From positions 1 through 59,830 of the forward strand of contig JAVBXM010000249.1 in assembly GCA_030824585.1 (NCBI GenBank): a stretch of DNA of 59,830 bases, read 5' to 3'. Of the stretch, positions 1 to 59,830 are shown one piece after another (position 1 is the stretch's first letter; each line of letters begins with the position of its first letter). A model generated the notes under the pieces. The model worked only from the letters and a program-made list of their open reading frames with translations. It was not told where the DNA came from and searched no databases. The stretch comes from Phaeospirillum sp. GTDB taxonomy: Bacteria > Pseudomonadota > Alphaproteobacteria > Rhodospirillales > Magnetospirillaceae. The position numbers and the translations under genes were made by a program.

Positions 1-2
1 CC

Positions 3-1295
3 CCCTCCGTCCTTGCCATCGAGCTGCGCCCCGAACTGGTCCCCGACCTCAGGGGCACCAGCGCCCATGGCGGCGCCTTCGACGCCCAGGCGGTCAAGCG
101 CGACTTCCCCATCCTGAACCAGCAGGTGCACGGCAAGCCGCTGATCTGGCTGGACAACGCCGCCACCACCCAGAAGCCGCGCCAGGTGATCGACCGCCTG
201 AAGCGCTTCTACGAGTTCGAGAACTCCAACATCCACCGGGCCGCCCACACCCTGGCGGCGCGCTCCACCGACGCCTACGAGGCGGCGCGGGAAAAGACCC
301 GGCGTTTCCTCAATGCCGGCTCCACCGAGGAGATCGTCTTCGTGCGCGGCGCCACCGAGGGCATCAACCTGATCGCCAAGGCCTGGGGCGAGCGCAATGT
401 GCGTGAAGGCGACGAGATCGTCGTCACCTGGCTGGAGCACCACGCCAACATCGTGCCCTGGCAACAATTGTGCGCCAAGGTGGGGGCCAGGCTGCGCGTC
501 GCTCCGGTGGACGATTCGGGCCAGATCATCTTGGAGGAATACGAAAGGCTGCTGAACCCGCGCACCCGGCTGGTGTCGCTGACCCAGGTGTCCAACGCGC
601 TCGGCACCGTCACCCCGGCCGCCGAGATGACCGCCATGGCCCATCGCCACGGCGCCACCGTTCTGGTGGACGGCGCCCAGGCGGTGTCGCACATGCCGGT
701 CGACGTCCAGGCCCTGGGCTGCGACTTCTACGTCTTTTCCGGCCACAAGGTGTTCGCCCCCACCGGCATCGGCGCGGTGTTCGGCAAGAAGGCCGTACTG
801 GATCAGATGCCACCCTGGCAGGGCGGCGGCAACATGATCGCCGACGTCACCTTCGAGAAGACGCTGTTCCAGCCCGCCCCGGCCCGCTTCGAGGCGGGAA
901 CCGGCAACATCGCCGACGCGGTGGGGCTGGGAGCGGCCATCGATTACGTGGAAGCCATCGGCATGCACGTGATCAGCGCCTGGGAGCATTCATTGCTGGA
1001 TTACGGCACCCAGGGATTGCTGACCATTCCCGGCCTGCGCCTGATCGGTACGGCGAAGGAGAAGGCCGGCGTGCTGTCCTTCGTCATCGACGGCTGCCGT
1101 ACCGAGGATATCGGCAAGGCACTGGATTCCGAAGGCATCGCCGTGCGCTCGGGCCACCATTGCGCCCAGCCCATCCTGCGCCGCTTCGGCGTCGAAGCCA
1201 CGGTGCGGCCGTCGCTGGCCTTCTACAACACCTTCGACGACCTGGACGCCCTGGTCGACGCCCTGCGGCGCTTCCGGTCGGGACGGGGAATTTAG
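3..1295 (+). CDS. SufS-like cysteine desulfurase, family 2A encapsulin cargo type (5' partial)
   Basis: PLP enzyme that moves sulfur from cysteine to an active-site cysteine. The PLP lysine is in FSGHKVF and the catalytic cysteine in RSGHHCAQP near the C terminus. The frame is open to the left edge of the window, so the gene starts outside it. A GTG at 126 would cut off the conserved FDAQAVKRDFPIL lead-in and is not the true start. The residues before FDAQAV are low-complexity and Pro/Gly-rich, as in the N-terminal extensions that target this desulfurase class into family 2A encapsulin shells. Wording such as NSNIHRAAHTLAARSTDAYE and GGGNMIADVTFEKT matches my memory of that subfamily. A shell gene would be expected just upstream, out of view. 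An ordinary SufS is the alternative. Confidence 0.9.
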   Translation, partial: PSVLAIELRPELVPDLRGTSAHGGAFDAQAVKRDFPILNQQVHGKPLIWLDNAATTQKPRQVIDRLKRFYEFENSNIHRAAHTLAARSTDAYEAAREKTRRFLNAGSTEEIVFVRGATEGINLIAKAWGERNVREGDEIVVTWLEHHANIVPWQQLCAKVGARLRVAPVDDSGQIILEEYERLLNPRTRLVSLTQVSNALGTVTPAAEMTAMAHRHGATVLVDGAQAVSHMPVDVQALGCDFYVFSGHKVFAPTGIGAVFGKKAVLDQMPPWQGGGNMIADVTFEKTLFQPAPARFEAGTGNIADAVGLGAAIDYVEAIGMHVISAWEHSLLDYGTQGLLTIPGLRLIGTAKEKAGVLSFVIDGCRTEDIGKALDSEGIAVRSGHHCAQPILRRFGVEATVRPSLAFYNTFDDLDALVDALRRFRSGRGI

Positions 1296-1357
1296 CGGGC
1301 AAGATGCCCGCGCTCCAAGGAGGGGACCTCTTCTTGGAGCGCGGCCGTCCCGGCCGC
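1295..1357. terminator. Three tandem hairpins between convergent genes
   Basis: Three abutting perfect inverted repeats follow the desulfurase stop codon: GCGGGCA/TGCCCGC (7 bp, 3-nt loop), GCGCTCCAAG/CTTGGAGCGC (10 bp, 13-nt loop) and GCGGCCG/CGGCCGC (7 bp, 3-nt loop). They lie between convergent genes and probably act as a bidirectional terminator. There is no T tract, and the shape also fits a repeated extragenic palindrome. Confidence 0.6.
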
Positions 1358-1371
1358 ACCGTCGGGCCGCC

Positions 1372-1821
1372 TCAGATATCGTACATCAGCACCGATTCGA
1401 CGCGGACGTTGCTGACCCGCATGTCGGCCAGCGAGGTGTTGTCGAGAATGGCGGCGATGGCGTCGCGCACGTCCTGCATGACGGCGCGCACCGTGCAGGC
1501 CGTCTCGTCGATGCAATCCTCGCAGGGGCGGTAGGCGGTGCGCGACACACACGGGATCGGAGCCAGCGGTCCGTCCAGGATGCGCACGATGTCGCCCACC
1601 ATGATGCGCTCGGCCGGGCGGGCCAGCACGTAGCCGCCGCCCTTGCCCTTCTTCGACGACAGCAGCCCCTGGTTCTTCATCTCCAGCAAGATGGCGTCGA
1701 GGAACTTCTTGGGGATGCGTTCGGCCTCGGCCACGTCGGCGATCAGACTGGGCCCCTGCCCCTCGCGCCGGGCCAGATAAACCATGGCCTTCAGGCCGTA
1801 TTTCGCTTTGCTAGAGAGCAT
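1372..1821 (-). CDS. Rrf2-family transcriptional regulator
   Basis: 149-aa winged-helix regulator starting MLSSKAKYGLKAMVYLA, with the Rrf2 wing motif KGKGGGYVLARP at about residues 58-70. Four cysteines (about C91, C100, C103, C109) lie where IscR-type proteins bind an Fe-S cluster, but the spacing C-x8-C-x2-C-x5-C differs from IscR. It could therefore sense a cluster, a thiol or a partner enzyme, as CymR senses CysK. It is convergent with the desulfurase gene and lies next to a cysteine synthase, so a role in sulfur control is likely. A lone TAGACT half-site at 1838-1843 lies just upstream of its start. A start four codons earlier is possible; the MLSS start is the usual family N terminus. 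Confidence 0.9.
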   Translation of the reverse strand: MLSSKAKYGLKAMVYLARREGQGPSLIADVAEAERIPKKFLDAILLEMKNQGLLSSKKGKGGGYVLARPAERIMVGDIVRILDGPLAPIPCVSRTAYRPCEDCIDETACTVRAVMQDVRDAIAAILDNTSLADMRVSNVRVESVLMYDI

Positions 1822-1871
1822 AACCCCATCCAATCAATAGACTGACAGGAAAGACCAGCTTTCCGCCGCGG

Positions 1872-3239
1872 TCAAGCCGCCAGTTTGCGCCGCAGGTGAT
1901 TGAGCAGGTCCATGCGGGTGACCAGCCCCAGGAATCGCTCGCCATCCACCACGATGGCCACCCAGCCGCGATCGAACAGCGGCAGCAGCCGTTCGGGCGG
2001 CGTGGTGGGCTGGACGGTCTCGATCTTGCGGGTCATGGCGTCGCGGACCGGCATGTCGAAGCCGAACCTGCCCTCGTTCAAGGCGATCAGCACGTCGGAT
2101 TCGTCCAGGAGGCCGATGCAGCGCTCGCCCACCACCACCGGCACCTGGGATACGTCGTGGACCCGCATGCGGTTGTAGGCGGTGGACAGGGTATCGTCCG
2201 GACGCACGATGATCGCCGCTCCCTCGTCGTGGCGCCGCGAGATGAGGTCGCGCAGATCGCCGTATTCACTGCGCTGCAGCAGTCCCTGGTCGGCCAGCCA
2301 GGTTTCGTCGTGCAGGCGCGACAGGTGGCGGTTGCCGGAATCGCAGACCAGGGTGGCGACCCGCTTGGGCTCGATCTGCTCGCGGCAATAGCGAAGCGCG
2401 GCGGCCAGCAGGGTGCCCGACGACGAGCCGACCAGCAGTCCCTCGGCCCTCAGCACCAGCCGCGCCGTGGCGAAGCTTTCCCGGTCGGAGATGGAATAGG
2501 CCTGGGTGACGCGGGAGAAATCGCTGACCAGCGGCACGCAATCGCCGCCGATGCCCTCCACCAGCCACGATCCCGCCTCGCCCACCCTTCCGGTACGGAT
2601 GTAATCGGCCAGCACCGAGCCCCGGGGGTCGGCCAGCACCATCTCGGTGGCCGGCGAACGGCGGGCGAAGAAGCGGGCCAGCCCGGTGATGGTGCCGCCG
2701 GAACCGGCCCCGGCCACCACGGCGTCCACCTGCCCGCCCAGTTGCTCCCACAATTCCGGTCCGGTGCCGTCCTCGTGCGCCGCCGGATTGGCCGGGTTGT
2801 TGAACTGGTCGATGAAGTGGGCGCCGGTCTCGGCCGCCACGCGGGCCGCCACGTTCCGGTAATGCTCGGGATGGCGGCGGGGCACATCCGCGCGGGCCAG
2901 CACCACCTCGGCCCCCATGGCGCGCAGATGGGCGATCTTGTCGAGGCCCGCCCTGTCGGGAATCACCAGGGTCAGGCGGTAGCCGCGGTGGGCGGCCAGC
3001 AGGGCCAGGGCCAGCCCGGTGTTGCCGGCGGTGGCCTCCACCAGATGGCCGCCCGGCCGCAGCAGCCCGTCCCGCTCGGCGGCGCGGACCATGGACAGGG
3101 CGGCGCGGTCCTTGATGGAACCCGAGGGATTGCGGCTCTCCAGCTTGACGAACAGCCGGCATGGCGCCGTATCGAGATTGGTCAGCTCGATCAGCGGGGT
3201 ATTTCCGATCTGACTCAGCAGGTCGGCATCGTAGGCCAT
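1872..3239 (-). CDS. Cysteine/cystathionine beta-synthase with two C-terminal CBS domains
   Basis: 455-aa fold-type II PLP enzyme. The PLP lysine is K43 in SGSIKDRA; the phosphate-binding loop is GAGSGGT; the substrate loop reads ATAGNTG rather than the usual TSGNTG. The last roughly 120 residues form a CBS pair (SRRHDEGAAIIVRPDD and VRDAMTRKIETVQPT), which usually binds an adenosyl ligand such as SAM. Expected reaction: beta-replacement on serine or O-acetylserine by homocysteine or sulfide. The start at 3239 has GGAG six bases upstream; the longer frame has no support. It is divergent from the metN operon across a 106-bp region holding two candidate operator sites. The choice between CBS and CysK-like chemistry is not settled by sequence alone. 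Confidence 0.9.
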   Translation of the reverse strand: MAYDADLLSQIGNTPLIELTNLDTAPCRLFVKLESRNPSGSIKDRAALSMVRAAERDGLLRPGGHLVEATAGNTGLALALLAAHRGYRLTLVIPDRAGLDKIAHLRAMGAEVVLARADVPRRHPEHYRNVAARVAAETGAHFIDQFNNPANPAAHEDGTGPELWEQLGGQVDAVVAGAGSGGTITGLARFFARRSPATEMVLADPRGSVLADYIRTGRVGEAGSWLVEGIGGDCVPLVSDFSRVTQAYSISDRESFATARLVLRAEGLLVGSSSGTLLAAALRYCREQIEPKRVATLVCDSGNRHLSRLHDETWLADQGLLQRSEYGDLRDLISRRHDEGAAIIVRPDDTLSTAYNRMRVHDVSQVPVVVGERCIGLLDESDVLIALNEGRFGFDMPVRDAMTRKIETVQPTTPPERLLPLFDRGWVAIVVDGERFLGLVTRMDLLNHLRRKLAA

Positions 3240-3252
3240 GCCCATCTCCATA

Positions 3253-3273
3253 AATCTACCAATTGCGTAGAGA
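3253..3273. promoter_or_regulatory. Weak dyad, AATCTA-N9-TAGAGA, in the cbs/metN divergent region
   Basis: AATCTA and TAGAGA half-sites separated by 9 bp lie just upstream of the CBS-domain synthase start. They resemble the stronger site at 3306-3325 but with one extra spacer base and one mismatch. It may be a second operator serving the minus-strand gene. Confidence 0.35.
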
Positions 3274-3305
3274 TATGACGTTGACAGCCTCCGGAATTCT
3301 AGTCT

Positions 3306-3325
3306 AGTCTTTTTTCTAGTAGATT
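3306..3325. promoter_or_regulatory. Candidate sulfur-regulon operator upstream of metN
   Basis: AGTCTT-N8-TAGATT with inner TCTAGTAGA. The 20-bp pattern ARTCTW-N8-TAGAYT recurs at 25864 and 29843, and in weaker form at 8694. A tandem AGTCTAGTCT precedes it. It ends about 20 bp before the metN start, so a protein bound here would block the promoter or early transcription. Candidate regulator: the Rrf2 protein at 1372-1821. Confidence 0.6.
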
Positions 3326-3345
3326 GATGGACATTGGAGCCGGAT

Positions 3346-4401
3346 GTGATCGCCATCGACGATCTTCACAAGGAATTTCCCGGCCCCGACGGGCCGGTAC
3401 CGGTTCTGCGGGGCGTCTCGCTCCATGTGGCCAAGGGCGAGATCTTCGGCATCATCGGCCGCTCCGGGGCGGGCAAGAGCACCCTGGTCCGCTGCATCAA
3501 CCTGCTGGAACGCCCGAGCCGGGGCAGCGTCACCGTGGGCGGCCGCGCCCTGTCGGCCCTGGACGGCCCGGCGCTTCGCGCCGCGCGGCGCGAGATCGGC
3601 ATGGTGTTCCAGCATTTCAACCTGCTGTCGTCGCGCACCGTGCGCGACAACGTCGCCCTGCCGCTGGAGTTGACCCGGGTGCCCCGCGCCGCCAAACGGC
3701 GGCGGGTGACCGATCTGCTGGAACTGGTGGGGCTCTCCGACCAGGCGGAGTCCTATCCGGCGCAATTGTCGGGCGGCCAGAAGCAGCGGGTGGGCATCGC
3801 CCGCGCCCTGGCGTCGCGCCCCTCGGTGCTGCTGTGCGACGAGGCCACCTCGGCGCTCGATCCCGAAACTACCAAGTCGGTGCTGGCCCTGTTGAAGGAG
3901 ATCAGCCGCTCGCTCGGCCTGACCATCGTGCTGATCACCCACGAGATGCAGGTGATCAAGGAGATCGCCGACCGGGTGGCCGTGCTGGACGAAGGCCGCG
4001 TCGTGGAACAGGGCCGGGTGTTCGACGTCTTCACCAGTCCGGCCCACTCCACCACGCGGGCCCTGGTGCGCGAGGTGCTGAACCTGGAACTGCCGGAATC
4101 CCTGGCGTCGCGGCTGCGCCACACGCCGTCCACCGCGTCGCATCTGGTGGTGCGCATCACCTTCACCGGCGCCGCCGCCCACGCCCCCATCATGTCCGAG
4201 ATGGTCCGGCGTTTCGGGGTGTCGTTCAACATCCTGCACGGGCACATCGACTACATCCAGGACGCCCCCTACGGAACGCTGACCGTGGACGCCGCCGGGC
4301 CGGAAAGCGGCCTGCAGGCGGCGCTCGACTTCCTGCGTCACCACAACCTCAAAGCGGAGATTCTTGGCCGTGTCGCAGAGACTGATCGAGCTGTTGCTTG
4401 A
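3346..4401 (+). CDS. metN: Methionine-type ABC transporter, ATP-binding protein
   Basis: 351-aa ATPase with Walker A GRSGAGKST, signature LSGGQKQRVGIARAL, Walker B VLLCDEATSALDPE and the MetN hallmark CINLLERPSRGSV. A C-terminal NIL domain (last about 80 residues) is the methionine-sensing domain of MetN. I chose the GTG start at 3346 (VIAIDDLHKEF) because GGAG lies six bases upstream and the N terminus then matches MetN; a TTG 12 bases earlier is in frame. First gene of an operon running to the dioxygenase at 8430. Substrate by family: D/L-methionine or related thioethers. Confidence 0.92.
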   Translation: MIAIDDLHKEFPGPDGPVPVLRGVSLHVAKGEIFGIIGRSGAGKSTLVRCINLLERPSRGSVTVGGRALSALDGPALRAARREIGMVFQHFNLLSSRTVRDNVALPLELTRVPRAAKRRRVTDLLELVGLSDQAESYPAQLSGGQKQRVGIARALASRPSVLLCDEATSALDPETTKSVLALLKEISRSLGLTIVLITHEMQVIKEIADRVAVLDEGRVVEQGRVFDVFTSPAHSTTRALVREVLNLELPESLASRLRHTPSTASHLVVRITFTGAAAHAPIMSEMVRRFGVSFNILHGHIDYIQDAPYGTLTVDAAGPESGLQAALDFLRHHNLKAEILGRVAETDRAVA

Positions 4402-5047
4402 AGCCCTGGGCGAAACGCTCGCCATGGTCGGGCTCTCGGCCGGCCTGGCCGTGCTGCTGGGCCTGCCGCTGGGCGTATTGCTGCTGGTGACCCGGCCCGG
4501 CCATATCCTGGCGGCGCCGGTGTTCAACCGGGTGGCCGGCCTGCTGGTCAATGCCGCCCGCTCGACGCCGTTCATCATCCTGATGGTGGCGATCATCCCG
4601 CTGACCCGGGCCATCGCCGGCTCGTCCATCGGCACCGCGGCGGCCACCGTGCCGCTGACGCTGGCCGCCATCCCCTTCATGGCCCGGCTGGTGGAAGCCT
4701 CGCTGCGCGAGGTGGATGCGGGCCTGATCGAGACCGCCCAAGCCATGGGCGCCACGCCGTGGCAGATCGTCGCCAAGGTGCTGATCCCCGAAGCCCTGCC
4801 CGGCATCGCCGCCGGACTGACCATCACCGTGGTCAGCCTGATCGGCTATTCCGCCATGGCCGGCGCGGTGGGCGGCGGCGGGCTGGGCGATCTCGGCATC
4901 CGCTACGGCTACCAGCGCTTCCAGGGCGAGGTGATGGCCGCCGTGGTCGGCGTGCTGATCTTGCTGGTGCAACTGGTGCAGAGCGCCGGCGATTTCACCG
5001 CGCGACGGCTCGACAGGCGGCAATCCCCCGGCCGCGACGGAAAGTGA
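4364..5047 (+). CDS. metI: Methionine-type ABC transporter permease
   Basis: 227-aa inner-membrane permease with about five TM segments. The EAA loop is ETAQAMGATPWQIVAKVLIPEALPGI, followed by the MetI-typical GYSAMAGAVGGGGLGDLGIRYGYQRF. It overlaps the metN 3' end by 38 bp, implying translational coupling. TTG at 4364 has GGAG about five bases upstream; GTG at 4370 is an alternative. Pairs with MetN (3346) and the binding protein at 7118. Confidence 0.92.
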   Translation: MAVSQRLIELLLEALGETLAMVGLSAGLAVLLGLPLGVLLLVTRPGHILAAPVFNRVAGLLVNAARSTPFIILMVAIIPLTRAIAGSSIGTAAATVPLTLAAIPFMARLVEASLREVDAGLIETAQAMGATPWQIVAKVLIPEALPGIAAGLTITVVSLIGYSAMAGAVGGGGLGDLGIRYGYQRFQGEVMAAVVGVLILLVQLVQSAGDFTARRLDRRQSPGRDGK

Positions 5048-5055
5048 GGCCCCCG

Positions 5056-5760
5056 ATGATCGACGTTCATCTCAAATACCTGGAACATTTCGCCGACCTG
5101 CCCGACGCGGTGGTGGTCGACGTGGGCTGCGGCGACGGCGTCCTGGTCCGCGCCTTGGCCGAGCGCAAGGCGCGGCCCATCGGCATCGCCTCCGCCGGCC
5201 CCCAACTGGAGGCGGCCCGCGCCCTGTCGCCCCGCTCGAAGCGCATCCGCTACAAGGCGGGCGCCCCCGATGCCCTGCCGCTGGACGACGGGTCCGCCGA
5301 TCTGGTGACCTACCTGTTCACCTTCGGCGCCCTGCCCGCCGAGCGCCATGCCGCCGCCCTGCGCGAGGCCCGCCGGGTGCTGCGCCCCGGCGGACGGCTG
5401 CACATGGTGGAGCCCTTCGCGGAAGGGCCCTATTTCGAGTTGATCCGGCTGGTCGACGATCCCACCGAGCGGCGCGCCCAGACCATCCGTTCCATCGCCT
5501 CCACCTGGGACATGGGGCTGAAGCCGCTGATCGCCGGCAGCTACATCCATCTGGAGCGCTTTACCGGCTTCGATGATTTCCGCGCCCGCATCACCGGCGG
5601 CGACGAAGTGCGCGGCGAGACCTTCGCCCTGCACGAACGGGCGCTGCGCGACACCTTCGCCCGGCTGGGCTTCGGCGACGGCACCGGCGCCGTCATCTTC
5701 CGCCAGCCCTGCCGCCTTTACCATTTCGGCCGGGTGGAGATCACGGAGCAGGCGGCATGA
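5056..5760 (+). CDS. Class I SAM-dependent methyltransferase
   Basis: 234-aa Rossmann-fold methyltransferase. Motif I is VVVDVGCGDGVLV (about residues 16-28); the post-motif region LPLDDGSADLVTYLFTFGAL and ARRVLRPGGRLHMVEPF is typical of UbiE/Methyltransf_11 proteins. Substrate unknown. It sits inside the met transporter operon between permease and binding-protein genes, and its stop overlaps the next start (ATGA), so the product likely acts on the transported compound or a derivative. The start at 5056 follows the metI stop by 8 bp. Confidence 0.85.
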   Translation: MIDVHLKYLEHFADLPDAVVVDVGCGDGVLVRALAERKARPIGIASAGPQLEAARALSPRSKRIRYKAGAPDALPLDDGSADLVTYLFTFGALPAERHAAALREARRVLRPGGRLHMVEPFAEGPYFELIRLVDDPTERRAQTIRSIASTWDMGLKPLIAGSYIHLERFTGFDDFRARITGGDEVRGETFALHERALRDTFARLGFGDGTGAVIFRQPCRLYHFGRVEITEQAA

Positions 5761-7103
5761 CCATCCAGCTCTCCGGCACCGGGCAACGCTATTGGGCCCC
5801 GGCCCTGGAAACCCAATCCCGCGAGGAATGGGACTCCCTGAAGCTGGCGCTGCTGCAAAAGCATCTGGTCCATGCCCATGCCGGTTCGCCCTGGTACCGG
5901 GCCAGCTTCGACAAGGCGGGGGTGACGCCCGGCTCGCTGAAAAGCCTGGACGATCTGGCCCGCTTCCCGTTCATCGACAAGCAAACCTTGCGCGAGCGCC
6001 AGGAGGCCGAGCCGCTGCTGGGCGATCTGGCGGCGGTGCCCGAGCGCGACGTGGTCTACGTCTCCGCCTCCTCGGGTTCCACCGGGGTGCCCACCGTCTC
6101 GCCCTTCACCGCCCAGGATTTCGACGCGTGGCAGGATTTCGAGGCACGGCTGTTCTGGTCGTCGGGCCTGCGGCCCCACGATCGCTACTGCCATTCGCTG
6201 AACTTCTCGCTGTTCGTGGGCGGGCCGTGCGTGCTGGGCGCCCAGAAGCTGGGAGCCCTGTGCATCCACGCCGGCACGGTGCCCAGCGAGCGGCTGCTGG
6301 CCATCTTGCGGCAGTTCCAAGCCACCGCCATCTGGACCACGCCGTCCTACGCCTGGTACCTGGGCGAAACCGCCCAGAAGGAGGGAATCGATCCCCGCCG
6401 CGACCTGGCGGTGCGGCGCATCTTCGTGGCGGGCGAGCCCGGCGGCTCCATCCCCGAAACCCGCGAGCGCATTGAAAGCCTGTGGGGCGCCAAGGTCTAC
6501 GATTACTACGGCCTGTCGGACATCTTCGGCGCCTGCGCCGGCATGTGCGAGGAGCGCGACGGCCTGCACTGGGCCGAGGACCACATCCTGACCGAGGTGC
6601 TTGATCCCGCCACCGGCAGGCCGGTGCCCGAGGGCGAGCGCGGCGAGCTGGTGCTGACCACGCTGCAGAAACAGGCGCGGCCGCTGATCCGCTTTCGCAC
6701 CGGCGACATCGTGTCGTTCACCTCCGAGCCCTGCCGCTGCGGCCGCACCTCCCAGCGTCTGCTGGGCGTGCACGGGCGCCTGGACGACATGCTGATCATC
6801 CGCGGCGTCAACCTGTTCCCCAGCGACGTGGAGGCGGTGGTGCGCCAGGACGCCGACTTCTCCGGCGAATACCGGCTGGTGGTCGAGCGCCACAACCACC
6901 TGGACTCGGTGACGGTGGAGGCGGAACGCCGCCACGGCGTCAACACCCATCCCGACGACCTGGCCGCCCGCCTGACGCGGCGCCTCAAGGCGGTTACCGG
7001 GGTGGGGGCCGCCGTCACCGTGCTGGACCCCGACAGCCTGCCCCGCGCCACCCACAAGGCCAAGCGCGTCGACGACCGCCGCACCGGACTTTGGACAACC
7101 TGA
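5757..7103 (+). CDS. PaaK-like AMP-forming acyl/aryl-CoA ligase
   Basis: 448-aa adenylate-forming enzyme of the phenylacetate-CoA ligase family. P-loop-like motif VSASSGSTGVPTV, adenylation motif YDYYGLSDIFGACAG, TGD in FRTGDIVSF, and hinge GRLDDMLIIRGVNLFPSDVE. An internal EPCRCGRTS motif is the Cys pair usual in this family. Expected reaction: carboxylate + ATP + CoA to acyl-CoA + AMP + PPi. The acid is unknown. Being locked between metI and metQ is unusual and suggests a sulfur-containing or methionine-derived carboxylate. A second PaaK-like ligase at 28126 lies in another operon with the same type of upstream site. Confidence 0.88.
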   Translation: MTIQLSGTGQRYWAPALETQSREEWDSLKLALLQKHLVHAHAGSPWYRASFDKAGVTPGSLKSLDDLARFPFIDKQTLRERQEAEPLLGDLAAVPERDVVYVSASSGSTGVPTVSPFTAQDFDAWQDFEARLFWSSGLRPHDRYCHSLNFSLFVGGPCVLGAQKLGALCIHAGTVPSERLLAILRQFQATAIWTTPSYAWYLGETAQKEGIDPRRDLAVRRIFVAGEPGGSIPETRERIESLWGAKVYDYYGLSDIFGACAGMCEERDGLHWAEDHILTEVLDPATGRPVPEGERGELVLTTLQKQARPLIRFRTGDIVSFTSEPCRCGRTSQRLLGVHGRLDDMLIIRGVNLFPSDVEAVVRQDADFSGEYRLVVERHNHLDSVTVEAERRHGVNTHPDDLAARLTRRLKAVTGVGAAVTVLDPDSLPRATHKAKRVDDRRTGLWTT

Positions 7104-7117
7104 AGGAGCTCCGTTCC

Positions 7118-7900
7118 ATGAAATTGCTTCGCCTGATCCCCCTGGCCGCTCTTTTGGCCCTGCCCCTCGCCGTCCAGGCCGCCGAACCGCTGCGCGTCGG
7201 CGTCTCGGCCGGTCCCTATGCCGAGATCCTGGAGTTCGCCGGCAAGCTCGCCAAGGAGCGCGAAGGCATCGAGGTCAAGATCACCGAATTCGCCGACTAC
7301 ACCATGCCCAACGCCGCCCTGGCCCAGGGCGACCTCGACCTCAACAACTTCCAGCACAAGCCCTACCTGGACAACCAGGTGAAGACGCGGGGCTACGAAC
7401 TGGTGCCGGTGGAAAAGAGCATCGTGGTGCCGCTGGGCCTCTATTCCAAGAAGGTGAAAAGCCTGTCCGAGCTGAAGGACGGCAGCACGGTGGCCATTCC
7501 CAACGACCCCTCCAACGGGGCCCGCGCCCTGATCCTGCTGCAGCAGGCCGGCCTGCTGAAGGTCGACCCCAAGGCGGGCATCGGCGCCACGCCGCTTGAT
7601 GTCACCGACAACCCCAAGAAGCTGAAGATCAGGGAGATCGACGCCGCCCAACTGCCCCGCTCCCTCGACGACGTGGATTTCGCGGCGGTGACGCTCAACT
7701 ACGCGGTAGGCGCCGGCCTCAATCCCAAGACCGCCCTGCTGCTGGAGACCATCGACAGCCAGTGGAACCTGTGGTTCGTCACCCAGAAGGCCCGCAAGGA
7801 CGACCCGCGCATCGCCAAGTACATCGCCGTCTATCGCTCGCCCGAGGTCAAGGCCTTCATCGAGAAGCGCTTCGACGGCACCATCATTCCCACCTGGTAA
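7118..7900 (+). CDS. metQ: MetQ-type periplasmic methionine-binding protein
   Basis: 260-aa NlpA/MetQ-family protein: LRVGVSAGPYAEILEFA, FADYTMPNAALAQGDLDLNNFQHKPYLD, and the C-terminal VYRSPEVKAFIEKRFDGTIIPTW. It has a cleavable signal peptide ending AVQA, with no lipobox cysteine. It is therefore predicted soluble in the periplasm rather than a lipoprotein like E. coli MetQ. The start at 7118 has AAGGAG nine bases upstream. Completes the importer with 3346 and 4364, though two enzyme genes intervene. Confidence 0.92.
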   Translation: MKLLRLIPLAALLALPLAVQAAEPLRVGVSAGPYAEILEFAGKLAKEREGIEVKITEFADYTMPNAALAQGDLDLNNFQHKPYLDNQVKTRGYELVPVEKSIVVPLGLYSKKVKSLSELKDGSTVAIPNDPSNGARALILLQQAGLLKVDPKAGIGATPLDVTDNPKKLKIREIDAAQLPRSLDDVDFAAVTLNYAVGAGLNPKTALLLETIDSQWNLWFVTQKARKDDPRIAKYIAVYRSPEVKAFIEKRFDGTIIPTW

Positions 7901-7905
7901 GCGCC

Positions 7906-8430
7906 ATGCCGACCATCACCCGACCCGACGGCAGCGTGGTCACCCGGGCGGCGGAGGCCGAGCGGCTGGTCCGCAGCCTGGGACTGGGGGTGGCGAAAGC
8001 CGCCCCCGCCGCCAGCCTGGCATTGGGCCGGGTGATCGCCGGACGGCGGCTGACCGACGAGGACAGCCGCCAGATCCTGGCGGCCAACCGTCACCTGCTG
8101 CCCGCCAGCCATGTGGGCGCCGACGTTTTCGCGCTGTTTCCCGGAACTCCCGGGCTGGGAACCCTGCGGTTCCACCGCTGCCATACCCATGCCGACGACG
8201 AGGTGCGATTCATCCTGGCCGGCGAAGGAATCTTCGGCTTCGTCCTGCCCGGCGGCGACCAGATCGAGATCATGGTGGAAGCCGGCGACCTGCTCCGCGT
8301 TCCGGCCGGCACCGAACACTGGTTCCGCCTGGGTCCGCGCCGCACCGTGGTGGCGGTCCGCCTGTTCGGCGCCAACCCCGACTGGCGGGCCGACTATACC
8401 GGGACGGAGATTCTGTTTCCCACGGAATGA
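7906..8430 (+). CDS. mtnD: Acireductone dioxygenase-like cupin
   Basis: 174-aa cupin. The metal-binding motif HTHADDEVRFILAGEGIF gives the H-x-H-x4-E ligands; the second-motif histidine is in VPAGTEHWFRLGP; the tail VAVRLFGANPDWRADYTGTEI closely follows ARD proteins. In methionine salvage this enzyme oxidises acireductone to formate and the keto acid of methionine (Fe form) or to methylthiopropionate (Ni form). No other salvage gene (mtnA, B, C, K) is in the window. It is the last gene of the metN operon, 5 bp after metQ. The methylthiopropionate branch would give an acid that the ligase upstream might use; that link is inference. Confidence 0.87.
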   Translation: MPTITRPDGSVVTRAAEAERLVRSLGLGVAKAAPAASLALGRVIAGRRLTDEDSRQILAANRHLLPASHVGADVFALFPGTPGLGTLRFHRCHTHADDEVRFILAGEGIFGFVLPGGDQIEIMVEAGDLLRVPAGTEHWFRLGPRRTVVAVRLFGANPDWRADYTGTEILFPTE

Positions 8431-8634
8431 CTAGGCCGCCAGGGCCATCACCCGGCAAAGACGACTTCCCAGGCGCGAGCGCGCCTCCAGCATCAGCGGC
8501 CAGACCTCGTCGGGAATCAGCCCGTCCCGCGCCATCACGGCGTGGATCAAGGGGTCTTCCATCACGTCGACCAGCCGGGGCTCGCCGTGGCGCCAGGGAT
8601 CATGGGGACGCTTGGCGCGAAGGGAATGGGTCAT
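8431..8634 (-). CDS. Small hypothetical protein (67 aa)
   Basis: 67 aa, starting MTHSLRAKRPHDPWRHGEPR and continuing MEDPLIHAVMARDGLIPDEVWPLMLEARSRLG. No domain recognised. It is supported by a good ribosome site (GAGGTG six bases before ATG), sensible codon use, and a stop that abuts the dioxygenase stop without overlap. It is divergent from cysK across the 144-bp region with the weak regulon-type site. It has no signal peptide or TM segment, is Arg-rich at the N terminus, and ends MALAA. Confidence 0.6.
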   Translation of the reverse strand: MTHSLRAKRPHDPWRHGEPRLVDVMEDPLIHAVMARDGLIPDEVWPLMLEARSRLGSRLCRVMALAA

Positions 8635-8693
8635 GGCGCGTCACCTCGCTGCATGGGGTGACAGCCACCTTAAACGGCCACAGCCACAGAATC

Positions 8694-8713
8694 AATCTTA
8701 TTTCTACTATTTT
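8694..8713. promoter_or_regulatory. Degenerate copy of the sulfur-regulon site upstream of cysK
   Basis: AATCTT then ATTTCTAC then TATTTT. The left arm and TCTACTA core match the strong sites at 25864 and 29843, but the right arm is degraded. A TAGACT half-site follows at 8716-8721. It lies in an AT-rich stretch 65 bp before cysK. Confidence 0.4.
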
Positions 8714-8778
8714 TATAGACTATATGGTGGGCCGGAAGGTATAGGAAATCCACCCGGCCACCAACGGAGGATATCGCC

Positions 8779-9741
8779 ATGACCATTCCCGCCGCCCCCG
8801 GACGCGGCCGCACCTATGCCGACATCACCGAGACCATCGGCGATACGCCCCTGGTGCGCATCAACCGTCTGGCCGCCAAGGCCAAGGCCGGCGCCGCGAT
8901 CTACGCCAAGCTGGAGTTCTTCAACCCGCTGGCCTCGGTCAAGGACCGCATCGGCAAGGCGATGATCGAGGCTGCCGAGGCCGACGGGCTGATCACGCCG
9001 GGCCGCACCGTGCTGGTCGAGCCCACCTCGGGCAATACCGGCATCGCGCTGGCCTTCGTGGCGGCGGTGAAGGGCTATCGCCTGATCCTGGTGATGCCGG
9101 ATTCCATGTCCCTGGAACGGCGCAAGATGGTCATGCTGCTGGGCGCCGAGCTGGAGCTGACCCCGGCGGCGCGCGGCATGACCGGGGCGGTGGAACGGGC
9201 CCGCGAGCTGACCACCGAACTCAACGACGCGGTCATGCTCCAGCAGTTCGAGAACATCGCCAATCCCCTGATCCATCGCGCCACCACCGCCGAGGAGATC
9301 TGGAACGACACCCAGGGCCGGGTGGACGTCGTGGTCGGCGGGGTCGGCACCGGCGGCACCCTGACCGGCATCGGCCAAACCCTGAAGCCCCGCCGCCCCG
9401 GCTTGCGCATCGTCGCGGTGGAGCCCGAGGCCAGCCCGGTCCTGTCGGGCGGCCCGCCCGGCCCCCATAAGATCCAGGGCATCGGCGCCGGTTTCGTCCC
9501 GCTGATCCTCGACCGCGGCATCATCGACGAGGTGCTGACCATCTCCAACGAGACCGCCTTCGACACCGCCCGCAAATCCGCCCGCCTGGAAGGCATTCCG
9601 GTCGGCATCTCGTCGGGCGCCGCCCTGGCCGCCGCCCTGGAAGTGGCGGCGCGGCCCGGCATGGAAGGCAAGACCGTGGTGGTGATCGTGCCGTCCTTCG
9701 CCGAACGCTACCTTTCCACCGCCCTGTTCGAGGGATTGTAG
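8779..9741 (+). CDS. cysK: Cysteine synthase A (O-acetylserine sulfhydrylase)
   Basis: 320-aa PLP enzyme making cysteine from O-acetylserine and sulfide. The PLP lysine is in LASVKDRIG (about residue 55); the substrate loop is [10 protein letters not shown]; the PLP phosphate loop is [10 protein letters not shown]; the C-terminal [11 protein letters not shown] is also typical. Usual length for the family. Strong ribosome site GGAGGATATC before ATG 8779. It has its own promoter region with a weak regulon-type site. CysK commonly partners Rrf2-type CymR in other bacteria, which makes its proximity to the Rrf2 gene relevant but not proof. Confidence 0.95.
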
Positions 9742-9790
9742 CTTAGCCTTTTATACCGCCCCTCGCCGGGCGCGGCCCTCCGGCCGCTTG

Positions 9791-9838
9791 GCCGCCGCCT
9801 CAACGGCGGCTAATCGCGGCGGGCGCCAGATTTGGCGC
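9791..9838. terminator. Two hairpins between convergent cysK and CoA-transferase genes
   Basis: GCCGCCG-CCTCAA-CGGCGGC (7-bp stem, 9791-9810) followed by GCGCCA-GATT-TGGCGC (6-bp stem, 9823-9838). Neither has a clear T tract. The position between two converging genes supports a bidirectional terminator. Confidence 0.5.
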
Positions 9839-9852
9839 TCGCCGACCTGGGA

Positions 9853-11382
9853 TCAGTTCCCCATCCGTCCTTGGCGTTCGAAGCGGCCATGCCAGGACAA
9901 GGCCTCGTCGAGAATGTGCGGCGTGTGCAGGCCGCCATGTCCGGCCCGGGCCGCCTGCTCGGCGCGGGCGACGTAGTCGTGCAGCGCCGCCCGATAGTCG
10001 GGATGGGCGCAGCGCTCGATAATCTCGCGCGAACGCTGGCGGGGCGCCAGCCCGCGCAGATCGGCCAGGCCCTGCTCGGTCACCAGGATCTGGACGTCGT
10101 GCTCGGTGTGGTCCACGTGGCTGGCCATGGGCACGATGCACGAGATGGCTCCGTCCTTGGCGGTGGACGGTGTCATGAAGATGGACAGATAGGCGTTGCG
10201 GGCGAAATCCCCCGAACCGCCGATGCCGTTCATGATGCGGGTGCCCATGATGTGGGTGGAATTGACGTTGCCGTAGATGTCGGCCTCGATCATGCCGTTC
10301 ATGGCGATGATGCCGAGGCGGCGGATCACTTCCGGGTGGTTGGAGATTTCCTGCGGCCGCAGCACGATGCGCTGGCGATAGAAGTCCAGATTGCCGAGGA
10401 ACTCGCGCATGCCCGCTTGGCTGAGCGACAGGGCGGTGGCCGACGCCATGACCAGCTTGCCGGATTTCAGCATCTCCAGCATGCCGTCCTGCAGCACCTC
10501 GGTATAGCCGGTCAGGCTGTCGAACGGCCCCTGGTTCAGGCCCGACAGCACGGCGTTGGCGATGTTGCCCACCCCGGACTGCAGCGGCAGCAGCTCCGGC
10601 GGCAGACGGCCCTTGCCGACCTCGTGGCCGAGGAATTCCAAGATATGTTCGGCGATGCGCCGGGAATTGTCGTCCGGCGCGGCAAAGGTGGTGTCGCGGT
10701 CGGGCAGGACGGTTTCAACCACCGCCACCACCTTGGCCGGATCGACGCGCAGATAGGGCTCGCCGATGCGGTCGCCGGGATGGACCATGGGAATGGGCTT
10801 GCGATGGGGCGGACGCTCGGTGCCGTAATAGACGTCGTGCATTCCCTCGAAGGCGGCCGGCTGCCAGGAATTGACCTCGAGAATCACCTTGTCGGCCTGG
10901 TCCAGCCAGGTCTTGTTGTTGCCCACCGAGGAGGACGGTATCAGCCTTCCGTCCTCGGTGATGCCGGCCACCTCGACCACCGCCACGTCGAGCTTGCCCA
11001 GGAAGCCGAACCACACGAATTGGGCCACGTGCGACAGGTGGATGTCGATGTAGTCCATCTGCCCGGCATTGATCCGGGCGCGGCAGGTGGGATCGGACTG
11101 ATAAGGCAGGCGCAGCTCGATACCGCCCACCTTGGCCAGGGCGCCGTCCAGTTCCGGCGCGGTGGACGCCCCGGTCCACACCCCGATGCGGAAGGTGCCG
11201 CCGTCCTGGTTGCTGCGCTCGATGTGCCGGGCCAGGGCCGGCGGCACGGCCTTGGGATAGCCGGCGCCGGTAAAGCCGCTCATGCCGACATTATTGCCGT
11301 GCCGGATCAGGGCGGCGGCGGCCTCGGCCGGCATGATCTTCTGCCGGAAAGCGGGGTAAAGGACACGGGACGCTGCTGACAT
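9853..11382 (-). CDS. Acetyl-CoA hydrolase / succinyl-CoA:acetate CoA-transferase
   Basis: 509-aa single-chain family I CoA-transferase of the Ach1/AarC/ScpC type. Motifs: SGFTGAGYPKAVP near the N terminus, QSGVGNIANAVLSGL, TEVLQDGMLEML holding the likely catalytic Glu, and the C-terminal TEHDVQILVTEQGLADLRGL. It exchanges CoA between succinate, acetate or propionate, or hydrolyses acetyl-CoA. Start ATG at 11382 with CGGAG five bases upstream. Monocistronic, convergent with cysK. Substrate choice cannot be read from sequence. Confidence 0.93.
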   Translation of the reverse strand: MSAASRVLYPAFRQKIMPAEAAAALIRHGNNVGMSGFTGAGYPKAVPPALARHIERSNQDGGTFRIGVWTGASTAPELDGALAKVGGIELRLPYQSDPTCRARINAGQMDYIDIHLSHVAQFVWFGFLGKLDVAVVEVAGITEDGRLIPSSSVGNNKTWLDQADKVILEVNSWQPAAFEGMHDVYYGTERPPHRKPIPMVHPGDRIGEPYLRVDPAKVVAVVETVLPDRDTTFAAPDDNSRRIAEHILEFLGHEVGKGRLPPELLPLQSGVGNIANAVLSGLNQGPFDSLTGYTEVLQDGMLEMLKSGKLVMASATALSLSQAGMREFLGNLDFYRQRIVLRPQEISNHPEVIRRLGIIAMNGMIEADIYGNVNSTHIMGTRIMNGIGGSGDFARNAYLSIFMTPSTAKDGAISCIVPMASHVDHTEHDVQILVTEQGLADLRGLAPRQRSREIIERCAHPDYRAALHDYVARAEQAARAGHGGLHTPHILDEALSWHGRFERQGRMGN

Positions 11383-11419
11383 AAAATCTCCGCAATAAAA
11401 TTACACTTTGCACCACCCA

Positions 11420-11448
11420 AAGGTAAGATTCACAGGACAATGTGTCAA
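11420..11448 (-). promoter_or_regulatory. Probable sigma-70 promoter of the CoA-transferase gene
   Basis: On the minus strand TTGACA (11443-11448) is followed after exactly 17 bp by TACCTT (11420-11425), 38 bp from the start codon. Confidence 0.5.
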
Positions 11449-11547
11449 TATTACTGACCCATGCATTCTCCTCAACCCACCCATTTGCCGGCGAGTGTGG
11501 TCTGTGCCGCATCGAGGGTGCAGCCTGGAAAGCTTCATAAGCCTTGC

Positions 11548-11557
11548 GACACGTGTC
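11548..11557. promoter_or_regulatory. Palindrome GACACGTGTC upstream of FMN reductase gene
   Basis: A perfect 10-bp palindrome 55 bp before the reductase start. Possible operator or chance; no partner copy seen in the window. Confidence 0.3.
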
Positions 11558-11611
11558 ATCCTTCGGTTGAGAGGGCACCGTAACCCCAATCCCAGTTCAA
11601 CGGAGAGTGTG

Positions 11612-12169
11612 ATGAGCCAGTATCAGATCGCCGTCGTTGTCGGGAGCCTCCGCCGGGACTCCATCAATCGCAAGCTGGCCGATGCCATGGCCAGGCTGGC
11701 CCCCGCGACCTTTTCATTCAGGCACCTGGAGATCGGCGACCTGCCGCTCTACAACCAGGACGACGATGCCGCCCCGTCCGAGCCCGTCAAGCGTCTGAAG
11801 GCCGGGATCGCGGCGGCACGGGGGCTGCTGTTCGCGACCCCGGAATACAACCGCTCCATTCCCGGCGTCCTCAAGAACGCCCTGGATCACGGATCCCGCC
11901 CTTATGGGCAGAACGCCTGGGCCGGCAAGCCGGCCGGCATCCTGGGCGCATCTCCCGGGGCCATGGGGACCGCCCTGGCGCAGCAGCATCTGCGCAACAT
12001 CCTCGCCTATCTCGACGTGCCGACCCTGGGCCAGCCGGAAGCCTTCATCCAGGTGCGGGACGACTTCTTCGACGCCGACGGCGCCATCGCCAATGCCGGC
12101 ACAAGGACGTTCCTGCAAGGCTGGATGGACCGGTACGTCGCCTGGGTGACGGCTATTTCCCCCGGCTGA
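11612..12169 (+). CDS. NADPH-dependent FMN reductase (ChrR/YieF-like)
   Basis: 185-aa flavodoxin-like quinone/FMN reductase. [15 protein letters not shown] is the FMN phosphate loop; [26 protein letters not shown] and [20 protein letters not shown] are characteristic. Expected cytosolic two-electron reduction of quinones, azo compounds or chromate. The frame extends upstream, but the start at 11612 fits the family and has GGAGAG before it. Single gene with its own leader; the next operon starts 65 bp later. Confidence 0.92.
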
Positions 12170-12234
12170 GGGGGGATCGACGGCAATCGGGCCGCCTTGC
12201 GCATGGAGAGGCGGCCCGCAGGGAGGAGCCGTAA

Positions 12235-13308
12235 ATGAACCTATTGTCCAACCGCAGGTCCATGGCGGGCGCGATCCTTGTGGTGGCGCTGGCCGTCGGC
12301 CTTCTCGGGTGGTGGTCCTTCCGCCCGGCCAAGCTGCCGGCGGGCTTCGCCAGCGGCAACGGCCGGATCGAGGCGGTGGAAATCGACGTCGCCACCAAGA
12401 TGGCCGGGCGGATCAAGGATATCTTGGTGGCCGAGGGCGAGTTCGTCCATGCCGGCCAGGTTCTGGCCAACATGGACACCGCCGGGCTCGACGCCCAGAT
12501 GGCCGAGGCCAAGGCGCAATTGCAGCATGCCCAGGTCAACGTCGAGACCGCCCAGAGCCTGCTGGCCCAGCGGGAAGCCGAGAAAACCTCCATGATCGCC
12601 GTGGTGGCCCAGCGTCAGGCGGAGTTGGGGGCCGCCGACAAGCGGCTGGCCCGCACCGAGCGTCTGGCGGCCAACGGCACGGCGCCGCTGCAGACCCTGG
12701 ACAACGACCGCGCCACGGTCCAGGGCGCCAAGGCGGCGGTCAACGCCGCCGCCGCCCAGGTGGCGGCGGCCGATGCCGCCATCGGCCACGCCCGCTCCCA
12801 GATCGCCGCGGCCCAGTCCGAAGTGGAGGCGGTGCGGGCGACCATCAGCCGCATCCAGGCCGACCTCGACGACAGCGCCCTGAAATCGCCGCGCGACGGC
12901 CGGGTCCAGTATCGCGTCGCCCAGCCGGGCGAGGTGCTGGCGGCGGGCGGGCGGGTGCTGAACATGGTCGATCTCGGCGACGTCTACATGACCTTCTTCC
13001 TGCCCACCGCCACCGCCGGGCGGGTCGCCATGGGAGCGGAGGCGCGGCTGATTCTCGACGCCGTACCGCAATACGTCATTCCGGCCCAGGCCTCCTTCGT
13101 CGCCGACGTGGCGCAGTTCACCCCCAAGACGGTGGAGACCGCCGAGGAACGTCTGAAACTGATGTTCCGCGTCAAGGCGCGCATCGACCAGGATCTGCTG
13201 AAGAAGCACATCAACGTGGTCAAGACCGGCCTGCCCGGCATGGCCTATGTGCGGATCGATCCCAAGGCCGAGTGGCCGCCCGAATTGCAGGTCCGGGTCC
13301 CGCAATGA
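12235..13308 (+). CDS. HlyD-family membrane fusion protein
   Basis: 357-aa periplasmic adaptor. One N-terminal TM ([16 protein letters not shown]), a barrel/lipoyl half-motif [33 protein letters not shown], a long Ala/Gln-rich coiled-coil hairpin (about residues 80-215), and the returning lipoyl half at [20 protein letters not shown]. Resembles YhiI/YbhG adaptors that serve RbbA- or YbhFSR-type ABC exporters. Good ribosome site GGGAGGAG. Its stop overlaps the ABC gene start (ATGA), so the two are coupled. Confidence 0.9.
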
Positions 13309-16034
13309 ATCCCTCCCCGCCGCCCATCGCCCGGCTGCGCGACATCGGCCTGCGCCATGGCGCGGTGGATGCGCTGGACGCGGTCAGTCTGGACATTCCC
13401 GCCGGAATCATGGTGGGGCTGATCGGCCCGGACGGGGTGGGAAAGTCCAGCCTGCTGTCGCTGCTGGCCGGGGCGCGGGCGGTCCGGACGGGAACGCTGG
13501 AAGCCCTGGGCGGCGACATGGCCGATGCCCGCCACCGCCGGGCGGTGGTTCCCCGCATCGCCTACATGCCCCAGGGGCTGGGCAAGAACCTCTATCCGAC
13601 CCTGTCGGTGTTCGAGAACGTGGATTTCTTCGGCCGGCTGTTCGGTCACGACCGGGCCGAGCGCGAGACCCGCATCGCCCAACTGCTGACCGGCACCGGA
13701 CTGGCTCCGTTCGCCGCCCGGCCGGCCGGCAAGCTGTCGGGGGGAATGAAGCAGAAGCTCGGCCTGTGCTGCGCGCTGATCCACGACCCCGATCTGCTGA
13801 TTCTCGACGAGCCGACCACCGGTGTCGATCCCCTGTCGCGCCGGCAGTTCTGGGACCTGATCGACGCCATCCGGCGGCAGCGGCCGGGCATGAGCGTGGT
13901 GGTGGCCACCGCCTACATGGAAGAGGCCGCCCGCTTCGACTGGCTGGTGGCCATGGATGCCGGCCGGGTGCTGGCGACCGGCACCGCCGCCGACATTCTG
14001 GCGCGCACCGGCTCGACCTCGCTGGAGGCGGCGTTCATCGCCCTGCTGCCCGAGGAGAAGCGGCGGGGCTACCGCCCCGTCGAGATCATCCCCCGCGACG
14101 CCGGGGCCGATGGCGAGCCCGCCATCGAGGCGCGGGGGCTGACCAAGCGCTTCGGCGACTTCACTGCCGTCGACCACGTCAGCTTCCGCATCGGCCGGGG
14201 CGAGATTTTCGGCTTTCTCGGCTCCAACGGCTGCGGCAAGACCACCACCATGAAGATGCTGACCGGCCTGCTGCCGGCCAGCGACGGACAGGCCTGGCTG
14301 TTCGGCAGCGCGGTCGATCCCCATGATCTGGCGACCCGGCGCCGGGTCGGCTACATGTCGCAGGGGTTTTCGCTCTACACCGAGCTGACGGTACGCCAGA
14401 ACCTGGAACTGCACGCCCGGCTGTTCCATGTGCCGCCGGGCGAGGTGGCCGGGCGGATCGACGAGATGGCGCGGCGCTTCGACCTTGCCGGCATCATGGA
14501 GGCCTTGCCCGATGCCCTGCCGCTGGGGCATCGCCAGCGGCTGTCCCTGGCCGTGGCCCTGATCCACCGGCCGGAAATGCTGATTCTCGACGAGCCGACC
14601 TCGGGGGTCGATCCCGTCGCCCGCGACGCCTTCTGGCGCATCCTGATGGATCTGGCCCGCGTCGAGAGGGTCACCATCTTCATCTCGACCCATTTCATGA
14701 ACGAGGCCGAGCGTTGCGACCGCATCTCGCTGATGCATGCCGGCCGCGTGCTGGTCAGCGACGCCCCGGCCGCGCTGGTAGCCAAGCGTGGGACGGCGAC
14801 GCTGGAAGACGCCTTCATCGCCTATCTGGAAGAGGCGGAGACCGGCCAGCCCGCCCAGGCTCCCGTCGCCAGCCCCCCGCCGCGAGCGATGACGGGGCGA
14901 ACGGCCCTCCGCGCCTTCGACGTCCGGCGCATGCTCAGCTATGCCCGGCGGGAAACCCTGGAACTGCGGCGCGACCCCATCCGCGCCACCCTGGCGCTGC
15001 TCGGCACCCTGATCCTGATGTTCGTCATGGGCTACGGCATCAGCCTGGACGTGGAGGACCTGACCTTCGCCGTGCTGGACCGCGACCAGACCGCCATCAG
15101 CCGCGATTACGCCCTGAACCTCGCCGGCTCGCGCTATTTCGTCGAGCGTCCGCCCATCGCCGACCACGACGATCTGGACCGGCGGATGCGGAGCGGCGAG
15201 GTGGGGCTGGCCATCGAGATTCCCCCCGGCTTCGGGCGCGACATCGCCCACGGACGGGTGGTGGAGATCGGCGCCTGGATCGACGGAGCCATGCCGCAGC
15301 GGGCCGAGACCATCCGCGGCTATGTCCAGGGCATGCACGCCCAGTGGCTGGCCGCCAAGCTGGCCGAGACCACCGGAAAGCCCGCCAGCCTCGTCGGCAT
15401 CGAGACCCGCTTTCGCTACAATCCCGACGTCAAGAGCCTGGTGGCCATGGTGCCGGCGGTGATCCCGCTGCTCTTGATGCTGATTCCCGCCATGCTGACC
15501 GCGCTGAGCGTGGTGCGGGAAAAGGAACTGGGCTCCATCGTCAACCTGTACGTCACGCCGGTCACCCGCCTGGAATTCCTGCTGGGCAAGCAGGTCCCCT
15601 ATATCGGCCTGGCCATGGTCAACTACCTGCTCCTGGCGCTTCTGGCCGTCACCCTGTTCGGGGTGCCGCTGAAGGGCAGCTTCCCGGCCCTGACCGTGGC
15701 GACCCTGCTCTACGTCACCTCGGCGACGGCCATCGGCCTGCTGATCTCCACCTTCATGCGCAGCCAGATCGCCGCCATCTTCGGCACGGCGGTGCTGTCG
15801 ATCCTGCCGGCCGTGCAGTTTTCCGGGATGATCGATCCGGTACCGTCCCTCGAAGGGGCCGGCGCGCTGATCGGGCGGATCTACCCCGCCACCTACTATC
15901 TGGTCATCGTGCGCGGCACCTTCGCCAAGGCGCTGGGGTTCCAGGACCTGGGGCCGTCGTTCGTCCCGCTGCTGATCGCCATTCCGGTCCTGCTGGGCCT
16001 GTGCGTCGCCCTCTTGAAGAAGCAGGAGGGGTAG
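13305..16034 (+). CDS. RbbA-like fusion: two ABC ATPase domains plus ABC-2 permease
   Basis: 909-aa fusion of the same size and order as RbbA/YhiH. ATPase 1 (about 7-240): Walker [10 protein letters not shown], signature [11 protein letters not shown], Walker [14 protein letters not shown]. ATPase 2 (about 265-500): Walker [11 protein letters not shown], Walker [14 protein letters not shown], but a degenerate signature [12 protein letters not shown]. An ABC-2 permease follows from about 560, with one TM, a periplasmic loop and five or six TMs. Likely exports a hydrophobic drug, lipid or bile-salt-like compound with the adaptor upstream and permease downstream. E. coli RbbA is also reported to bind ribosomes; nothing here tests that. 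Confidence 0.92.
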
Positions 16035-16036
16035 CC

Positions 16037-17158
16037 ATGGCCGGAGGCAACATCCTTCACCTCGGCATCAAGGAACTGCGCAGCCTGGCCCGTGACCCGG
16101 TGATGCTGGTCCTGATCTTCTGGGCCTTCACCTTTTCCATCTACGGCGGGGCGACGGCCATGCCCGAAAGCCTGCACAAGGCCCCCATCGCCATCGTCGA
16201 CGAGGACCGATCGCCGCTGTCGCAGCGAATCATCGCCGCCTTCTATCCCCCCTTTTTCCTGCCGCCGGTCATCATCACCCAGGCGGAAATGGATGCCCGG
16301 ATGGATGCCGGCCTGGATACCTTCGCCCTGGATATCCCGCCGGAATTCCAAAGCGACGTGCTGGCCGGCAAGACGCCGACCATCCAGCTCAACATCGACG
16401 CCACGCGCATGAGTCAGGCCTTCACCGGCAACGCCTATATCCAGACCATCGTCACCGGCGAGGTCGAGGCGTTCGTCCGCCGCCATCGCTCCGACGGGGC
16501 GCCGCCGGTGAATCTGGTCCTGCGGGCGCGCTTCAACCCCCAGCTCAGCAAGTCGTGGTTCGGTTCGGTGATGGAGGTGATCAACAACGTCACCCTGCTG
16601 TCCATCGTGCTGACCGGCGCCGCCCTGATCCGCGAGCGCGAACACGGCACCATCGAGCACCTGCTGGTGATGCCGGTCACCCCGCTCCAGATCATGACCA
16701 GCAAGGTGTGGGCCATGGGGCTGGTGGTACTGGTCGCCTGCGCCGCCTCCCTGGCCGTGGTGGTGCAGGGCCTGCTGCACGTGCCCATCGAGGGCTCGGT
16801 GGCGCTGTTCCTGGCCGGGGCCGCCCTGCACCTGTTCGCCACGACCTCCATGGGCATCTTCCTCGGCACCGTCGCCCGCTCCATGCCGCAATTCGGCCTG
16901 TTGCTGATCCTGGTGCTGCTGCCGCTGCAGATGCTGTCGGGCGGCACCACACCGCGGGAAAGCATGCCGGAAATCGTCCAGGCCATCATGCAGGCGGCGC
17001 CCACCACCCATTTCGTCATTTTGGCCCAGGCCATTCTTTACCGCGGGGCGGGGCTGGCGGTGGTGTGGCCGCAATTTCTCGCACTGGGGCTGATCGGTGC
17101 GGTATTGTTCGGTTACGCGCTCACCCGTTTCCGCAAGGCCATCGGAACCATGGCATGA
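16037..17158 (+). CDS. ABC-2 type permease (YhhJ-like)
   Basis: 373-aa ABC-2 membrane protein. First TM VMLVLIFWAFTFSIYGGA, a periplasmic domain to about residue 180, then TMs around SIVLTGAALIREREHGTIEHLLVMPVTPLQIM, whose last part is the ABC-2 signature loop, and further TMs to the C terminus. Two bases separate it from the upstream stop. It forms the second permease half for the dual-ATPase fusion. The adaptor / RbbA / YhhJ order matches E. coli yhiI-rbbA-yhhJ. Confidence 0.92.
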   Translation: MAGGNILHLGIKELRSLARDPVMLVLIFWAFTFSIYGGATAMPESLHKAPIAIVDEDRSPLSQRIIAAFYPPFFLPPVIITQAEMDARMDAGLDTFALDIPPEFQSDVLAGKTPTIQLNIDATRMSQAFTGNAYIQTIVTGEVEAFVRRHRSDGAPPVNLVLRARFNPQLSKSWFGSVMEVINNVTLLSIVLTGAALIREREHGTIEHLLVMPVTPLQIMTSKVWAMGLVVLVACAASLAVVVQGLLHVPIEGSVALFLAGAALHLFATTSMGIFLGTVARSMPQFGLLLILVLLPLQMLSGGTTPRESMPEIVQAIMQAAPTTHFVILAQAILYRGAGLAVVWPQFLALGLIGAVLFGYALTRFRKAIGTMA

Positions 17159-18141
17159 ACAAGTTCCTGCAGATCGGCGCCATCGCCGCCATCGCCCTTT
17201 CACCGGCAGCCTCCTGGGCCGATGAGCCGGAAAACGGCACCCTGAGCATCGTGTTCGAGAACGATCTGTTCTACGGCACCGACCGGCACTACACCAACGG
17301 CGTGCGGGGAGCCTGGCTGTCGGGGCCGGGCGGGACGCCCGAATGGGCGCTGAGCCCGGCGCGCTGGTTTCCCCTGTTCCCGGACGGCGGCACGGTGCGG
17401 GTCGAGTATGCGCTGGGACAGAGCATGTACTCGCCAAGCGACATCCGGCTGGAAAATCCACCGGCCAGCGACCGTCCCTATGCGGGGTGGCTCTACGGCT
17501 CGGTCGGGCTGATCGCCGAGACCGGAATGCGGCTGGATCAGCTAAGCCTGACCCTGGGGGTGGTCGGGCCGGCCTCCATGGCCGAACAGACGCAGAAATT
17601 CATTCACCGGAACGTGGGATCTCCCGATCCGCGCGGCTGGGACACCCAGTTGCAGGACGAGCCCGGCCTTATCCTGACCTATCAGCGCAGTTGGCGAAGC
17701 CTTGTCGCCGAACCGATCGCCGGGCTTTCGTTCGACGTGACGCCCCATGTGGGAGGGGCGGGCGGCAATGTGTTCACCTATGCCAATGGCGGCGTGATGG
17801 TGCGTTTCGGCAAGGAGCTTCTCCTGGATTACGGCCCGCCCGGCATCCAGCCGAGCCTGCCCGGAGCGGGCTTTTTCGTCCCCAGCCAGGGACTGGGCTG
17901 GTACCTGTTCGGCGGACTCGACGGACGGGCCGTGGCCCGCAACATCTTCCTGGACGGCAATACCTTCCGCGACAGCCGCCGCGTCGACAAGGAGCCGCTG
18001 ATCGCCGACCTGCAGTTCGGCGCGGCGATCACCTGGGGCCACACCCGCCTCAGCTACGTTCATCTGCTCCGCACGCCCGAGTTCAAGGGGCAGAACAAGA
18101 TGGACGAGTATGGCGGGTTCAGTCTTTCCCGCCGTTTCTGA
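17155..18141 (+). CDS. LpxR-type lipid A 3'-O-deacylase, outer membrane
   Basis: 328-aa DUF2219/LpxR beta-barrel with a signal peptide ending PAASWA. The active-site N-terminal block FENDLFYGTDRHYTNGVR carries the Asn-Asp pair; PPASDRPYAGWLYGSVGL and HRNVGSPDPRGWDTQLQDEPG carry the other conserved residues, including a His; the C terminus is aromatic (SLSRRF). It would remove the 3'-acyloxyacyl chain from lipid A in the outer membrane. Its start overlaps the permease stop (ATGA), so a lipid A remodelling enzyme is co-transcribed with an ABC exporter. Soluble-fold alternatives are unlikely. Confidence 0.87.
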   Translation: MNKFLQIGAIAAIALSPAASWADEPENGTLSIVFENDLFYGTDRHYTNGVRGAWLSGPGGTPEWALSPARWFPLFPDGGTVRVEYALGQSMYSPSDIRLENPPASDRPYAGWLYGSVGLIAETGMRLDQLSLTLGVVGPASMAEQTQKFIHRNVGSPDPRGWDTQLQDEPGLILTYQRSWRSLVAEPIAGLSFDVTPHVGGAGGNVFTYANGGVMVRFGKELLLDYGPPGIQPSLPGAGFFVPSQGLGWYLFGGLDGRAVARNIFLDGNTFRDSRRVDKEPLIADLQFGAAITWGHTRLSYVHLLRTPEFKGQNKMDEYGGFSLSRRF

Positions 18142-18186
18142 CACATGGAAACAAAGGCCTGCCGGCTTCGCCCAGGAAAAGCGGAG

Positions 18187-18206
18187 CGGCCAACCGGCCG
18201 GCATTT
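18187..18206 (+). terminator. Weak terminator after lpxR-like gene
   Basis: CGGCC-AACC-GGCCG hairpin followed by GCATTTT. The stem is short; this is the only terminator-like element before the next promoter. Confidence 0.35.
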
Positions 18207-18245
18207 TGGGTAAGCCTTACCCCTAAGACACCATCCCGGCCGATA

Positions 18246-18299
18246 TCACACCCTTGTCACAGCATCCTCACCCTTCGATCACATCGATCGGAGTCATCC
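18246..18299 (+). promoter_or_regulatory. Four TCAC repeats at 11-bp steps plus -10-like hexamer, upstream of otsA
   Basis: TCAC occurs at 18246, 18257, 18268 and 18279, each exactly 11 bp apart (one helical turn). Fifteen bases after the last repeat start lies TCATCC, a -10-like hexamer. No good -35 is present. The same architecture is at 22826 and 23650. Such geometry is typical of OmpR/PhoB-family activators. Confidence 0.65.
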
Positions 18300-18318
18300 T
18301 TCCCTTGAAAGGAAGGCG

Positions 18319-20258
<1,940 letters not shown>

Positions 20259-20259
<1 letters not shown>

Positions 20260-21020
20260 TGCCCCTTCTCGCGCCACCGTCCGAAGCCCCGATGAACTGG
20301 GCACTGTTCCTCGACATCGACGGAACCCTGCTTGATCTGGCGCCGAAGCCCGGCGACGTGGTGGTGCCCCGCACCCTGCCGCCATGCCTGGAGACCCTGA
20401 GGCGGCGGTTCGGCGGAGCGCTGGCGCTGGTCAGCGGCCGCGCCCTGGCCGGTGTCGACCGGCTCTTTCCGGGCGGGCACGACGCGGCGGGCAGCCATGG
20501 CGTCGAATGGCGCCTTGCCGGCGCGACGACGGTTCTCGCCGATCCCTGGCCCGACGAGGTGACGGCGATGGTCGAGGCCGAAGCCGCTCTGCTGCCGGGC
20601 ATCCTGGTGGAGCGCAAGCCCCGCTCCGTGGCGCTGCATTACCGGAATGCGCCGGAGTACGAGCCGGCGGTCAAAGCCCTGGCTGAAGCCGCCATTCGCA
20701 ACGCCGGGACGCCGCTTCGCCTGCTGGAGGGAAAGGCGGTAATCGAGATCGCCCCGCCCGAAGCGGACAAGGGAATGGCCATCGACCGCTTCATGCGCGT
20801 TCCGCCCTATGCCGGACGCCGGCCGGTCTTCGCGGGGGACGATATCACCGACGAGGGCGGCTTCGCCGCCGTCAACCGCCTGGACGGCCTCTCCCTCCAT
20901 GTGGGGCGAAGCCTGGCGACCAAGGCGCATTTCCGACTGTCCACGCCCGCTTCGCTGCGGCGGTGGCTTATCCGCCTGGATCAGGCGCCGGGAGGCACAT
21001 CCGACCATGCACACCCTTGA
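20259..21020 (+). CDS. otsB: Trehalose-6-phosphate phosphatase
   Basis: 253-aa HAD phosphatase. Motif I is FLDIDGTLLDLAP with the nucleophile and acid Asp pair; VSGRALAGVDRLF, GSHGVEWRL, LLEGKAVIEI and FAGDDITDEGGFAAV (motif IV) follow in OtsB order. It removes phosphate from trehalose 6-phosphate. ATG 20259 overlaps the otsA stop (TAATG); ATG 20292, just before the first motif, is an alternative. Coupled to otsA and to the GH15 gene, which starts 14 bp inside its 3' end. Confidence 0.93.
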
Positions 21021-22806
21021 TCTTGGCGTCATCGGCAATTGCAATATCGCCGCCCTGGTGGATTCACGGGCCACCATCGTCTGGGGATGCTTTCCCCGAT
21101 TGGATGGCGACGCGGTCTTTCACGGCCTGCTGAACGGCGGCCAGACCCCAAGCCCGGCAGAATCCGGCGACGGGACGTTTTCCATCGAACTGGTCGACCA
21201 GTTTCACTCGGAACAGGCCTATCTGCCCAACTCGGCAATTCTTTGCACCACCCTCCACGACCATCATGGCGGGACGGCCGAGGTCATGGATTTCGCGCCA
21301 CGCTTCGCGCTTTACGAACGGATGTACCGCCCGCCGATGATCGTCCGGCGGATCAGGCCGGTGCAGGGCCGCCCACGCGTACGGATTCGACTGCGCCCCG
21401 GCTTCGAAAACGGCGGACTGGAACCGCAGATCACCCGCGGCAGCAACCATCTTCGCTACGTCTCGCCGGCCCAGACCCTGCGCCTGACCACCAGCGCGCC
21501 GGTCTCCTACGTCATCGAGGAACGCCCCTTCACCCTCGACCGGCCCATGGACATGCTGCTGGGCAGCGATGAAAGCCTCCAGGCCGGCGTGGAAACCACG
21601 GCACGCGACCTGTTCGAACGGACCCTGGATCACTGGCGCAGTTGGGTTCGGTCGCTGTCGATCCCGTTCGAATGGCAAGACGCGGTGATTCGCGCCGCCA
21701 TCACCCTCAAGCTGTGCAATTTCGAGGAAACCGGGGCCATCGTCGCCGCCCTGACCACCTCCATTCCCGAGGCGCCGGACAGCCAGCGCAACTGGGACTA
21801 CCGCCTGTGCTGGCTGCGCGATGCCTATTTCGTCATCCATGCCCTCAATCGCCTGGGCGTCACCAGGACCATGGAGGACTATCTGCGCTTCATCAACGAC
21901 ATCGTCGAGGACGCCACCGAGGGGGAATTGCACCCGGTCTACGGCATCACCCGCGATTCGTCCATCGACGAGACCCTTGTTCCCCACCTGGCCGGCTACC
22001 GGGGATTCGGGCCGGTGCGCGTCGGCAACCAGGCCCATTTCCAGGTGCAGAACGACGTCTATGGCAGCGTCGTCCTGGCGTCGACCCACGCCTTCTTCGA
22101 CCGGAGGCTCGCCCAGCCCGGCAATACTCCCCAGTTCGAACAGCTCGAGCGCCTGGGACACCGGGCGATCGCCGTGTTCGACAAGCCCGACGCCGGGCCC
22201 TGGGAATTGCGCACCATCGCCTCGGTCCATACCTTTTCCGCCGTGATGTGCTGGGCCGCCTGCAACCGCCTGGCCAAGATCGCCCGCCACATCGGCCTGG
22301 GCGATCGCGCGACCTATTGGCGGCGCGAGGCCGACCGGCTGCACGCGATCATCTGCGAGCGCGCCTGGAACCCGGACCTGGGCAGCTTCGTCTCGACCTT
22401 CGGCGGAGACGCCATGGATGCGACCCTGCTGCTGCTCCACGAGGTGGATTTCCTCAGCGCCGACGACCCGCGTTTCGCCGCGACCGTCGATGCCGTGGCC
22501 GGCAAGCTGCGGATCGGAGATTTCCTGTTTCGCTATGTCGGCGAGGATGATTTCGGACGGCCGACCACCGCCTTCATCATCTGCGTCTTCTGGTATATCG
22601 ACGCCCTGGCCGCGTTGGGACGCCGCGAGCCGGCGCGCGAGCTGTTCGAGCTTGTGCTGGCGCGACGCAACGCCCTTGGCCTGCTCTCCGAGGACATCGC
22701 CCCGTCGAGCGGCGAATTGTGGGGGAATTTTCCCCAGACCTACTCCATGGTCGGCCTGATCAACTGCGCCATGCGGCTGTCCCGGACCTGGGAGGAAGCC
22801 TTCTAG
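21007..22806 (+). CDS. GH15 family glucoamylase/trehalase-like hydrolase
   Basis: 599-aa cytosolic GH15 protein. N-terminal beta domain MHTLDLGVIGNCNIAALVD, then an (alpha/alpha)6 barrel with RNWDYRLCWLRDAYFVIHAL, the catalytic-Glu region VYGITRDSSIDETLVPHLAGYRG, and SSGELWGNFPQTYSMVGLINCAM near the C terminus. No signal peptide. Proteins of this type often sit beside otsBA and may hydrolyse trehalose or a maltodextrin. Its presence suggests trehalose is both made and recycled. Ribosome site GGGAGG, 11 bases upstream. Confidence 0.88.
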   Translation: MHTLDLGVIGNCNIAALVDSRATIVWGCFPRLDGDAVFHGLLNGGQTPSPAESGDGTFSIELVDQFHSEQAYLPNSAILCTTLHDHHGGTAEVMDFAPRFALYERMYRPPMIVRRIRPVQGRPRVRIRLRPGFENGGLEPQITRGSNHLRYVSPAQTLRLTTSAPVSYVIEERPFTLDRPMDMLLGSDESLQAGVETTARDLFERTLDHWRSWVRSLSIPFEWQDAVIRAAITLKLCNFEETGAIVAALTTSIPEAPDSQRNWDYRLCWLRDAYFVIHALNRLGVTRTMEDYLRFINDIVEDATEGELHPVYGITRDSSIDETLVPHLAGYRGFGPVRVGNQAHFQVQNDVYGSVVLASTHAFFDRRLAQPGNTPQFEQLERLGHRAIAVFDKPDAGPWELRTIASVHTFSAVMCWAACNRLAKIARHIGLGDRATYWRREADRLHAIICERAWNPDLGSFVSTFGGDAMDATLLLLHEVDFLSADDPRFAATVDAVAGKLRIGDFLFRYVGEDDFGRPTTAFIICVFWYIDALAALGRREPARELFELVLARRNALGLLSEDIAPSSGELWGNFPQTYSMVGLINCAMRLSRTWEEAF

Positions 22807-22825
22807 GAGAGATCAAGCGGTCCGG

Positions 22826-22879
22826 TCACCGTGTCGTCACAGCCTTCTCACCCCTTGCTCTCACCGGGAAGCATAGGCT
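22826..22879 (+). promoter_or_regulatory. Four TCAC/TCTC repeats at 11-bp steps, upstream of glycine-zipper lipoprotein
   Basis: TCAC at 22826, 22837 and 22848, TCTC at 22859, each 11 bp apart; TAGGCT (-10-like) begins 15 bases after the last repeat start. The second and third repeats (TCACAGCCTTC, TCACCCC) closely match the otsA copy. Confidence 0.65.
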
Positions 22880-22920
22880 TTTACCGATGGGTTCGTCCCA
22901 GAACAGCAAGGAAGATCGTC

Positions 22921-23178
22921 ATGAGAACGCTTGCCAAAGCCCCGGCCGCCATGGCCGTGGTTCTCACCCTTGCCCTGTCGGCCTGCGCCAACATGACCGA
23001 CCGGCAGCAGCGGTCCCTGTCGGGTGGCGCCATGGGCGCGGCCGGCGGCGCGGCCATCGTGGCCATGACCGGCGGAAGCGCCGGCCTCGGCGCGCTGATC
23101 GGCGGCGGCGGTGGAGCGCTCATCGGCGCCCTGCTTCCCGACAACGGACGGCCAAAAGACAATCAACAAAGACGCTAA
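22921..23178 (+). CDS. Small glycine-zipper lipoprotein
   Basis: 85-aa lipoprotein. Signal peptide with lipobox LALSAC-A, then a glycine-zipper segment (GGAMGAAGGAAIVAMTGGS and GLGALIGGGGGALIGAL) typical of OmpA-anchored or YmgG/SlyB-like envelope proteins. It ends in a short charged tail. Start at 22921 with AAGGAAG upstream. Likely inner leaflet of the outer membrane, envelope-stress role by family resemblance. Placed behind a TCAC-repeat promoter, so probably co-regulated with trehalose genes. Confidence 0.8.
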   Translation: MRTLAKAPAAMAVVLTLALSACANMTDRQQRSLSGGAMGAAGGAAIVAMTGGSAGLGALIGGGGGALIGALLPDNGRPKDNQQRR

Positions 23179-23271
23179 CGGCCAGCGGCAAGGCACGGCC
23201 GCAATCGCGGATGCGACGCCAGGCCCCCCTGACGGATAGCCCCAGGCTGGCTGTGCAACAGGAGAAAGTCC

Positions 23272-23577
23272 ATGAAGAAGACCATCATGACGCTCGCCAT
23301 ATTGGCCATGATTGCGCCGATCATCGCCTGCGCTCCGACCAACACCACCGAAAGCACCGGCGAACTTCTCGATGATTCGGTGATCACGATCAAGGTCAAG
23401 AACGCCATCGTGATGGACCCGGCGTTGAAGGTTCTGCAGATTCGCGTCACCACCTTCAAGGGCCGGGTCCAAATGAGCGGCTTTGTCGACAACCAGCAAA
23501 TGGTTGCCCATGCGGGCGCCATCGCCGCAGATGTGGAGGGCGTGAAAAGCGTACAGAACGACCTGATCGCGAAGTGA
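23272..23577 (+). CDS. BON-domain lipoprotein (OsmY-like)
   Basis: 101 aa. Lipobox MIAPIIAC-A, then a BON domain from about residue 34: DDSVITIKVKNAIVMDPALKVLQIRVTTFKGRVQMSGFVDN ending VEGVKSVQNDL (shown in part). BON proteins bind phospholipid at the envelope and are commonly osmotically induced. Ribosome site AGGAGAAAGTCC. It follows the glycine-zipper gene by 93 bp and may be read from the same promoter. Confidence 0.87.
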   Translation: MKKTIMTLAILAMIAPIIACAPTNTTESTGELLDDSVITIKVKNAIVMDPALKVLQIRVTTFKGRVQMSGFVDNQQMVAHAGAIAADVEGVKSVQNDLIAK

Positions 23578-23649
23578 GCGGCAAGCACGCGACCTGGGGG
23601 AGGCATGGCGGCTTCCGCCCTCGCCTCCATCCCACGGCGATGGGCGCCG

Positions 23650-23703
23650 TCTCCGAAAAGTCACGGATTTATCACCCCTCGGTCTCAGCGAGGAGCGTAC
23701 TCC
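23650..23703 (+). promoter_or_regulatory. Four TCTC/TCAC repeats at 11-bp steps, upstream of 72-aa gene
   Basis: TCTC 23650, TCAC 23661, TCAC 23672, TCTC 23683, each 11 bp apart; TACTCC (-10-like) begins 15 bases after the last. Third copy of the promoter architecture at 18246 and 22826. Confidence 0.62.
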
Positions 23704-23739
23704 TTGCGTCGCCGATTTCACCAAGGAAGGGGTGCCGCC

Positions 23740-23958
23740 ATGATCGATCATGAGAGCATTACCGCCGCCATCGACAACGGCGAGGGCCGTGACCACGTCG
23801 CCATTGCCGCCTGCAAATCCAATTCCGGCGCGGTGAAGGAAATCGCCTATTCCCCCGTCGACCACTGCTTCTTCGTGACCGTCGATGGGCGCGAGAGACT
23901 GCGCAGCGATGTGCCGGAGACCGCGTACAGCTTCTTCAGCGGCATCGGGCCCGAATAG
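23740..23958 (+). CDS. Small hypothetical protein (72 aa), TCAC-regulon member
   Basis: 72-aa soluble protein starting MIDHESITAAIDNGEGRDHV, with AYSPVDHCFFVTVDGRERLRSDVPETAY. It has no signal peptide or TM and no domain I recognise. The predicted fold is mostly beta from the pattern of alternating hydrophobics. The ribosome site AAGGAAGGGG and its own TCAC-repeat promoter make it a real gene, likely part of the osmotic or envelope stress set. Confidence 0.7.
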   Translation: MIDHESITAAIDNGEGRDHVAIAACKSNSGAVKEIAYSPVDHCFFVTVDGRERLRSDVPETAYSFFSGIGPE

Positions 23959-23974
23959 CCGCATCGACGGCTTG

Positions 23975-23998
23975 CCGGTCCCGCTGGCGCGGGACCGG
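23975..23998. terminator. Hairpin between convergent genes
   Basis: Perfect 10-bp stem CCGGTCCCGC / GCGGGACCGG with a TGGC loop, between the 72-aa gene and the convergent CoA-transferase operon. No T tract. Confidence 0.55.
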
Positions 23999-24023
23999 GC
24001 ACGGCTTGTCCGTGACGCTCGCC

Positions 24024-24833
24024 TCATCCCTTCTTTCTGAGTGCGCCGGTCTGGTCGACCCGGCGCAGGGCGGCCAGTTCGGCCTGGGTGGGCTCGGGGA
24101 CCACATGGGCATCGGGCGCCACCTTGAGGTCCCAGCCGGTATTGGCCCTGATCTCCTCGACACTGGAAAACGAGAACCAGGAGTCCAGTTGGAATTCCTT
24201 GGTCTCGACATGGGGACGCAGGATGCCCAGCGTGGTGACGATCGCCGCCGGACCGCCGCCGGGAAAGCCATAGCGCTCGCGGGCGTTGGCCCCCTCGAGA
24301 TAGCCGGGCGAACTGATATAGGTGACCTTCTCGGCGAAACGCTTGGGCTCGTGGGTCACCATGATCACCGTGCGCTTGGCGCCGCAGGCGATGTCGTTGG
24401 CGCCGCCGGCTCCCGGCAGGCGGGTCTTGGGCGGACGATAGGATTCGCCGATCTCGCCATCCCAGATGCCGGTGGTGTTGACGTTGCCGAACCTGTCCAC
24501 CTGGGCGGCGCCGATGATGCCAACGTCGCAGCGGCCCGAGGCCACCAGGAAGCCCAGCGCGTCCAAGGCGCTGGTGAAGCTGGTGGCGTTGACCGACAGC
24601 CGGTTGCACTCGATGCCCCAGGGCAGGCCGCCCACCGGGGTGGCGCCGTAGACGCCGCCCTCGGTCATGGCCCGCACGTTGGGGGCGTGGTGGGCCTGGG
24701 CGAAATAGCCGGCCAGCATGGACAGGCCGACGCCGAAGATGGCCAGCTCACCGTCCCTGATCTCGCGGCCGGTGGCGATGGCCATCATCTCCTGACGGGT
24801 GAAGTCGGGGCGGGTGAAGTCGGGCGCGCTCAT
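24024..24833 (-). CDS. CoA-transferase family I, beta subunit (first pair)
   Basis: 269-aa subunit resembling GctB/IpdB-type CoA-transferases. MMAIATGREIRDGELAIFGVGLS at the N terminus, then VRAMTEGGVYGATPVGG, whose Glu is at the position of the catalytic glutamate of this family; also GIIGAAQVDRFGNVNTTGI and LPGAGGANDIACGAKRT. The start at 24833 overlaps the alpha-subunit stop (ATGA). Expected to transfer CoA to, or act on, an acid whose identity is unknown. Minus-strand operon of two genes behind the 25864 site. Confidence 0.87.
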   Translation of the reverse strand: MSAPDFTRPDFTRQEMMAIATGREIRDGELAIFGVGLSMLAGYFAQAHHAPNVRAMTEGGVYGATPVGGLPWGIECNRLSVNATSFTSALDALGFLVASGRCDVGIIGAAQVDRFGNVNTTGIWDGEIGESYRPPKTRLPGAGGANDIACGAKRTVIMVTHEPKRFAEKVTYISSPGYLEGANARERYGFPGGGPAAIVTTLGILRPHVETKEFQLDSWFSFSSVEEIRANTGWDLKVAPDAHVVPEPTQAELAALRRVDQTGALRKKG

Positions 24834-25825
24834 GCCGCCACGCCCCGGGCCGACAGCCCCGCCACCTGATCGGGGGACAGGATCCATTGCCGGTAGGGAT
24901 CGAGCAGGAAGGCGGTCTCGGTCTTCGCCAGCGTCGCCAGCCGGTCGCGGCCGATCAGGTCCAGATAGGAGTCGGGATCGTCATAGCCTTCGACGAAATC
25001 GGCGACGTAGCGATCCGTCCCCTCCCGGGTGGCCAGGGCCTTGTTCATCAGGTGCATGTGTTCCTCGTCCACGTCGTACATTCCCGGCGAGCTTTGCGGC
25101 CAGGCGGCATAGGGCCAGTGCACCACCGCCTCGACGATGATGTCGGGGATGCGGACCAGATTGGGGAATTGGCGGATACAGCCGGAATCGACGATGGCAT
25201 CGGCGATGATCACCACCTTTTTCGCCGCCCGCGACAGCTCGAACCGGCTCCATTCCGTGCCCAGCATGATGGAGTTGCCCCGGATATCGGCCAGGGTGAC
25301 GTGAATGGCCGCCAGATCGGGCTGCAGGACGCTATAGGCGCCGATCTCGCGCCCGCTGAACGGGTCGGTCACGGTGGGAATCTTGGTCCTGGCCGGGGTG
25401 TCATGGGGCGCGAAGGCGCTGCGGTGCTGGATGTCCGAGCCGATATTGGTGGTGGCCGGCACGAAGGGCCAGTTGAGCGCGCCGCCGAGATAGCGCAGCG
25501 GCATGGCCAGGTTGGAGTAATCCTCCAGCGCCATGGCTCCGCTTTCCACGGCGCGGCGCAGGCCGTTGGCGAAGCCGAACACCTCCAGGGCGGAAAAGCC
25601 GCACTCGGCCTTGGTGGCGGCCCCCGCGCCGGCCAGCAGGTTCAGTTGCTGGCTGCTGCAGTGGAATACGGCGTGCAGGTCCCGGCGGCCCTGGCGCAGC
25701 AGTTCACGGCCGAAGACGATGGCGTCCGAGCCGATGGGCAGGGCGGCGCCACTGGCATATTGCATGCCGTCCCAGGTGTAGCGGCGCACCGCCTCGGCCA
25801 GGGGAATCAATTTGCTGTGTGTCAT
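24830..25825 (-). CDS. CoA-transferase family I, alpha subunit (first pair)
   Basis: 331-aa partner of the 24024 product. KLIPLAEAVRRYTWDGMQYASGAALPIGSDAIVFGRELLRQG is the usual alpha-subunit lead (shown in part: DGMQYASGAALPIGSDA), followed by LNLLAGAGAATKAECGF and QPDLAAIHVTLADIRGN. It resembles GctA/IpdA relatives rather than acetoacetate CoA-transferases. Divergent from the enoyl-CoA hydratase gene, sharing the 121-bp region that holds a perfect 20-bp dyad. Substrate unknown. Confidence 0.86.
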   Translation of the reverse strand: MTHSKLIPLAEAVRRYTWDGMQYASGAALPIGSDAIVFGRELLRQGRRDLHAVFHCSSQQLNLLAGAGAATKAECGFSALEVFGFANGLRRAVESGAMALEDYSNLAMPLRYLGGALNWPFVPATTNIGSDIQHRSAFAPHDTPARTKIPTVTDPFSGREIGAYSVLQPDLAAIHVTLADIRGNSIMLGTEWSRFELSRAAKKVVIIADAIVDSGCIRQFPNLVRIPDIIVEAVVHWPYAAWPQSSPGMYDVDEEHMHLMNKALATREGTDRYVADFVEGYDDPDSYLDLIGRDRLATLAKTETAFLLDPYRQWILSPDQVAGLSARGVAA

Positions 25826-25863
25826 GGTGTCGGAAACATCCTCGGTGGAGACGAAACCAACAT

Positions 25864-25883
25864 AGTCTACACTCTACTAGACT
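25864..25883. promoter_or_regulatory. Sulfur-regulon candidate site between divergent CoA operons
   Basis: AGTCTA-CACTCTAC-TAGACT, a perfect 6-8-6 inverted repeat with inner TCTACTAGA. It is positioned to control both the minus-strand CoA-transferase pair and the plus-strand hydratase operon. Confidence 0.65.
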
Positions 25884-25946
25884 GTATTGCATTCATCGCA
25901 TGGCTGGGATACGGTTCCCCTCCCCTGCCGAGGAAAGCATCCGACC

Positions 25947-26690
25947 ATGGCCTCCGACGTCGTCACCTATGAGATCCGCGACCGCATCGCCATCATCACC
26001 GTCAACCGGCCGGACAAGCGCAACGCCCTGACCAAGGAGGTGGTGGACAGGCTGAACGCCGCCTGGACCCGCTTCGCCGCATCGGACGAACGGGTGGCGG
26101 TGATCACCGCCGCCGGCGATGCCGCCTTCACCGCCGGCGCCGACCTGGACGACATCCCCCACGATCTGTGGCGGGCCATTCCCGGCATCGGTGTCGAGGT
26201 GGACAAGCCGGTGATCGCCGCCGTGTCGGGCTGGGTGGTGGGCGGCGGGTTGCTGTTCGTGCAATACGCCGACCTGGCGGTGGCGGCGGAAACGGCGCGC
26301 TTCGTCTACCCCGAGGCCAAGGTGGGGTTCAGCGGCGGCCTGATCTCGTCCCTGGCGGCGCGCATCCCCCACAAGGTGGTGATGGAACTGGTGCTGACCG
26401 GCGACGCCATCAGCGCCCAACGCGCCTACGAGGTGGGACTGGTCAACAAGGTGGTCCCTGCCGGCCAGCACCTTGACGCCGCCCTGGACTACGCCGCCAA
26501 GCTGGCCGACAACGCGCCCCTGGTGCTGTCGCAGTTGAAGCGCTTCATCGGCGAGACCCTGTCCAAGGGACCGTCCGAGCGGGCCGGTATCGCCCGGCGC
26601 GAGGTCGACGCCGTCACCAACAGCGCCGACATCGCCGAGGGCCTGGCCGCCTTCAAGGCCAAGCGGCCGCCGGCGTTCCAGGGGCGCTGA
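25947..26690 (+). CDS. Enoyl-CoA hydratase/isomerase (crotonase family)
   Basis: 247-aa crotonase-fold protein. NRPDKRNALTKEVVDRL, oxyanion-hole segments TAGADLDDI and AAVSGWVVGGGLLFVQYADLAVA, and FVYPEAKVGFSGG. At the usual catalytic-Glu positions I see VVGGGLLFVQYAD and PEAKVGFSGG; the second hydratase Glu appears absent, so isomerase, hydrolase or ring-opening chemistry is possible. Start 25947 with GAGGAAA upstream; the longer frame lacks family support. First of a five-gene operon with overlapping stops and starts. Confidence 0.88.
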   Translation: MASDVVTYEIRDRIAIITVNRPDKRNALTKEVVDRLNAAWTRFAASDERVAVITAAGDAAFTAGADLDDIPHDLWRAIPGIGVEVDKPVIAAVSGWVVGGGLLFVQYADLAVAAETARFVYPEAKVGFSGGLISSLAARIPHKVVMELVLTGDAISAQRAYEVGLVNKVVPAGQHLDAALDYAAKLADNAPLVLSQLKRFIGETLSKGPSERAGIARREVDAVTNSADIAEGLAAFKAKRPPAFQGR

Positions 26691-27469
26691 TGATTACCGA
26701 CCTCCCCTCCCTGGCCTCGGCCATTCCCGACGGGACGCTGCTGGCCATTCCGGCCGATTACGGCGGGCCGTCCCTGGCCGTCACCTTGGAGCTGATCCGC
26801 CGCAAGCGCCGTGGCCTGCGGCTGGTCACCGCCCCCACCTCGGGGCTGCAGGCCGATCTGCTGATCGGTGCCGGGGTGGTGACGGAAATCGAGACGGCGG
26901 GCATTTCGCTCGGCGAATACGGCGCCGCCGAGCGGTTCCGCGCCGCGTGGAGCGCGGGGACCATCGCGGTCAAGGATTCCACCTGCCCGGCTCTGCATGC
27001 CGGCTTCCAGGCCGCCGAGAAGGGCGTTCCCTTCCTGCCGCTGCGCGGCATTCTCGGCAGCGACCTGCTGAAGCGCCGCCCCGACTGGAAAGTGATCTCG
27101 AACCCGCTGGCCGATGAGCCCGATCCCATCGTCCTGGTGCCCGCCATCCGGCCCGAGGTGGCGCTGTTCCATGCCCCCCTGGCCGACCGCCACGGCAATG
27201 TGTGGATCGGCATGCGCCGCGAACTGGCCACCCTGGCCCATGCCTCGTCCCGCGCCCTGGTGACGGCGGAGGAGCTGTATCCCGGCAATCTGCTGGACGA
27301 TCCCCTGCGGGCACCCGGTACCCTGCCCCATCTCTACGTGGATCAGGTGGCCCTGGTGCCGGGCGGGTCCTGGCCCCTCACCGACCCGTCCAGCCTGGCC
27401 CTCTACGCCGAGGCGGCCCGCACCCAATCCGGCTTCGCCAACCTGGTCAGGGAGTGGCTGCATGGCTGA
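26690..27469 (+). CDS. CoA-transferase-like alpha subunit (second pair)
   Basis: 259-aa protein of the CoA-transferase I fold. LASAIPDGTLLAIPADYGGPSLAVTLELIRRK (part), RGLRLVTAPTSGLQADLLIGAG, HAGFQAAEKGVPFLPLRGILGSDLL and the C-terminal YAEAARTQSGFANLVREWL. It resembles the IpdA branch known from steroid C/D-ring catabolism, but the segment around the IpdA catalytic Glu reads AVKDSTCPAL and lacks an obvious Glu. Its start overlaps the hydratase stop by one base and its stop overlaps the next gene by 8 bp. Function unassigned beyond CoA-ester chemistry. Confidence 0.8.
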   Translation: MITDLPSLASAIPDGTLLAIPADYGGPSLAVTLELIRRKRRGLRLVTAPTSGLQADLLIGAGVVTEIETAGISLGEYGAAERFRAAWSAGTIAVKDSTCPALHAGFQAAEKGVPFLPLRGILGSDLLKRRPDWKVISNPLADEPDPIVLVPAIRPEVALFHAPLADRHGNVWIGMRRELATLAHASSRALVTAEELYPGNLLDDPLRAPGTLPHLYVDQVALVPGGSWPLTDPSSLALYAEAARTQSGFANLVREWLHG

Positions 27470-28133
27470 TCCCCGCCTCCTTGCCGCCCTGCTGGCCGAT
27501 GCGGTGGCCGGGTCCCGGACCATCGCGGTGGGCAGCAACTCGCCCATTCCCGCCGCCGCCGCCCTGCTGGCCCAGCGGCGCCGGCCCGAGACGACCATCT
27601 CCATTCTCGGCTCGTCCCGCCACAACCCATTTCCCGACGGCGGGCGCGAGCTGTTCGATTTCGCCGCCCAGGGCCGGCTCGACGCCTTTTTCCTGGGGGG
27701 CGGCCAGATCGACGGCGCCGGCAACGTCAATCTGCTGCAAGCGGGTGGCATCCGCTTTCCCGGCAGCTACGGCTCGGCCTATCTCATGCCGCTGGTCCCC
27801 AACATCGTGCTGTTCCGCGAGGAACACAGCCGCCGCGTCCTGGTCCCCAGGGTCGAGTTCATCAGCGCCGCCGGACGGCCGCGCCGGCTGGTCACCGGCC
27901 GGGCGGTGTTCGGCGGCGGCGAGGACGGCTTCGTCCTGCTGTCGGCCCATCCCGGCGAGACGGAGGAGAGCATCCGCGCCGCCACCGGCTTCGCCTTCGC
28001 TACGGCGCCCGGCTTCGGCCCCAGCCCAACCCCGCCGCCCGAGGAACTGGCCTGGCTGCGCGGCCCCATCGCCGACGAGCTGGCCCAACCCTATCCCCGC
28101 TTCGCCCAGATTTTGAGAGGCTCCCATGCATAG
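27462..28133 (+). CDS. CoA-transferase-like beta subunit (second pair)
   Basis: 223-aa partner of the 26690 product. LADAVAGSRTIAVGSNSPIPAAAALLA, then TTISILGSSRHNPF where active beta subunits have a Glu-Gly or Glu-Asn-Gly motif, so the catalytic Glu seems missing. FFLGGGQIDGAGNVNLLQAGGIRFPGSYGSAYL and LLSAHPGETEESIRAATGF are IpdB-like. It may be a non-transferase (hydrolase or ring-cleaving) member or a regulatory relative. Overlaps genes on both sides by 8 bp. Confidence 0.78.
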   Translation: MADPRLLAALLADAVAGSRTIAVGSNSPIPAAAALLAQRRRPETTISILGSSRHNPFPDGGRELFDFAAQGRLDAFFLGGGQIDGAGNVNLLQAGGIRFPGSYGSAYLMPLVPNIVLFREEHSRRVLVPRVEFISAAGRPRRLVTGRAVFGGGEDGFVLLSAHPGETEESIRAATGFAFATAPGFGPSPTPPPEELAWLRGPIADELAQPYPRFAQILRGSHA

Positions 28134-29499
28134 CTTCGGCATCGATACCCGTGATCCCGGCGAATACATCGCCGCCCTTGGCGCGCTGCGCTTCGAGAAG
28201 CTCAAACGCCAGATCGCCTATGTCTGGGGCAACGAGGATTACTACCGCCAGCGCTTCCTCGACGCCGGGGTGACCTCGCCCGACGACATCCGTTCGCTCG
28301 ACGATTTCCGCCGCCTGCCCGCCTTCCTGGACAAGACCCGCCACCGCCAGTCCCAGGAAGACTCCCTGGAGCGCTACGGCCATCCCTTCGGCCTGCACCT
28401 GACCGCGCCGCTGGAAAAGGTGATCCACGTGGCCGCCACCTCGGGCACCACCGGCCAGCCCACCTTCTACGCCTTCACCAAAAAGGACCAGGACATCACC
28501 AATCTCGTCCTGGGCCGCCTGTTCGCCGCCGCCGGCATCCGGCCGGGCGACACCACCTTCCACGCCTTCGGTCTGTCCCTGTGGCTGGCCGGCATCACCT
28601 GGGCCCAGGCGCTGGAGGCCTATGGCGCGCGCCCCATCACGGTGGGCGCCGAGGGCGGCATCCCCAAGATCCTCCGTTATATCGAATACACGCGGCCCAA
28701 GGCCCTGTTCGCCACGCCCTCGCTGGTCACCCAGTTGATCGAACGCGCCCCGGCCGAGATCGGCAAGCCGGTGGAGTCCCTGGGCATCGAAACCATCGTC
28801 TGCACCGGTGAACCCGGAGTCAGCATCAAGGCGTTCCGCGAGCGGGTTTCCCAGGCCTTCGGCGCCCAGGTCCACGACGCCACCGGCGGCGCCTGGCACA
28901 ACGGCACCATTTCGTGCGGCGGCGCCGACTATCATGGCATGCACCATCTGGGCGAGGATTACGTCTTCCGCTACGACCTGATCGACCCCGAGACCAAGCA
29001 ACCCATCGAGATCAGGGACGGCGCGGTGGGCGAGGCCATCCATACCGCGCTGGACTACGAGGCGGCCCCGGCCTTCCGCAACGCCACCGGCGACATCCTG
29101 CGCCTTCACATCGGCGAATGCCCCCATTGCGGCCATTTCGGCACCCGCATGGAGATCATCGGCCGGGCCGACGACATGCTGAACGTCAAGGGCGCCAAGG
29201 TCTACCCCGCGGCGGTCCAGGAGATCGTCGCCGCCTTCCAGCCCGAGGTCTCGGGCCAGATCCGCATCCGCCTGGACGGGCCGCCGCCCCGGGTCGAGCC
29301 GCCGCTGAAGGTGGTGGTCGAGGCCGGGGAATCCCTGGCCCCCTATCGCTGGGACGAGGTGGCCCGGCGCATCGAGCAGCGCTCGCGCGAGATTCTCGCC
29401 ATCCGTCCCGCCATCACCATCGTGCCCTTCGGCTCGCTGCCGCGCACCGGCGGCAAGACCAAGCTGATCGAGGTGGCCCAGGGAGCCGGCCAATCATGA
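28126..29499 (+). CDS. PaaK-like AMP-forming acyl/aryl-CoA ligase (second copy)
   Basis: 457-aa adenylate-forming ligase. VAATSGTTGQPTFYAFT is the P-loop-like motif, followed by CTGEPGVSIKAFRERV, the adenylation motif HDATGGAWHNGT and hinge EIIGRADDMLNVKGAKVYPAAVQ; ECPHCGHFGTRMEI holds the family Cys pair. It activates a carboxylic acid to its CoA ester. Only moderately similar by eye to the ligase at 5757, but both operons carry the same type of upstream site. Overlaps the preceding gene by 8 bp and the next by 4 bp. Confidence 0.88.
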   Translation: MHSFGIDTRDPGEYIAALGALRFEKLKRQIAYVWGNEDYYRQRFLDAGVTSPDDIRSLDDFRRLPAFLDKTRHRQSQEDSLERYGHPFGLHLTAPLEKVIHVAATSGTTGQPTFYAFTKKDQDITNLVLGRLFAAAGIRPGDTTFHAFGLSLWLAGITWAQALEAYGARPITVGAEGGIPKILRYIEYTRPKALFATPSLVTQLIERAPAEIGKPVESLGIETIVCTGEPGVSIKAFRERVSQAFGAQVHDATGGAWHNGTISCGGADYHGMHHLGEDYVFRYDLIDPETKQPIEIRDGAVGEAIHTALDYEAAPAFRNATGDILRLHIGECPHCGHFGTRMEIIGRADDMLNVKGAKVYPAAVQEIVAAFQPEVSGQIRIRLDGPPPRVEPPLKVVVEAGESLAPYRWDEVARRIEQRSREILAIRPAITIVPFGSLPRTGGKTKLIEVAQGAGQS

Positions 29500-29807
29500 T
29501 CACCGCCATCGTCCGCTATCGCCTTCCCGCTCATATCGGCCGCGAGGAGTGCCGCGCCCACTTCCTCAAGATCGCCCCCGGCTTCGGCGCGGTTCCCGGA
29601 TTGGTCCGCAAACAGTTCATCTGGAGCGAACGGGGCGTGGCCGGCGGCATCTATCAATGGGAGAGTATCGAAGCGGCCGAGGCCTTCTACCAGGGTCCCT
29701 GGCTGAGCGGCATCGTGGCCCGCTATGGCTCGCATCCCGACATCGACTACTTCACCACCGTTGCGATAACCGACAATCCGGGTGGCGCGGTGACCGTCCC
29801 GGACTGA
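29496..29807 (+). CDS. Small YdhR-like dimeric alpha/beta-barrel protein
   Basis: 103-aa protein. ITAIVRYRLPAHIGREECRAHF (part), FGAVPGLVRKQFIWSERGVAGGIYQWES and AEAFYQGPWLSGIVARYGSHPDIDYF follow the YdhR/ferredoxin-like monooxygenase fold. In other pathways such proteins are small cofactor-free oxygenases, isomerases or accessory proteins. ATGA overlap with the ligase makes it the operon's last gene, so it probably handles an intermediate of the same pathway. Confidence 0.75.
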   Translation: MITAIVRYRLPAHIGREECRAHFLKIAPGFGAVPGLVRKQFIWSERGVAGGIYQWESIEAAEAFYQGPWLSGIVARYGSHPDIDYFTTVAITDNPGGAVTVPD

Positions 29808-29842
29808 GCGCGAGCCCCGCGAAAAGCGCATCGGGCCCATAT

Positions 29843-29862
29843 AATCTATTATCTACTAGATT
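29843..29862. promoter_or_regulatory. Sulfur-regulon candidate site upstream of SsuA-like operon
   Basis: AATCTA-TTATCTAC-TAGATT, a perfect 6-8-6 inverted repeat with inner TCTACTAGA, 67 bp before the binding-protein gene. TTGACT follows immediately and could be a -35. Confidence 0.65.
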
Positions 29863-29928
29863 GTTGACTATTCCCGTGAAGCCGTGTTCAAAATCACCTC
29901 AGCCCACAGCGATCCTCAGGAGACAGAG

Positions 29929-30945
29929 ATGACCGATTACACCCTTTCCCGCCGCACGCTGCTGCAATCCGCCGCCGGAGCCGCCGTCCTCGGCCTCGCC
30001 GGAACCTCGGCCCTGGCCGCGCCCCGGCCCGCCAATGAAAAGGGCCTGATTCCCATCAAGCTGGCCTGGAACGCCAATGCCGCCTGCCTGGCCCCCATTC
30101 CGCTGGCCATCAGTTCGGGCCTGTTCTTCAAGCATGGCCTGGACGTCGAGCTGATCAACTACGTGGGCTCCACCGACCAGTTGCTGGAAGCCATCTCCAC
30201 CGCCAAGGCCGATGCCGGCGTCGGCATGGCGCTGCGCTGGCTGAAGCCGCTGGAGCAGGGTTTCGACGTCAAGCTGACCGGCGCCACCCACGGCGGTTGC
30301 CTGCGCCTGCTGGCCGACAAGAATTCCGGCATCACCAGCGACATCCGTTCGCTGAAGGGCAAGACCATCGCCACCCCCGATCTGGGCGGACCGGACAAGA
30401 ACTTCTTCTCGCTGCTGCTGCAAAAGCGCGGCATCGACCCGGTCAAGGACGTGGAATGGCGCCAGTACCCCGCCGACCTGCTGCCCATCGCCATCGAGAA
30501 GGGCGAAGCCCAGGCGCTGAGCCATTCCGACCCGCTGACCTGGGCCTTCCTCAAGCGCTATCCCAACCTGTTCGAGGTGGCCACCAACCTGACCGCCGAG
30601 TACCACGACCGGGTGTGCTGCGTCATCGGCGTGCGCGGCTCCCTGGTGCGCGAAAACAAGCCGGCCGCCGCCGCCCTGACCCGCGCCCTGGTCGAAGCCC
30701 AGGACCTGACGGTGCAGAACTACCGCAAGACCGCCGAGGCGTTCTTCCCCTACTCGCCCAAAACCAGCGTCGACGAACTGGTGAACATGCTGAAAAGCCA
30801 CACCCACGGCCATCACCCCCTGGGCCGGGATTTCAAGAAGGAGATCATCACCTGGATCGAGGAACTGAAGCAGGTCTCGGTGATCAAGTCCTCGACCGAT
30901 CCGGTCAAGTACGCCGACCGCGTCTACGCCGACGTGCTGTCCTAA
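29929..30945 (+). CDS. SsuA/TauA/NMT1-type periplasmic binding protein
   Basis: 338-aa binding protein with a twin-arginine signal (LSRRTLLQSAAGAAVLGLAG, cleavage near ALA-A). Mature motifs LAWNANAACLAPIPLAISSGLFFKHGLDVELI (part) and ADAGVGMALRWLKPLEQGFDVKL are typical of the sulfonate/nitrate/pyrimidine-precursor family. Two Cys in HDRVCCVIGVRG. Family ligands include alkanesulfonates, taurine and aromatic acids; the actual ligand is unknown. Start at 29929 with GGAG six bases upstream. First gene of a six- or seven-gene operon. Confidence 0.88.
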   Translation: MTDYTLSRRTLLQSAAGAAVLGLAGTSALAAPRPANEKGLIPIKLAWNANAACLAPIPLAISSGLFFKHGLDVELINYVGSTDQLLEAISTAKADAGVGMALRWLKPLEQGFDVKLTGATHGGCLRLLADKNSGITSDIRSLKGKTIATPDLGGPDKNFFSLLLQKRGIDPVKDVEWRQYPADLLPIAIEKGEAQALSHSDPLTWAFLKRYPNLFEVATNLTAEYHDRVCCVIGVRGSLVRENKPAAAALTRALVEAQDLTVQNYRKTAEAFFPYSPKTSVDELVNMLKSHTHGHHPLGRDFKKEIITWIEELKQVSVIKSSTDPVKYADRVYADVLS

Positions 30946-30957
30946 GGGAGGTCGGGA

Positions 30958-31992
30958 ATGGAAGCGGCCAACGTGTCCACCATGGACGACATTTCCGCGC
31001 CATCGGCACCGGAGGAGAGGATTCGGGTCAACCCCGCCTTTTCCTTCTGGTTCGGCGGTCTGGCGGCCGGCGCCATCTGGCTTGCCGGAGCCGCGATCAC
31101 CGGCCTGTGGGCGGATGGGTCCGACATCGTCGAGTGGTCCTATACCGGCCATATGGCGGCGCTTCAGGCGGGGCTGGGGGCGGTTCTGCTGGCCCTGGCC
31201 CTGCTCGGGCGGCTCGCCGCCCCGGCGAGCAACCGCGTCCGGGGGGCGGCCGCCTGGCTGATCGCGCTGGGCGTGCTGCTGTCGGCCTGGGAAGTCATCA
31301 CCGCCAAGCTGGCCCTGTTGCCGCTTCCATTCTTCGCTCCGCCCCAGGCCCTGCTGGAGGCCTATCTTGACGATTGGCCCCGGCTGCTGGAATGCGCCTG
31401 GCGCTCCAGCCTTTTGCTCGGCACCGGCTACCTGGTCGGCGCGGGACTGGGCTTCGTCACCGGCATCGCCATCGGCTGGTCCAAGGCGGCCGCCTATTGG
31501 GGGCATCCCGTCCTGCGCCTGCTGGGGCCGCTGCCGCCCACCGCCTGGCTGCCCATCGCCTTCTTCCTGTTTCCCAGTTCATGGAGCGCGTCGATCTTCC
31601 TGATCGCCCTGGCCACCGCCATCCCGGTGACCATCCTCACCTGGTCGGGGGTGAGCAGCGTGCCGTCGGCCTATTACGACGTGGCCCGGACGCTCGGGGC
31701 CAACCAGCGCTTCCTGGTCCTCAAGGTCGCGGTGCCCGCCGCCCTGCCCCACGTCTTCGTCGGCCTGTTCATGGGCATGTCGTCGTCCTTCGTGGTGCTG
31801 GTGGTGGCCGAGATGCTGGGCGTCAAGGCCGGCCTCGGCTGGTATCTCAGCTGGGCCCAGGGCTGGGCCGCCTATTCCAACATGTACGCCGCGCTGTTGA
31901 TCATGGCCCTGCTGTGCTCGGGCCTCGTCACCCTGCTGTTCTCCGTGCGCAACCGCTTGCTGTCCTGGCAAAAAGGAATGGTCCGATGGTAG
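30958..31992 (+). CDS. SsuC-like ABC permease with extra N-terminal membrane region
   Basis: 344-aa permease, about 80 residues longer than typical SsuC/TauC. The first 115 residues hold three extra hydrophobic segments (around 28-48, 68-86, 98-112). The standard core follows, with the EAA loop SAYYDVARTLGANQRFLVLKVAVPAALPHVFVGL (part) and MGMSSSFVVLVVAEMLGVKAGLGWYLSWAQ. Ribosome site GGGAGG. Works with the binding protein 12 bp upstream and the ATPase that overlaps its end. Confidence 0.88.
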   Translation: MEAANVSTMDDISAPSAPEERIRVNPAFSFWFGGLAAGAIWLAGAAITGLWADGSDIVEWSYTGHMAALQAGLGAVLLALALLGRLAAPASNRVRGAAAWLIALGVLLSAWEVITAKLALLPLPFFAPPQALLEAYLDDWPRLLECAWRSSLLLGTGYLVGAGLGFVTGIAIGWSKAAAYWGHPVLRLLGPLPPTAWLPIAFFLFPSSWSASIFLIALATAIPVTILTWSGVSSVPSAYYDVARTLGANQRFLVLKVAVPAALPHVFVGLFMGMSSSFVVLVVAEMLGVKAGLGWYLSWAQGWAAYSNMYAALLIMALLCSGLVTLLFSVRNRLLSWQKGMVRW

Positions 31993-32783
31993 CCGCCGCC
32001 GCTTTGGCCCTCGAGACCCCGGCCTCGGCCGGGATGGAACTGACCATCCGCAATATCGACCACCACTTCGACCTGCGCGGCGAGGCACTGCCGGTTCTGG
32101 ACAACGTCAGCATCACGGTGGAGCCGGGCGAGATGGTGGCGCTGCTGGGGCCGTCGGGCTGCGGCAAGTCGACCCTGCTGCGGCTGGTCGCCGGGCTGGA
32201 GCCGCCGCGTTCGGGCGAGATCATCGCCGACGGCGCGCCCATCGGCGGTCCCGATCCCTCCCGCGTGGTGGTGTTCCAGGACCCCACCCTGTTTCCCTGG
32301 CGCACCGTCTTCGACAACGTCGCCCTGGGGCTGGAGGCGCAGGGACGCCTCAAGGCCGATCGCCACCGGGTCAACGAGGTGCTGCGCCTCGTCGGCCTGC
32401 TGGGCTTCGCCGACGCCTATCCCCAGCAATTGTCCGGCGGCATGGCCCAGCGCGCCGCCCTGGCCCGCGCCCTGGTCAACGATCCCCGCCTGCTGATCCT
32501 GGACGAGCCCCTGGGCAAGCTGGATTCCATGACCCGCATCGCCATGCAGTCGGAGCTGGTCGCCCTGTGGCGCCGGGCCGGCTTCACCGGCCTGCTGGTC
32601 ACCCACGACGTGGAGGAGGCGCTGTTCATGGCCACCCGCGTCATCGTCTTCAGCGAGCGCCCGGCCCGCATCGTCGCCGACGTCAAGGTCGACCGCCCCT
32701 ATCCCCGCGGCCGTGGCGACGAGTATCTGGTGGACCTGCGTCATCAGTTGCTGGAGTTGCTGGGGCTGGGGTCAAGCTGGTGA
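31986..32783 (+). CDS. SsuB-like ABC transporter ATP-binding protein
   Basis: 265-aa ATPase. Walker A GPSGCGKST, Q-loop FQDPTLFPWRTVFDNVALGL, signature LSGGMAQRAALARALVNDP, Walker B LLILDEPLGKLDSMTR, H-loop LLVTHDVEEAL. The start at 31986 overlaps the permease end by 7 bp; a Met at 32034 is possible. Its stop overlaps the oxidoreductase start (TGATG). Typical of the sulfonate/nitrate importer class. Confidence 0.9.
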   Translation: MVAAAALALETPASAGMELTIRNIDHHFDLRGEALPVLDNVSITVEPGEMVALLGPSGCGKSTLLRLVAGLEPPRSGEIIADGAPIGGPDPSRVVVFQDPTLFPWRTVFDNVALGLEAQGRLKADRHRVNEVLRLVGLLGFADAYPQQLSGGMAQRAALARALVNDPRLLILDEPLGKLDSMTRIAMQSELVALWRRAGFTGLLVTHDVEEALFMATRVIVFSERPARIVADVKVDRPYPRGRGDEYLVDLRHQLLELLGLGSSW

Positions 32784-34405
32784 TGGAAGAGGCCGACTTC
32801 ATCATCGTCGGCGGCGGCAGCGCCGGCTGCGTGCTGGCCGACCGCCTCAGTGCGGACGGCCGCCACCGGGTGCTGCTGATCGAGGCGGGGGGCCAGGGCC
32901 GCCACCCCTCGTTCCACGTCCCGGTGGGCTATGTGGAGAACCGCCACCACCCGCGCGGCAACTGGCTGTACCGCACCGAGCCCGAGCCGGGCAGCGGCGG
33001 GCGCGCCCTGCCCTGGCCGCGCGGCAAGGTGCTGGGCGGAAGCTCGGCCATCAACGGCCTGCTCTACATCCGGGGCCAGGCCGAGGATTACGACCACTGG
33101 CGCGATCTCGGCAATCCCGGTTGGGGCTGGACCGACCTGCTGCCCTATTTCGTCAAATCCGAGGATCAGGCGCGGGGCGCCCTGCCCCTGCATGGGGTGG
33201 GCGGCCCGCTGCACGTCGCCGATCCCAGCCAGCGCCACCCCCTGTCCGACGCCTTCATCCGGGCGGCCGGGCAATTGGGGCTGGAGGCCAGCACCGACTT
33301 CAACGGCCCCGTCCAGGACGGCGCCGGCTATTTCCAGATCACCGTCAGGAACGGCCGCCGCCAGAGCACCGCCGTGGCCTATCTCAAGCGGGCGCGGCGC
33401 CGCCCCAACCTGCGGATCATCACCCATGCCCTGGCCACGGGCCTGATTCTCGACGGCCGCCGCGTCACCGGCCTGCGCTACCGCAGGGGTGGCAAGGACC
33501 TGGAGGCCCGGGCGACGCGCGAGGTCATCGTGGCGGCGGGCGCCGTCAATTCCCCGCAGCTCCTGCAATTGTCCGGTATCGGCCCGGCGGCCGTCCTGGG
33601 ACGGCACGGCATTCCGGTCGTTCACCACCTGCCCGGTGTGGGAAGCAACCTCCAGGACCATTACATCGTCGACCTGAAATACCGGGTGCAGGGAATCGTC
33701 ACCGTCAACGAACAGACACGGAGCGCCCGCCTGATCTGGGAGGTGCTGAAATACGCCGCCACCCGCAAGGGGCTGCTCAGCATGAGCGCCGCCCATGTGT
33801 CGCTGTTCCTGCGGTCCCAACCCGGCCTGACGCGGCCCGACGTGCAGTTCCACTACCTGCCCGCCACCCTGGACAGCCGGACCAATCAGGTCGAGCACCT
33901 GCCGGGCGTCACCCTGGGGCCTTGCCAGTTGCGCCCCGACAGCCGGGGCCGCATCGAGATCGCCTCGGCCGATCCGGCCCGCGCCCCGCTGATCTTCCCT
34001 TGCTACCTGGAGGCGGAAAGCGACCGCCGGGTGGTGGTCGATGCCTTGCGGATCGGACGGGCCATCGCCGCCCAGCCGGTGCTGGCGCCCTATCTTCAGG
34101 ACGAGATTTCACCCGGCGGCACCCTGCTTTCCGACGACGAGTTGCTGGACTTCGCCCGCACCCACGGCCGCACCCTCTATCACCCGGTCGGCACCTGCCG
34201 CATGGGGCAAGATTCCGGCGCCGTGGTGGATGCCGAGCTGAAGGTGCACGGCATCGGCGGGCTTCGGGTGGTGGACGCCTCCGTCATGCCCACCCTGATT
34301 TCCGGCAATACCAACGCCCCGGTGATCGCCATCGCCGAGCGTGCCGCCGACTTGATCCTGGCCCACAACGCCCACGCCGCCCGAGGATGCCATGCCCAAA
34401 CATAG
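32783..34405 (+). CDS. GMC-family FAD oxidoreductase (choline dehydrogenase-like)
   Basis: 540-aa flavoprotein. FAD motif FIIVGGGSAGCVLADRLS at the N terminus, GMC signature 1 PRGKVLGGSSAINGLLYIRG, signature 2 GAVNSPQLLQLSGIGPA, and the C-terminal catalytic pair in YHPVGTCRMG (His) and SGNTNAPVIAIAERAA (Asn). It oxidises a primary or secondary alcohol to aldehyde/ketone or further; substrate unknown. No signal peptide. It is translationally coupled to the importer ATPase gene, so the imported compound or a metabolite is probably its alcohol. Confidence 0.9.
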   Translation: MEEADFIIVGGGSAGCVLADRLSADGRHRVLLIEAGGQGRHPSFHVPVGYVENRHHPRGNWLYRTEPEPGSGGRALPWPRGKVLGGSSAINGLLYIRGQAEDYDHWRDLGNPGWGWTDLLPYFVKSEDQARGALPLHGVGGPLHVADPSQRHPLSDAFIRAAGQLGLEASTDFNGPVQDGAGYFQITVRNGRRQSTAVAYLKRARRRPNLRIITHALATGLILDGRRVTGLRYRRGGKDLEARATREVIVAAGAVNSPQLLQLSGIGPAAVLGRHGIPVVHHLPGVGSNLQDHYIVDLKYRVQGIVTVNEQTRSARLIWEVLKYAATRKGLLSMSAAHVSLFLRSQPGLTRPDVQFHYLPATLDSRTNQVEHLPGVTLGPCQLRPDSRGRIEIASADPARAPLIFPCYLEAESDRRVVVDALRIGRAIAAQPVLAPYLQDEISPGGTLLSDDELLDFARTHGRTLYHPVGTCRMGQDSGAVVDAELKVHGIGGLRVVDASVMPTLISGNTNAPVIAIAERAADLILAHNAHAARGCHAQT

Positions 34406-35417
34406 ATTGAACCGAGCCGTCGCCGCCATCGCCGCCTTCCTGGCGCTGGGTGCTTCCGCGCCCCAGGCCGGCCCGGAGATCACCACCCAGGACTATGCCA
34501 TCCCGTCCGGCACGCCGGGGATCGAACTGTTCCTGCGCAACAAGGCGCCGGCCGGGCTCAAGACCTTCCGGCCCGAGCGCACCATCCTTTACGTGCACGG
34601 CGCCACCTTGGCCTCGGAGCTGGTATTCGACCTGCCCATCGGCGGAACCTCGTGGGCCGACGATCTGGCCCGCCAGGGTTGGGACGTCTGGATGGTGGAC
34701 GTGCGCGGCTATGGCCGCTCCACCTGGCCCGAGGCCATGCGCCAGCCGGCCGAGGCCAACCCGCCGGTGGCGACCACCGAGGAGGCGGTGGCCGACTTCA
34801 CCGCGGCCGCCGATTACATCCGCGCCAAGCGCCGTCTGGAGGGGCTGCAGGTCATCGGCTGGTCCTGGGGATCGGTGATCGCCGGCACCTACGCCGCCCG
34901 GCACCCGGCCCGGGTTGAGAGCCTGGTGCTGGTGACGCCTCTTTGGGTCAACGAGGGCGCGGCGCCGCCGCTGCCCACCAATGCCTGGCAGGAATGGACC
35001 CTGGCCAATTCCCGCGTCCGCATCCAAAAGGGCGTGCCCGCCGATCAGACCGGGATCATCCTGCCGCCCGCCACCGTGGCGCTGTGGGAACAGGCCGTAC
35101 GGGCCAGCCAGCCCGAAGCGGCGGGCAAGTCGCCGGAGTTGTTCCGCTCCCCCACCGGCGTGATGACCGACGTGGCCTGGCGGGGCGCACCGCCCTATGA
35201 CCCAAGCCGGATCACCGCTCCCACCCTGATCATTCGGGGGGAATGGGACGAACTGACCCCAAGGGCCATGTCGCAAGCCCTGTTCGCCCGCCTGAGCAGC
35301 GCCAAGGTGCGGACCCTGACGGAAATTCCCCGCGCCAGCCATTTCATCATCGCCGAAACAGCCCGCGACACCCTGTTCGCCGAGGTCCAGGGCTTCCTGG
35401 GGAGGCCCCGCCCATGA
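34392..35417 (+). CDS. Secreted alpha/beta hydrolase
   Basis: 341 aa with a signal peptide ending around SAPQAG. Alpha/beta hydrolase core: YVHGATLASELVFDLP (oxyanion side), VDVRGYGRST, nucleophile elbow GWSWGSVIAGTYAA, acid Asp in IIRGEWDELTP, His in PRASHFIIAETARD. Periplasmic esterase or lactonase, substrate unknown. It overlaps the GMC gene by 14 bp. A periplasmic hydrolase beside an importer suggests an ester or thioester-like precursor is split outside before uptake. Confidence 0.85.
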   Translation: MPKHRLNRAVAAIAAFLALGASAPQAGPEITTQDYAIPSGTPGIELFLRNKAPAGLKTFRPERTILYVHGATLASELVFDLPIGGTSWADDLARQGWDVWMVDVRGYGRSTWPEAMRQPAEANPPVATTEEAVADFTAAADYIRAKRRLEGLQVIGWSWGSVIAGTYAARHPARVESLVLVTPLWVNEGAAPPLPTNAWQEWTLANSRVRIQKGVPADQTGIILPPATVALWEQAVRASQPEAAGKSPELFRSPTGVMTDVAWRGAPPYDPSRITAPTLIIRGEWDELTPRAMSQALFARLSSAKVRTLTEIPRASHFIIAETARDTLFAEVQGFLGRPRP

Positions 35418-35995
35418 CCATCCTTCGCGGCTCGGCGCTGCTGGTGCTTGGATACCACCTGGCCTTGCTGACGGTGGCCATGGTTCGGTTCCGGCAGTTT
35501 CCCGACTATGTCCGCCTGCATCCCTGGCATGACAACGTCTGGAGCGTGTTCACCGGCTTTCCCACGCTGGAAAGTGCCATTCCCGTGGCCCTGCGCGAGC
35601 CTTGGATCGAGATCGGCCGCTCGGTGCCGGACCTCCCCATGACGGAATGGAGTGTGCAGGTCCTGCCGCCCAATCTCCTGGTGGTCAGTCTGGTGGCCTC
35701 GCTGCTGGCCCTCCACTGGAAGCTCGCGCGGCGCGGCGGCCATCCCGCCGCCGCCGCGCTTTCCGCCGGCGGCGGGATGGGAACCGCCCTGGCCGCGACG
35801 TCCTTGACCTGGATCGCCTGCTGCTCCAGCCCCAGTTGGGTGGTCCTGCTGGCCATGCTGGGCCTGTGGATCCCCACCGCCCTGTCGCTCGACCACCTGG
35901 GGCCGGCTATCGGCGCGGCGGGATTGCTCCTGACCGGCCTCGGCCTCTTCCTCCAGCGTTTCCCGAGCCGCTTGCTCCACCTTGATCACCGCTGA
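35414..35995 (+). CDS. Unknown membrane protein with CCSSP motif
   Basis: 193 aa, about four TM segments: LLVLGYHLALLTVAMV, LLVVSLVASLLALHW, TALAATSLTWIACCSSPSWVVLLAMLGLW and IGAAGLLLTGLGLFL (last two abbreviated). A polar loop between the first two TMs carries His, Trp and Asp. The adjacent cysteines in TWIACCSSPSW, inside a TM, are striking and could bind metal or heme or form a redox pair. I do not recognise the family. ATGA overlap with the hydrolase gene puts it in the same operon. Confidence 0.75.
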   Translation: MTILRGSALLVLGYHLALLTVAMVRFRQFPDYVRLHPWHDNVWSVFTGFPTLESAIPVALREPWIEIGRSVPDLPMTEWSVQVLPPNLLVVSLVASLLALHWKLARRGGHPAAAALSAGGGMGTALAATSLTWIACCSSPSWVVLLAMLGLWIPTALSLDHLGPAIGAAGLLLTGLGLFLQRFPSRLLHLDHR

Positions 35996-36062
35996 AACCG
36001 GCAACACTGGGATAATCCTGGCCGGGGACAGCGTCCCGACCGTCCCGGGCCGGCGAAAAGTT

Positions 36063-36080
36063 CTTGACCGATCAGTCAAG
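36063..36080. promoter_or_regulatory. TetR-type operator at the regulator's own promoter
   Basis: CTTGAC-CGATCA-GTCAAG inverted repeat, 45 bp before the TetR gene. TTGACC inside it is a fair -35, with TAGTCT 18 bp later as -10, so binding would shut off the promoter. Shares the TGACCG core with the site at 36865. Confidence 0.65.
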
Positions 36081-36125
36081 CACGCACTAGTCTGGACCAG
36101 ATTTGATTTTCTGGGATGTTTCTCC

Positions 36126-36749
36126 ATGGGCCGCCCGTCGCCCGACACCAAGCAGATTTTGATCGATACCGCGCTGGCGCTGATCTGGATGAGCAGCTAC
36201 GGCTCGGTCAGCGTCGACGACATCTGCAAGGCCGCCGGGGTCAAGAAGGGCAGCTTCTACCACTTCTTCCCCTCCAAGGTGGATTTGGCCGTGGCGGCCA
36301 TGGAGCACTCCTATCACGAGGTTAAGCCGCTCTACGACACCATCTTCTCGCCCGACACCCCGCCCCTGAGGCGGTTCGAGCGCATGATGGAGGTGGTGGT
36401 CGAGAAGCAGACCGAGACCTTGGAGAAATACGGCCGGGTCTGCGGCTGTTCCGACACCTCGCTGGGTTGCGAGATGGCCGGGCTGGAGGAACGCATCCGC
36501 GTCAAGTTCGAGGAATTGGCGAACCGCAAGAAGCGCTATTACGAAAACGCCCTGCGCGACATGGTGGCCGAGGGGTCGCTGCCCCCCGACACCGACGTCA
36601 AAGCCAAGGCCCACGAGATTTTCGCCTATCTTTTGGGACAGATGACCCTGGCCCGGATTCAGAACGATCTGGGCCTGCTCAAACGCGATCTGAGGCCGGG
36701 ATTGTTGGGACTTCTGGGTATCCAGGACAAGGCCGGCTCGGCCTCCTAG
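36126..36749 (+). CDS. TetR-family repressor of RND efflux operon
   Basis: 207 aa. N-terminal helix-turn-helix SVSVDDICKAAGVKKGSFYHFFPSKVDL is the TetR signature (part). The ligand domain has the cysteine cluster VCGCSDTSLGCEM at about residues 105-117, a position where many AcuR/NemR-like members carry a reactive Cys, so thiol-reactive compounds are possible inducers. Start at 36126; no strong ribosome site. It precedes an RND operon on the same strand, with a terminator and operator between. Confidence 0.9.
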   Translation: MGRPSPDTKQILIDTALALIWMSSYGSVSVDDICKAAGVKKGSFYHFFPSKVDLAVAAMEHSYHEVKPLYDTIFSPDTPPLRRFERMMEVVVEKQTETLEKYGRVCGCSDTSLGCEMAGLEERIRVKFEELANRKKRYYENALRDMVAEGSLPPDTDVKAKAHEIFAYLLGQMTLARIQNDLGLLKRDLRPGLLGLLGIQDKAGSAS

Positions 36750-36825
36750 CATACCGTTCGCCATTGCTTTGCCGACCGGGCTCTTTGCCGCCCGGAAGAG
36801 TTGGAAAGGGGCCGCCGCGCCCCAA

Positions 36826-36848
36826 GCCGCCCCGGGGCGGCATTTTTT
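36826..36848 (+). terminator. Rho-independent terminator after tetR gene
   Basis: Perfect 8+8 palindrome GCCGCCCC/GGGGCGGC followed by ATTTTTT. The clearest intrinsic terminator in the window. It separates the regulator from the efflux operon. Confidence 0.85.
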
Positions 36849-36864
36849 GGATCATCGAGTAGAC

Positions 36865-36874
36865 TGACCGGTCA
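36865..36874. promoter_or_regulatory. TetR-type operator at RND operon promoter
   Basis: Perfect palindrome TGACCGGTCA within GACTGACCGGTCAAAT. CTGACC can serve as -35 with TTATGT about 17 bp later, so the operator covers the promoter. Core matches the 36063 site. Confidence 0.65.
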
Positions 36875-36932
36875 AATACTAGGGTATTATGTCTCCTGGA
36901 CAGCCGGTCATAGACATCGAAGGAGTTTCCCC

Positions 36933-38159
36933 ATGACCGCTTCTCCCCGTTTCGCCAGGGCCCCCATCTCCAACAAAGGCCGCCTCTTCAGCAAAGGCAG
37001 GGCCCTCCTTCTCGCCACCGTCGCCCTGGCCGCCCTGGGCGGCGGCGCGGTGCTGCTCCGGGGCGCTCCCGGCCAGCCGGCCCAGGCCGCCGCCGCCCAG
37101 GCGGTTCCGGTCACCGTGCAGACCATGGCGCCCCGCAACGTCCAGGTCTGGTCCTCGTTCTCGGGCCGCATGCGGGCGGTGGACTTCGCCGAAATCCGGC
37201 CCGAGGTCAGCGGCCGCCTCACCCAGGTGCGCATCACCGACGGCCAGACCGTCAAGGCCGGCGACGTGCTGTTCGTGGTCGACCCCGCCCCCTTCGAAGC
37301 CGCCCTGGCCAAGGCCGAGGCCAGTCTGGCCACCGCCCGGACCAACGCCGTCTTCGCCCGCACCGAACTTGACCGGGCCGTCAACCTGATCAAGACCGAG
37401 GCCATCGCCCAGCGCCTCTATGACGAGCGCGCCAATGCCGAAAAGGTGGCCCGTTCCGCGGTGCTGTCCGCCGAGGCCGAGTTGAAGCAGGCGCGCATCA
37501 ACATGGACCACGCCTATGTCAAGGCGCCCATCGCCGGCCGGGTCAGCCGCGCCGAGATCACGCTGGGCAACGTGGTGCAGGCCGGCCCCGGCGCGCCGCT
37601 GCTGACCTCCATCGTCTCCAACGACGGCATCTACGCCGATTTCGAGGTGGACGAGCAGACCTACATGAAGGGCATCCGCGCCCAGGACGGCTCGCGCGAC
37701 AAAGAGCGCCGCATCCCGGTCCAGATCACCGTGCGCGGCGACGAGGCCCATCCCTATCTCGGCACCATCCAAAGCTTCGACAACCGCATCGACACCGCGT
37801 CCGGCACCATCCGCGCCCGCGCCCGCTTCGACAACCGGGACGGCGCCCTGATGCCGGGTATGTTCGTCTCGGTCAAGGTGGCCAGCGGCGGCGACGAGCC
37901 GGCCCTTTTGGTGCAGGAACGGGCCATCGGCAGCGACCAGAGCAAGAAATTCGTCTATGTGGTCGGCGACGACGGCAAGGTTGCCTATCGCGAGGTCGGA
38001 CTGGGGCCGCAGGTGGACGGAAGCCGCATCGTCCTGGCCGGACTCAAGGCCGGCGAGAAGGTGATCGTCGACGGGCTGCAGCACGTCCGCCCCAACATGG
38101 CGGTCACCGTTCAGGAGGCCTCGCTGGGCGCCAACGGACGCCATATCGCCGCGAACTGA
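36933..38159 (+). CDS. RND efflux periplasmic adaptor (MexE/AcrA-like)
   Basis: 408-aa membrane fusion protein. N-terminal TM/signal ALLLATVALAALGGGAVLL, lipoyl halves EIRPEVSGRLTQVRITDGQTVKAGDVLFVVDPAPF (part) and AYVKAPIAGRVSRAEITLGNVV, alpha-hairpin between, then beta-barrel and membrane-proximal domains. No lipobox cysteine. Ribosome site AGGAG, 8 bases upstream. First of a tripartite efflux operon under the TetR operator. Confidence 0.93.
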   Translation: MTASPRFARAPISNKGRLFSKGRALLLATVALAALGGGAVLLRGAPGQPAQAAAAQAVPVTVQTMAPRNVQVWSSFSGRMRAVDFAEIRPEVSGRLTQVRITDGQTVKAGDVLFVVDPAPFEAALAKAEASLATARTNAVFARTELDRAVNLIKTEAIAQRLYDERANAEKVARSAVLSAEAELKQARINMDHAYVKAPIAGRVSRAEITLGNVVQAGPGAPLLTSIVSNDGIYADFEVDEQTYMKGIRAQDGSRDKERRIPVQITVRGDEAHPYLGTIQSFDNRIDTASGTIRARARFDNRDGALMPGMFVSVKVASGGDEPALLVQERAIGSDQSKKFVYVVGDDGKVAYREVGLGPQVDGSRIVLAGLKAGEKVIVDGLQHVRPNMAVTVQEASLGANGRHIAAN

Positions 38160-38214
38160 GCCGCCGCATCCCCGTTTTTCGCTTTTGCCGCCCTCGTCAC
38201 GAGAAGGCCACGCC

Positions 38215-41200
38215 ATGACTTTGTCCAAATTCTTCATCGACCGCCCCATCTTCGCCGGGGTGATCTCCACCGTCATCCTGCTGGCGGGCCTGATCTCCAT
38301 GGTCTTGCTGCCCATCTCGGAATACCCCGAGGTCGTGCCGCCCTCGGTGATCGTCAAGGCCCAGTTCCCCGGCGCCAATCCCAAGGTCATCGCCCAGACC
38401 GTGGCGACACCGCTGGAGGAGCAGATCAACGGCGTCGAGAACATGCTCTACATGTTCTCCCAGGCCGCCAGCGACGGCACCATGACGCTCACCATCAGCT
38501 TCAAGATCGGCACCGACCCCGATCTCGCCACCCAATTGGTGCAGAACCGGGTCAACCAGGCCCTGCCCCGCCTGCCCGAGGTCACCCGGCAACTGGGCGT
38601 CACCACGGTCAAAAGCTCGCCCGACCTGACCATGGTGGTGCACCTGACCTCGCCCAACGAACGCTATGACATGCTGTACCTGCGTAATTACGCCCTGCTC
38701 AACGTCAAGGATCAGCTGGCGAAGATTCAGGGCGTGGGCAGCGTCCAGCTGTTCGGCTCGGGCGATTACGCCATGCGCATCTGGCTCGACCCCGAAAAGG
38801 TGGCCCAGCGGGCCATGACCGCCGACGAGGTGGTCGCCGCCATCCGCCGCCAGAACGTCCAGGTCGCCGCCGGCGTGATCGGCGGGCCGCCCTATGGCAA
38901 CGGCGTCGAACTGCAACTGCCCATCAACGCCCAGGGCCGGCTGACCGATGCCGACCAGTTCGCCGAGATCATCATCAAGCGCGATGGCGGCGTGGTCACC
39001 CGCCTGAAGGACGTGGCGAGGGTCGAAATCGACGCCGCCCAGTACGGCCTGCGCTCGCTGCTCGACAACAAACCCGCCGTCGCCATCCCGGTGTTCCAGT
39101 CGCCGGGCTCCAACGCCATCGAGATTTCCAATCAGGTCCGCGCCACCATGGCCGAGTTGAAGAAGAATTTCCCCGAAGGCCTGGATTACGCCATCGTCTA
39201 CGATCCCACCGTGTTCGTGCGCGGCTCCATCGAAGCGGTGGTCCACACCCTGCTGGAGGCGGTGGCCCTGGTGGTGCTGGTGGTGATCCTGTTCCTCCAG
39301 ACCTGGCGGGCCTCCATCATCCCGCTGCTGGCGGTGCCCATCTCCATCGTCGGCACCTTCGCGGTGATGCACATCTTCGGCTTTTCCATCAACGCCCTGT
39401 CCCTGTTCGGACTGGTGCTGGCCATCGGCATCGTCGTCGACGACGCCATCGTGGTGGTGGAGAATGTCGAGCGCAACATCGAGAACGGCCTTTCCCCCCG
39501 CGACGCCACCATCAAGGCCATGGGCGAGGTCACCGGCCCCATCATCGCCATCGCCCTGGTGCTGTGCGCGGTGTTCGTGCCCATCGCCTTCATCAGTGGA
39601 CTGACCGGTCAATTCTACCGCCAGTTCGCCCTGACCATCGCCTTTTCCACGGTGATTTCCGCCTTCAACTCCCTGACCCTGTCGCCGGCATTGGCGGTAA
39701 CCCTGCTGAAGGGCCGCGGCGCCCCCAAGGATGCCCTGACCCGGGGCATGGACCGGGTGTTCGGCCGCTTCTTCGCCGGCTTCAACCGGGTGTTCCACGG
39801 CGGCTCGCACGCCTATGGACGGGGCGTCACCGGCATCCTGGGACGCAAATCGGCGGCCATGCTGATCTATCTGCTGCTGCTAGGCGCCACCTATGTGGGC
39901 TTCCAGGCGGTGCCGCCCGGCTTCGTCCCCACCCAGGACAAGCAATATCTGGTGAGCTTCGCCCAGTTGCCCGACGGCGCCACCCTGGAGCGCACCGAGA
40001 GCGTCATCCGCGCCATGTCCGACATCGCGCTCAAGGAACCGGGCGTGGAAAGCGCGGTAGCCTTTCCCGGCCTGTCCATCAACGGCTTCATCAACAGCCC
40101 CTCGGCCGGCATCGTCTTCGTCACCTTGAAGCCGTTCGCGGAGCGCCGCTCGGCCGAATTGTCGGGCTTCGCCATCTCCCAGAAGCTCCAGACCAAGTAT
40201 CTGGGGGTGAAGGACGCCTTCATCGCCATCTTCCCGCCGCCCCCCGTCCAGGGCCTGGGCACCATCGGCGGCTTCAAGCTGCAGGTGGAGGACCGCACCG
40301 ACCAGGGCTACGAGGCGCTGGACCAGACCATGAAGGCGGTGCAGGCCAAGGCCGCCCAGACGCCGGAGCTGGCCCGCGTCTTCTCCAGCTACAAGATCGG
40401 CATGCCCCAGCTCTATACCGAGCTGGACCGCACCAAGGCCGCCCAACTGGGCGTGGACGTCCAGGACGTGTTCAGCGCCATGCAGATCTATCTGGGCTCA
40501 CTCTACGTCAACGACTTCAACAAGTTCGGCCGCACCTACCAGGTCATCGCCCAGGCCGACCGCCAGTTCCGGTCCAAGCCCGACGACATCCTGAAGCTGC
40601 AGATCCGCAATTTCGAGGGCCGCATGGTGCCGTTGGGCTCCATCATCCGGGTGACCGAGACCACCGGCCCCGACAGCGCCATGCGCTACAACGCCTTCCG
40701 CTCGGCCGACGTCAACGGCGGCCCGGCGCCGGGCTATTCCACCGGTCAGGCCCAGGCGGCCATGACCCGCATCCTCGACGAGACCCTGCCCAAGGGCATG
40801 GGCTACGAGTGGACCGAGCTGACCTACCAGCAGATCCTGGCCGGCAACACCGCCATGCTGGTGTTTCCCATCTGCGTGCTGCTGGTCTTCCTGGTGCTGG
40901 CGGCCCAGTACGAAAGCCTGTTCCTGCCCGCCGCCATCATCCTGATCGTCCCCATGTGCCTGCTGTCGGCCATCGCCGGCGTCTGGCTGACCGGCGGCGA
41001 CAACAACATGTTCACCCAGATCGGCCTGTTCGTGCTGATCGGCCTGGCCTGCAAGAACGCCATCCTGATCGTCGAGTTCGCCCGCGAGCTGGAGATCGCC
41101 GGCAAGGGCACCGTGGAAGCCGCCGTCGAGGCGGCGCATCTGCGGCTGCGCCCGATCCTGATGACCTCCTTCGCCTTCATCATGGGGGTGGTGCCGCTGG

Positions 41201-41373
41201 TGCTGTCGTCGGGGGCCGGCGCCGAGATGCGCCACGCCATGGGGGTCGCCGTGTTCTTCGGCATGCTGGGCGTCACGTTCTTCGGCCTGTTCCTCACCCC
41301 CGTCTTCTACGTCCTCATGCGCGCGCTGGAAAAGCGCGTCACCGGAACCGAAAAGGTGCACCACCATGTCTAA
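38215..41373 (+). CDS. RND efflux inner-membrane pump (MexF/AcrB-like, HAE1)
   Basis: 1052-aa proton-driven multidrug pump with 12 TMs. N terminus MTLSKFFIDRPIFAGVIS, TM4 proton-relay GLVLAIGIVVDDAIVVVENVERN with the paired Asp, conserved GPIIAIALVLCAVFVPIAF (part), and C-terminal LIGLACKNAILIVEFAREL with TM10 Lys. Start at 38215 (AGAAGG upstream) matches AcrB rather than the ten-codon longer frame. Its stop overlaps the outer membrane gene by 8 bp. Substrates likely amphiphilic drugs or solvents. Confidence 0.95.
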   Translation: MTLSKFFIDRPIFAGVISTVILLAGLISMVLLPISEYPEVVPPSVIVKAQFPGANPKVIAQTVATPLEEQINGVENMLYMFSQAASDGTMTLTISFKIGTDPDLATQLVQNRVNQALPRLPEVTRQLGVTTVKSSPDLTMVVHLTSPNERYDMLYLRNYALLNVKDQLAKIQGVGSVQLFGSGDYAMRIWLDPEKVAQRAMTADEVVAAIRRQNVQVAAGVIGGPPYGNGVELQLPINAQGRLTDADQFAEIIIKRDGGVVTRLKDVARVEIDAAQYGLRSLLDNKPAVAIPVFQSPGSNAIEISNQVRATMAELKKNFPEGLDYAIVYDPTVFVRGSIEAVVHTLLEAVALVVLVVILFLQTWRASIIPLLAVPISIVGTFAVMHIFGFSINALSLFGLVLAIGIVVDDAIVVVENVERNIENGLSPRDATIKAMGEVTGPIIAIALVLCAVFVPIAFISGLTGQFYRQFALTIAFSTVISAFNSLTLSPALAVTLLKGRGAPKDALTRGMDRVFGRFFAGFNRVFHGGSHAYGRGVTGILGRKSAAMLIYLLLLGATYVGFQAVPPGFVPTQDKQYLVSFAQLPDGATLERTESVIRAMSDIALKEPGVESAVAFPGLSINGFINSPSAGIVFVTLKPFAERRSAELSGFAISQKLQTKYLGVKDAFIAIFPPPPVQGLGTIGGFKLQVEDRTDQGYEALDQTMKAVQAKAAQTPELARVFSSYKIGMPQLYTELDRTKAAQLGVDVQDVFSAMQIYLGSLYVNDFNKFGRTYQVIAQADRQFRSKPDDILKLQIRNFEGRMVPLGSIIRVTETTGPDSAMRYNAFRSADVNGGPAPGYSTGQAQAAMTRILDETLPKGMGYEWTELTYQQILAGNTAMLVFPICVLLVFLVLAAQYESLFLPAAIILIVPMCLLSAIAGVWLTGGDNNMFTQIGLFVLIGLACKNAILIVEFARELEIAGKGTVEAAVEAAHLRLRPILMTSFAFIMGVVPLVLSSGAGAEMRHAMGVAVFFGMLGVTFFGLFLTPVFYVLMRALEKRVTGTEKVHHHV

Positions 41374-42775
41374 GCGCAAGATCGCCCCCTCCGCCCTGGT
41401 GCTGACCGGGCTGCTGCTCGCCGCCTGCACCAGCCCGGCCGGGCCGCAGGAGTCCGGGATCGAGACCCCGTCCCTGTGGAGCCGCCTGACCGGGTCCGCC
41501 CCGGCCCAGGCCGATCCCGCCGCGCCGCTGGTCCTCGGCCCCGACGCCGAGGTCGAGCAGACCTGGTGGCGGCGCTTCGGCGATCCCACCCTGGACACCC
41601 TGGTGACCGATGCCCTGGCCGGCAACCAGACCCTGGCCATGGCCAAGGCCCGGGTCGAGGAGGCCCAGGCCGCGCGCGGCCTTGCCCGTTCACGCCTGCT
41701 GCCGGAAATCAGTGCCGCCGGCTCGGCCCAGCGCACCAACCAGGGCTACGCCACCGGCGACAAGGCGGTGAGCGTGGCCCAGATCGATCTCAGGGCAACC
41801 TGGGAACTGGACCTGTTCGGCCGCAATCAGGCCCGCATGGCCGAGGCCAACGCCCTGCTGCAATCGGAGGAGGCCACCCGCCAGGGTGTGCGGGTGGCGC
41901 TGCTGGCCGAGGTGGCGCGGACTTATTTCGATCTGCGCGACGCCATCCGCCAGATCGAGCTGACGCGGCAGAACCTGGGAACCCAGCGCCGCACCCTGGA
42001 GATCATCCGCGCCCAGCGCCAGGGCGCCCTGGCCAGCGATTTCGACGTGCAGCGGGCCGGCGCCCGGGTGTCGGCCACCGAGGCCCTGATTCCGTCCCTG
42101 GAGACCGCCCGCGATGTGGCGCTGAACCGGCTGTCCGTGCTGTTGGGCCGCGTGCCCGGCGGCCGCGACACCCTACTGGCCGACCTGCCGCCGGCCAGGC
42201 CCCTCGACCCGGCCATCGTGGTCGCTGCTCCGGCCAAGGTGCTGGCGGCACGGCCCGACGTGCGCGCCGCCGAGCGCCGCTTCGCCGCCAGCCTGTCGGC
42301 CAAGGACGCCGCCACCGCCGAGTTGTTTCCCAACATCTCGCTGTCGGCCCTGTTCGGCGCCCAGACCGCCACCCCGATGAATGCCACCCCCTGGGGTATC
42401 GGCCTGGCCCTGGTGCAGCCCATTCTCAATTTCGGCCGCATCGAATCCCAGATCGACGCCGCCGACGCCCGCCAGCGCCAGGCCTTCCTGGCCTATCAGC
42501 GCAGCGTGCTGGAAGCGCTGGAGGATATGGAAAACGCACTGTCGCGCTATGGCCACGAAGCCGGCCGCAACGTCGCGCTCGCCACCGGCGTGGCCCAGAA
42601 TCGCCGGGCCTCGGAGCTGGCGCATACCCAATACACCAACGGCTATACCGGCCTGCTCGACGTCTTGGTGGCGGAGCGCGACCTGTTGGACGCCGAAGCG
42701 GCCCAGGCGTCCTCCGATACCGGCCTCCGCCGGAATCTGGTCGCCATCTACGCCGCGGCCGGCGGCGGCTGGTGA
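41366..42775 (+). CDS. RND outer membrane factor lipoprotein (OprM/NodT family)
   Basis: 469 aa. Lipobox LTGLLLAAC-T, then two OEP repeats: LVTDALAGNQTLAMAKARVEEAQAARGLARS (part) and PNISLSALFGAQTA with YTNGYTGLLDVLVAERDLLDAEAA. Forms a trimeric TolC-like channel for the pump upstream. Ends with a Gly-rich tail AAAGGGW. Final gene of the operon; a hairpin follows. Confidence 0.94.
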   Translation: MSKRKIAPSALVLTGLLLAACTSPAGPQESGIETPSLWSRLTGSAPAQADPAAPLVLGPDAEVEQTWWRRFGDPTLDTLVTDALAGNQTLAMAKARVEEAQAARGLARSRLLPEISAAGSAQRTNQGYATGDKAVSVAQIDLRATWELDLFGRNQARMAEANALLQSEEATRQGVRVALLAEVARTYFDLRDAIRQIELTRQNLGTQRRTLEIIRAQRQGALASDFDVQRAGARVSATEALIPSLETARDVALNRLSVLLGRVPGGRDTLLADLPPARPLDPAIVVAAPAKVLAARPDVRAAERRFAASLSAKDAATAELFPNISLSALFGAQTATPMNATPWGIGLALVQPILNFGRIESQIDAADARQRQAFLAYQRSVLEALEDMENALSRYGHEAGRNVALATGVAQNRRASELAHTQYTNGYTGLLDVLVAERDLLDAEAAQASSDTGLRRNLVAIYAAAGGGW

Positions 42776-42792
42776 TATTCTCCCGGGAAGCT

Positions 42793-42827
42793 GGGATGTT
42801 TTGCCATACCCGCAAACGGGTCATCCC
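42793..42827. terminator. Nested hairpin between convergent RND and marR genes
   Basis: Outer arms GGGATG/CATCCC enclose ACCCG-CAAA-CGGGT. It covers the end of the marR coding region and lies 18 bp after the outer membrane factor stop. Confidence 0.5.
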
Positions 42828-43306
42828 ACTTCCAGCGGTACCCGGCTGAGCTCGTTGTTCTGGTTCACCAATTTGTGGAGCAGATACATGAAGATCTTCT
42901 GCTCCCCCTCCGCCAGCGGCTCCAGCAATATCCGTTCGAAACTGCCGATCGGTCCGGCCAGCCCCTCGAGCATGGCGGAGCCCTCCCCGGAAATGAAAAG
43001 ACACTTGATGCGCTTGTCCTTGCCGTTCCGGCGCTGAAGCAGTCCCTTCTTCTCCAGCCGGATGACCACGTCGCCGATGGTCGAGCGGTCGAAGGCGATC
43101 ATCCGCGCCAGCGACCGCTGATCGACCCCCGGATAGGCGCTGACCACGGTCAGGGCCGCGAATTGGACGGGGGTAATGCCGAACGCCTGGGTTTCGTTCA
43201 GAAAGATCGAAACCGCGATCTGATGGAACCTGCGCGCCAGATGCCCGGGATTGCCGTAGATCGGGAGGGTGTCCTGGCCTTTTTCGTCCGCCAGCAAATC
43301 AGACAT
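42821..43306 (-). CDS. MarR-family transcriptional regulator
   Basis: 161-aa winged helix. ITPVQFAALTVVSAYPGVDQRSLARMIAFDRSTIGDVVIRLEKKGLL (part) is the MarR DNA-binding region, followed by the wing RRNGKDKRIKCLF. The recognition helix is around DRSTIGDVVIRLEKKG. Divergent from the corrinoid methyltransferase operon, with a 22-bp perfect inverted repeat between them that is the obvious operator. Likely a repressor released by the methylated substrate or its demethylated product, possibly an aromatic acid as for many MarR proteins; inference. Confidence 0.92.
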   Translation of the reverse strand: MSDLLADEKGQDTLPIYGNPGHLARRFHQIAVSIFLNETQAFGITPVQFAALTVVSAYPGVDQRSLARMIAFDRSTIGDVVIRLEKKGLLQRRNGKDKRIKCLFISGEGSAMLEGLAGPIGSFERILLEPLAEGEQKIFMYLLHKLVNQNNELSRVPLEVG

Positions 43307-43446
43307 GCCTCATCCTTCACGACAGTTCCCTCCTTCGAGGACGCCGCATCTCATCGTATTTCCCCCGGCAATTCAATCGGCTCATTTTCCGGCCGGATAT
43401 CGACAGTATGCTCACCAAATTTATGGCGCAGACCTATCATTTTGCG

Positions 43447-43468
43447 GTGCAATATTTCAATATTGCAC
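43447..43468. promoter_or_regulatory. 22-bp perfect inverted repeat, probable MarR operator
   Basis: GTGCAATATT-TC-AATATTGCAC: ten-base arms, two-base centre, no mismatch. Size and the TTGC/GCAA-like arms suit a MarR dimer. It is 141 bp from the marR start and 205 bp from the corrinoid protein start. Confidence 0.75.
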
Positions 43469-43510
43469 ATTATCAGCACTCTCAAAAACGGATTTAAATT
43501 AATCATATAC

Positions 43511-43530
43511 GTTATATAACATAGTGTTAT
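43511..43530. repeat. Overlapping palindromes GTTATATAAC and ATAACA-TAG-TGTTAT
   Basis: A perfect 10-bp palindrome overlaps a perfect 6-3-6 dyad. It may be a second regulator site (for example an oxygen or nitrogen-status regulator) or the AT-rich promoter core of the corrinoid operon. Confidence 0.4.
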
Positions 43531-43672
43531 CCAAAAATTCCGCCAGACCTCTCCCGCCGCCGAGCCTTCCCCGGAAACACCTAAAAATATTGACAGTATA
43601 CCTACTATTATGGTGACAATACCCATGCAGGCCGGATGGCTTTGGCCCGGATATGGATTGAGGGAGGAAACA

Positions 43673-44332
43673 ATGGCGCTGGATGAAACGGCCCTGGTGA
43701 TCGCCATCGCCGACATGGAGGAGGACGAGGCGCTGCGCCTGGCGCGCCAGGCCATCGATGACGGCTTTGATCCGCAACGCATCCTCGACCTCTGCCGCGC
43801 CGCCATGGACATCGTCGGCGCGCGCTTCGAGAAGAACGAGTACTTCCTGCCCGAGCTGATGATGGCGGGCGAGATGCTCGAACAGATCGGCGCCATGGTA
43901 AAGCCGCTGCTGCTGGCCAAGGACGGCGATTCGGGAGCGGCGGCCGGACCGGTGGTGATGATCGGCACCGTCCACGGCGACCTGCACGACATCGGCAAGA
44001 ACATCGTCACCTTCATGCTGGAGGTGAACGGCTTCAAGGTGATCGACCTGGGCATCGACGTGCCGGTCGCCACCTTCATCGACAAGATCCAGGAGCACCG
44101 GCCGGCGGTGGTGGGATTGTCGGGCTTCCTGACACTGGCCTTCGATTCCATGAAGGAGACGGTGGAAGCCATCGCCGCCGCCGGCATGCGCGACGGGCTG
44201 AAGATCATGATCGGCGGCGGCCAGGTGGACGAGACGGTGCGGGCCTATACCGGCGCCGACGCCTTCGGCCTCAACGCCATGGCCGCCGTCTCGCTGTGCC
44301 AGACCTGGCTCGGCAAGGCGCGGGCGGCATGA
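43673..44332 (+). CDS. Corrinoid protein (methyl carrier, MtaC/MtvC-like)
   Basis: 219-aa B12-binding methyl carrier. Helical cap domain about residues 1-90 (LDLCRAAMDIVGARFEKNEYFLPELMMAGEML, part), then a Rossmann-type cobalamin domain with the base-off motif GDLHDIGKNIV (Asp-x-His-x2-Gly, the His being the lower Co ligand), GFKVIDLGIDVP, VGLSGFLTLAF and IGGGQVDE. Receives a methyl group from substrate on Co(I) and passes it to tetrahydrofolate. Strong ribosome site GGGAGGAAACA. First gene of the operon; ATGA overlap with the methyltransferase gene. Confidence 0.93.
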   Translation: MALDETALVIAIADMEEDEALRLARQAIDDGFDPQRILDLCRAAMDIVGARFEKNEYFLPELMMAGEMLEQIGAMVKPLLLAKDGDSGAAAGPVVMIGTVHGDLHDIGKNIVTFMLEVNGFKVIDLGIDVPVATFIDKIQEHRPAVVGLSGFLTLAFDSMKETVEAIAAAGMRDGLKIMIGGGQVDETVRAYTGADAFGLNAMAAVSLCQTWLGKARAA

Positions 44333-45600
44333 CCATGCCCGGCATCCCCGCCCAGACCCCCGCCGCCAAGGCCGCCTATGATGCCCGCTGGAACCGGGTG
44401 ATGGATTGCGTCGCATTGCGGCAGCCGGACCGTCTGCCCATCGGCATGCAGCCGACCTTCTGGCTGGCCAAGTACGGCGACATCACCTGCCGCCGGCTGA
44501 TGTACGACTACGACAAGACCGCCGAGATCGCCGAGCGGGCCATCTTGGAATTCGAGCCCGACGGCCACAGCCCGATGGTCCTGGCCACCGCCTCGGGCCA
44601 GGCGCTGGAGGCGCTGGACTTCAAGCAGTTGCAATGGCCCGGCCACGGCGTCGGCGACAACCAGCCGTTCCAGTACCTCGACCGCGAGTACATGAAGGCC
44701 GACGAATACGACGACTTCCTGCTCGACCCCACCGGGTTCTACCTGCGCAAGTACCTGCCCCGCGTCGCCGGGGCGTTCGAGGGTATCGACGAACTGCCGG
44801 TGCTGCCGAGCATGTACTATACCCGGCTGGTCATGGGCACCCGCGCCTTCGCCCGTCCCGGCGTACGGCAGGCGCTGGAAAGGATGATCGCGGCGGGCGA
44901 GGAGGCCGAGGCCCTGTTCCAGCGCCACATCGCCTTCGAGGACAGGATGGCGGCGCTGGGCTATCCGGCCTCGTACATGTATTCGTCGGTCTCGCCCTAC
45001 GACTACATCGCGGACTATTTCCGGGGCGCCAAGCAGATCATGACCGATCTGTTCCGGCGCAAGGACAAGCTGCTGGAGATGCTGGAGCGGGTGCGGATCA
45101 TCATCACCCGCAGCACCATCGAGGCGGTCAAGGCCAGCGGCAATCCCTTCGTGTTCATCCCCACCCACTGGGCGCCCGATTCCTTCATGTCGGACCAGCA
45201 GTTCACCACCTTCTGGTGGCCGCCGTTCCGCCGGATGCTGCTCGACCTGATCGCCGCCGACATCATCCCCATCCCCATGTGGGAAAGCGACTGCACCAAG
45301 CGCCTGGAGCACATCAAGGATATCCCAGCGGGCAAGTGCATCTACTGGTTCGAGCGCACCGACATGGTCAAGGCGTTCGAGGTGCTGGGCGACGTGGTGG
45401 CGCTGCGCGGCAACCTCTCTCCCTCCATGATGACCACCGGCACGCCCGCCGACGTCGACGCGGCGGTCCGCCATCTGGTCGACAACGTCTTCAACAAGGG
45501 CGGCAAGCTGATCCTCGACTGCGCCTTCGGCATTCCCGATGAAACACCGGTGGAGAACGTGCGGGCCATGTTCACCGCCGCCCGCAAGTACGGCGGCTGA
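44329..45600 (+). CDS. UroD-family corrinoid methyltransferase, probable substrate demethylase
   Basis: 423-aa (beta/alpha)8 protein of the uroporphyrinogen decarboxylase superfamily, the MtaA/MtbA/MtvB-like branch rather than HemE. It has a Cys in MWESDCTKRLEHI and a second Cys in GKLILDCAFGIP, 76 residues apart, the spacing of the zinc-binding Cys pair in MtaA/MtbA. The HxC of those is replaced by E-S-D-C, so Glu or Asp probably completes the zinc site. Translational coupling to the corrinoid protein makes it the likely enzyme that takes methyl from the unknown donor (O-, S- or N-methyl). No other substrate methyltransferase is in the operon. Confidence 0.86.
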   Translation: MTMPGIPAQTPAAKAAYDARWNRVMDCVALRQPDRLPIGMQPTFWLAKYGDITCRRLMYDYDKTAEIAERAILEFEPDGHSPMVLATASGQALEALDFKQLQWPGHGVGDNQPFQYLDREYMKADEYDDFLLDPTGFYLRKYLPRVAGAFEGIDELPVLPSMYYTRLVMGTRAFARPGVRQALERMIAAGEEAEALFQRHIAFEDRMAALGYPASYMYSSVSPYDYIADYFRGAKQIMTDLFRRKDKLLEMLERVRIIITRSTIEAVKASGNPFVFIPTHWAPDSFMSDQQFTTFWWPPFRRMLLDLIAADIIPIPMWESDCTKRLEHIKDIPAGKCIYWFERTDMVKAFEVLGDVVALRGNLSPSMMTTGTPADVDAAVRHLVDNVFNKGGKLILDCAFGIPDETPVENVRAMFTAARKYGG

Positions 45601-45615
45601 GGGAGGAGGACGGCC

Positions 45616-46953
45616 ATGGGTCCCGCCCTCTGGCACGCCGGTCTAAAGCTGTTGCGCCCGCTGGCGGCCGTATTCGGACGCCGGCGGCTGGAGCGGCCGC
45701 TGGCCTGGGTCGAGCGGCGGCTGAAACGCCCCCTGTTCGGCTGCCGGATGTGTGGGCAATGCGTGCTGGACACCACCGGACTGGGCTGCCCCATGCGTTG
45801 CCCCAAGGGATTGCGCAACGGTCCCTGCGGCGGCGTGCGGTCCGACGGAACCTGCGAACTGGACGCCGCCATGCCCTGCGCCTGGAAGGACATCTGGACC
45901 CGGCTGGGCGGTACCCTGCCCCCGCGCCAGCCTTTGCTCGACCATCGCCGGGCGGGCAAGTCCGCCTGGCTGGCCGAGGTCCTGGACGCCAAGCCGGCGG
46001 TGCCCGACCTGCCGCCTGACCGGCCGCAGGTCATGGGACGGCTGCAGGCCAAGCTGGCGGCCGGCGAATTCGTGGTCACCGCCGAGATCGCGCCGGGCAC
46101 CGCCGCCGACGGCTCGGCTCTGCTGGCCCAGGCCGAGAAGCTGGGCCCCTGGGTCGACGCCGTCAACGTCACCGACGGCTCGGCCGCCCATTGCGCCCTG
46201 TCGAGCATGGCGGCCGCCGCCCTGCTGAGCCGGGCCGGCTATGACGCCGTGATGCAGATGACCTGCCGCGACCGCAACCGCATCGCGCTGCAGAACGATC
46301 TGCTGAGCGCCACCGCGCTGGGCATCGAGAACGTGGTGTGCCTGACCGGCGACGGCGTGCTCAACGGCGACCATCCCGAGGCCAAGCCGGTGTTCGATCT
46401 GGACGCCGTGGCCCTGCTCGCCGCCGCCAAGACGCTGCGCGACGGCGGGCGCTTCCTGTCGGGCCGCGCCCTGGCGGTGCCGCCCGCCTATTTCATCGGC
46501 GCGGTGGACAACCCCTTCGCGCCGCCCGAACCGGCCCGTGTCCAGCGCCTCGCCGCCAAGGTGGCGGCCGGGGCGCAGTTCGTCCAGACCCAGTACGTCT
46601 TCGACCTTGCGGCCTTCGCCCGCTACATGGAGCGGGTGCGGGCCGCCGGGCTGCACCGCCGCTGCCACCTCATCGCCGGGGTCGGCATGGTGGCTTCGGC
46701 CCGCACCGCCCGCTGGCTGGTCCGCAAGGTGCCGGGCGTGCGTATTCCCCATGCGGTCGTCACCCGGCTGGAACAGGCCGCCGACCCCGTCGCCGAAGGC
46801 GCCGCCCTGGCGGTGGAGGTGATCGACGCGCTGCGCCGCATCGAGGGCGTCGCCGGGGTGCACCTGATGTTCCACCATCATCTCGATCTGGTGGGCGGCG
46901 TGATCGCCGAGGCCGGTCTGGCCGGCCCGCGCGGCCGCCGCGAGGTGGCGTGA
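45616..46953 (+). CDS. Fused MetV-like zinc/Fe-S domain and methylenetetrahydrofolate reductase
   Basis: 445 aa. N-terminal part (about 40-140) carries CRMCGQCVLDTTGLGCPMRCPKG, then NGPCGGV and further Cys, the MTHFR_C/MetV domain. From about residue 150 a MetF barrel: FVVTAEIAPGTAADG, VDAVNVTDGSAAH, QMTCRDRNRIALQNDLL, VVCLTGDGV, and FVQTQYVFDL. MetV is usually a separate subunit of acetogen MetVF; here it is fused ahead of MetF. In this operon it would oxidise methyl-THF to methylene-THF, recovering electrons. No canonical NADH-domain added. Confidence 0.87.
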   Translation: MGPALWHAGLKLLRPLAAVFGRRRLERPLAWVERRLKRPLFGCRMCGQCVLDTTGLGCPMRCPKGLRNGPCGGVRSDGTCELDAAMPCAWKDIWTRLGGTLPPRQPLLDHRRAGKSAWLAEVLDAKPAVPDLPPDRPQVMGRLQAKLAAGEFVVTAEIAPGTAADGSALLAQAEKLGPWVDAVNVTDGSAAHCALSSMAAAALLSRAGYDAVMQMTCRDRNRIALQNDLLSATALGIENVVCLTGDGVLNGDHPEAKPVFDLDAVALLAAAKTLRDGGRFLSGRALAVPPAYFIGAVDNPFAPPEPARVQRLAAKVAAGAQFVQTQYVFDLAAFARYMERVRAAGLHRRCHLIAGVGMVASARTARWLVRKVPGVRIPHAVVTRLEQAADPVAEGAALAVEVIDALRRIEGVAGVHLMFHHHLDLVGGVIAEAGLAGPRGRREVA

Positions 46954-47636
46954 TGGAGATCGACGCCGGACGCCTGGGCAAGGGGTTGGCGCGGCAGGCG
47001 CTGGCGACGGTTCGCGCCGCGTCGCACCCGGCGGTGATCCGGCGGCTGGCGGCGCTGGAAGCCGAGATGGAGGGCCTGCTGAGCCCAAGGGCGTCGGTCC
47101 GCGTGGTCGCCGCGCGGATGGAGGGCCGCGATTGCCTGCGCCTGGACGGCGGCCTGGAACTGCGGGGCGGTTTCGTCAACCGCTTCGCCGGGGCGTCGGG
47201 CGCGGCGGTGGTATTCGCCACCCTGGGGAACGCCTATGCCGAACACACCTCGGCCTGCTTCGCCCAGGGAAAGGCGGTGGAGGCCGCCCTTTACGATCAG
47301 GTGGGCAGCAAGGCGGTGTGGCGGCTGGGCCAGCGGATACTGGCCGGACTGCGCCTCGCCGCCCGCCGCGACGGAAAACACGCTGGCGGCCCGCTGTTCC
47401 CCGGCGACCCCGGCCTGCCCCTTTCCGCCCAGTCCGTCCTGGCCGAAATCGGCGCTCCGGCCGCCGCCGGGGTGGCGGTGGTGGCGGGCGGGCTGCTGTC
47501 GCCGCTCAAATCCCTGTCCATGGTGGTGGCGGTGGGCGACGGGATGCGGCGCTGGAGCCGGGCCAGTTCCTGCCGCGAGTGCAAGTTCTTCGAGCGCTGC
47601 CGCAAGCCGGCCGAGACGCGGAAGGCGTGCCGATGA
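46953..47636 (+). CDS. Methionine synthase activation-domain-like protein
   Basis: 227 aa. Resembles the MetH reactivation (SAM-binding) fold found as stand-alone proteins beside corrinoid systems: FPGDPGLPLSAQSVLAEIGA corresponds to the PGYGDWPL-type loop, and LLSPLKSLSMVVAVG to the MxPxKSVS segment. The C terminus has SCRECKFFERC, a Cys triplet (C-x2-C-x5-C) that could bind Fe-S. Possible role: reductive methylation or maintenance of the corrinoid protein. One-base overlap with the gene before and ATGA with the activator after. Confidence 0.75.
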   Translation: MEIDAGRLGKGLARQALATVRAASHPAVIRRLAALEAEMEGLLSPRASVRVVAARMEGRDCLRLDGGLELRGGFVNRFAGASGAAVVFATLGNAYAEHTSACFAQGKAVEAALYDQVGSKAVWRLGQRILAGLRLAARRDGKHAGGPLFPGDPGLPLSAQSVLAEIGAPAAAGVAVVAGGLLSPLKSLSMVVAVGDGMRRWSRASSCRECKFFERCRKPAETRKACR

Positions 47637-49210
47637 CCAGCGTCCACGTATCCTTCCAACCCTCGGGGCTCCATATGGGCGTGCAGGCCGGCGAGATGCT
47701 GCTGGAAACGGCGCGGCGCGCCGGGGCGCGCATCGGCTCGGCCTGCGGCGGACGGGGGCGCTGCCGCGCCTGCGCCGTCAGGATCGAGAGCGACAGCCCC
47801 CCCGAGGTCTCGGCGGCCGACCGCACCGTCTTCTCCGTCGCCGAACTGGCCGCCGGCTGGCGCCGGGCCTGCCAGACGCGAATCGAGCGCTCGTGCCGGG
47901 TCCACGTGCCGGCCCGCAGCGCGGCGACCATGGTACCGCGCGGCCAGGATTCCGGCGCCGACCGAGTTCCGGTGGTCGAGCCGGTGGCGCAGCGGGGGTT
48001 GGGGCTGGCGGTGGATCTGGGCACCACCAATCTCGCCGCCGCCCTGATCGATCTGGAAACGGGCACGGTGCTGGCCCGCGGCGCCGCCGAAAATCCGCAG
48101 GGCATCTATGGCGGCGACGTCATCAGCCGGGGCGGCCGGGCGCTGCGCGACCCGGCGGCGGCGGCGGAACTGCGTCGTCTCGCGGTCGAGGCCATATTCG
48201 ACCTGGCCTGCACCCTGACCGGCGGAGCACCGGAAAGCGTGATCGAACTGGCGGTGGTGGGCAATTCGGTGATGCAGCACCTGTTACTGGGATTGGCGGT
48301 GGACTCCCTGGTCAAGGCGCCCTACCGGCCGGTGCTGTCGGAGGCCTGCGACCGGCCGGCGGCGGGATTCGGGCTGGCCCCCGGCGCCCGCCTGCATGTG
48401 GGGCCCAACATCGCCGGCTTCGTCGGCAGCGACCATGTGGCGGCGCTGATCGAAGTGCTGGAGACGCCACCCGACGGGTGCTGGGCGCTGCTCGACATCG
48501 GCACCAACACCGAGATTTCCCTGTGGCGGAACGGCCGGCTGGTCAGCGCGTCATGCCCCTCGGGCCCCGCCTTCGAGGGCGGCGTGCTGACCAGCGGCAT
48601 GCGCGCCGCGCCGGGGGCGGTGGAAAAGGCCACCATCACCGGCGACCGCCTGGAGCTGGCCACCATCGAGGATGCCCCACCCGTGGGGCTGTGCGGCTCG
48701 GGCGTGCTGTCGCTGCTGGCCGAACTGCGCAAGGCCGGCATGGTCGACCGGCGCGGCCGCCTCGGCCTCGGCCATCCCCGGGTGCGCGAGGCCGGCGAAA
48801 CCCGCGAGGTGATCCTGGCCGACGAGGCCGCCACCGGCGGGCTGGCGGTGGCGTTCACCCAGGCCGACATCCGCAACGTCCAACTGGCCAAGGCCGCCAT
48901 CCGGGCCGGGCTCGACCTGATGCTCGACCATGCCGGGATCACCGAGACCGACCTCGACCGGGTGATCATCACCGGAGCCTTCGGCAAGCACCTCGATCCG
49001 GCCGACGCGGTGGCCATCGGCATGCTGCCCGGCCTGGCGCCCGAATGCTTCGACCGGATGGGCAACGCCGCCGGGGCCGGAGTGCGCCGGATGCTGGCCT
49101 GCCGGATGGCGCGGCGCCGGGCCACGGACATCGCGCGTAGCGCCGAATACCTCGAACTGGCATCCCGTCCCGACTTCCAGAAACGCTTCATCGCCCGGAT
49201 GGGACTTTGA
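47633..49210 (+). CDS. RACE-type reductive activator of corrinoid proteins
   Basis: 525 aa. N-terminal [2Fe-2S] ferredoxin domain with C-x5-C-x2-C (ACGGRGRCRACAVRI) and a fourth Cys in RRACQTRIE; linker; then an ASKHA ATPase-like domain (DUF4445) from about residue 120: LGLAVDLGTTNLAAALID, VVGNSVMQHLLLGL, LLDIGTNTEISL, GLCGSGVLSLLAEL, ITGAFGKHLDPADAVAIGMLP. RACE proteins use ATP to re-reduce Co(II) to Co(I) after accidental oxidation. This strongly marks the operon as a working corrinoid methyl-transfer system. Confidence 0.93.
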   Translation: MTSVHVSFQPSGLHMGVQAGEMLLETARRAGARIGSACGGRGRCRACAVRIESDSPPEVSAADRTVFSVAELAAGWRRACQTRIERSCRVHVPARSAATMVPRGQDSGADRVPVVEPVAQRGLGLAVDLGTTNLAAALIDLETGTVLARGAAENPQGIYGGDVISRGGRALRDPAAAAELRRLAVEAIFDLACTLTGGAPESVIELAVVGNSVMQHLLLGLAVDSLVKAPYRPVLSEACDRPAAGFGLAPGARLHVGPNIAGFVGSDHVAALIEVLETPPDGCWALLDIGTNTEISLWRNGRLVSASCPSGPAFEGGVLTSGMRAAPGAVEKATITGDRLELATIEDAPPVGLCGSGVLSLLAELRKAGMVDRRGRLGLGHPRVREAGETREVILADEAATGGLAVAFTQADIRNVQLAKAAIRAGLDLMLDHAGITETDLDRVIITGAFGKHLDPADAVAIGMLPGLAPECFDRMGNAAGAGVRRMLACRMARRRATDIARSAEYLELASRPDFQKRFIARMGL

Positions 49211-49232
49211 CCGAAACCAACGGAGGCTTTCC

Positions 49233-50105
49233 TTGAACGAACAGTGGACCATCATCGGCGAGCGCATCAATCCCGGCTTCAAAAGCACGCGGGCGCTGTT
49301 CGAGACCAAGGACATCGCCGGCATCCAGGCCCTGGCGGTCAAACAGGCCGAGGCCGGAGCCAAATACCTCAACGTCAATACCGGCATGGCCGGCGAGAAG
49401 GACCACGGCTTCGCCCGCGCCGTGGTCGAGGGCATCCAGGCGGTGGTGCCGGTGCCCCTGTCCTTCGACTCCGCCTCGCTGCAACTGCAGACCCTCTACC
49501 TCACCACCTATGATGCCGAGAGGGCGGGCGGCGCCAAGCCGATGATCAACTCCATCGCCGAGACCCATCTCGGCATGCTGGAACTGCTGACCATCCGTCC
49601 GAGCAAGATCATCGTCATGGCTTCCGAACGGCTGGAGGACGGGGCCGGACGCCGCAACGTCAAGGCGGAGCAGGTGATCGGCGCGGCGCGGCGCATGGTG
49701 GGACACACCGACAAGATCGGCGTGCCGCACGACGACATCATCGTCGACGTCTCGGTCAGCGCCATGGCCGCCGACAGCGAAGGGCTGACCCGCATGGCGC
49801 TCGACGCCATCCAGACCATCGGCACCCTTCCGGAACTGGCGGGCGTGCACATCACCGGCGGCATCAGCAACATCGGCCAGCAACTGCCGGCCAAGACCGC
49901 CGGGGGCGACGATCTGAAGCACAAGCTGGAATGCGCCTTCCTGACCATCGCCACGCCACTGGGCTTCGACACCATCCTGGGCACGCCGTGGAAGGAATAC
50001 CACCTGCTGCCCGAGGACGATTTCGTCATGACGGTGTTCCGCGACTTCATCTCCCGCTCGGGCCTCGACGCCCTCAAGCAGGTGAGAAGGCTGTACCGGC
50101 CATGA
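49233..50105 (+). CDS. Methyltetrahydrofolate:corrinoid methyltransferase (MeTr/MtvA-like)
   Basis: 290-aa pterin-binding TIM barrel. WTIIGERINPGFKSTRALF, KYLNVNTGMAG, LSFDSASLQLQTLYL, MINSIAETH, and HITGGISNIGQQLP (the Asn-containing loop near N5 of folate). It transfers methyl from the corrinoid protein to tetrahydrofolate, completing the second half-reaction. The start is TTG at 49233, with CGGAGG eight bases upstream; no ATG or GTG nearby fits the family N terminus. TTG may lower its translation relative to neighbours. Confidence 0.9.
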   Translation: MNEQWTIIGERINPGFKSTRALFETKDIAGIQALAVKQAEAGAKYLNVNTGMAGEKDHGFARAVVEGIQAVVPVPLSFDSASLQLQTLYLTTYDAERAGGAKPMINSIAETHLGMLELLTIRPSKIIVMASERLEDGAGRRNVKAEQVIGAARRMVGHTDKIGVPHDDIIVDVSVSAMAADSEGLTRMALDAIQTIGTLPELAGVHITGGISNIGQQLPAKTAGGDDLKHKLECAFLTIATPLGFDTILGTPWKEYHLLPEDDFVMTVFRDFISRSGLDALKQVRRLYRP

Positions 50106-51247
50106 AGCGCCTGATCGTCGGCTCCTATTTCGACGGGGAACGGCTGCATGCCGACGGCCCCTACGCCGTGATTCACGACGGGTCCGCCATCCTGGGCATC
50201 GAACCGTCCGAGGGACCGGCCGAGGCGGCCTTCATCATGCCGTCGCTGGTGGACGCCCATATCCACGTCTTTCTCGACGGGGCCGAACTGGACCCGGCCC
50301 GGCGCAAGCAAGCCATGGCCGCCGACGGGGACAGCACCCTGGCGGTGGCGACGGCCAATGCCGAGGCGGCCTGGCGGGCCGGACTCGCCGTCCTGCGCGA
50401 TGCCGGCGACCCGCGCGGCATCAATCACGGCCTGCGCGAGGGGCTGGCCCGCAGCCGCCATCCGATCCGCCTGCGCTCGCCCGGTCCGGCATTGCACCGG
50501 CCGGGGCGCTATGGCTCCTTCCTGGGGGCGGCCATCGCCGACGACCGCGAGGCGGCGGCCACGGTGGCGGGCCTGTGCGAGCAAGCCGACGACATCAAGG
50601 TGCTGCTGACCGGGGTGATCGACTTCGTCTCGGGCGAAGTCAAGGGGCGGCCGCAATTCGATGGGGACACCGCCACCGCCATGGTCGCCACGGCACGGCA
50701 GCGGGGCCGCCCGGCCTTCGCCCACTGCAACGGCGCCGAGGGACTCGGGATCGCCATCGCCGCCGGGTTCGATTCCATCGAGCACGGCTATCTGATGGAC
50801 GAGAACTCGCTCCGCGCCATGGCTGGCCAGGGTATCGCCTGGACACCCACCCTGGCGCCGGTGGCGGCGCAGCGCCGCCTCGCCCCGGAGATTTCCGGCT
50901 TCGGCCCCGAGGTGCTGGCCCGCCTCGATACCATCCTCGAACGCCACGCCGAGTCCATCGCCCGGGCCGCCCAGTTGGGGGTAATGCTGTATTGCGGCTC
51001 GGATGCCGGCGGACAGGGCGTGCCCCACGGCGACGGCCTGATCGACGAGATGCTGCTGATGGCCGCCGCCGGGGTCCCCATGGCCACGCTGCTGGCCGGT
51101 GCCACCGCCCTGCCGCGCGCCCGCTGGGGCGAGCCCGCGGCCCCGATCCGCAAGGGCGGGGCCTTCGCCCCCCTGATCCTGCCGCAATCGCCGTTCGAGC
51201 GGCCCGAGGCGCTTCGCCACGCCCGCCGCCCGCCGCCGGGAGAATGA
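50102..51247 (+). CDS. Amidohydrolase-superfamily metal hydrolase
   Basis: 381-aa metal-dependent hydrolase. FIMPSLVDAHIHVFLDGAE has the first HxH; a Lys in DDIKVLLTG may be the carbamylated lysine; later His in AFAHCNGAEG and SIEHGYLMDENS; metal Asp in YCGSDAGGQG. Related to imidazolonepropionase/prolidase-type members; substrate unknown. ATGA overlap with the methyltransferase gene. It could split an amide, lactam or ring of the methylated substrate or product, or trim a pterin-like compound. Confidence 0.83.
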   Translation: MKRLIVGSYFDGERLHADGPYAVIHDGSAILGIEPSEGPAEAAFIMPSLVDAHIHVFLDGAELDPARRKQAMAADGDSTLAVATANAEAAWRAGLAVLRDAGDPRGINHGLREGLARSRHPIRLRSPGPALHRPGRYGSFLGAAIADDREAAATVAGLCEQADDIKVLLTGVIDFVSGEVKGRPQFDGDTATAMVATARQRGRPAFAHCNGAEGLGIAIAAGFDSIEHGYLMDENSLRAMAGQGIAWTPTLAPVAAQRRLAPEISGFGPEVLARLDTILERHAESIARAAQLGVMLYCGSDAGGQGVPHGDGLIDEMLLMAAAGVPMATLLAGATALPRARWGEPAAPIRKGGAFAPLILPQSPFERPEALRHARRPPPGE

Positions 51248-51621
51248 CCATGTCCGCAGCCGATACTCTCGACCGGGTACTGATCGATGGCCTGCAACTG
51301 TACATGCCCATCGGCCTGCATTCGTGGGAACGCGATCAGGCCCAGCCGGTGCGGGTCGATCTGGAACTGGACTGTGAGCGCCGCGCCCTGGGCGACGAAC
51401 CGGTGGTCTGCTACGAGCGCCTGAGCGAGCGGGTCAAGGTTCTGGCCGCCGCCGGGCACGTGGAACTTGTCGAAACCCTGGCCGAGCGCATCGCGGGGCT
51501 TTGCCTCAGCGACCCCCGAGTGCGCCGGGCCACCGTCTCGGTCCGCAAGACCGGGGCCGTCCCAGGTACCGCCGCCGTGGGGGTCAAAGTCGTGCGGGAG
51601 AACAGCGTGCCGGAAACATAA
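51244..51621 (+). CDS. Dihydroneopterin aldolase-like protein (FolB family)
   Basis: 125 aa. LDRVLIDGLQLYMPIGLHSWERDQAQPVRVDLEL (part) is the FolB N terminus; the Glu and Tyr around VCYERLSERVK and VELVETLAERIAGLCL match the tunnel fold. Expected to act in tetrahydrofolate synthesis (dihydroneopterin aldolase/epimerase). Being inside the operon, it may boost the folate pool used as methyl acceptor. ATGA overlap with the amidohydrolase. A second ATG six bases later is possible. Confidence 0.82.
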   Translation: MTMSAADTLDRVLIDGLQLYMPIGLHSWERDQAQPVRVDLELDCERRALGDEPVVCYERLSERVKVLAAAGHVELVETLAERIAGLCLSDPRVRRATVSVRKTGAVPGTAAVGVKVVRENSVPET

Positions 51622-51641
51622 TCGAACAGAGGGAGGACATC

Positions 51642-52808
51642 ATGATCTGGAAGCCTTTGGTCGGGATCGCCCTGGCCTTGGTCGTGAACCTGGCGGACAG
51701 CACCACCGTGCGCGCCGCCGAGGACATTCGCATCGGAACGTTTCTGTCGGTGACAGGGGTGATGTCGCTGATGGGCGACCCCGAGAAGCGGACGTTCGAC
51801 ATGCTGGTGGAAAAGATCAACGCCGAGGGCGGCGTGCTGGGACGCAAGATCCAGCTCATCACCTACGACGACGGCTCCGAGCCGGAAAAGGCCGCCACCT
51901 TCGTCAAGCGCCTGATCGACAACGACAAGGTGGACCTGATCATCGGCGGCTCGGGGACTCCGACCAGCATGGCGGTGCTCAACCTGATCGAACGCGCCGA
52001 AATCCCCTACATCTCGCTGGGTGGCGGCGTCGGCATCGTCGATCCGGTCCGCAAATGGGTGTTCAAGGTTCCCCCCACCGACCGCATGGCCGCCGACCGG
52101 GTGCTGGCCGAGCTGAAGGCGCGCGGCCTGACCAAGATGGCCATCCTGTCCGAGAACGTCGGGTTCGGGAAATCCGGCCGCGACCATACGGTGGCCCTGG
52201 CCCCGAAGCACGGCATCGAGATCGTTGCCGACGAGGTCTACTCGCCCAAGGATCCCGACGTCACCGCCCCCCTGACCAAGATCCGGGGCATCAACGGGGT
52301 CCAGGCCCTGTTCGTGTTCGGCAGCGGCAACGGCCCCGCCGTGGTGACCAAGAACATCCGGCAGCTCAACTTCACCATTCCGGTCTACCAGTCGCCGGGG
52401 GTGGCATCGCGGGAGTTTCTGCGTCTGGTGGGCAATGCCGCTGACGGCATGCGGCTGGCCGCCGGAGCCCTGATCGTCGCCGAGCAACTGCCCGCCGACG
52501 ACCCGCAGCGGCCGGTGGTGGTCAACTTCAAGCGGATGTTCGAGGAGCGCAACAAGCCCATGGACGTGAGCACCCTGGCCGGGCACGGCTGGGATTCGCT
52601 GATGATCGCCGTCGAGGCCATCAAGCGGGCCGGCGGTACCGACAAGGCCAGGCTCAGGGACGAAATCGAAAGGACCAGGAACTTCATCGGCACCGCCGGC
52701 ATGGTCAACATGTCGGCCACCGACCACCTGGGCCTGGGGGCCGATGCCTATCACATGATCGAGGTGAAGAACGGTGATTGGGAACTGAGCGACACCAAGT
52801 TCCGGTAA
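51642..52808 (+). CDS. Leu/Ile/Val-binding-like periplasmic protein
   Basis: 388-aa type I periplasmic binding protein. Signal peptide ending TTVRA-A, then IRIGTFLSVTGVMSLMGDPEKRTFDMLVEKIN (part), LGRKIQLITYDDGSEPEKAATFVKRLID, IIGGSGTPTSMAVLNLIER, and TAGMVNMSATDHLGLGADAYHMIEV. Family members bind branched-chain amino acids, aromatic acids, amides or urea. No permease or ATPase follows, so it may use a distant Liv-type transporter. Strong ribosome site GGGAGG. Its place at the end of the operon makes it the best clue that a small polar molecule is the substrate. Confidence 0.9.
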   Translation: MIWKPLVGIALALVVNLADSTTVRAAEDIRIGTFLSVTGVMSLMGDPEKRTFDMLVEKINAEGGVLGRKIQLITYDDGSEPEKAATFVKRLIDNDKVDLIIGGSGTPTSMAVLNLIERAEIPYISLGGGVGIVDPVRKWVFKVPPTDRMAADRVLAELKARGLTKMAILSENVGFGKSGRDHTVALAPKHGIEIVADEVYSPKDPDVTAPLTKIRGINGVQALFVFGSGNGPAVVTKNIRQLNFTIPVYQSPGVASREFLRLVGNAADGMRLAAGALIVAEQLPADDPQRPVVVNFKRMFEERNKPMDVSTLAGHGWDSLMIAVEAIKRAGGTDKARLRDEIERTRNFIGTAGMVNMSATDHLGLGADAYHMIEVKNGDWELSDTKFR

Positions 52809-52823
52809 GCCGCGGAACCTCTC

Positions 52824-52855
52824 CCGGAACTTTCATCTCGCTGAAAGTTCCGGGG
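52824..52855 (+). terminator. Long perfect hairpin after corrinoid operon
   Basis: CCCGGAACTTTCA-TCTCGC-TGAAAGTTCCGGG: 13-bp perfect stem, six-base loop, 15 bp after the stop. No T tract follows, but position and stability favour a terminator or RNA-stabilising stem. Confidence 0.7.
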
Positions 52856-52869
52856 CGGGTCATGCCACG

Positions 52870-52939
52870 GCCTATCCCGTGCCTACCCGGGAGAGCCCGC
52901 CCATCGGACGTCGTGCGAACTGGCCTTTGGGGATAGGCC
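52870..52939. repeat. 10-bp inverted repeat with 50-base loop
   Basis: GGCCTATCCC (52870-52879) pairs with GGGATAGGCC (52930-52939). The enclosed segment is GC-rich and can fold further. It could be a structured RNA or paired sites; no known RNA family recognised. Confidence 0.4.
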
Positions 52940-52963
52940 GGATGGCACAAGGCTTCGCAATAG

Positions 52964-52984
52964 TGCGATTGATAGGCATTATCA
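52964..52984. promoter_or_regulatory. Fur-box-like site upstream of fecI-like gene
   Basis: 21-bp element starting TGCGATTGATA and ending CATTATCA, containing ATTGATA-GGCAT-TATCAAT, a perfect 7-5-7 dyad. It shares its first 11 bases with the site at 59450 and seven with 54722. 53 bp before the sigma-factor start. Confidence 0.7.
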
Positions 52985-53036
52985 ATAATGCTACGGTCGG
53001 CCTTCGGAATGGGGCAGGCAAAGCGGACTGGCAGGT

Positions 53037-53534
53037 ATGGATTTAAGGAGGCTGTTCCTGGCCCACGGGCGGGAAGTGCGGGCCTATCTCACCCGGAAAT
53101 TGCGGGATGCCGAGACGGCCGCCGACCTGACGCAGGAGACCTTCCTGCGCTTTGCGGAACAGCATCGGCCGGAAAGCGGCGGCGCGGCAGTCCTGCATCA
53201 ACGTTCCTATCTGTACCGGACAGCCCACAACCTCGCCGTGGATCATATGCGGCAGCGGCAGCGCGAGCGAACCGACCTGATGCCCGACGATCTGCTGTCG
53301 TGCATCGCGGACGAACGCCCCTCCCCCGAGCGTCAGGCCGCCGGACACGACGAGTTGTCGCGTGTCCGCGACGCGCTGTTGGAACTGCCCGAGCGGACGC
53401 GCCAGGTTTTCGCCCTGGTTCGGATCGAGGGGCTCACTTACCGCGAGACCGCCGAGCGGCTGGATATTTCAGACAGCTCGGTTCAAAAGCATCTGGCCAA
53501 GGCGATCAAGCATGTCATGCAGCGCTTCCGTTGA
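53037..53534 (+). CDS. FecI-type ECF sigma factor
   Basis: 165 aa, sigma-70 region 2 (VRAYLTRKLRDAETAADLTQETFLRF, part; YLYRTAHNLAVDHMRQRQRER) and region 4 (LPERTRQVFALVRIEGLTYRETAERLDIS, part, with SSVQKHLAKAIKHV as recognition helix). FecI members drive transcription of a TonB-dependent receptor gene after signal from FecR. Ribosome site AGGTATGG region is weak; ATG 53037 fits family length. Preceded by a Fur-like box, followed by fecR and receptor genes. Confidence 0.93.
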   Translation: MDLRRLFLAHGREVRAYLTRKLRDAETAADLTQETFLRFAEQHRPESGGAAVLHQRSYLYRTAHNLAVDHMRQRQRERTDLMPDDLLSCIADERPSPERQAAGHDELSRVRDALLELPERTRQVFALVRIEGLTYRETAERLDISDSSVQKHLAKAIKHVMQRFR

Positions 53535-53628
53535 TTGCCGGGCCTGCCGGGAATTTACCGAATCGCGGCGGCAAAACCGTCGTACCTTGGGAAGAGGCTG
53601 GCGCCTGCCACCGAATTTGGGTCTGGAC

Positions 53629-54636
53629 GTGAGCGAACAATCACAAAGCCGGGATAGCGTGGATACCATGGCCGCCGAGTGGGTGGTGCGCCTGGAGTCC
53701 GGGGAACTGACCGAGCAGGAGCGGAACTGCCTCGCCTGCTGGCTGGAGGAAAGCCCCCTCCACCGGCTGGCGCTGCGGGACGCCCGCGCGGCCTGGGCCA
53801 GAATGGACGGCTTGCGGCTTTCCCCCGGCGCGCTGGCCTTGGACCTGGTTCCACCACCCCGGGCGGCGGCAGGGCGGCGGATCTACGCCGCCGGATGGCC
53901 GGCGGCCAGGGGCGCGGTGGCGGCCTGCCTGGCCCTGGCCTTGTGGTGCGGCCTGTCGTTCTGGCTGGATGGGCGCCCCCTGGCGGTCCTGACCGCCGAT
54001 TACCGCACCGGCACGGGAGAATTGCGGGACGTCGCCCTGGCCGATGGCAGCCGTGTGCATCTGGGGCCCGACAGCGCCGTCACGGTACGGTATTCCGCGA
54101 CGGCCCGCCGGGTCGAACTCCTGGCCGGGCTGGCCCATTTCACGGTCGCCCCCATGGGGGCCGGAGAGGATCGGCCGTTCGTGGTGGCGGCCGCCAACGG
54201 CACCGCCCGGGCGCTCGGCACCCGCTTCTCGGTCCGCCATCTGCCACACTCCATCGAGGTCAGCGTCGCCGAGCACGACGTTGAGGTTGCCCTGGAAAGG
54301 AGCGGTTCCGGGCCGAGCCGGGTCGTCCTGCCGGCCGGCCGTTCGGTCCGGTATTCGGCCGACGGCCTCGCCCCGGGGCGAGCCGTGGATACGGCCCAGG
54401 CCATGGCCTGGCGCGAGGGCCGGCTGGTTTTCAACCACGTCCCTCTGGCCGAGGTAGTGGCGGAGCTGAACCGCTATCGCCGGGGACGCATCGTCATTGC
54501 CGACGGAGTCCTGGCCACCCGGGCCGTCAGCGGCGTATTCCATGCCGCCGATCCCGACGGCGCGCTGGTCACCATCGGACAGGTGTTGAACCTCCACAGC
54601 ACATCGATTCCGTCGCTTCTCACGGTGCTTTACTGA
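53629..54636 (+). CDS. FecR-type anti-sigma/signal-transfer protein
   Basis: About 335 aa. Cytoplasmic N-terminal anti-sigma part AAEWVVRLESGELTEQERNCLACWLEESPLHRLAL (part), one TM (GAVAACLALALWCGLSFWL, about residues 90-108), periplasmic FecR domain TADYRTGTGELRDVALADGSRVHLGPDSAV (part) and C-terminal domain FNHVPLAEVVAELNRYRRGRIVI. GTG 53629 chosen to give the usual lead; ATG 53668 is possible and would shorten it by 13 residues. Relays receptor occupancy to the sigma factor. Confidence 0.88.
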   Translation: MSEQSQSRDSVDTMAAEWVVRLESGELTEQERNCLACWLEESPLHRLALRDARAAWARMDGLRLSPGALALDLVPPPRAAAGRRIYAAGWPAARGAVAACLALALWCGLSFWLDGRPLAVLTADYRTGTGELRDVALADGSRVHLGPDSAVTVRYSATARRVELLAGLAHFTVAPMGAGEDRPFVVAAANGTARALGTRFSVRHLPHSIEVSVAEHDVEVALERSGSGPSRVVLPAGRSVRYSADGLAPGRAVDTAQAMAWREGRLVFNHVPLAEVVAELNRYRRGRIVIADGVLATRAVSGVFHAADPDGALVTIGQVLNLHSTSIPSLLTVLY

Positions 54637-54721
54637 ACAGGACCCGGCCGATCGGGAGGGCGGACAGAAAAATCACGTTCCCGTTACCGACTCCCCCGTC
54701 CGTCTTCGTCTCATGACTATA

Positions 54722-54742
54722 TGCGATTAAAACGCATTCGCA
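54722..54742. promoter_or_regulatory. Fur-box-like site upstream of TonB receptor gene
   Basis: 21-bp palindrome-like element from TGCGATTAAAA to CATTCGCA; outer arms TGCGA/TCGCA. It supports placing the receptor start downstream at 54772 and not at 54721. Confidence 0.65.
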
Positions 54743-54771
54743 TAAATGGCCGCGGACGAAAGGAATGGATG

Positions 54772-57240
54772 ATGGGGTTGAAAGTGTCGGGTCGGAAGGT
54801 GGCGGGCAAATCCTTCCGCAGGGGGCTTGCCGCGACGGCGAGCGCGGTCGCCCTGCTGGCGGGAATGGTCGTCCAGCCCGGGAGCGGGGCGGCACAGGAG
54901 GGGGGACGGCCGGCTTCGGAGGCCGAAGCATCCAAGGCCTTCGACATCCCGGCCCAGGATATGAATTCCGCCCTGCTCTCCTTCGCGCGCAGCACCGGTC
55001 TGCAGGTGTTCTATGAAACCGAGCTGGTCAAGGGCAAGACCAGTCCGGCGCTGTCGGGCACCTTTACGGCGGCCCAGGGCCTGTCGCGGCTGCTGACGGC
55101 CTCGGGACTCGTCTGGCGCTTCACCGGCAGCAATACCGTGACTTTGGAAAAGGTGACGGCGGCGGGGGATGGAGCCATCGCCATCGAGGCGGTGAGCGTC
55201 GAGGGGCGGACCTCCGCCCCGGTCCAGGCGCAGATCTCGGCGCCGCCGCCGGTCTTCGCGGGCTCGACGGTGGCGCGCGGCGCGCGCCTGGGCGTGCTGG
55301 GCAACAAGGACATGATGGACACCCCGTTCAGCGCCATGTCGTACACCGCTGAGAATATCCAGAACCAGCAGGCCCGCACCATCGCCGACGTACTGGAGAA
55401 CGATCCCTCCGTGCGCTTCACCGTCACCCGCGGCCACATGCAGGAAAACTTCACCATCCGCGGCTTCGAGGTTCTCAGCAACGAGATCGCGGTCAACGGC
55501 ATGTACGGCCTGGCACCGCTGGGGCATACCCCCACCGAATTTCTGGAGCGGGTCGAGGTGCTGCGCGGTCCCAATGCCCTGCTGAACGGCGCCGCACCGT
55601 CCGGCGGCGTGGGTGGCGCGGTCAATCTGGTGACCAAGCGGGCGGGCGAAAAGCCAACCACCGCCGTCACCGTCGACTATACCAGTCCGGGTCAGCCGGG
55701 CGTTCATCTGGACAGCGGCCGCCGCTTCGGCTCGGACAACGAGTTCGGCGCCCGCGTCAATCTGGTGCGGCGCGAGGGCGATACCGCCATCCGGGGCCAG
55801 GACAAGGAAAGCCGGCTGGGGGCCATCGCCCTGGACTATTCGGGTGAAAATCTGCGCCTTTCGCTGGACGCCTACAGCAACCGCGAGGTGTTCCACAACG
55901 GCAGTCCGGCGATGGTCAACTTCCTGACCAACATCACTTCGGTGCCCAAGGCGCCCGACGGCGAGACCAACCTGTTCAAGGGCGCCTTCGGCAAGATCAA
56001 CAACGCCGCGGCCATCGGCCGGGTGGAATACGACATTACCCGCGACGTCACGGCCTACGCCTCGTTCGGCCGATTGGACCACCATCAGCACGGTTTCATC
56101 ACCTCGACCCACGCCCGCAACATCAGCAACCCGGCGGGCGTCTACACCCCGACCACCACGTTCCGCCAGGACTACCTGGATTCCTATTCCATGGAGAGCG
56201 GGCTGAGGGCCAAGTTCGAGACCGGCGCGGTGGGGCATCAGGTGGTGGCGGGCGCCTCCAACCTGCTGCAGGAGATCGGCCTGTCCTCGGCGACAGCCAC
56301 CAGCACCGCCAACAGCGGCAGCATCTATAGCAACGTCTGGCCCACCCTGGCCCGCGATTCCGGTCCGCCGCTGAAGACCGAGGATCTGACGCTCACCAGC
56401 ATCATGCTGGCCGATACCTTGTCGGTGCTGGACGACCGGGTGCAACTGACCCTGGGGGCGCGCCGGCAGCAAATCCGCGACACCTACTACGCCAACGGCA
56501 AGTTCTCGGGGAAATACGACCAGTTCGCGCTGTCGCCGGCGGCCGGGCTGGTGGTCAAGCCGCTCAACAACGTCTCGGTCTTCGCCAATTACATCGAGGC
56601 GCTGAGCAAGGGCAACCGCGTCACCAACACCGCCGCCTCCAATTACGGCCACATGTTCGCCCCCTTCAAAACCTGGCAGATGGAAGGCGGCATCAAGTGG
56701 GAGGAAGGCAAGATCGCCAACACGCTGAGCCTGTTCCAGATCTACCGCCGCACCCTGTCCAACGTGGGCAACGTCTACATGGAAGGCGAACAGCGCAATC
56801 GCGGCATCGAATGGAACGTTTTCGGCGAAGTGGTCGAGCGGGTCCGCGTGCAGGGCGGCATGGTGTTCACCGACGGCAAGATGGTCAAGGCCGCGGCCCC
56901 GGGGTTGCTCGGCACCGTTCCCTACGGCCTGCCGGAATGGCAGGGCAATTTCGGCGTCGAGGTCGATCCGCCCTTCCTGGACGGCCTGACCCTGCTGGGG
57001 CGTACCGTCTACACCGGCAAGCAGTTCGCCAATTCGGGCAATACGCTGACCATTCCCGAATGGTGGCGTTTCGACGTGGGCGCCAACTACACCCTGCCCA
57101 TTCACGAAACCAATCTGACGGTGCGCGCCTTCGTCACCAATCTGATGAACGACAATTACTGGGTGGGCAGCTTCTCCGACGGCTATCTGACGGTGTCCGA
57201 GCCGCGGACCTTCAACCTGTCGGCGACGGTGGTGTTCTGA
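54772..57240 (+). CDS. TonB-dependent siderophore receptor with N-terminal signalling (STN) domain
   Basis: 822-aa FecA/FpvA-type receptor. Signal peptide about residues 18-42; STN domain AFDIPAQDMNSALLSFARSTGLQVFYETELVKG (part, about 45-120); plug from about 185 with ENIQNQQARTIADVLENDPSVRF (part), FTIRGFEV, VEVLRGPNALLNGAAPSGGVGGAVNLVTKR (part); then 22-strand barrel ending with Phe (FNLSATVVF). ATG 54772 has AAAGGA seven bases upstream. The STN domain contacts FecR, so this receptor senses its own ligand. Ligand unknown, likely a ferric siderophore. Confidence 0.94.
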   Translation: MGLKVSGRKVAGKSFRRGLAATASAVALLAGMVVQPGSGAAQEGGRPASEAEASKAFDIPAQDMNSALLSFARSTGLQVFYETELVKGKTSPALSGTFTAAQGLSRLLTASGLVWRFTGSNTVTLEKVTAAGDGAIAIEAVSVEGRTSAPVQAQISAPPPVFAGSTVARGARLGVLGNKDMMDTPFSAMSYTAENIQNQQARTIADVLENDPSVRFTVTRGHMQENFTIRGFEVLSNEIAVNGMYGLAPLGHTPTEFLERVEVLRGPNALLNGAAPSGGVGGAVNLVTKRAGEKPTTAVTVDYTSPGQPGVHLDSGRRFGSDNEFGARVNLVRREGDTAIRGQDKESRLGAIALDYSGENLRLSLDAYSNREVFHNGSPAMVNFLTNITSVPKAPDGETNLFKGAFGKINNAAAIGRVEYDITRDVTAYASFGRLDHHQHGFITSTHARNISNPAGVYTPTTTFRQDYLDSYSMESGLRAKFETGAVGHQVVAGASNLLQEIGLSSATATSTANSGSIYSNVWPTLARDSGPPLKTEDLTLTSIMLADTLSVLDDRVQLTLGARRQQIRDTYYANGKFSGKYDQFALSPAAGLVVKPLNNVSVFANYIEALSKGNRVTNTAASNYGHMFAPFKTWQMEGGIKWEEGKIANTLSLFQIYRRTLSNVGNVYMEGEQRNRGIEWNVFGEVVERVRVQGGMVFTDGKMVKAAAPGLLGTVPYGLPEWQGNFGVEVDPPFLDGLTLLGRTVYTGKQFANSGNTLTIPEWWRFDVGANYTLPIHETNLTVRAFVTNLMNDNYWVGSFSDGYLTVSEPRTFNLSATVVF

Positions 57241-57515
57241 TGCCCCCGGAGGTTCAGTTGCCGGCCCTGGCGGCCACTCTGGGAGGGGGCGTGTGTTTCT
57301 ATCTCGCCGCCCCCCGCCAGCAATGGCTGGTGCGGCCCTGGCCGGCCCTGGCCGGCCGGGGCGGCGGTGGCGCCCTGCTGCTGCTGGCGTGGCTGTGGTG
57401 GTGCCGGGCCGCCCATCCCGCCGCCGCGCTGTTCATGGTGCTGACCCTGTCCATGGCGGCCTTCACCGCCCTGCCGGCCGTCGCCGCCCTGCTTGCCCAG
57501 CGCCGGAGGCCCTAG
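57240..57515 (+). CDS. Small membrane protein, DUF3325-like
   Basis: 91 aa, three TM segments (VQLPALAATLGGGVCFYLAA, GGGALLLLAWLWW, ALFMVLTLSMAAFTALPAVAALLA, shortened). The size, topology and position between a siderophore receptor and a PepSY protein match DUF3325 proteins of iron-uptake operons. Overlaps the receptor stop by one base (TGATG). Function unknown; perhaps assists iron reduction in the inner membrane. Confidence 0.65.
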   Translation: MPPEVQLPALAATLGGGVCFYLAAPRQQWLVRPWPALAGRGGGGALLLLAWLWWCRAAHPAAALFMVLTLSMAAFTALPAVAALLAQRRRP

Positions 57516-57517
57516 CC

Positions 57518-57802
57518 ATGCCGGCCTTTCGCAACGACTGGATCGCCAAATCCCTGGCCGGAACGCTGCTGGGCTTCGCCCTGGCGGTCGCCATCTCGGG
57601 CCTCTTCGCCTGGGTGGGGCCGGGCGGCATCGCGGCGGTCAACAAATACCAGATGATCATGTGGCTGGTGGTCCCGCTCTGGCTGGGCATCCTCAGCGCC
57701 TGTTTCCTGTTTCGCGACGGCCTGCGGGCCTGGATCTGGCTGGGGGGCGCCTGCGCCCTGGCCTATGCCGGCCTGTTCATCGGCCGCCATCTCACCCGGT
57801 GA
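57518..57802 (+). CDS. Small membrane protein, DUF3649-like
   Basis: 94 aa with three TMs (LAGTLLGFALAVAISGLFAWV, MIMWLVVPLWLGILSACFLF, AWIWLGGACALAYAGLFI). The motif YQMIMWLVVPLWLG with RDGLRAWIWLG resembles DUF3649 proteins found in the same operon context. Two bases after the upstream stop. Probably a partner of the PepSY protein 7 bp downstream. Confidence 0.65.
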   Translation: MPAFRNDWIAKSLAGTLLGFALAVAISGLFAWVGPGGIAAVNKYQMIMWLVVPLWLGILSACFLFRDGLRAWIWLGGACALAYAGLFIGRHLTR

Positions 57803-57809
57803 GGATGTC

Positions 57810-59420
57810 ATGACCCGGTTGACACGCGGCGACCTGATCCGCCTTTACAAGACCATCCATACCTGGACCGGCATCGTGGCGGGGCTGGCCCTGTTCATCG
57901 CCTTCTACGCCGGGGCGCTGACCATGTTCAAGGAGCCGCTGGCCCGCTGGGCGTCGCCTCCGGCGGCGGCCCTGACTCCGCCGGACCGGGTGGACGAGTT
58001 GATTACCCGGACCCTGGCGGCGCGGCCGGACGCCCGCAAGGACTTCACCCTTTACTTGGGCGACGGCCGAGGCGTTCCGGGGCGGCTGAGCTGGCAGAAA
58101 TCGCGCCAGGACGAAAGCCCCTGGGTGGCCGAACTGACGGAGGGCGGGGAACTGGAGATCGTCCAGCGCTCTCCCTCGGCCCTGGCCCAGATCGTTGATT
58201 TCCTCCACCGCACCGCCGGGATTCCCGGGGATCTGGACATCGGCACCGCCTTTACCGGGGTGATGAGCGCCCTCTACCTGCTGGCCCTGGTGTCGGGGGT
58301 GGTCGTGCTGCTGCCGTCGCTGGTCAAGGACTTCTTCGCCCTGCGGCTGGGACCCAACCTGAAGCGTCTGTGGCTGGACGCCCATAACCTGGTGGGCATC
58401 GTCAGCCTGCCGTTCCACATGGTCATCGCCCTGACCTCGGTGGTGTTCGGCCTGCACGACACCATCTACGACAGCCTGGACGCGGTGGTCTACGAGGGGC
58501 GCCTGCGCCAGGTCATGCGGGCCAGCAGCCCGTTCAATGCCGTCAGGCCGGACGAGCGGCCGGCGGCGATGCTGTCGCACCAGGAACTGATCGCCCGGGT
58601 CGTGGCGACGGAACCCGGCTTCCAGCCGGTCAGCCTGCAGTACCGCGAGGGCGGGACTCGGGGCGCCCTGGTGCGGGTCTGGGGCCATGATCCACGCTAT
58701 CTGGTGCGGGGCAAGGGCTTCGCCGTGATCAGCCCGCTCACCGGCGAGGTGGTCAATACCGAGTACCTGCCGGGGCACCAGGGACCGTGGTCGGCGACGG
58801 TGGCCTCGTTCTTCTCCCTTCATTTCGGCAGTTTCGGGGGCACCCCCATCCGCTGGAGCTATTTCTTCCTCGGCCTGGCCGGCGCCTTCCTGTTCTATTC
58901 CGGCAATCTCCTGTGGATCGAGACGCGGCGCAAGACCCAGCGGCGCGAGGGCGGGCCGGTGGAACAGCCCCGCTCGGTCCGCCTGATGGCCGCCGCCACC
59001 GTCGGCGTCTGCCTGGGCTGCGTTTGCGGGCTGTCGCTGACCATTGCCGCCGGCCAGTGGCTGCCCGGGCGGGTCGAGGACGTCAACGCCTGGCATCGCG
59101 GCCTCTACTACGCGCTGTTCCTGGGCAGCGTGACCTGGGCCGTCGTCCGCGGCGCGGCGCGGGCCGGGAGCGATCTGCTGTGGCTGGCCGCCGCGACCAC
59201 CGCCGCCATCCCCCTGACCGCCCTGCTGGCCCGGACGGTGCCGGAACTGGGCCTGGAGCCCGCCATGGAGGGCGAGTTCGGCGTCGAACTGGTGGCGCTG
59301 TGCGGCGCCCTGTGCTTCGCCGCCATGGCACGGGCGGCGCGGCGGCGGACGGCGAACGGCCCCCGCGACAGCATCTGGTCGGCCGCCGGTCCGTGTCCGG
59401 TTCCCGCGGAGGGAAAGTGA
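57810..59420 (+). CDS. PepSY-domain inner-membrane protein (PiuB/FhuF-context reductase-like)
   Basis: 536 aa. N-terminal TM YKTIHTWTGIVAGLALFIAFYAGALTMF (part) with the PepSY_TM His; a periplasmic PepSY stretch; further TMs with LWLDAHNLVGIVSLPFHMVIALTSVVFGLHD (part), whose His residues may ligate heme; then three or more TMs to the C terminus. Members are linked to reduction of ferric siderophores at the inner membrane. Start 57810 with GAGG upstream, 7 bp after the DUF3649-like gene. Confidence 0.88.
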   Translation: MTRLTRGDLIRLYKTIHTWTGIVAGLALFIAFYAGALTMFKEPLARWASPPAAALTPPDRVDELITRTLAARPDARKDFTLYLGDGRGVPGRLSWQKSRQDESPWVAELTEGGELEIVQRSPSALAQIVDFLHRTAGIPGDLDIGTAFTGVMSALYLLALVSGVVVLLPSLVKDFFALRLGPNLKRLWLDAHNLVGIVSLPFHMVIALTSVVFGLHDTIYDSLDAVVYEGRLRQVMRASSPFNAVRPDERPAAMLSHQELIARVVATEPGFQPVSLQYREGGTRGALVRVWGHDPRYLVRGKGFAVISPLTGEVVNTEYLPGHQGPWSATVASFFSLHFGSFGGTPIRWSYFFLGLAGAFLFYSGNLLWIETRRKTQRREGGPVEQPRSVRLMAAATVGVCLGCVCGLSLTIAAGQWLPGRVEDVNAWHRGLYYALFLGSVTWAVVRGAARAGSDLLWLAAATTAAIPLTALLARTVPELGLEPAMEGEFGVELVALCGALCFAAMARAARRRTANGPRDSIWSAAGPCPVPAEGK

Positions 59421-59449
59421 CGGGGCCGGCCAGCCCCGGACGAGAGTGT

Positions 59450-59470
59450 TGCGATTGATAATTTTTTGCA
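59450..59470. promoter_or_regulatory. Fur-box-like site upstream of exbB
   Basis: 21-bp element from TGCGATTGATA to TTTTTTGCA, with outer TGC/GCA. Its first 11 bases are identical to the site before the sigma-factor gene. Confidence 0.6.
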
Positions 59471-59564
59471 GTTGGAGGGTGGGGAATTCCCTTCGCCGGA
59501 CGTCATACTTCGGTGGGCCGCCGCCCGTCCCTACCGCCAACGATGCTGAACAGGACCCATCACC

Positions 59565-59830
59565 ATGCCCCATTCCCCGGATTTTTCCCCCGCCGCCGGC
59601 CCGTTGCCCCACGAGCTGTCGCCGTGGATCATGTTCCTGTCCGCCGACCTGGTGGTGCAGGGGGTCATCGTCGGGCTGATCCTGGCCTCGGTGGCCACCT
59701 GGAGCGTGTGGCTGGCCAAGACCGTGGAACTGCGGCTGGCCCGCCGGCGGATGCGGAGCCTGCTGGATCGTCTGGCCGAGGCCCGCAGCCTGGCCGACGC
59801 GGTCAAGGGCGTAGACGGCCATGCCGGGAT
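59565..59830 (+). CDS. exbB: ExbB, TonB energiser subunit (3' partial)
   Basis: First 88 codons of an ExbB/TolQ-family proton channel, running off the right edge. WIMFLSADLVVQGVIVGLIL is TM1, followed by ASVATWSVWLAKTVELRLARRRMRS and a cytoplasmic helix. The wording is ExbB-like rather than TolQ. ExbD and TonB genes would be expected beyond the window. AGGA lies upstream. It would power the receptor at 54772. Confidence 0.85.
   Translation, partial: MPHSPDFSPAAGPLPHELSPWIMFLSADLVVQGVIVGLILASVATWSVWLAKTVELRLARRRMRSLLDRLAEARSLADAVKGVDGHAG

What the first reader, a model, noticed from the sequence alone, without database searches (positions are those of the whole stretch)
43447..52808. Complete corrinoid methyl-transfer operon of unknown substrate under a MarR regulator in an aerobic-type alphaproteobacterium
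Nine tightly coupled genes supply every step of a demethylation system: corrinoid carrier, UroD-type methyltransferase, methyl-THF:corrinoid methyltransferase, MTHFR to oxidise the methyl group, RACE activator and a MetH-activation-like protein. The parts are known mainly from acetogens, methanogens and Desulfitobacterium. Amidohydrolase, FolB and a lone periplasmic binding protein are not standard members and hint at a specific small polar methylated compound. The role assignments come from motif recognition; the substrate is open.
Basis: partly seen in the sequence, partly recalled or inferred. Interest (0 to 1): 0.9.

Follow-up and report, generated by a model that had tools for sequence, protein, structure and literature searches.

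The report
Oxygen-free lignin-acid demethylation operon in Proteobacteria
A relative of freshwater magnetic bacteria carries a vitamin-B12 gene set that most likely strips the methyl group off plant-lignin acids such as vanillate without needing oxygen, and in related bacteria the same set sometimes sits next to the oxygen-requiring enzyme that does that job.

Summary
The nine-gene operon is real: corrinoid protein, UroD-type methyltransferase, Cys-rich fused MTHFR, MetH-activation-like protein, RACE, methyl-THF methyltransferase, prolidase-like amidohydrolase, FolB and a periplasmic binding protein, with MarR divergent. The set MTHFR, COR, URO, MACT, RACE, PTER, AMID recurs, whole or in part, in alpha-, beta- and gammaproteobacterial and a few Desulfuromonadales contigs. 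In 15 of 79 named loci a vanillate O-demethylase (VanA, Rieske) gene lies within four genes of it, against 0.37 expected; LigA/LigB ring-opening dioxygenase genes lie in 6 of 79. The host genome has no VanA_C match but has protocatechuate 4,5-cleavage genes, 4-hydroxybenzoyl-CoA reductase and two benzoyl-CoA reductase loci. Best explanation: an O2-independent corrinoid/tetrahydrofolate O-demethylase for vanillate-type methoxylated aromatic acids, working like acetogen O-demethylases. 'Aerobic-type' is too narrow, and the amidohydrolase is a regular member (42 of 79 loci). Exact substrate, amidohydrolase role and electron acceptor are unproven. Sperfeld 2018 on Sulfuritalea could not be read. 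New variant of a known kind.

The parts
42821..43306 (-). Divergent MarR-family regulator
   Evidence: MarR_2 37.5 bits against 27; same cluster in 4 of 79 named loci (L055, L057, L069, L117), another MarR cluster in 7
43447..43468 (.). Perfect palindrome (10-bp arms, 2-bp spacer), candidate MarR operator
   Evidence: only occurrence in the 4.94-Mb assembly with up to 3 mismatches; in a 46% GC spacer (operon 70%). No palindrome with arms of 8 or more was found upstream of COR in SO-1. Operator function is inferred
43673..44332 (+). Corrinoid protein (COR), methyl carrier
   Evidence: B12-binding and B12-binding_2; DLHDIG = DXHXXG, and GG at 181; no exact SxL; TIGR02370 148 bits, below its cut-off of 215
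44329..45600 (+). UroD-superfamily methyltransferase I (URO), substrate-specific part
   Evidence: URO-D 71.7 bits; only PDB match at E<=1e-3 is CdmB, E 4e-35; family profile against CdmB E 1e-51; AF2 model pLDDT 90.5
45616..46953 (+). DUF5981 (Cys-rich, MetV-like by recall) fused in front of an MTHFR domain
   Evidence: 8 Cys in residues 43-88; a second, canonical MTHFR on contig C9. FeS cluster inferred
46953..47636 (+). MetH-activation-domain-like protein (MACT)
   Evidence: Family profile A4 matches 1j6r at E 2e-5; Met_synt_B12 weakly in 3 of 28 members, best E 0.11; C-terminal CxxCx5C
47633..49210 (+). RACE: ATP-dependent reductive activator of the corrinoid protein
   Evidence: RACo_C_ter 248 bits, Raco_middle, Fer2 with C-x5-C-x2-C
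49233..50105 (+). Methyltransferase II: methyl-corrinoid to tetrahydrofolate (PTER), TTG start
   Evidence: Pterin_bind 33.5 bits; PDB matches 2yci (methyl-THF corrinoid/FeS protein methyltransferase) and 4o0q/4o1e/4o1f
50102..51247 (+). Prolidase/ochratoxinase-type amidohydrolase (AMID), role unresolved
   Evidence: Amidohydro_1 55 bits; H53, H55, K166, H208, H228, D301 invariant in 42 sequences; AF2 model closest to 8yak, 2qs8, 8yag
51250..51621 (+). FolB (dihydroneopterin aldolase), folate supply inferred
   Evidence: FolB 79 bits; fused to FolD at the same place in SO-1
51642..52808 (+). Periplasmic binding protein (Peripla_BP_6), likely for an aromatic acid
   Evidence: nearest solved 3sg0, 4dqd, 7ylt, 3uk0; PBP-cluster genes in 20 of 79 named loci

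Best explanation
An O2-independent aryl-methyl-ether demethylase operon for vanillate-type methoxylated aromatic acids. Inferred mechanism: the binding protein captures the acid. URO holds it against Co(I) of COR, which attacks the O-methyl carbon, giving methyl-Co(III) and a phenol (vanillate to protocatechuate). PTER moves the methyl to THF. The fused MTHFR oxidises methyl-THF to methylene-THF, and FolD and PurU elsewhere take it on to formate. RACE, helped by MACT, re-reduces Co(II). MarR at the 43447 palindrome controls expression. The phenolic acid feeds protocatechuate 4,5-cleavage with O2, or hydroxybenzoyl-CoA and benzoyl-CoA reduction without it. Shown by tools: gene set, domains, intact motifs, recurring synteny, VanA and LigAB neighbourhood in relatives, downstream pathway genes in the host. 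Inferred: substrate, direction of flow, electron acceptor, regulation. The confidence is for 'methoxylated aromatic acid'; vanillate itself about 0.5.
For: 15 of 79 named loci (14 genomes) have a VanA gene within 4 genes of the block and 1.3-5.5 kb of URO, 10 of 15 on the same strand; all 15 coincide with a VanA_C match; expected 0.37. The label needs at least 10 changes on the URO tree of 85 rows. In L104 and L105 one strand reads LigA-LigB-...-VanA-GntR-VanB-like-MTHFR-COR-URO-MACT-RACE-PTER-AMID-DctP-Amidohydro_2-acyl-CoA ligase, with about 15 bp between VanB-like and MTHFR. LigA and LigB in 6 of 79 loci. The host has LigAB, LigK and PobA matches over cut-off, three 4-hydroxybenzoyl-CoA reductase subunits, 2 BcrD loci and no VanA_C. 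In the order, BcrD is over cut-off in 12 of 14 genomes with full-length URO against 41 of 283 others (kinship not corrected). The Cdm paper places CdmB, the nearest solved relative, close to aryl O-demethylases.
Against: No VanA or LigAB adjoins the operon in the window or in the SO-1 and Telmatospirillum loci; the host's pathway genes are on other contigs. 64 of 79 loci show no VanA-cluster gene, though many contigs are short. The family has paralogues, so the window copy may take another methoxy acid. The recalled O-demethylase zinc motif E-X14-E-X20-H is only half present. BcrD is in 15 of 17 genomes of the window's genus though URO is in 3 of 17, so that link does not discriminate within the genus. 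CdmB, the nearest solved relative, itself does not demethylate methoxylated aromatics. No sequences of OdmB, MtvB, VdmB or MtoB were available for a tree. LigM/DesA-type THF demethylases were not searched for in the host.
Confidence: 0.75

Rival explanations
1. Haloalkane (chloromethane) dehalogenation, as in the Cdm system of Acetobacterium dehalogenans.
For: CdmB is the closest solved relative; the component set is that of CdmBCA plus an activating enzyme.
Against: In the alignment family-invariant H280, E319, C322 and R325 fall on W, Q, H and L of CdmB, which suggests a more polar pocket (inferred). The neighbourhood in relatives is aromatic (VanA, LigAB). A binding protein makes little sense for a gas. 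The authors think Cdm is likely exclusive to anaerobes.
Confidence: 0.06
2. Demethylation of a non-aromatic compound (methylated amine, betaine, methylthio compound).
For: COR scores best against amine- and betaine-type corrinoid families, all below their cut-offs.
Against: URO has the UroD fold, not an MttB/MtbB/MtmB one (contrast recalled); no amine-metabolism family was the basis of a neighbour cluster annotated.
Confidence: 0.09
3. The cycle runs in reverse: methyl-THF methylates a substrate (methionine synthesis or a biosynthetic C- or O-methylation, as in B12-dependent estrogen methylation).
For: All steps are reversible in principle; MACT resembles a MetH part; estrogen methylation by EmtABCD is a precedent in denitrifiers.
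Against: The genome has a canonical MTHFR (C9:20103) and beside it a 1161-aa frame with a B12-binding domain (C9:23245), MetH-sized. EmtA is described as MtmB-like. Neighbouring VanA in relatives points to demethylation.
Confidence: 0.05

Closest known systems
Corrinoid O-demethylases of acetogens and Desulfitobacterium (OdmABCD, MtvABC, VdmABCD) and MtoABCD of archaea
   Same: MTI of the UroD superfamily, separate corrinoid protein, methyl-THF type MTII, ATP-dependent activating enzyme
   Different: Here mostly in Proteobacteria; the set adds a fused MTHFR, MACT and an amidohydrolase, in the window also FolB and a binding protein; VanA beside it in 15 of 79 loci. Recalled zinc motif half present. 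Their sequences were not compared directly
CdmBCA chloromethane system, Acetobacterium dehalogenans (PMC13222342; abstract, Results and Discussion read)
   Same: Closest solved MTI; same three-component logic
   Different: Four family-invariant polar residues replaced in CdmB; different taxa and neighbourhood
Cmu chloromethane system of aerobic methylotrophs
   Same: Corrinoid/THF route in alphaproteobacteria; cluster neighbours metF and hutI (an amidohydrolase) recalled
   Different: CmuA acts as both MTI and corrinoid protein; here they are separate proteins
VanAB vanillate O-demethylase (Rieske)
   Same: Probably the same net demethylation, and neighbour in 15 of 79 loci
   Different: Unrelated, O2-dependent; no VanA_C match in the window's genome
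Type 1 mlp gene clusters (PMC10418091; abstract and part 1 of 2 of Results read)
   Same: UroD-type proteins, corrinoid protein, RACE
   Different: Those carry several Mlps near the CoM methyltransferases and, in the examples given, no H4folate methylase; reported from obligate anaerobes

Membership tests
Corrinoid aryl O-demethylase (Odm/Mtv/Vdm/Mto) | UroD-superfamily methyltransferase I | tested here: met
Corrinoid aryl O-demethylase (Odm/Mtv/Vdm/Mto) | Separate corrinoid protein with DXHXXG | tested here: met
Corrinoid aryl O-demethylase (Odm/Mtv/Vdm/Mto) | Methyl-THF methyltransferase II | tested here: met
   (2yci, 4o1e), by sequence only
Corrinoid aryl O-demethylase (Odm/Mtv/Vdm/Mto) | ATP-dependent activating enzyme (RACE) | tested here: met
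Corrinoid aryl O-demethylase (Odm/Mtv/Vdm/Mto) | Zinc motif E-X14-E-X20-H of some members (motif recalled; one search did not find it in print) | tested here: not met
   E327-X14-E342 present, position 363 is L. Not shared by all members: Moorella's enzyme is reported without zinc
Corrinoid aryl O-demethylase (Odm/Mtv/Vdm/Mto) | MTI falls in the OdmB/MtvB/VdmB/MtoB part of the tree | not tested
   Sequences of these proteins were not at hand; CdmB, placed close to them, is the only solved near relative
Corrinoid aryl O-demethylase (Odm/Mtv/Vdm/Mto) | Demethylates a methoxylated aromatic | not testable with these tools
   Bench work
Cdm chloromethane dehalogenase | CdmB's residues at the four family-invariant polar positions | tested here: not met
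   H280/E319/C322/R325 align to W/Q/H/L of CdmB; that they line the cavity is inferred, no coordinates were seen
Cmu chloromethane system | MTI and corrinoid protein in one CmuA | tested here: not met
   Separate genes; MtaA/CmuA model 29.4 bits against cut-off 235.4
Type 1 MGC (mlp) | At least Mlp2 and Mlp3 in one cluster | tested here: not met
   One UroD-type gene in the operon, and a PTER gene
Estrogen methyltransferase EmtABCD | MtmB-like catalytic subunit | tested here: not met
   URO-D is the only Pfam family; EmtA described as MtmB-like
VanAB | VanA Rieske oxygenase | tested here: not met
   0 VanA_C matches in G000

The most novel reading that the evidence does not exclude
Many Proteobacteria keep two mechanistically unrelated vanillate demethylases in one neighbourhood, in some apparently one transcription unit: Rieske VanA for oxic and this corrinoid/THF module for anoxic life. 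The module is a recurring unit with parts not reported for acetogen O-demethylases as far as I read: a fused Cys-rich MTHFR and a prolidase-like amidohydrolase with a new role in methyl or folate handling. Lineages such as the window's host and Aromatoleum anaerobium have only the anoxic half.
Probability: 0.45. Interest if true: 0.75.

Novelty: new variant of a known kind. Interest (0 to 1): 0.6.

Why it matters
Methoxy groups are a main barrier in the breakdown of lignin acids. Corrinoid O-demethylases are known from acetogens, Desulfitobacterium and some archaea. In the listings of my searches on anaerobic demethylation in Proteobacteria I saw no corrinoid system described for denitrifying or microaerophilic ones. 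A recurring operon predicts which lineages can do it, offers an O2-free demethylase in tractable bacteria, and gives a testable role to a conserved amidohydrolase.

Tried and rejected
EmtABCD link: suggested by Sterolibacterium and denitrifier hosts, dropped because EmtA is described as MtmB-like.

Amidohydrolase as a replacement for PurU: weakened, since PurU is over cut-off in 28 of 30 host genomes tested (FTHFS in 2 of 30). As a replacement for FolD: weakened, since 6 of the 7 named loci with a FolD-cluster gene also have AMID. Its closest solved relatives are ochratoxin- and prolidase-type amide hydrolases.

Benzoate-CoA-ligase cluster c10: not used. It is heterogeneous: the L114 member scores 363.5 against a cut-off of 375.25, the SO-1 member is acetate-CoA-ligase-like. 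The acyl-CoA ligase of L105 scores 674 against 777 for its best family, so no substrate is claimed for it. The VanB-like reductase is named from its domains and place; its best NCBIfam match is PaaE, 80 bits against 421.

Plasmid homologue: one 21.5% match on a Sporomusa plasmid, no demethylase context. Promoter scan: 3 found against 1.0 +/- 0.9 expected, two on the - strand in the spacer, none on + before COR; terminators 5 against 4.3; not used. MTHFR against PDB at E 1e-10: nothing. Palindrome conservation: of the 14 loci named in the script, 6 including the window had a palindrome with arms of 8 or more upstream of COR, all of different sequence, and SO-1 had none. The tree's group table (VAN 3 changes) compared only labelled rows; the count over all rows is 10. 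Of 103 URO genes, 6 in duplicate loci and 12 outside 390-450 aa were left out of the tree. Gene calls in relatives come from my own codon-based caller, so starts are approximate and genes can be missed; (tblastn) shows some AMID, RACE and MTHFR genes in unnamed loci that the caller missed. L127 gave no URO call.
Full report
What is there. Nine + strand genes from 43673 to 52808, with gaps of -4, 15, -1, -4, 22, -4, 2 and 20 bp, encode a corrinoid protein (COR), a UroD-type methyltransferase (URO), a Cys-rich DUF5981-MTHFR fusion, a MetH-activation-like protein (MACT), RACE, a methyl-THF methyltransferase (PTER), an amidohydrolase (AMID), FolB and a periplasmic binding protein (PBP). MACT has no Pfam match, but its family profile matches 1j6r (E 2e-5). 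A MarR gene diverges (42821-43306). Between them, in a 46% GC spacer, lies a perfect palindrome with 10-bp arms at 43447-43468 that occurs nowhere else in the assembly with up to 3 mismatches. Motifs are intact: DXHXXG in COR; C-x5-C-x2-C in RACE; six residues of AMID that look like metal ligands (recalled pattern), invariant in 42 sequences.

The host. The window is contig C165 of a 4.94-Mb assembly. Its URO is nearest to that of Paramagnetospirillum caucaseum SO-1 (88%), whose contig has the same length as that of G110, a genome of the window's genus. Of 297 genomes of the order, 28 match URO at E<=0.001, 14 of them with full-length hits at E<1e-100; in the window's genus 3 of 17 match. The operon is thus patchy, as expected of an accessory catabolic unit. 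The genome has 2 loci with benzoyl-CoA reductase subunit D over cut-off, three 4-hydroxybenzoyl-CoA reductase subunits over cut-off, and on contig C97 protocatechuate 4,5-cleavage genes: a fused LigAB (TIGR02792 218 bits against 108.6; the fused-enzyme model PRK13372 778 against 837, below), LigK (TIGR02798 405 against 304.5), PobA (TIGR02360 673 against 539) and, by Pfam and with names recalled, LigC-, LigI- and LigJ-like families. VanA_C has no match. PurU is present and FTHFS not found. 'Aerobic-type' therefore does not describe it.

A recurring module. One scan of named genomes gave 79 loci (the best 80 of 173 relatives were kept). Hosts include Azospirillum, Telmatospirillum, Aromatoleum anaerobium, Thauera phenylacetica, and MAGs of Sulfuritalea, Sterolibacterium, Rhodoferax, Rubrivivax, Piscinibacter, Rhodoblastus, Geobacter and one Terriglobia (Acidobacteriota). 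Of the 79 loci COR is found in 64, MACT in 51, RACE in 56, PTER in 55, AMID in 42, MTHFR in 40, PBP in 20 and lone FolB in 1. COR-URO are adjacent in 62, COR-URO-MACT-RACE-PTER-AMID contiguous in 33, and MTHFR abuts the block in 38. Many contigs end inside the block, so these are lower bounds. MTHFR comes first or last in most; in the window and SO-1 it lies between URO and MACT. Genomes of two other families of the order hold several URO copies, a number of them away from the block, as if URO were the substrate-specific part and the rest a shared C1 module.

Substrate evidence. Neighbour clusters annotated by one representative each include VanA (VanA_C 161 bits against 23.5), a VanB-like reductase, LigA, LigB, GntR, MarR and LysR regulators, FolD, DctP and an acyl-CoA ligase. 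The VanA cluster is in 15 of 79 named loci, from 14 genomes (L059 and L112 share one); all 15 coincide with VanA_C matches. It is always within 4 genes of the block and 1.3-5.5 kb of URO, same strand in 10 of 15. A background of 40 VanA_C matches in 30 host genomes (chosen partly because they have VanA, hence generous) predicts 0.37. The adjacency needs at least 10 gains or losses on the URO tree (short loci count as lacking VanA), so one inherited event does not explain it. In L104 and L105 the operon starts about 15 bp behind the VanB-like gene and stands between VanA/LigAB and an acyl-CoA ligase. Six of the 30 genomes carry URO and have no VanA_C match: the window's, SO-1, A. anaerobium, T. 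phenylacetica (contig ends after URO) and those of L057 and L095. In the order, benzoyl-CoA reductase D is over cut-off in 12 of 14 genomes with full-length URO and 41 of 283 without (Fisher p 2e-8; kinship not corrected; within the genus 15 of 17 have it). VanA_C is over cut-off in 6 of those 14.

The binding protein's nearest solved relatives are 3sg0, 4dqd, 7ylt and 3uk0. That 3sg0 and 4dqd hold aromatic keto acids and that 3uk0 is a CouP-type protein is recalled. A Rhodopseudomonas paper (PMC3223731, passages seen) reports that RPA1789 binds p-coumarate, ferulate and cinnamate and lies near a MarR gene.

Mechanism. By analogy with Cdm (PMC13222342: abstract, Results and Discussion read), URO presents the substrate to Co(I)-COR, PTER passes the methyl to THF and RACE restores Co(I). 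CdmB is the only solved chain near URO (E 4e-35; profile E 1e-51 against 4e-9 for the next, a uroporphyrinogen decarboxylase). The authors put CdmB close to aryl O-demethylases, though CdmB itself does not accept methoxylated aromatics. URO residues H280, E319, C322 and R325, invariant in 37 sequences, are W, Q, H and L in CdmB, which suggests a more polar pocket. The AF2 model (pLDDT 90.5) matches UROD structures best and also the Methanosarcina methyltransferase 4ay7/4ay8; CdmB is not among the rows shown, and that library ends in April 2026. AMID's model is closest to ochratoxin- and prolidase-type amide hydrolases; its role is open. FolB is fused to FolD at the same place in SO-1, which fits folate supply.

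Prior art. In ten searches of the held library I saw listings, and passages of a few papers, and no description of this cluster; the listed papers were not all read. Subscription papers are mostly not held. Sperfeld et al. 2018 on anaerobic aromatic degradation in Sulfuritalea hydrogenivorans, a genus whose MAGs carry the module, is cited by held papers but is not held. It may describe the activity.

Verdict. A real, recurring operon, most likely for O2-independent O-demethylation of vanillate-type acids: a new variant of a known kind.

Noticed in passing
L054:16890-18152: FolD and FolB fused in one 421-aa protein in P. caucaseum SO-1, where the window has FolB alone.
   Followed up: partly
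   Followed up: partly
L104, L105: VanA, VanB-like, LigAB-type genes and the corrinoid module on one strand, about 15 bp between VanB-like and MTHFR.
   Followed up: yes
L097: Two successive COR-URO blocks in one locus.
   Followed up: no
L076: Module in a MAG labelled Terriglobia (Acidobacteriota) inside the proteobacterial part of the URO tree: transfer or misbinning.
   Followed up: no
window 53037-57237: Sigma-factor-, FecR- and TonB-receptor-like genes directly downstream, by reading the ORFs only; not run through a family search.
   Followed up: no
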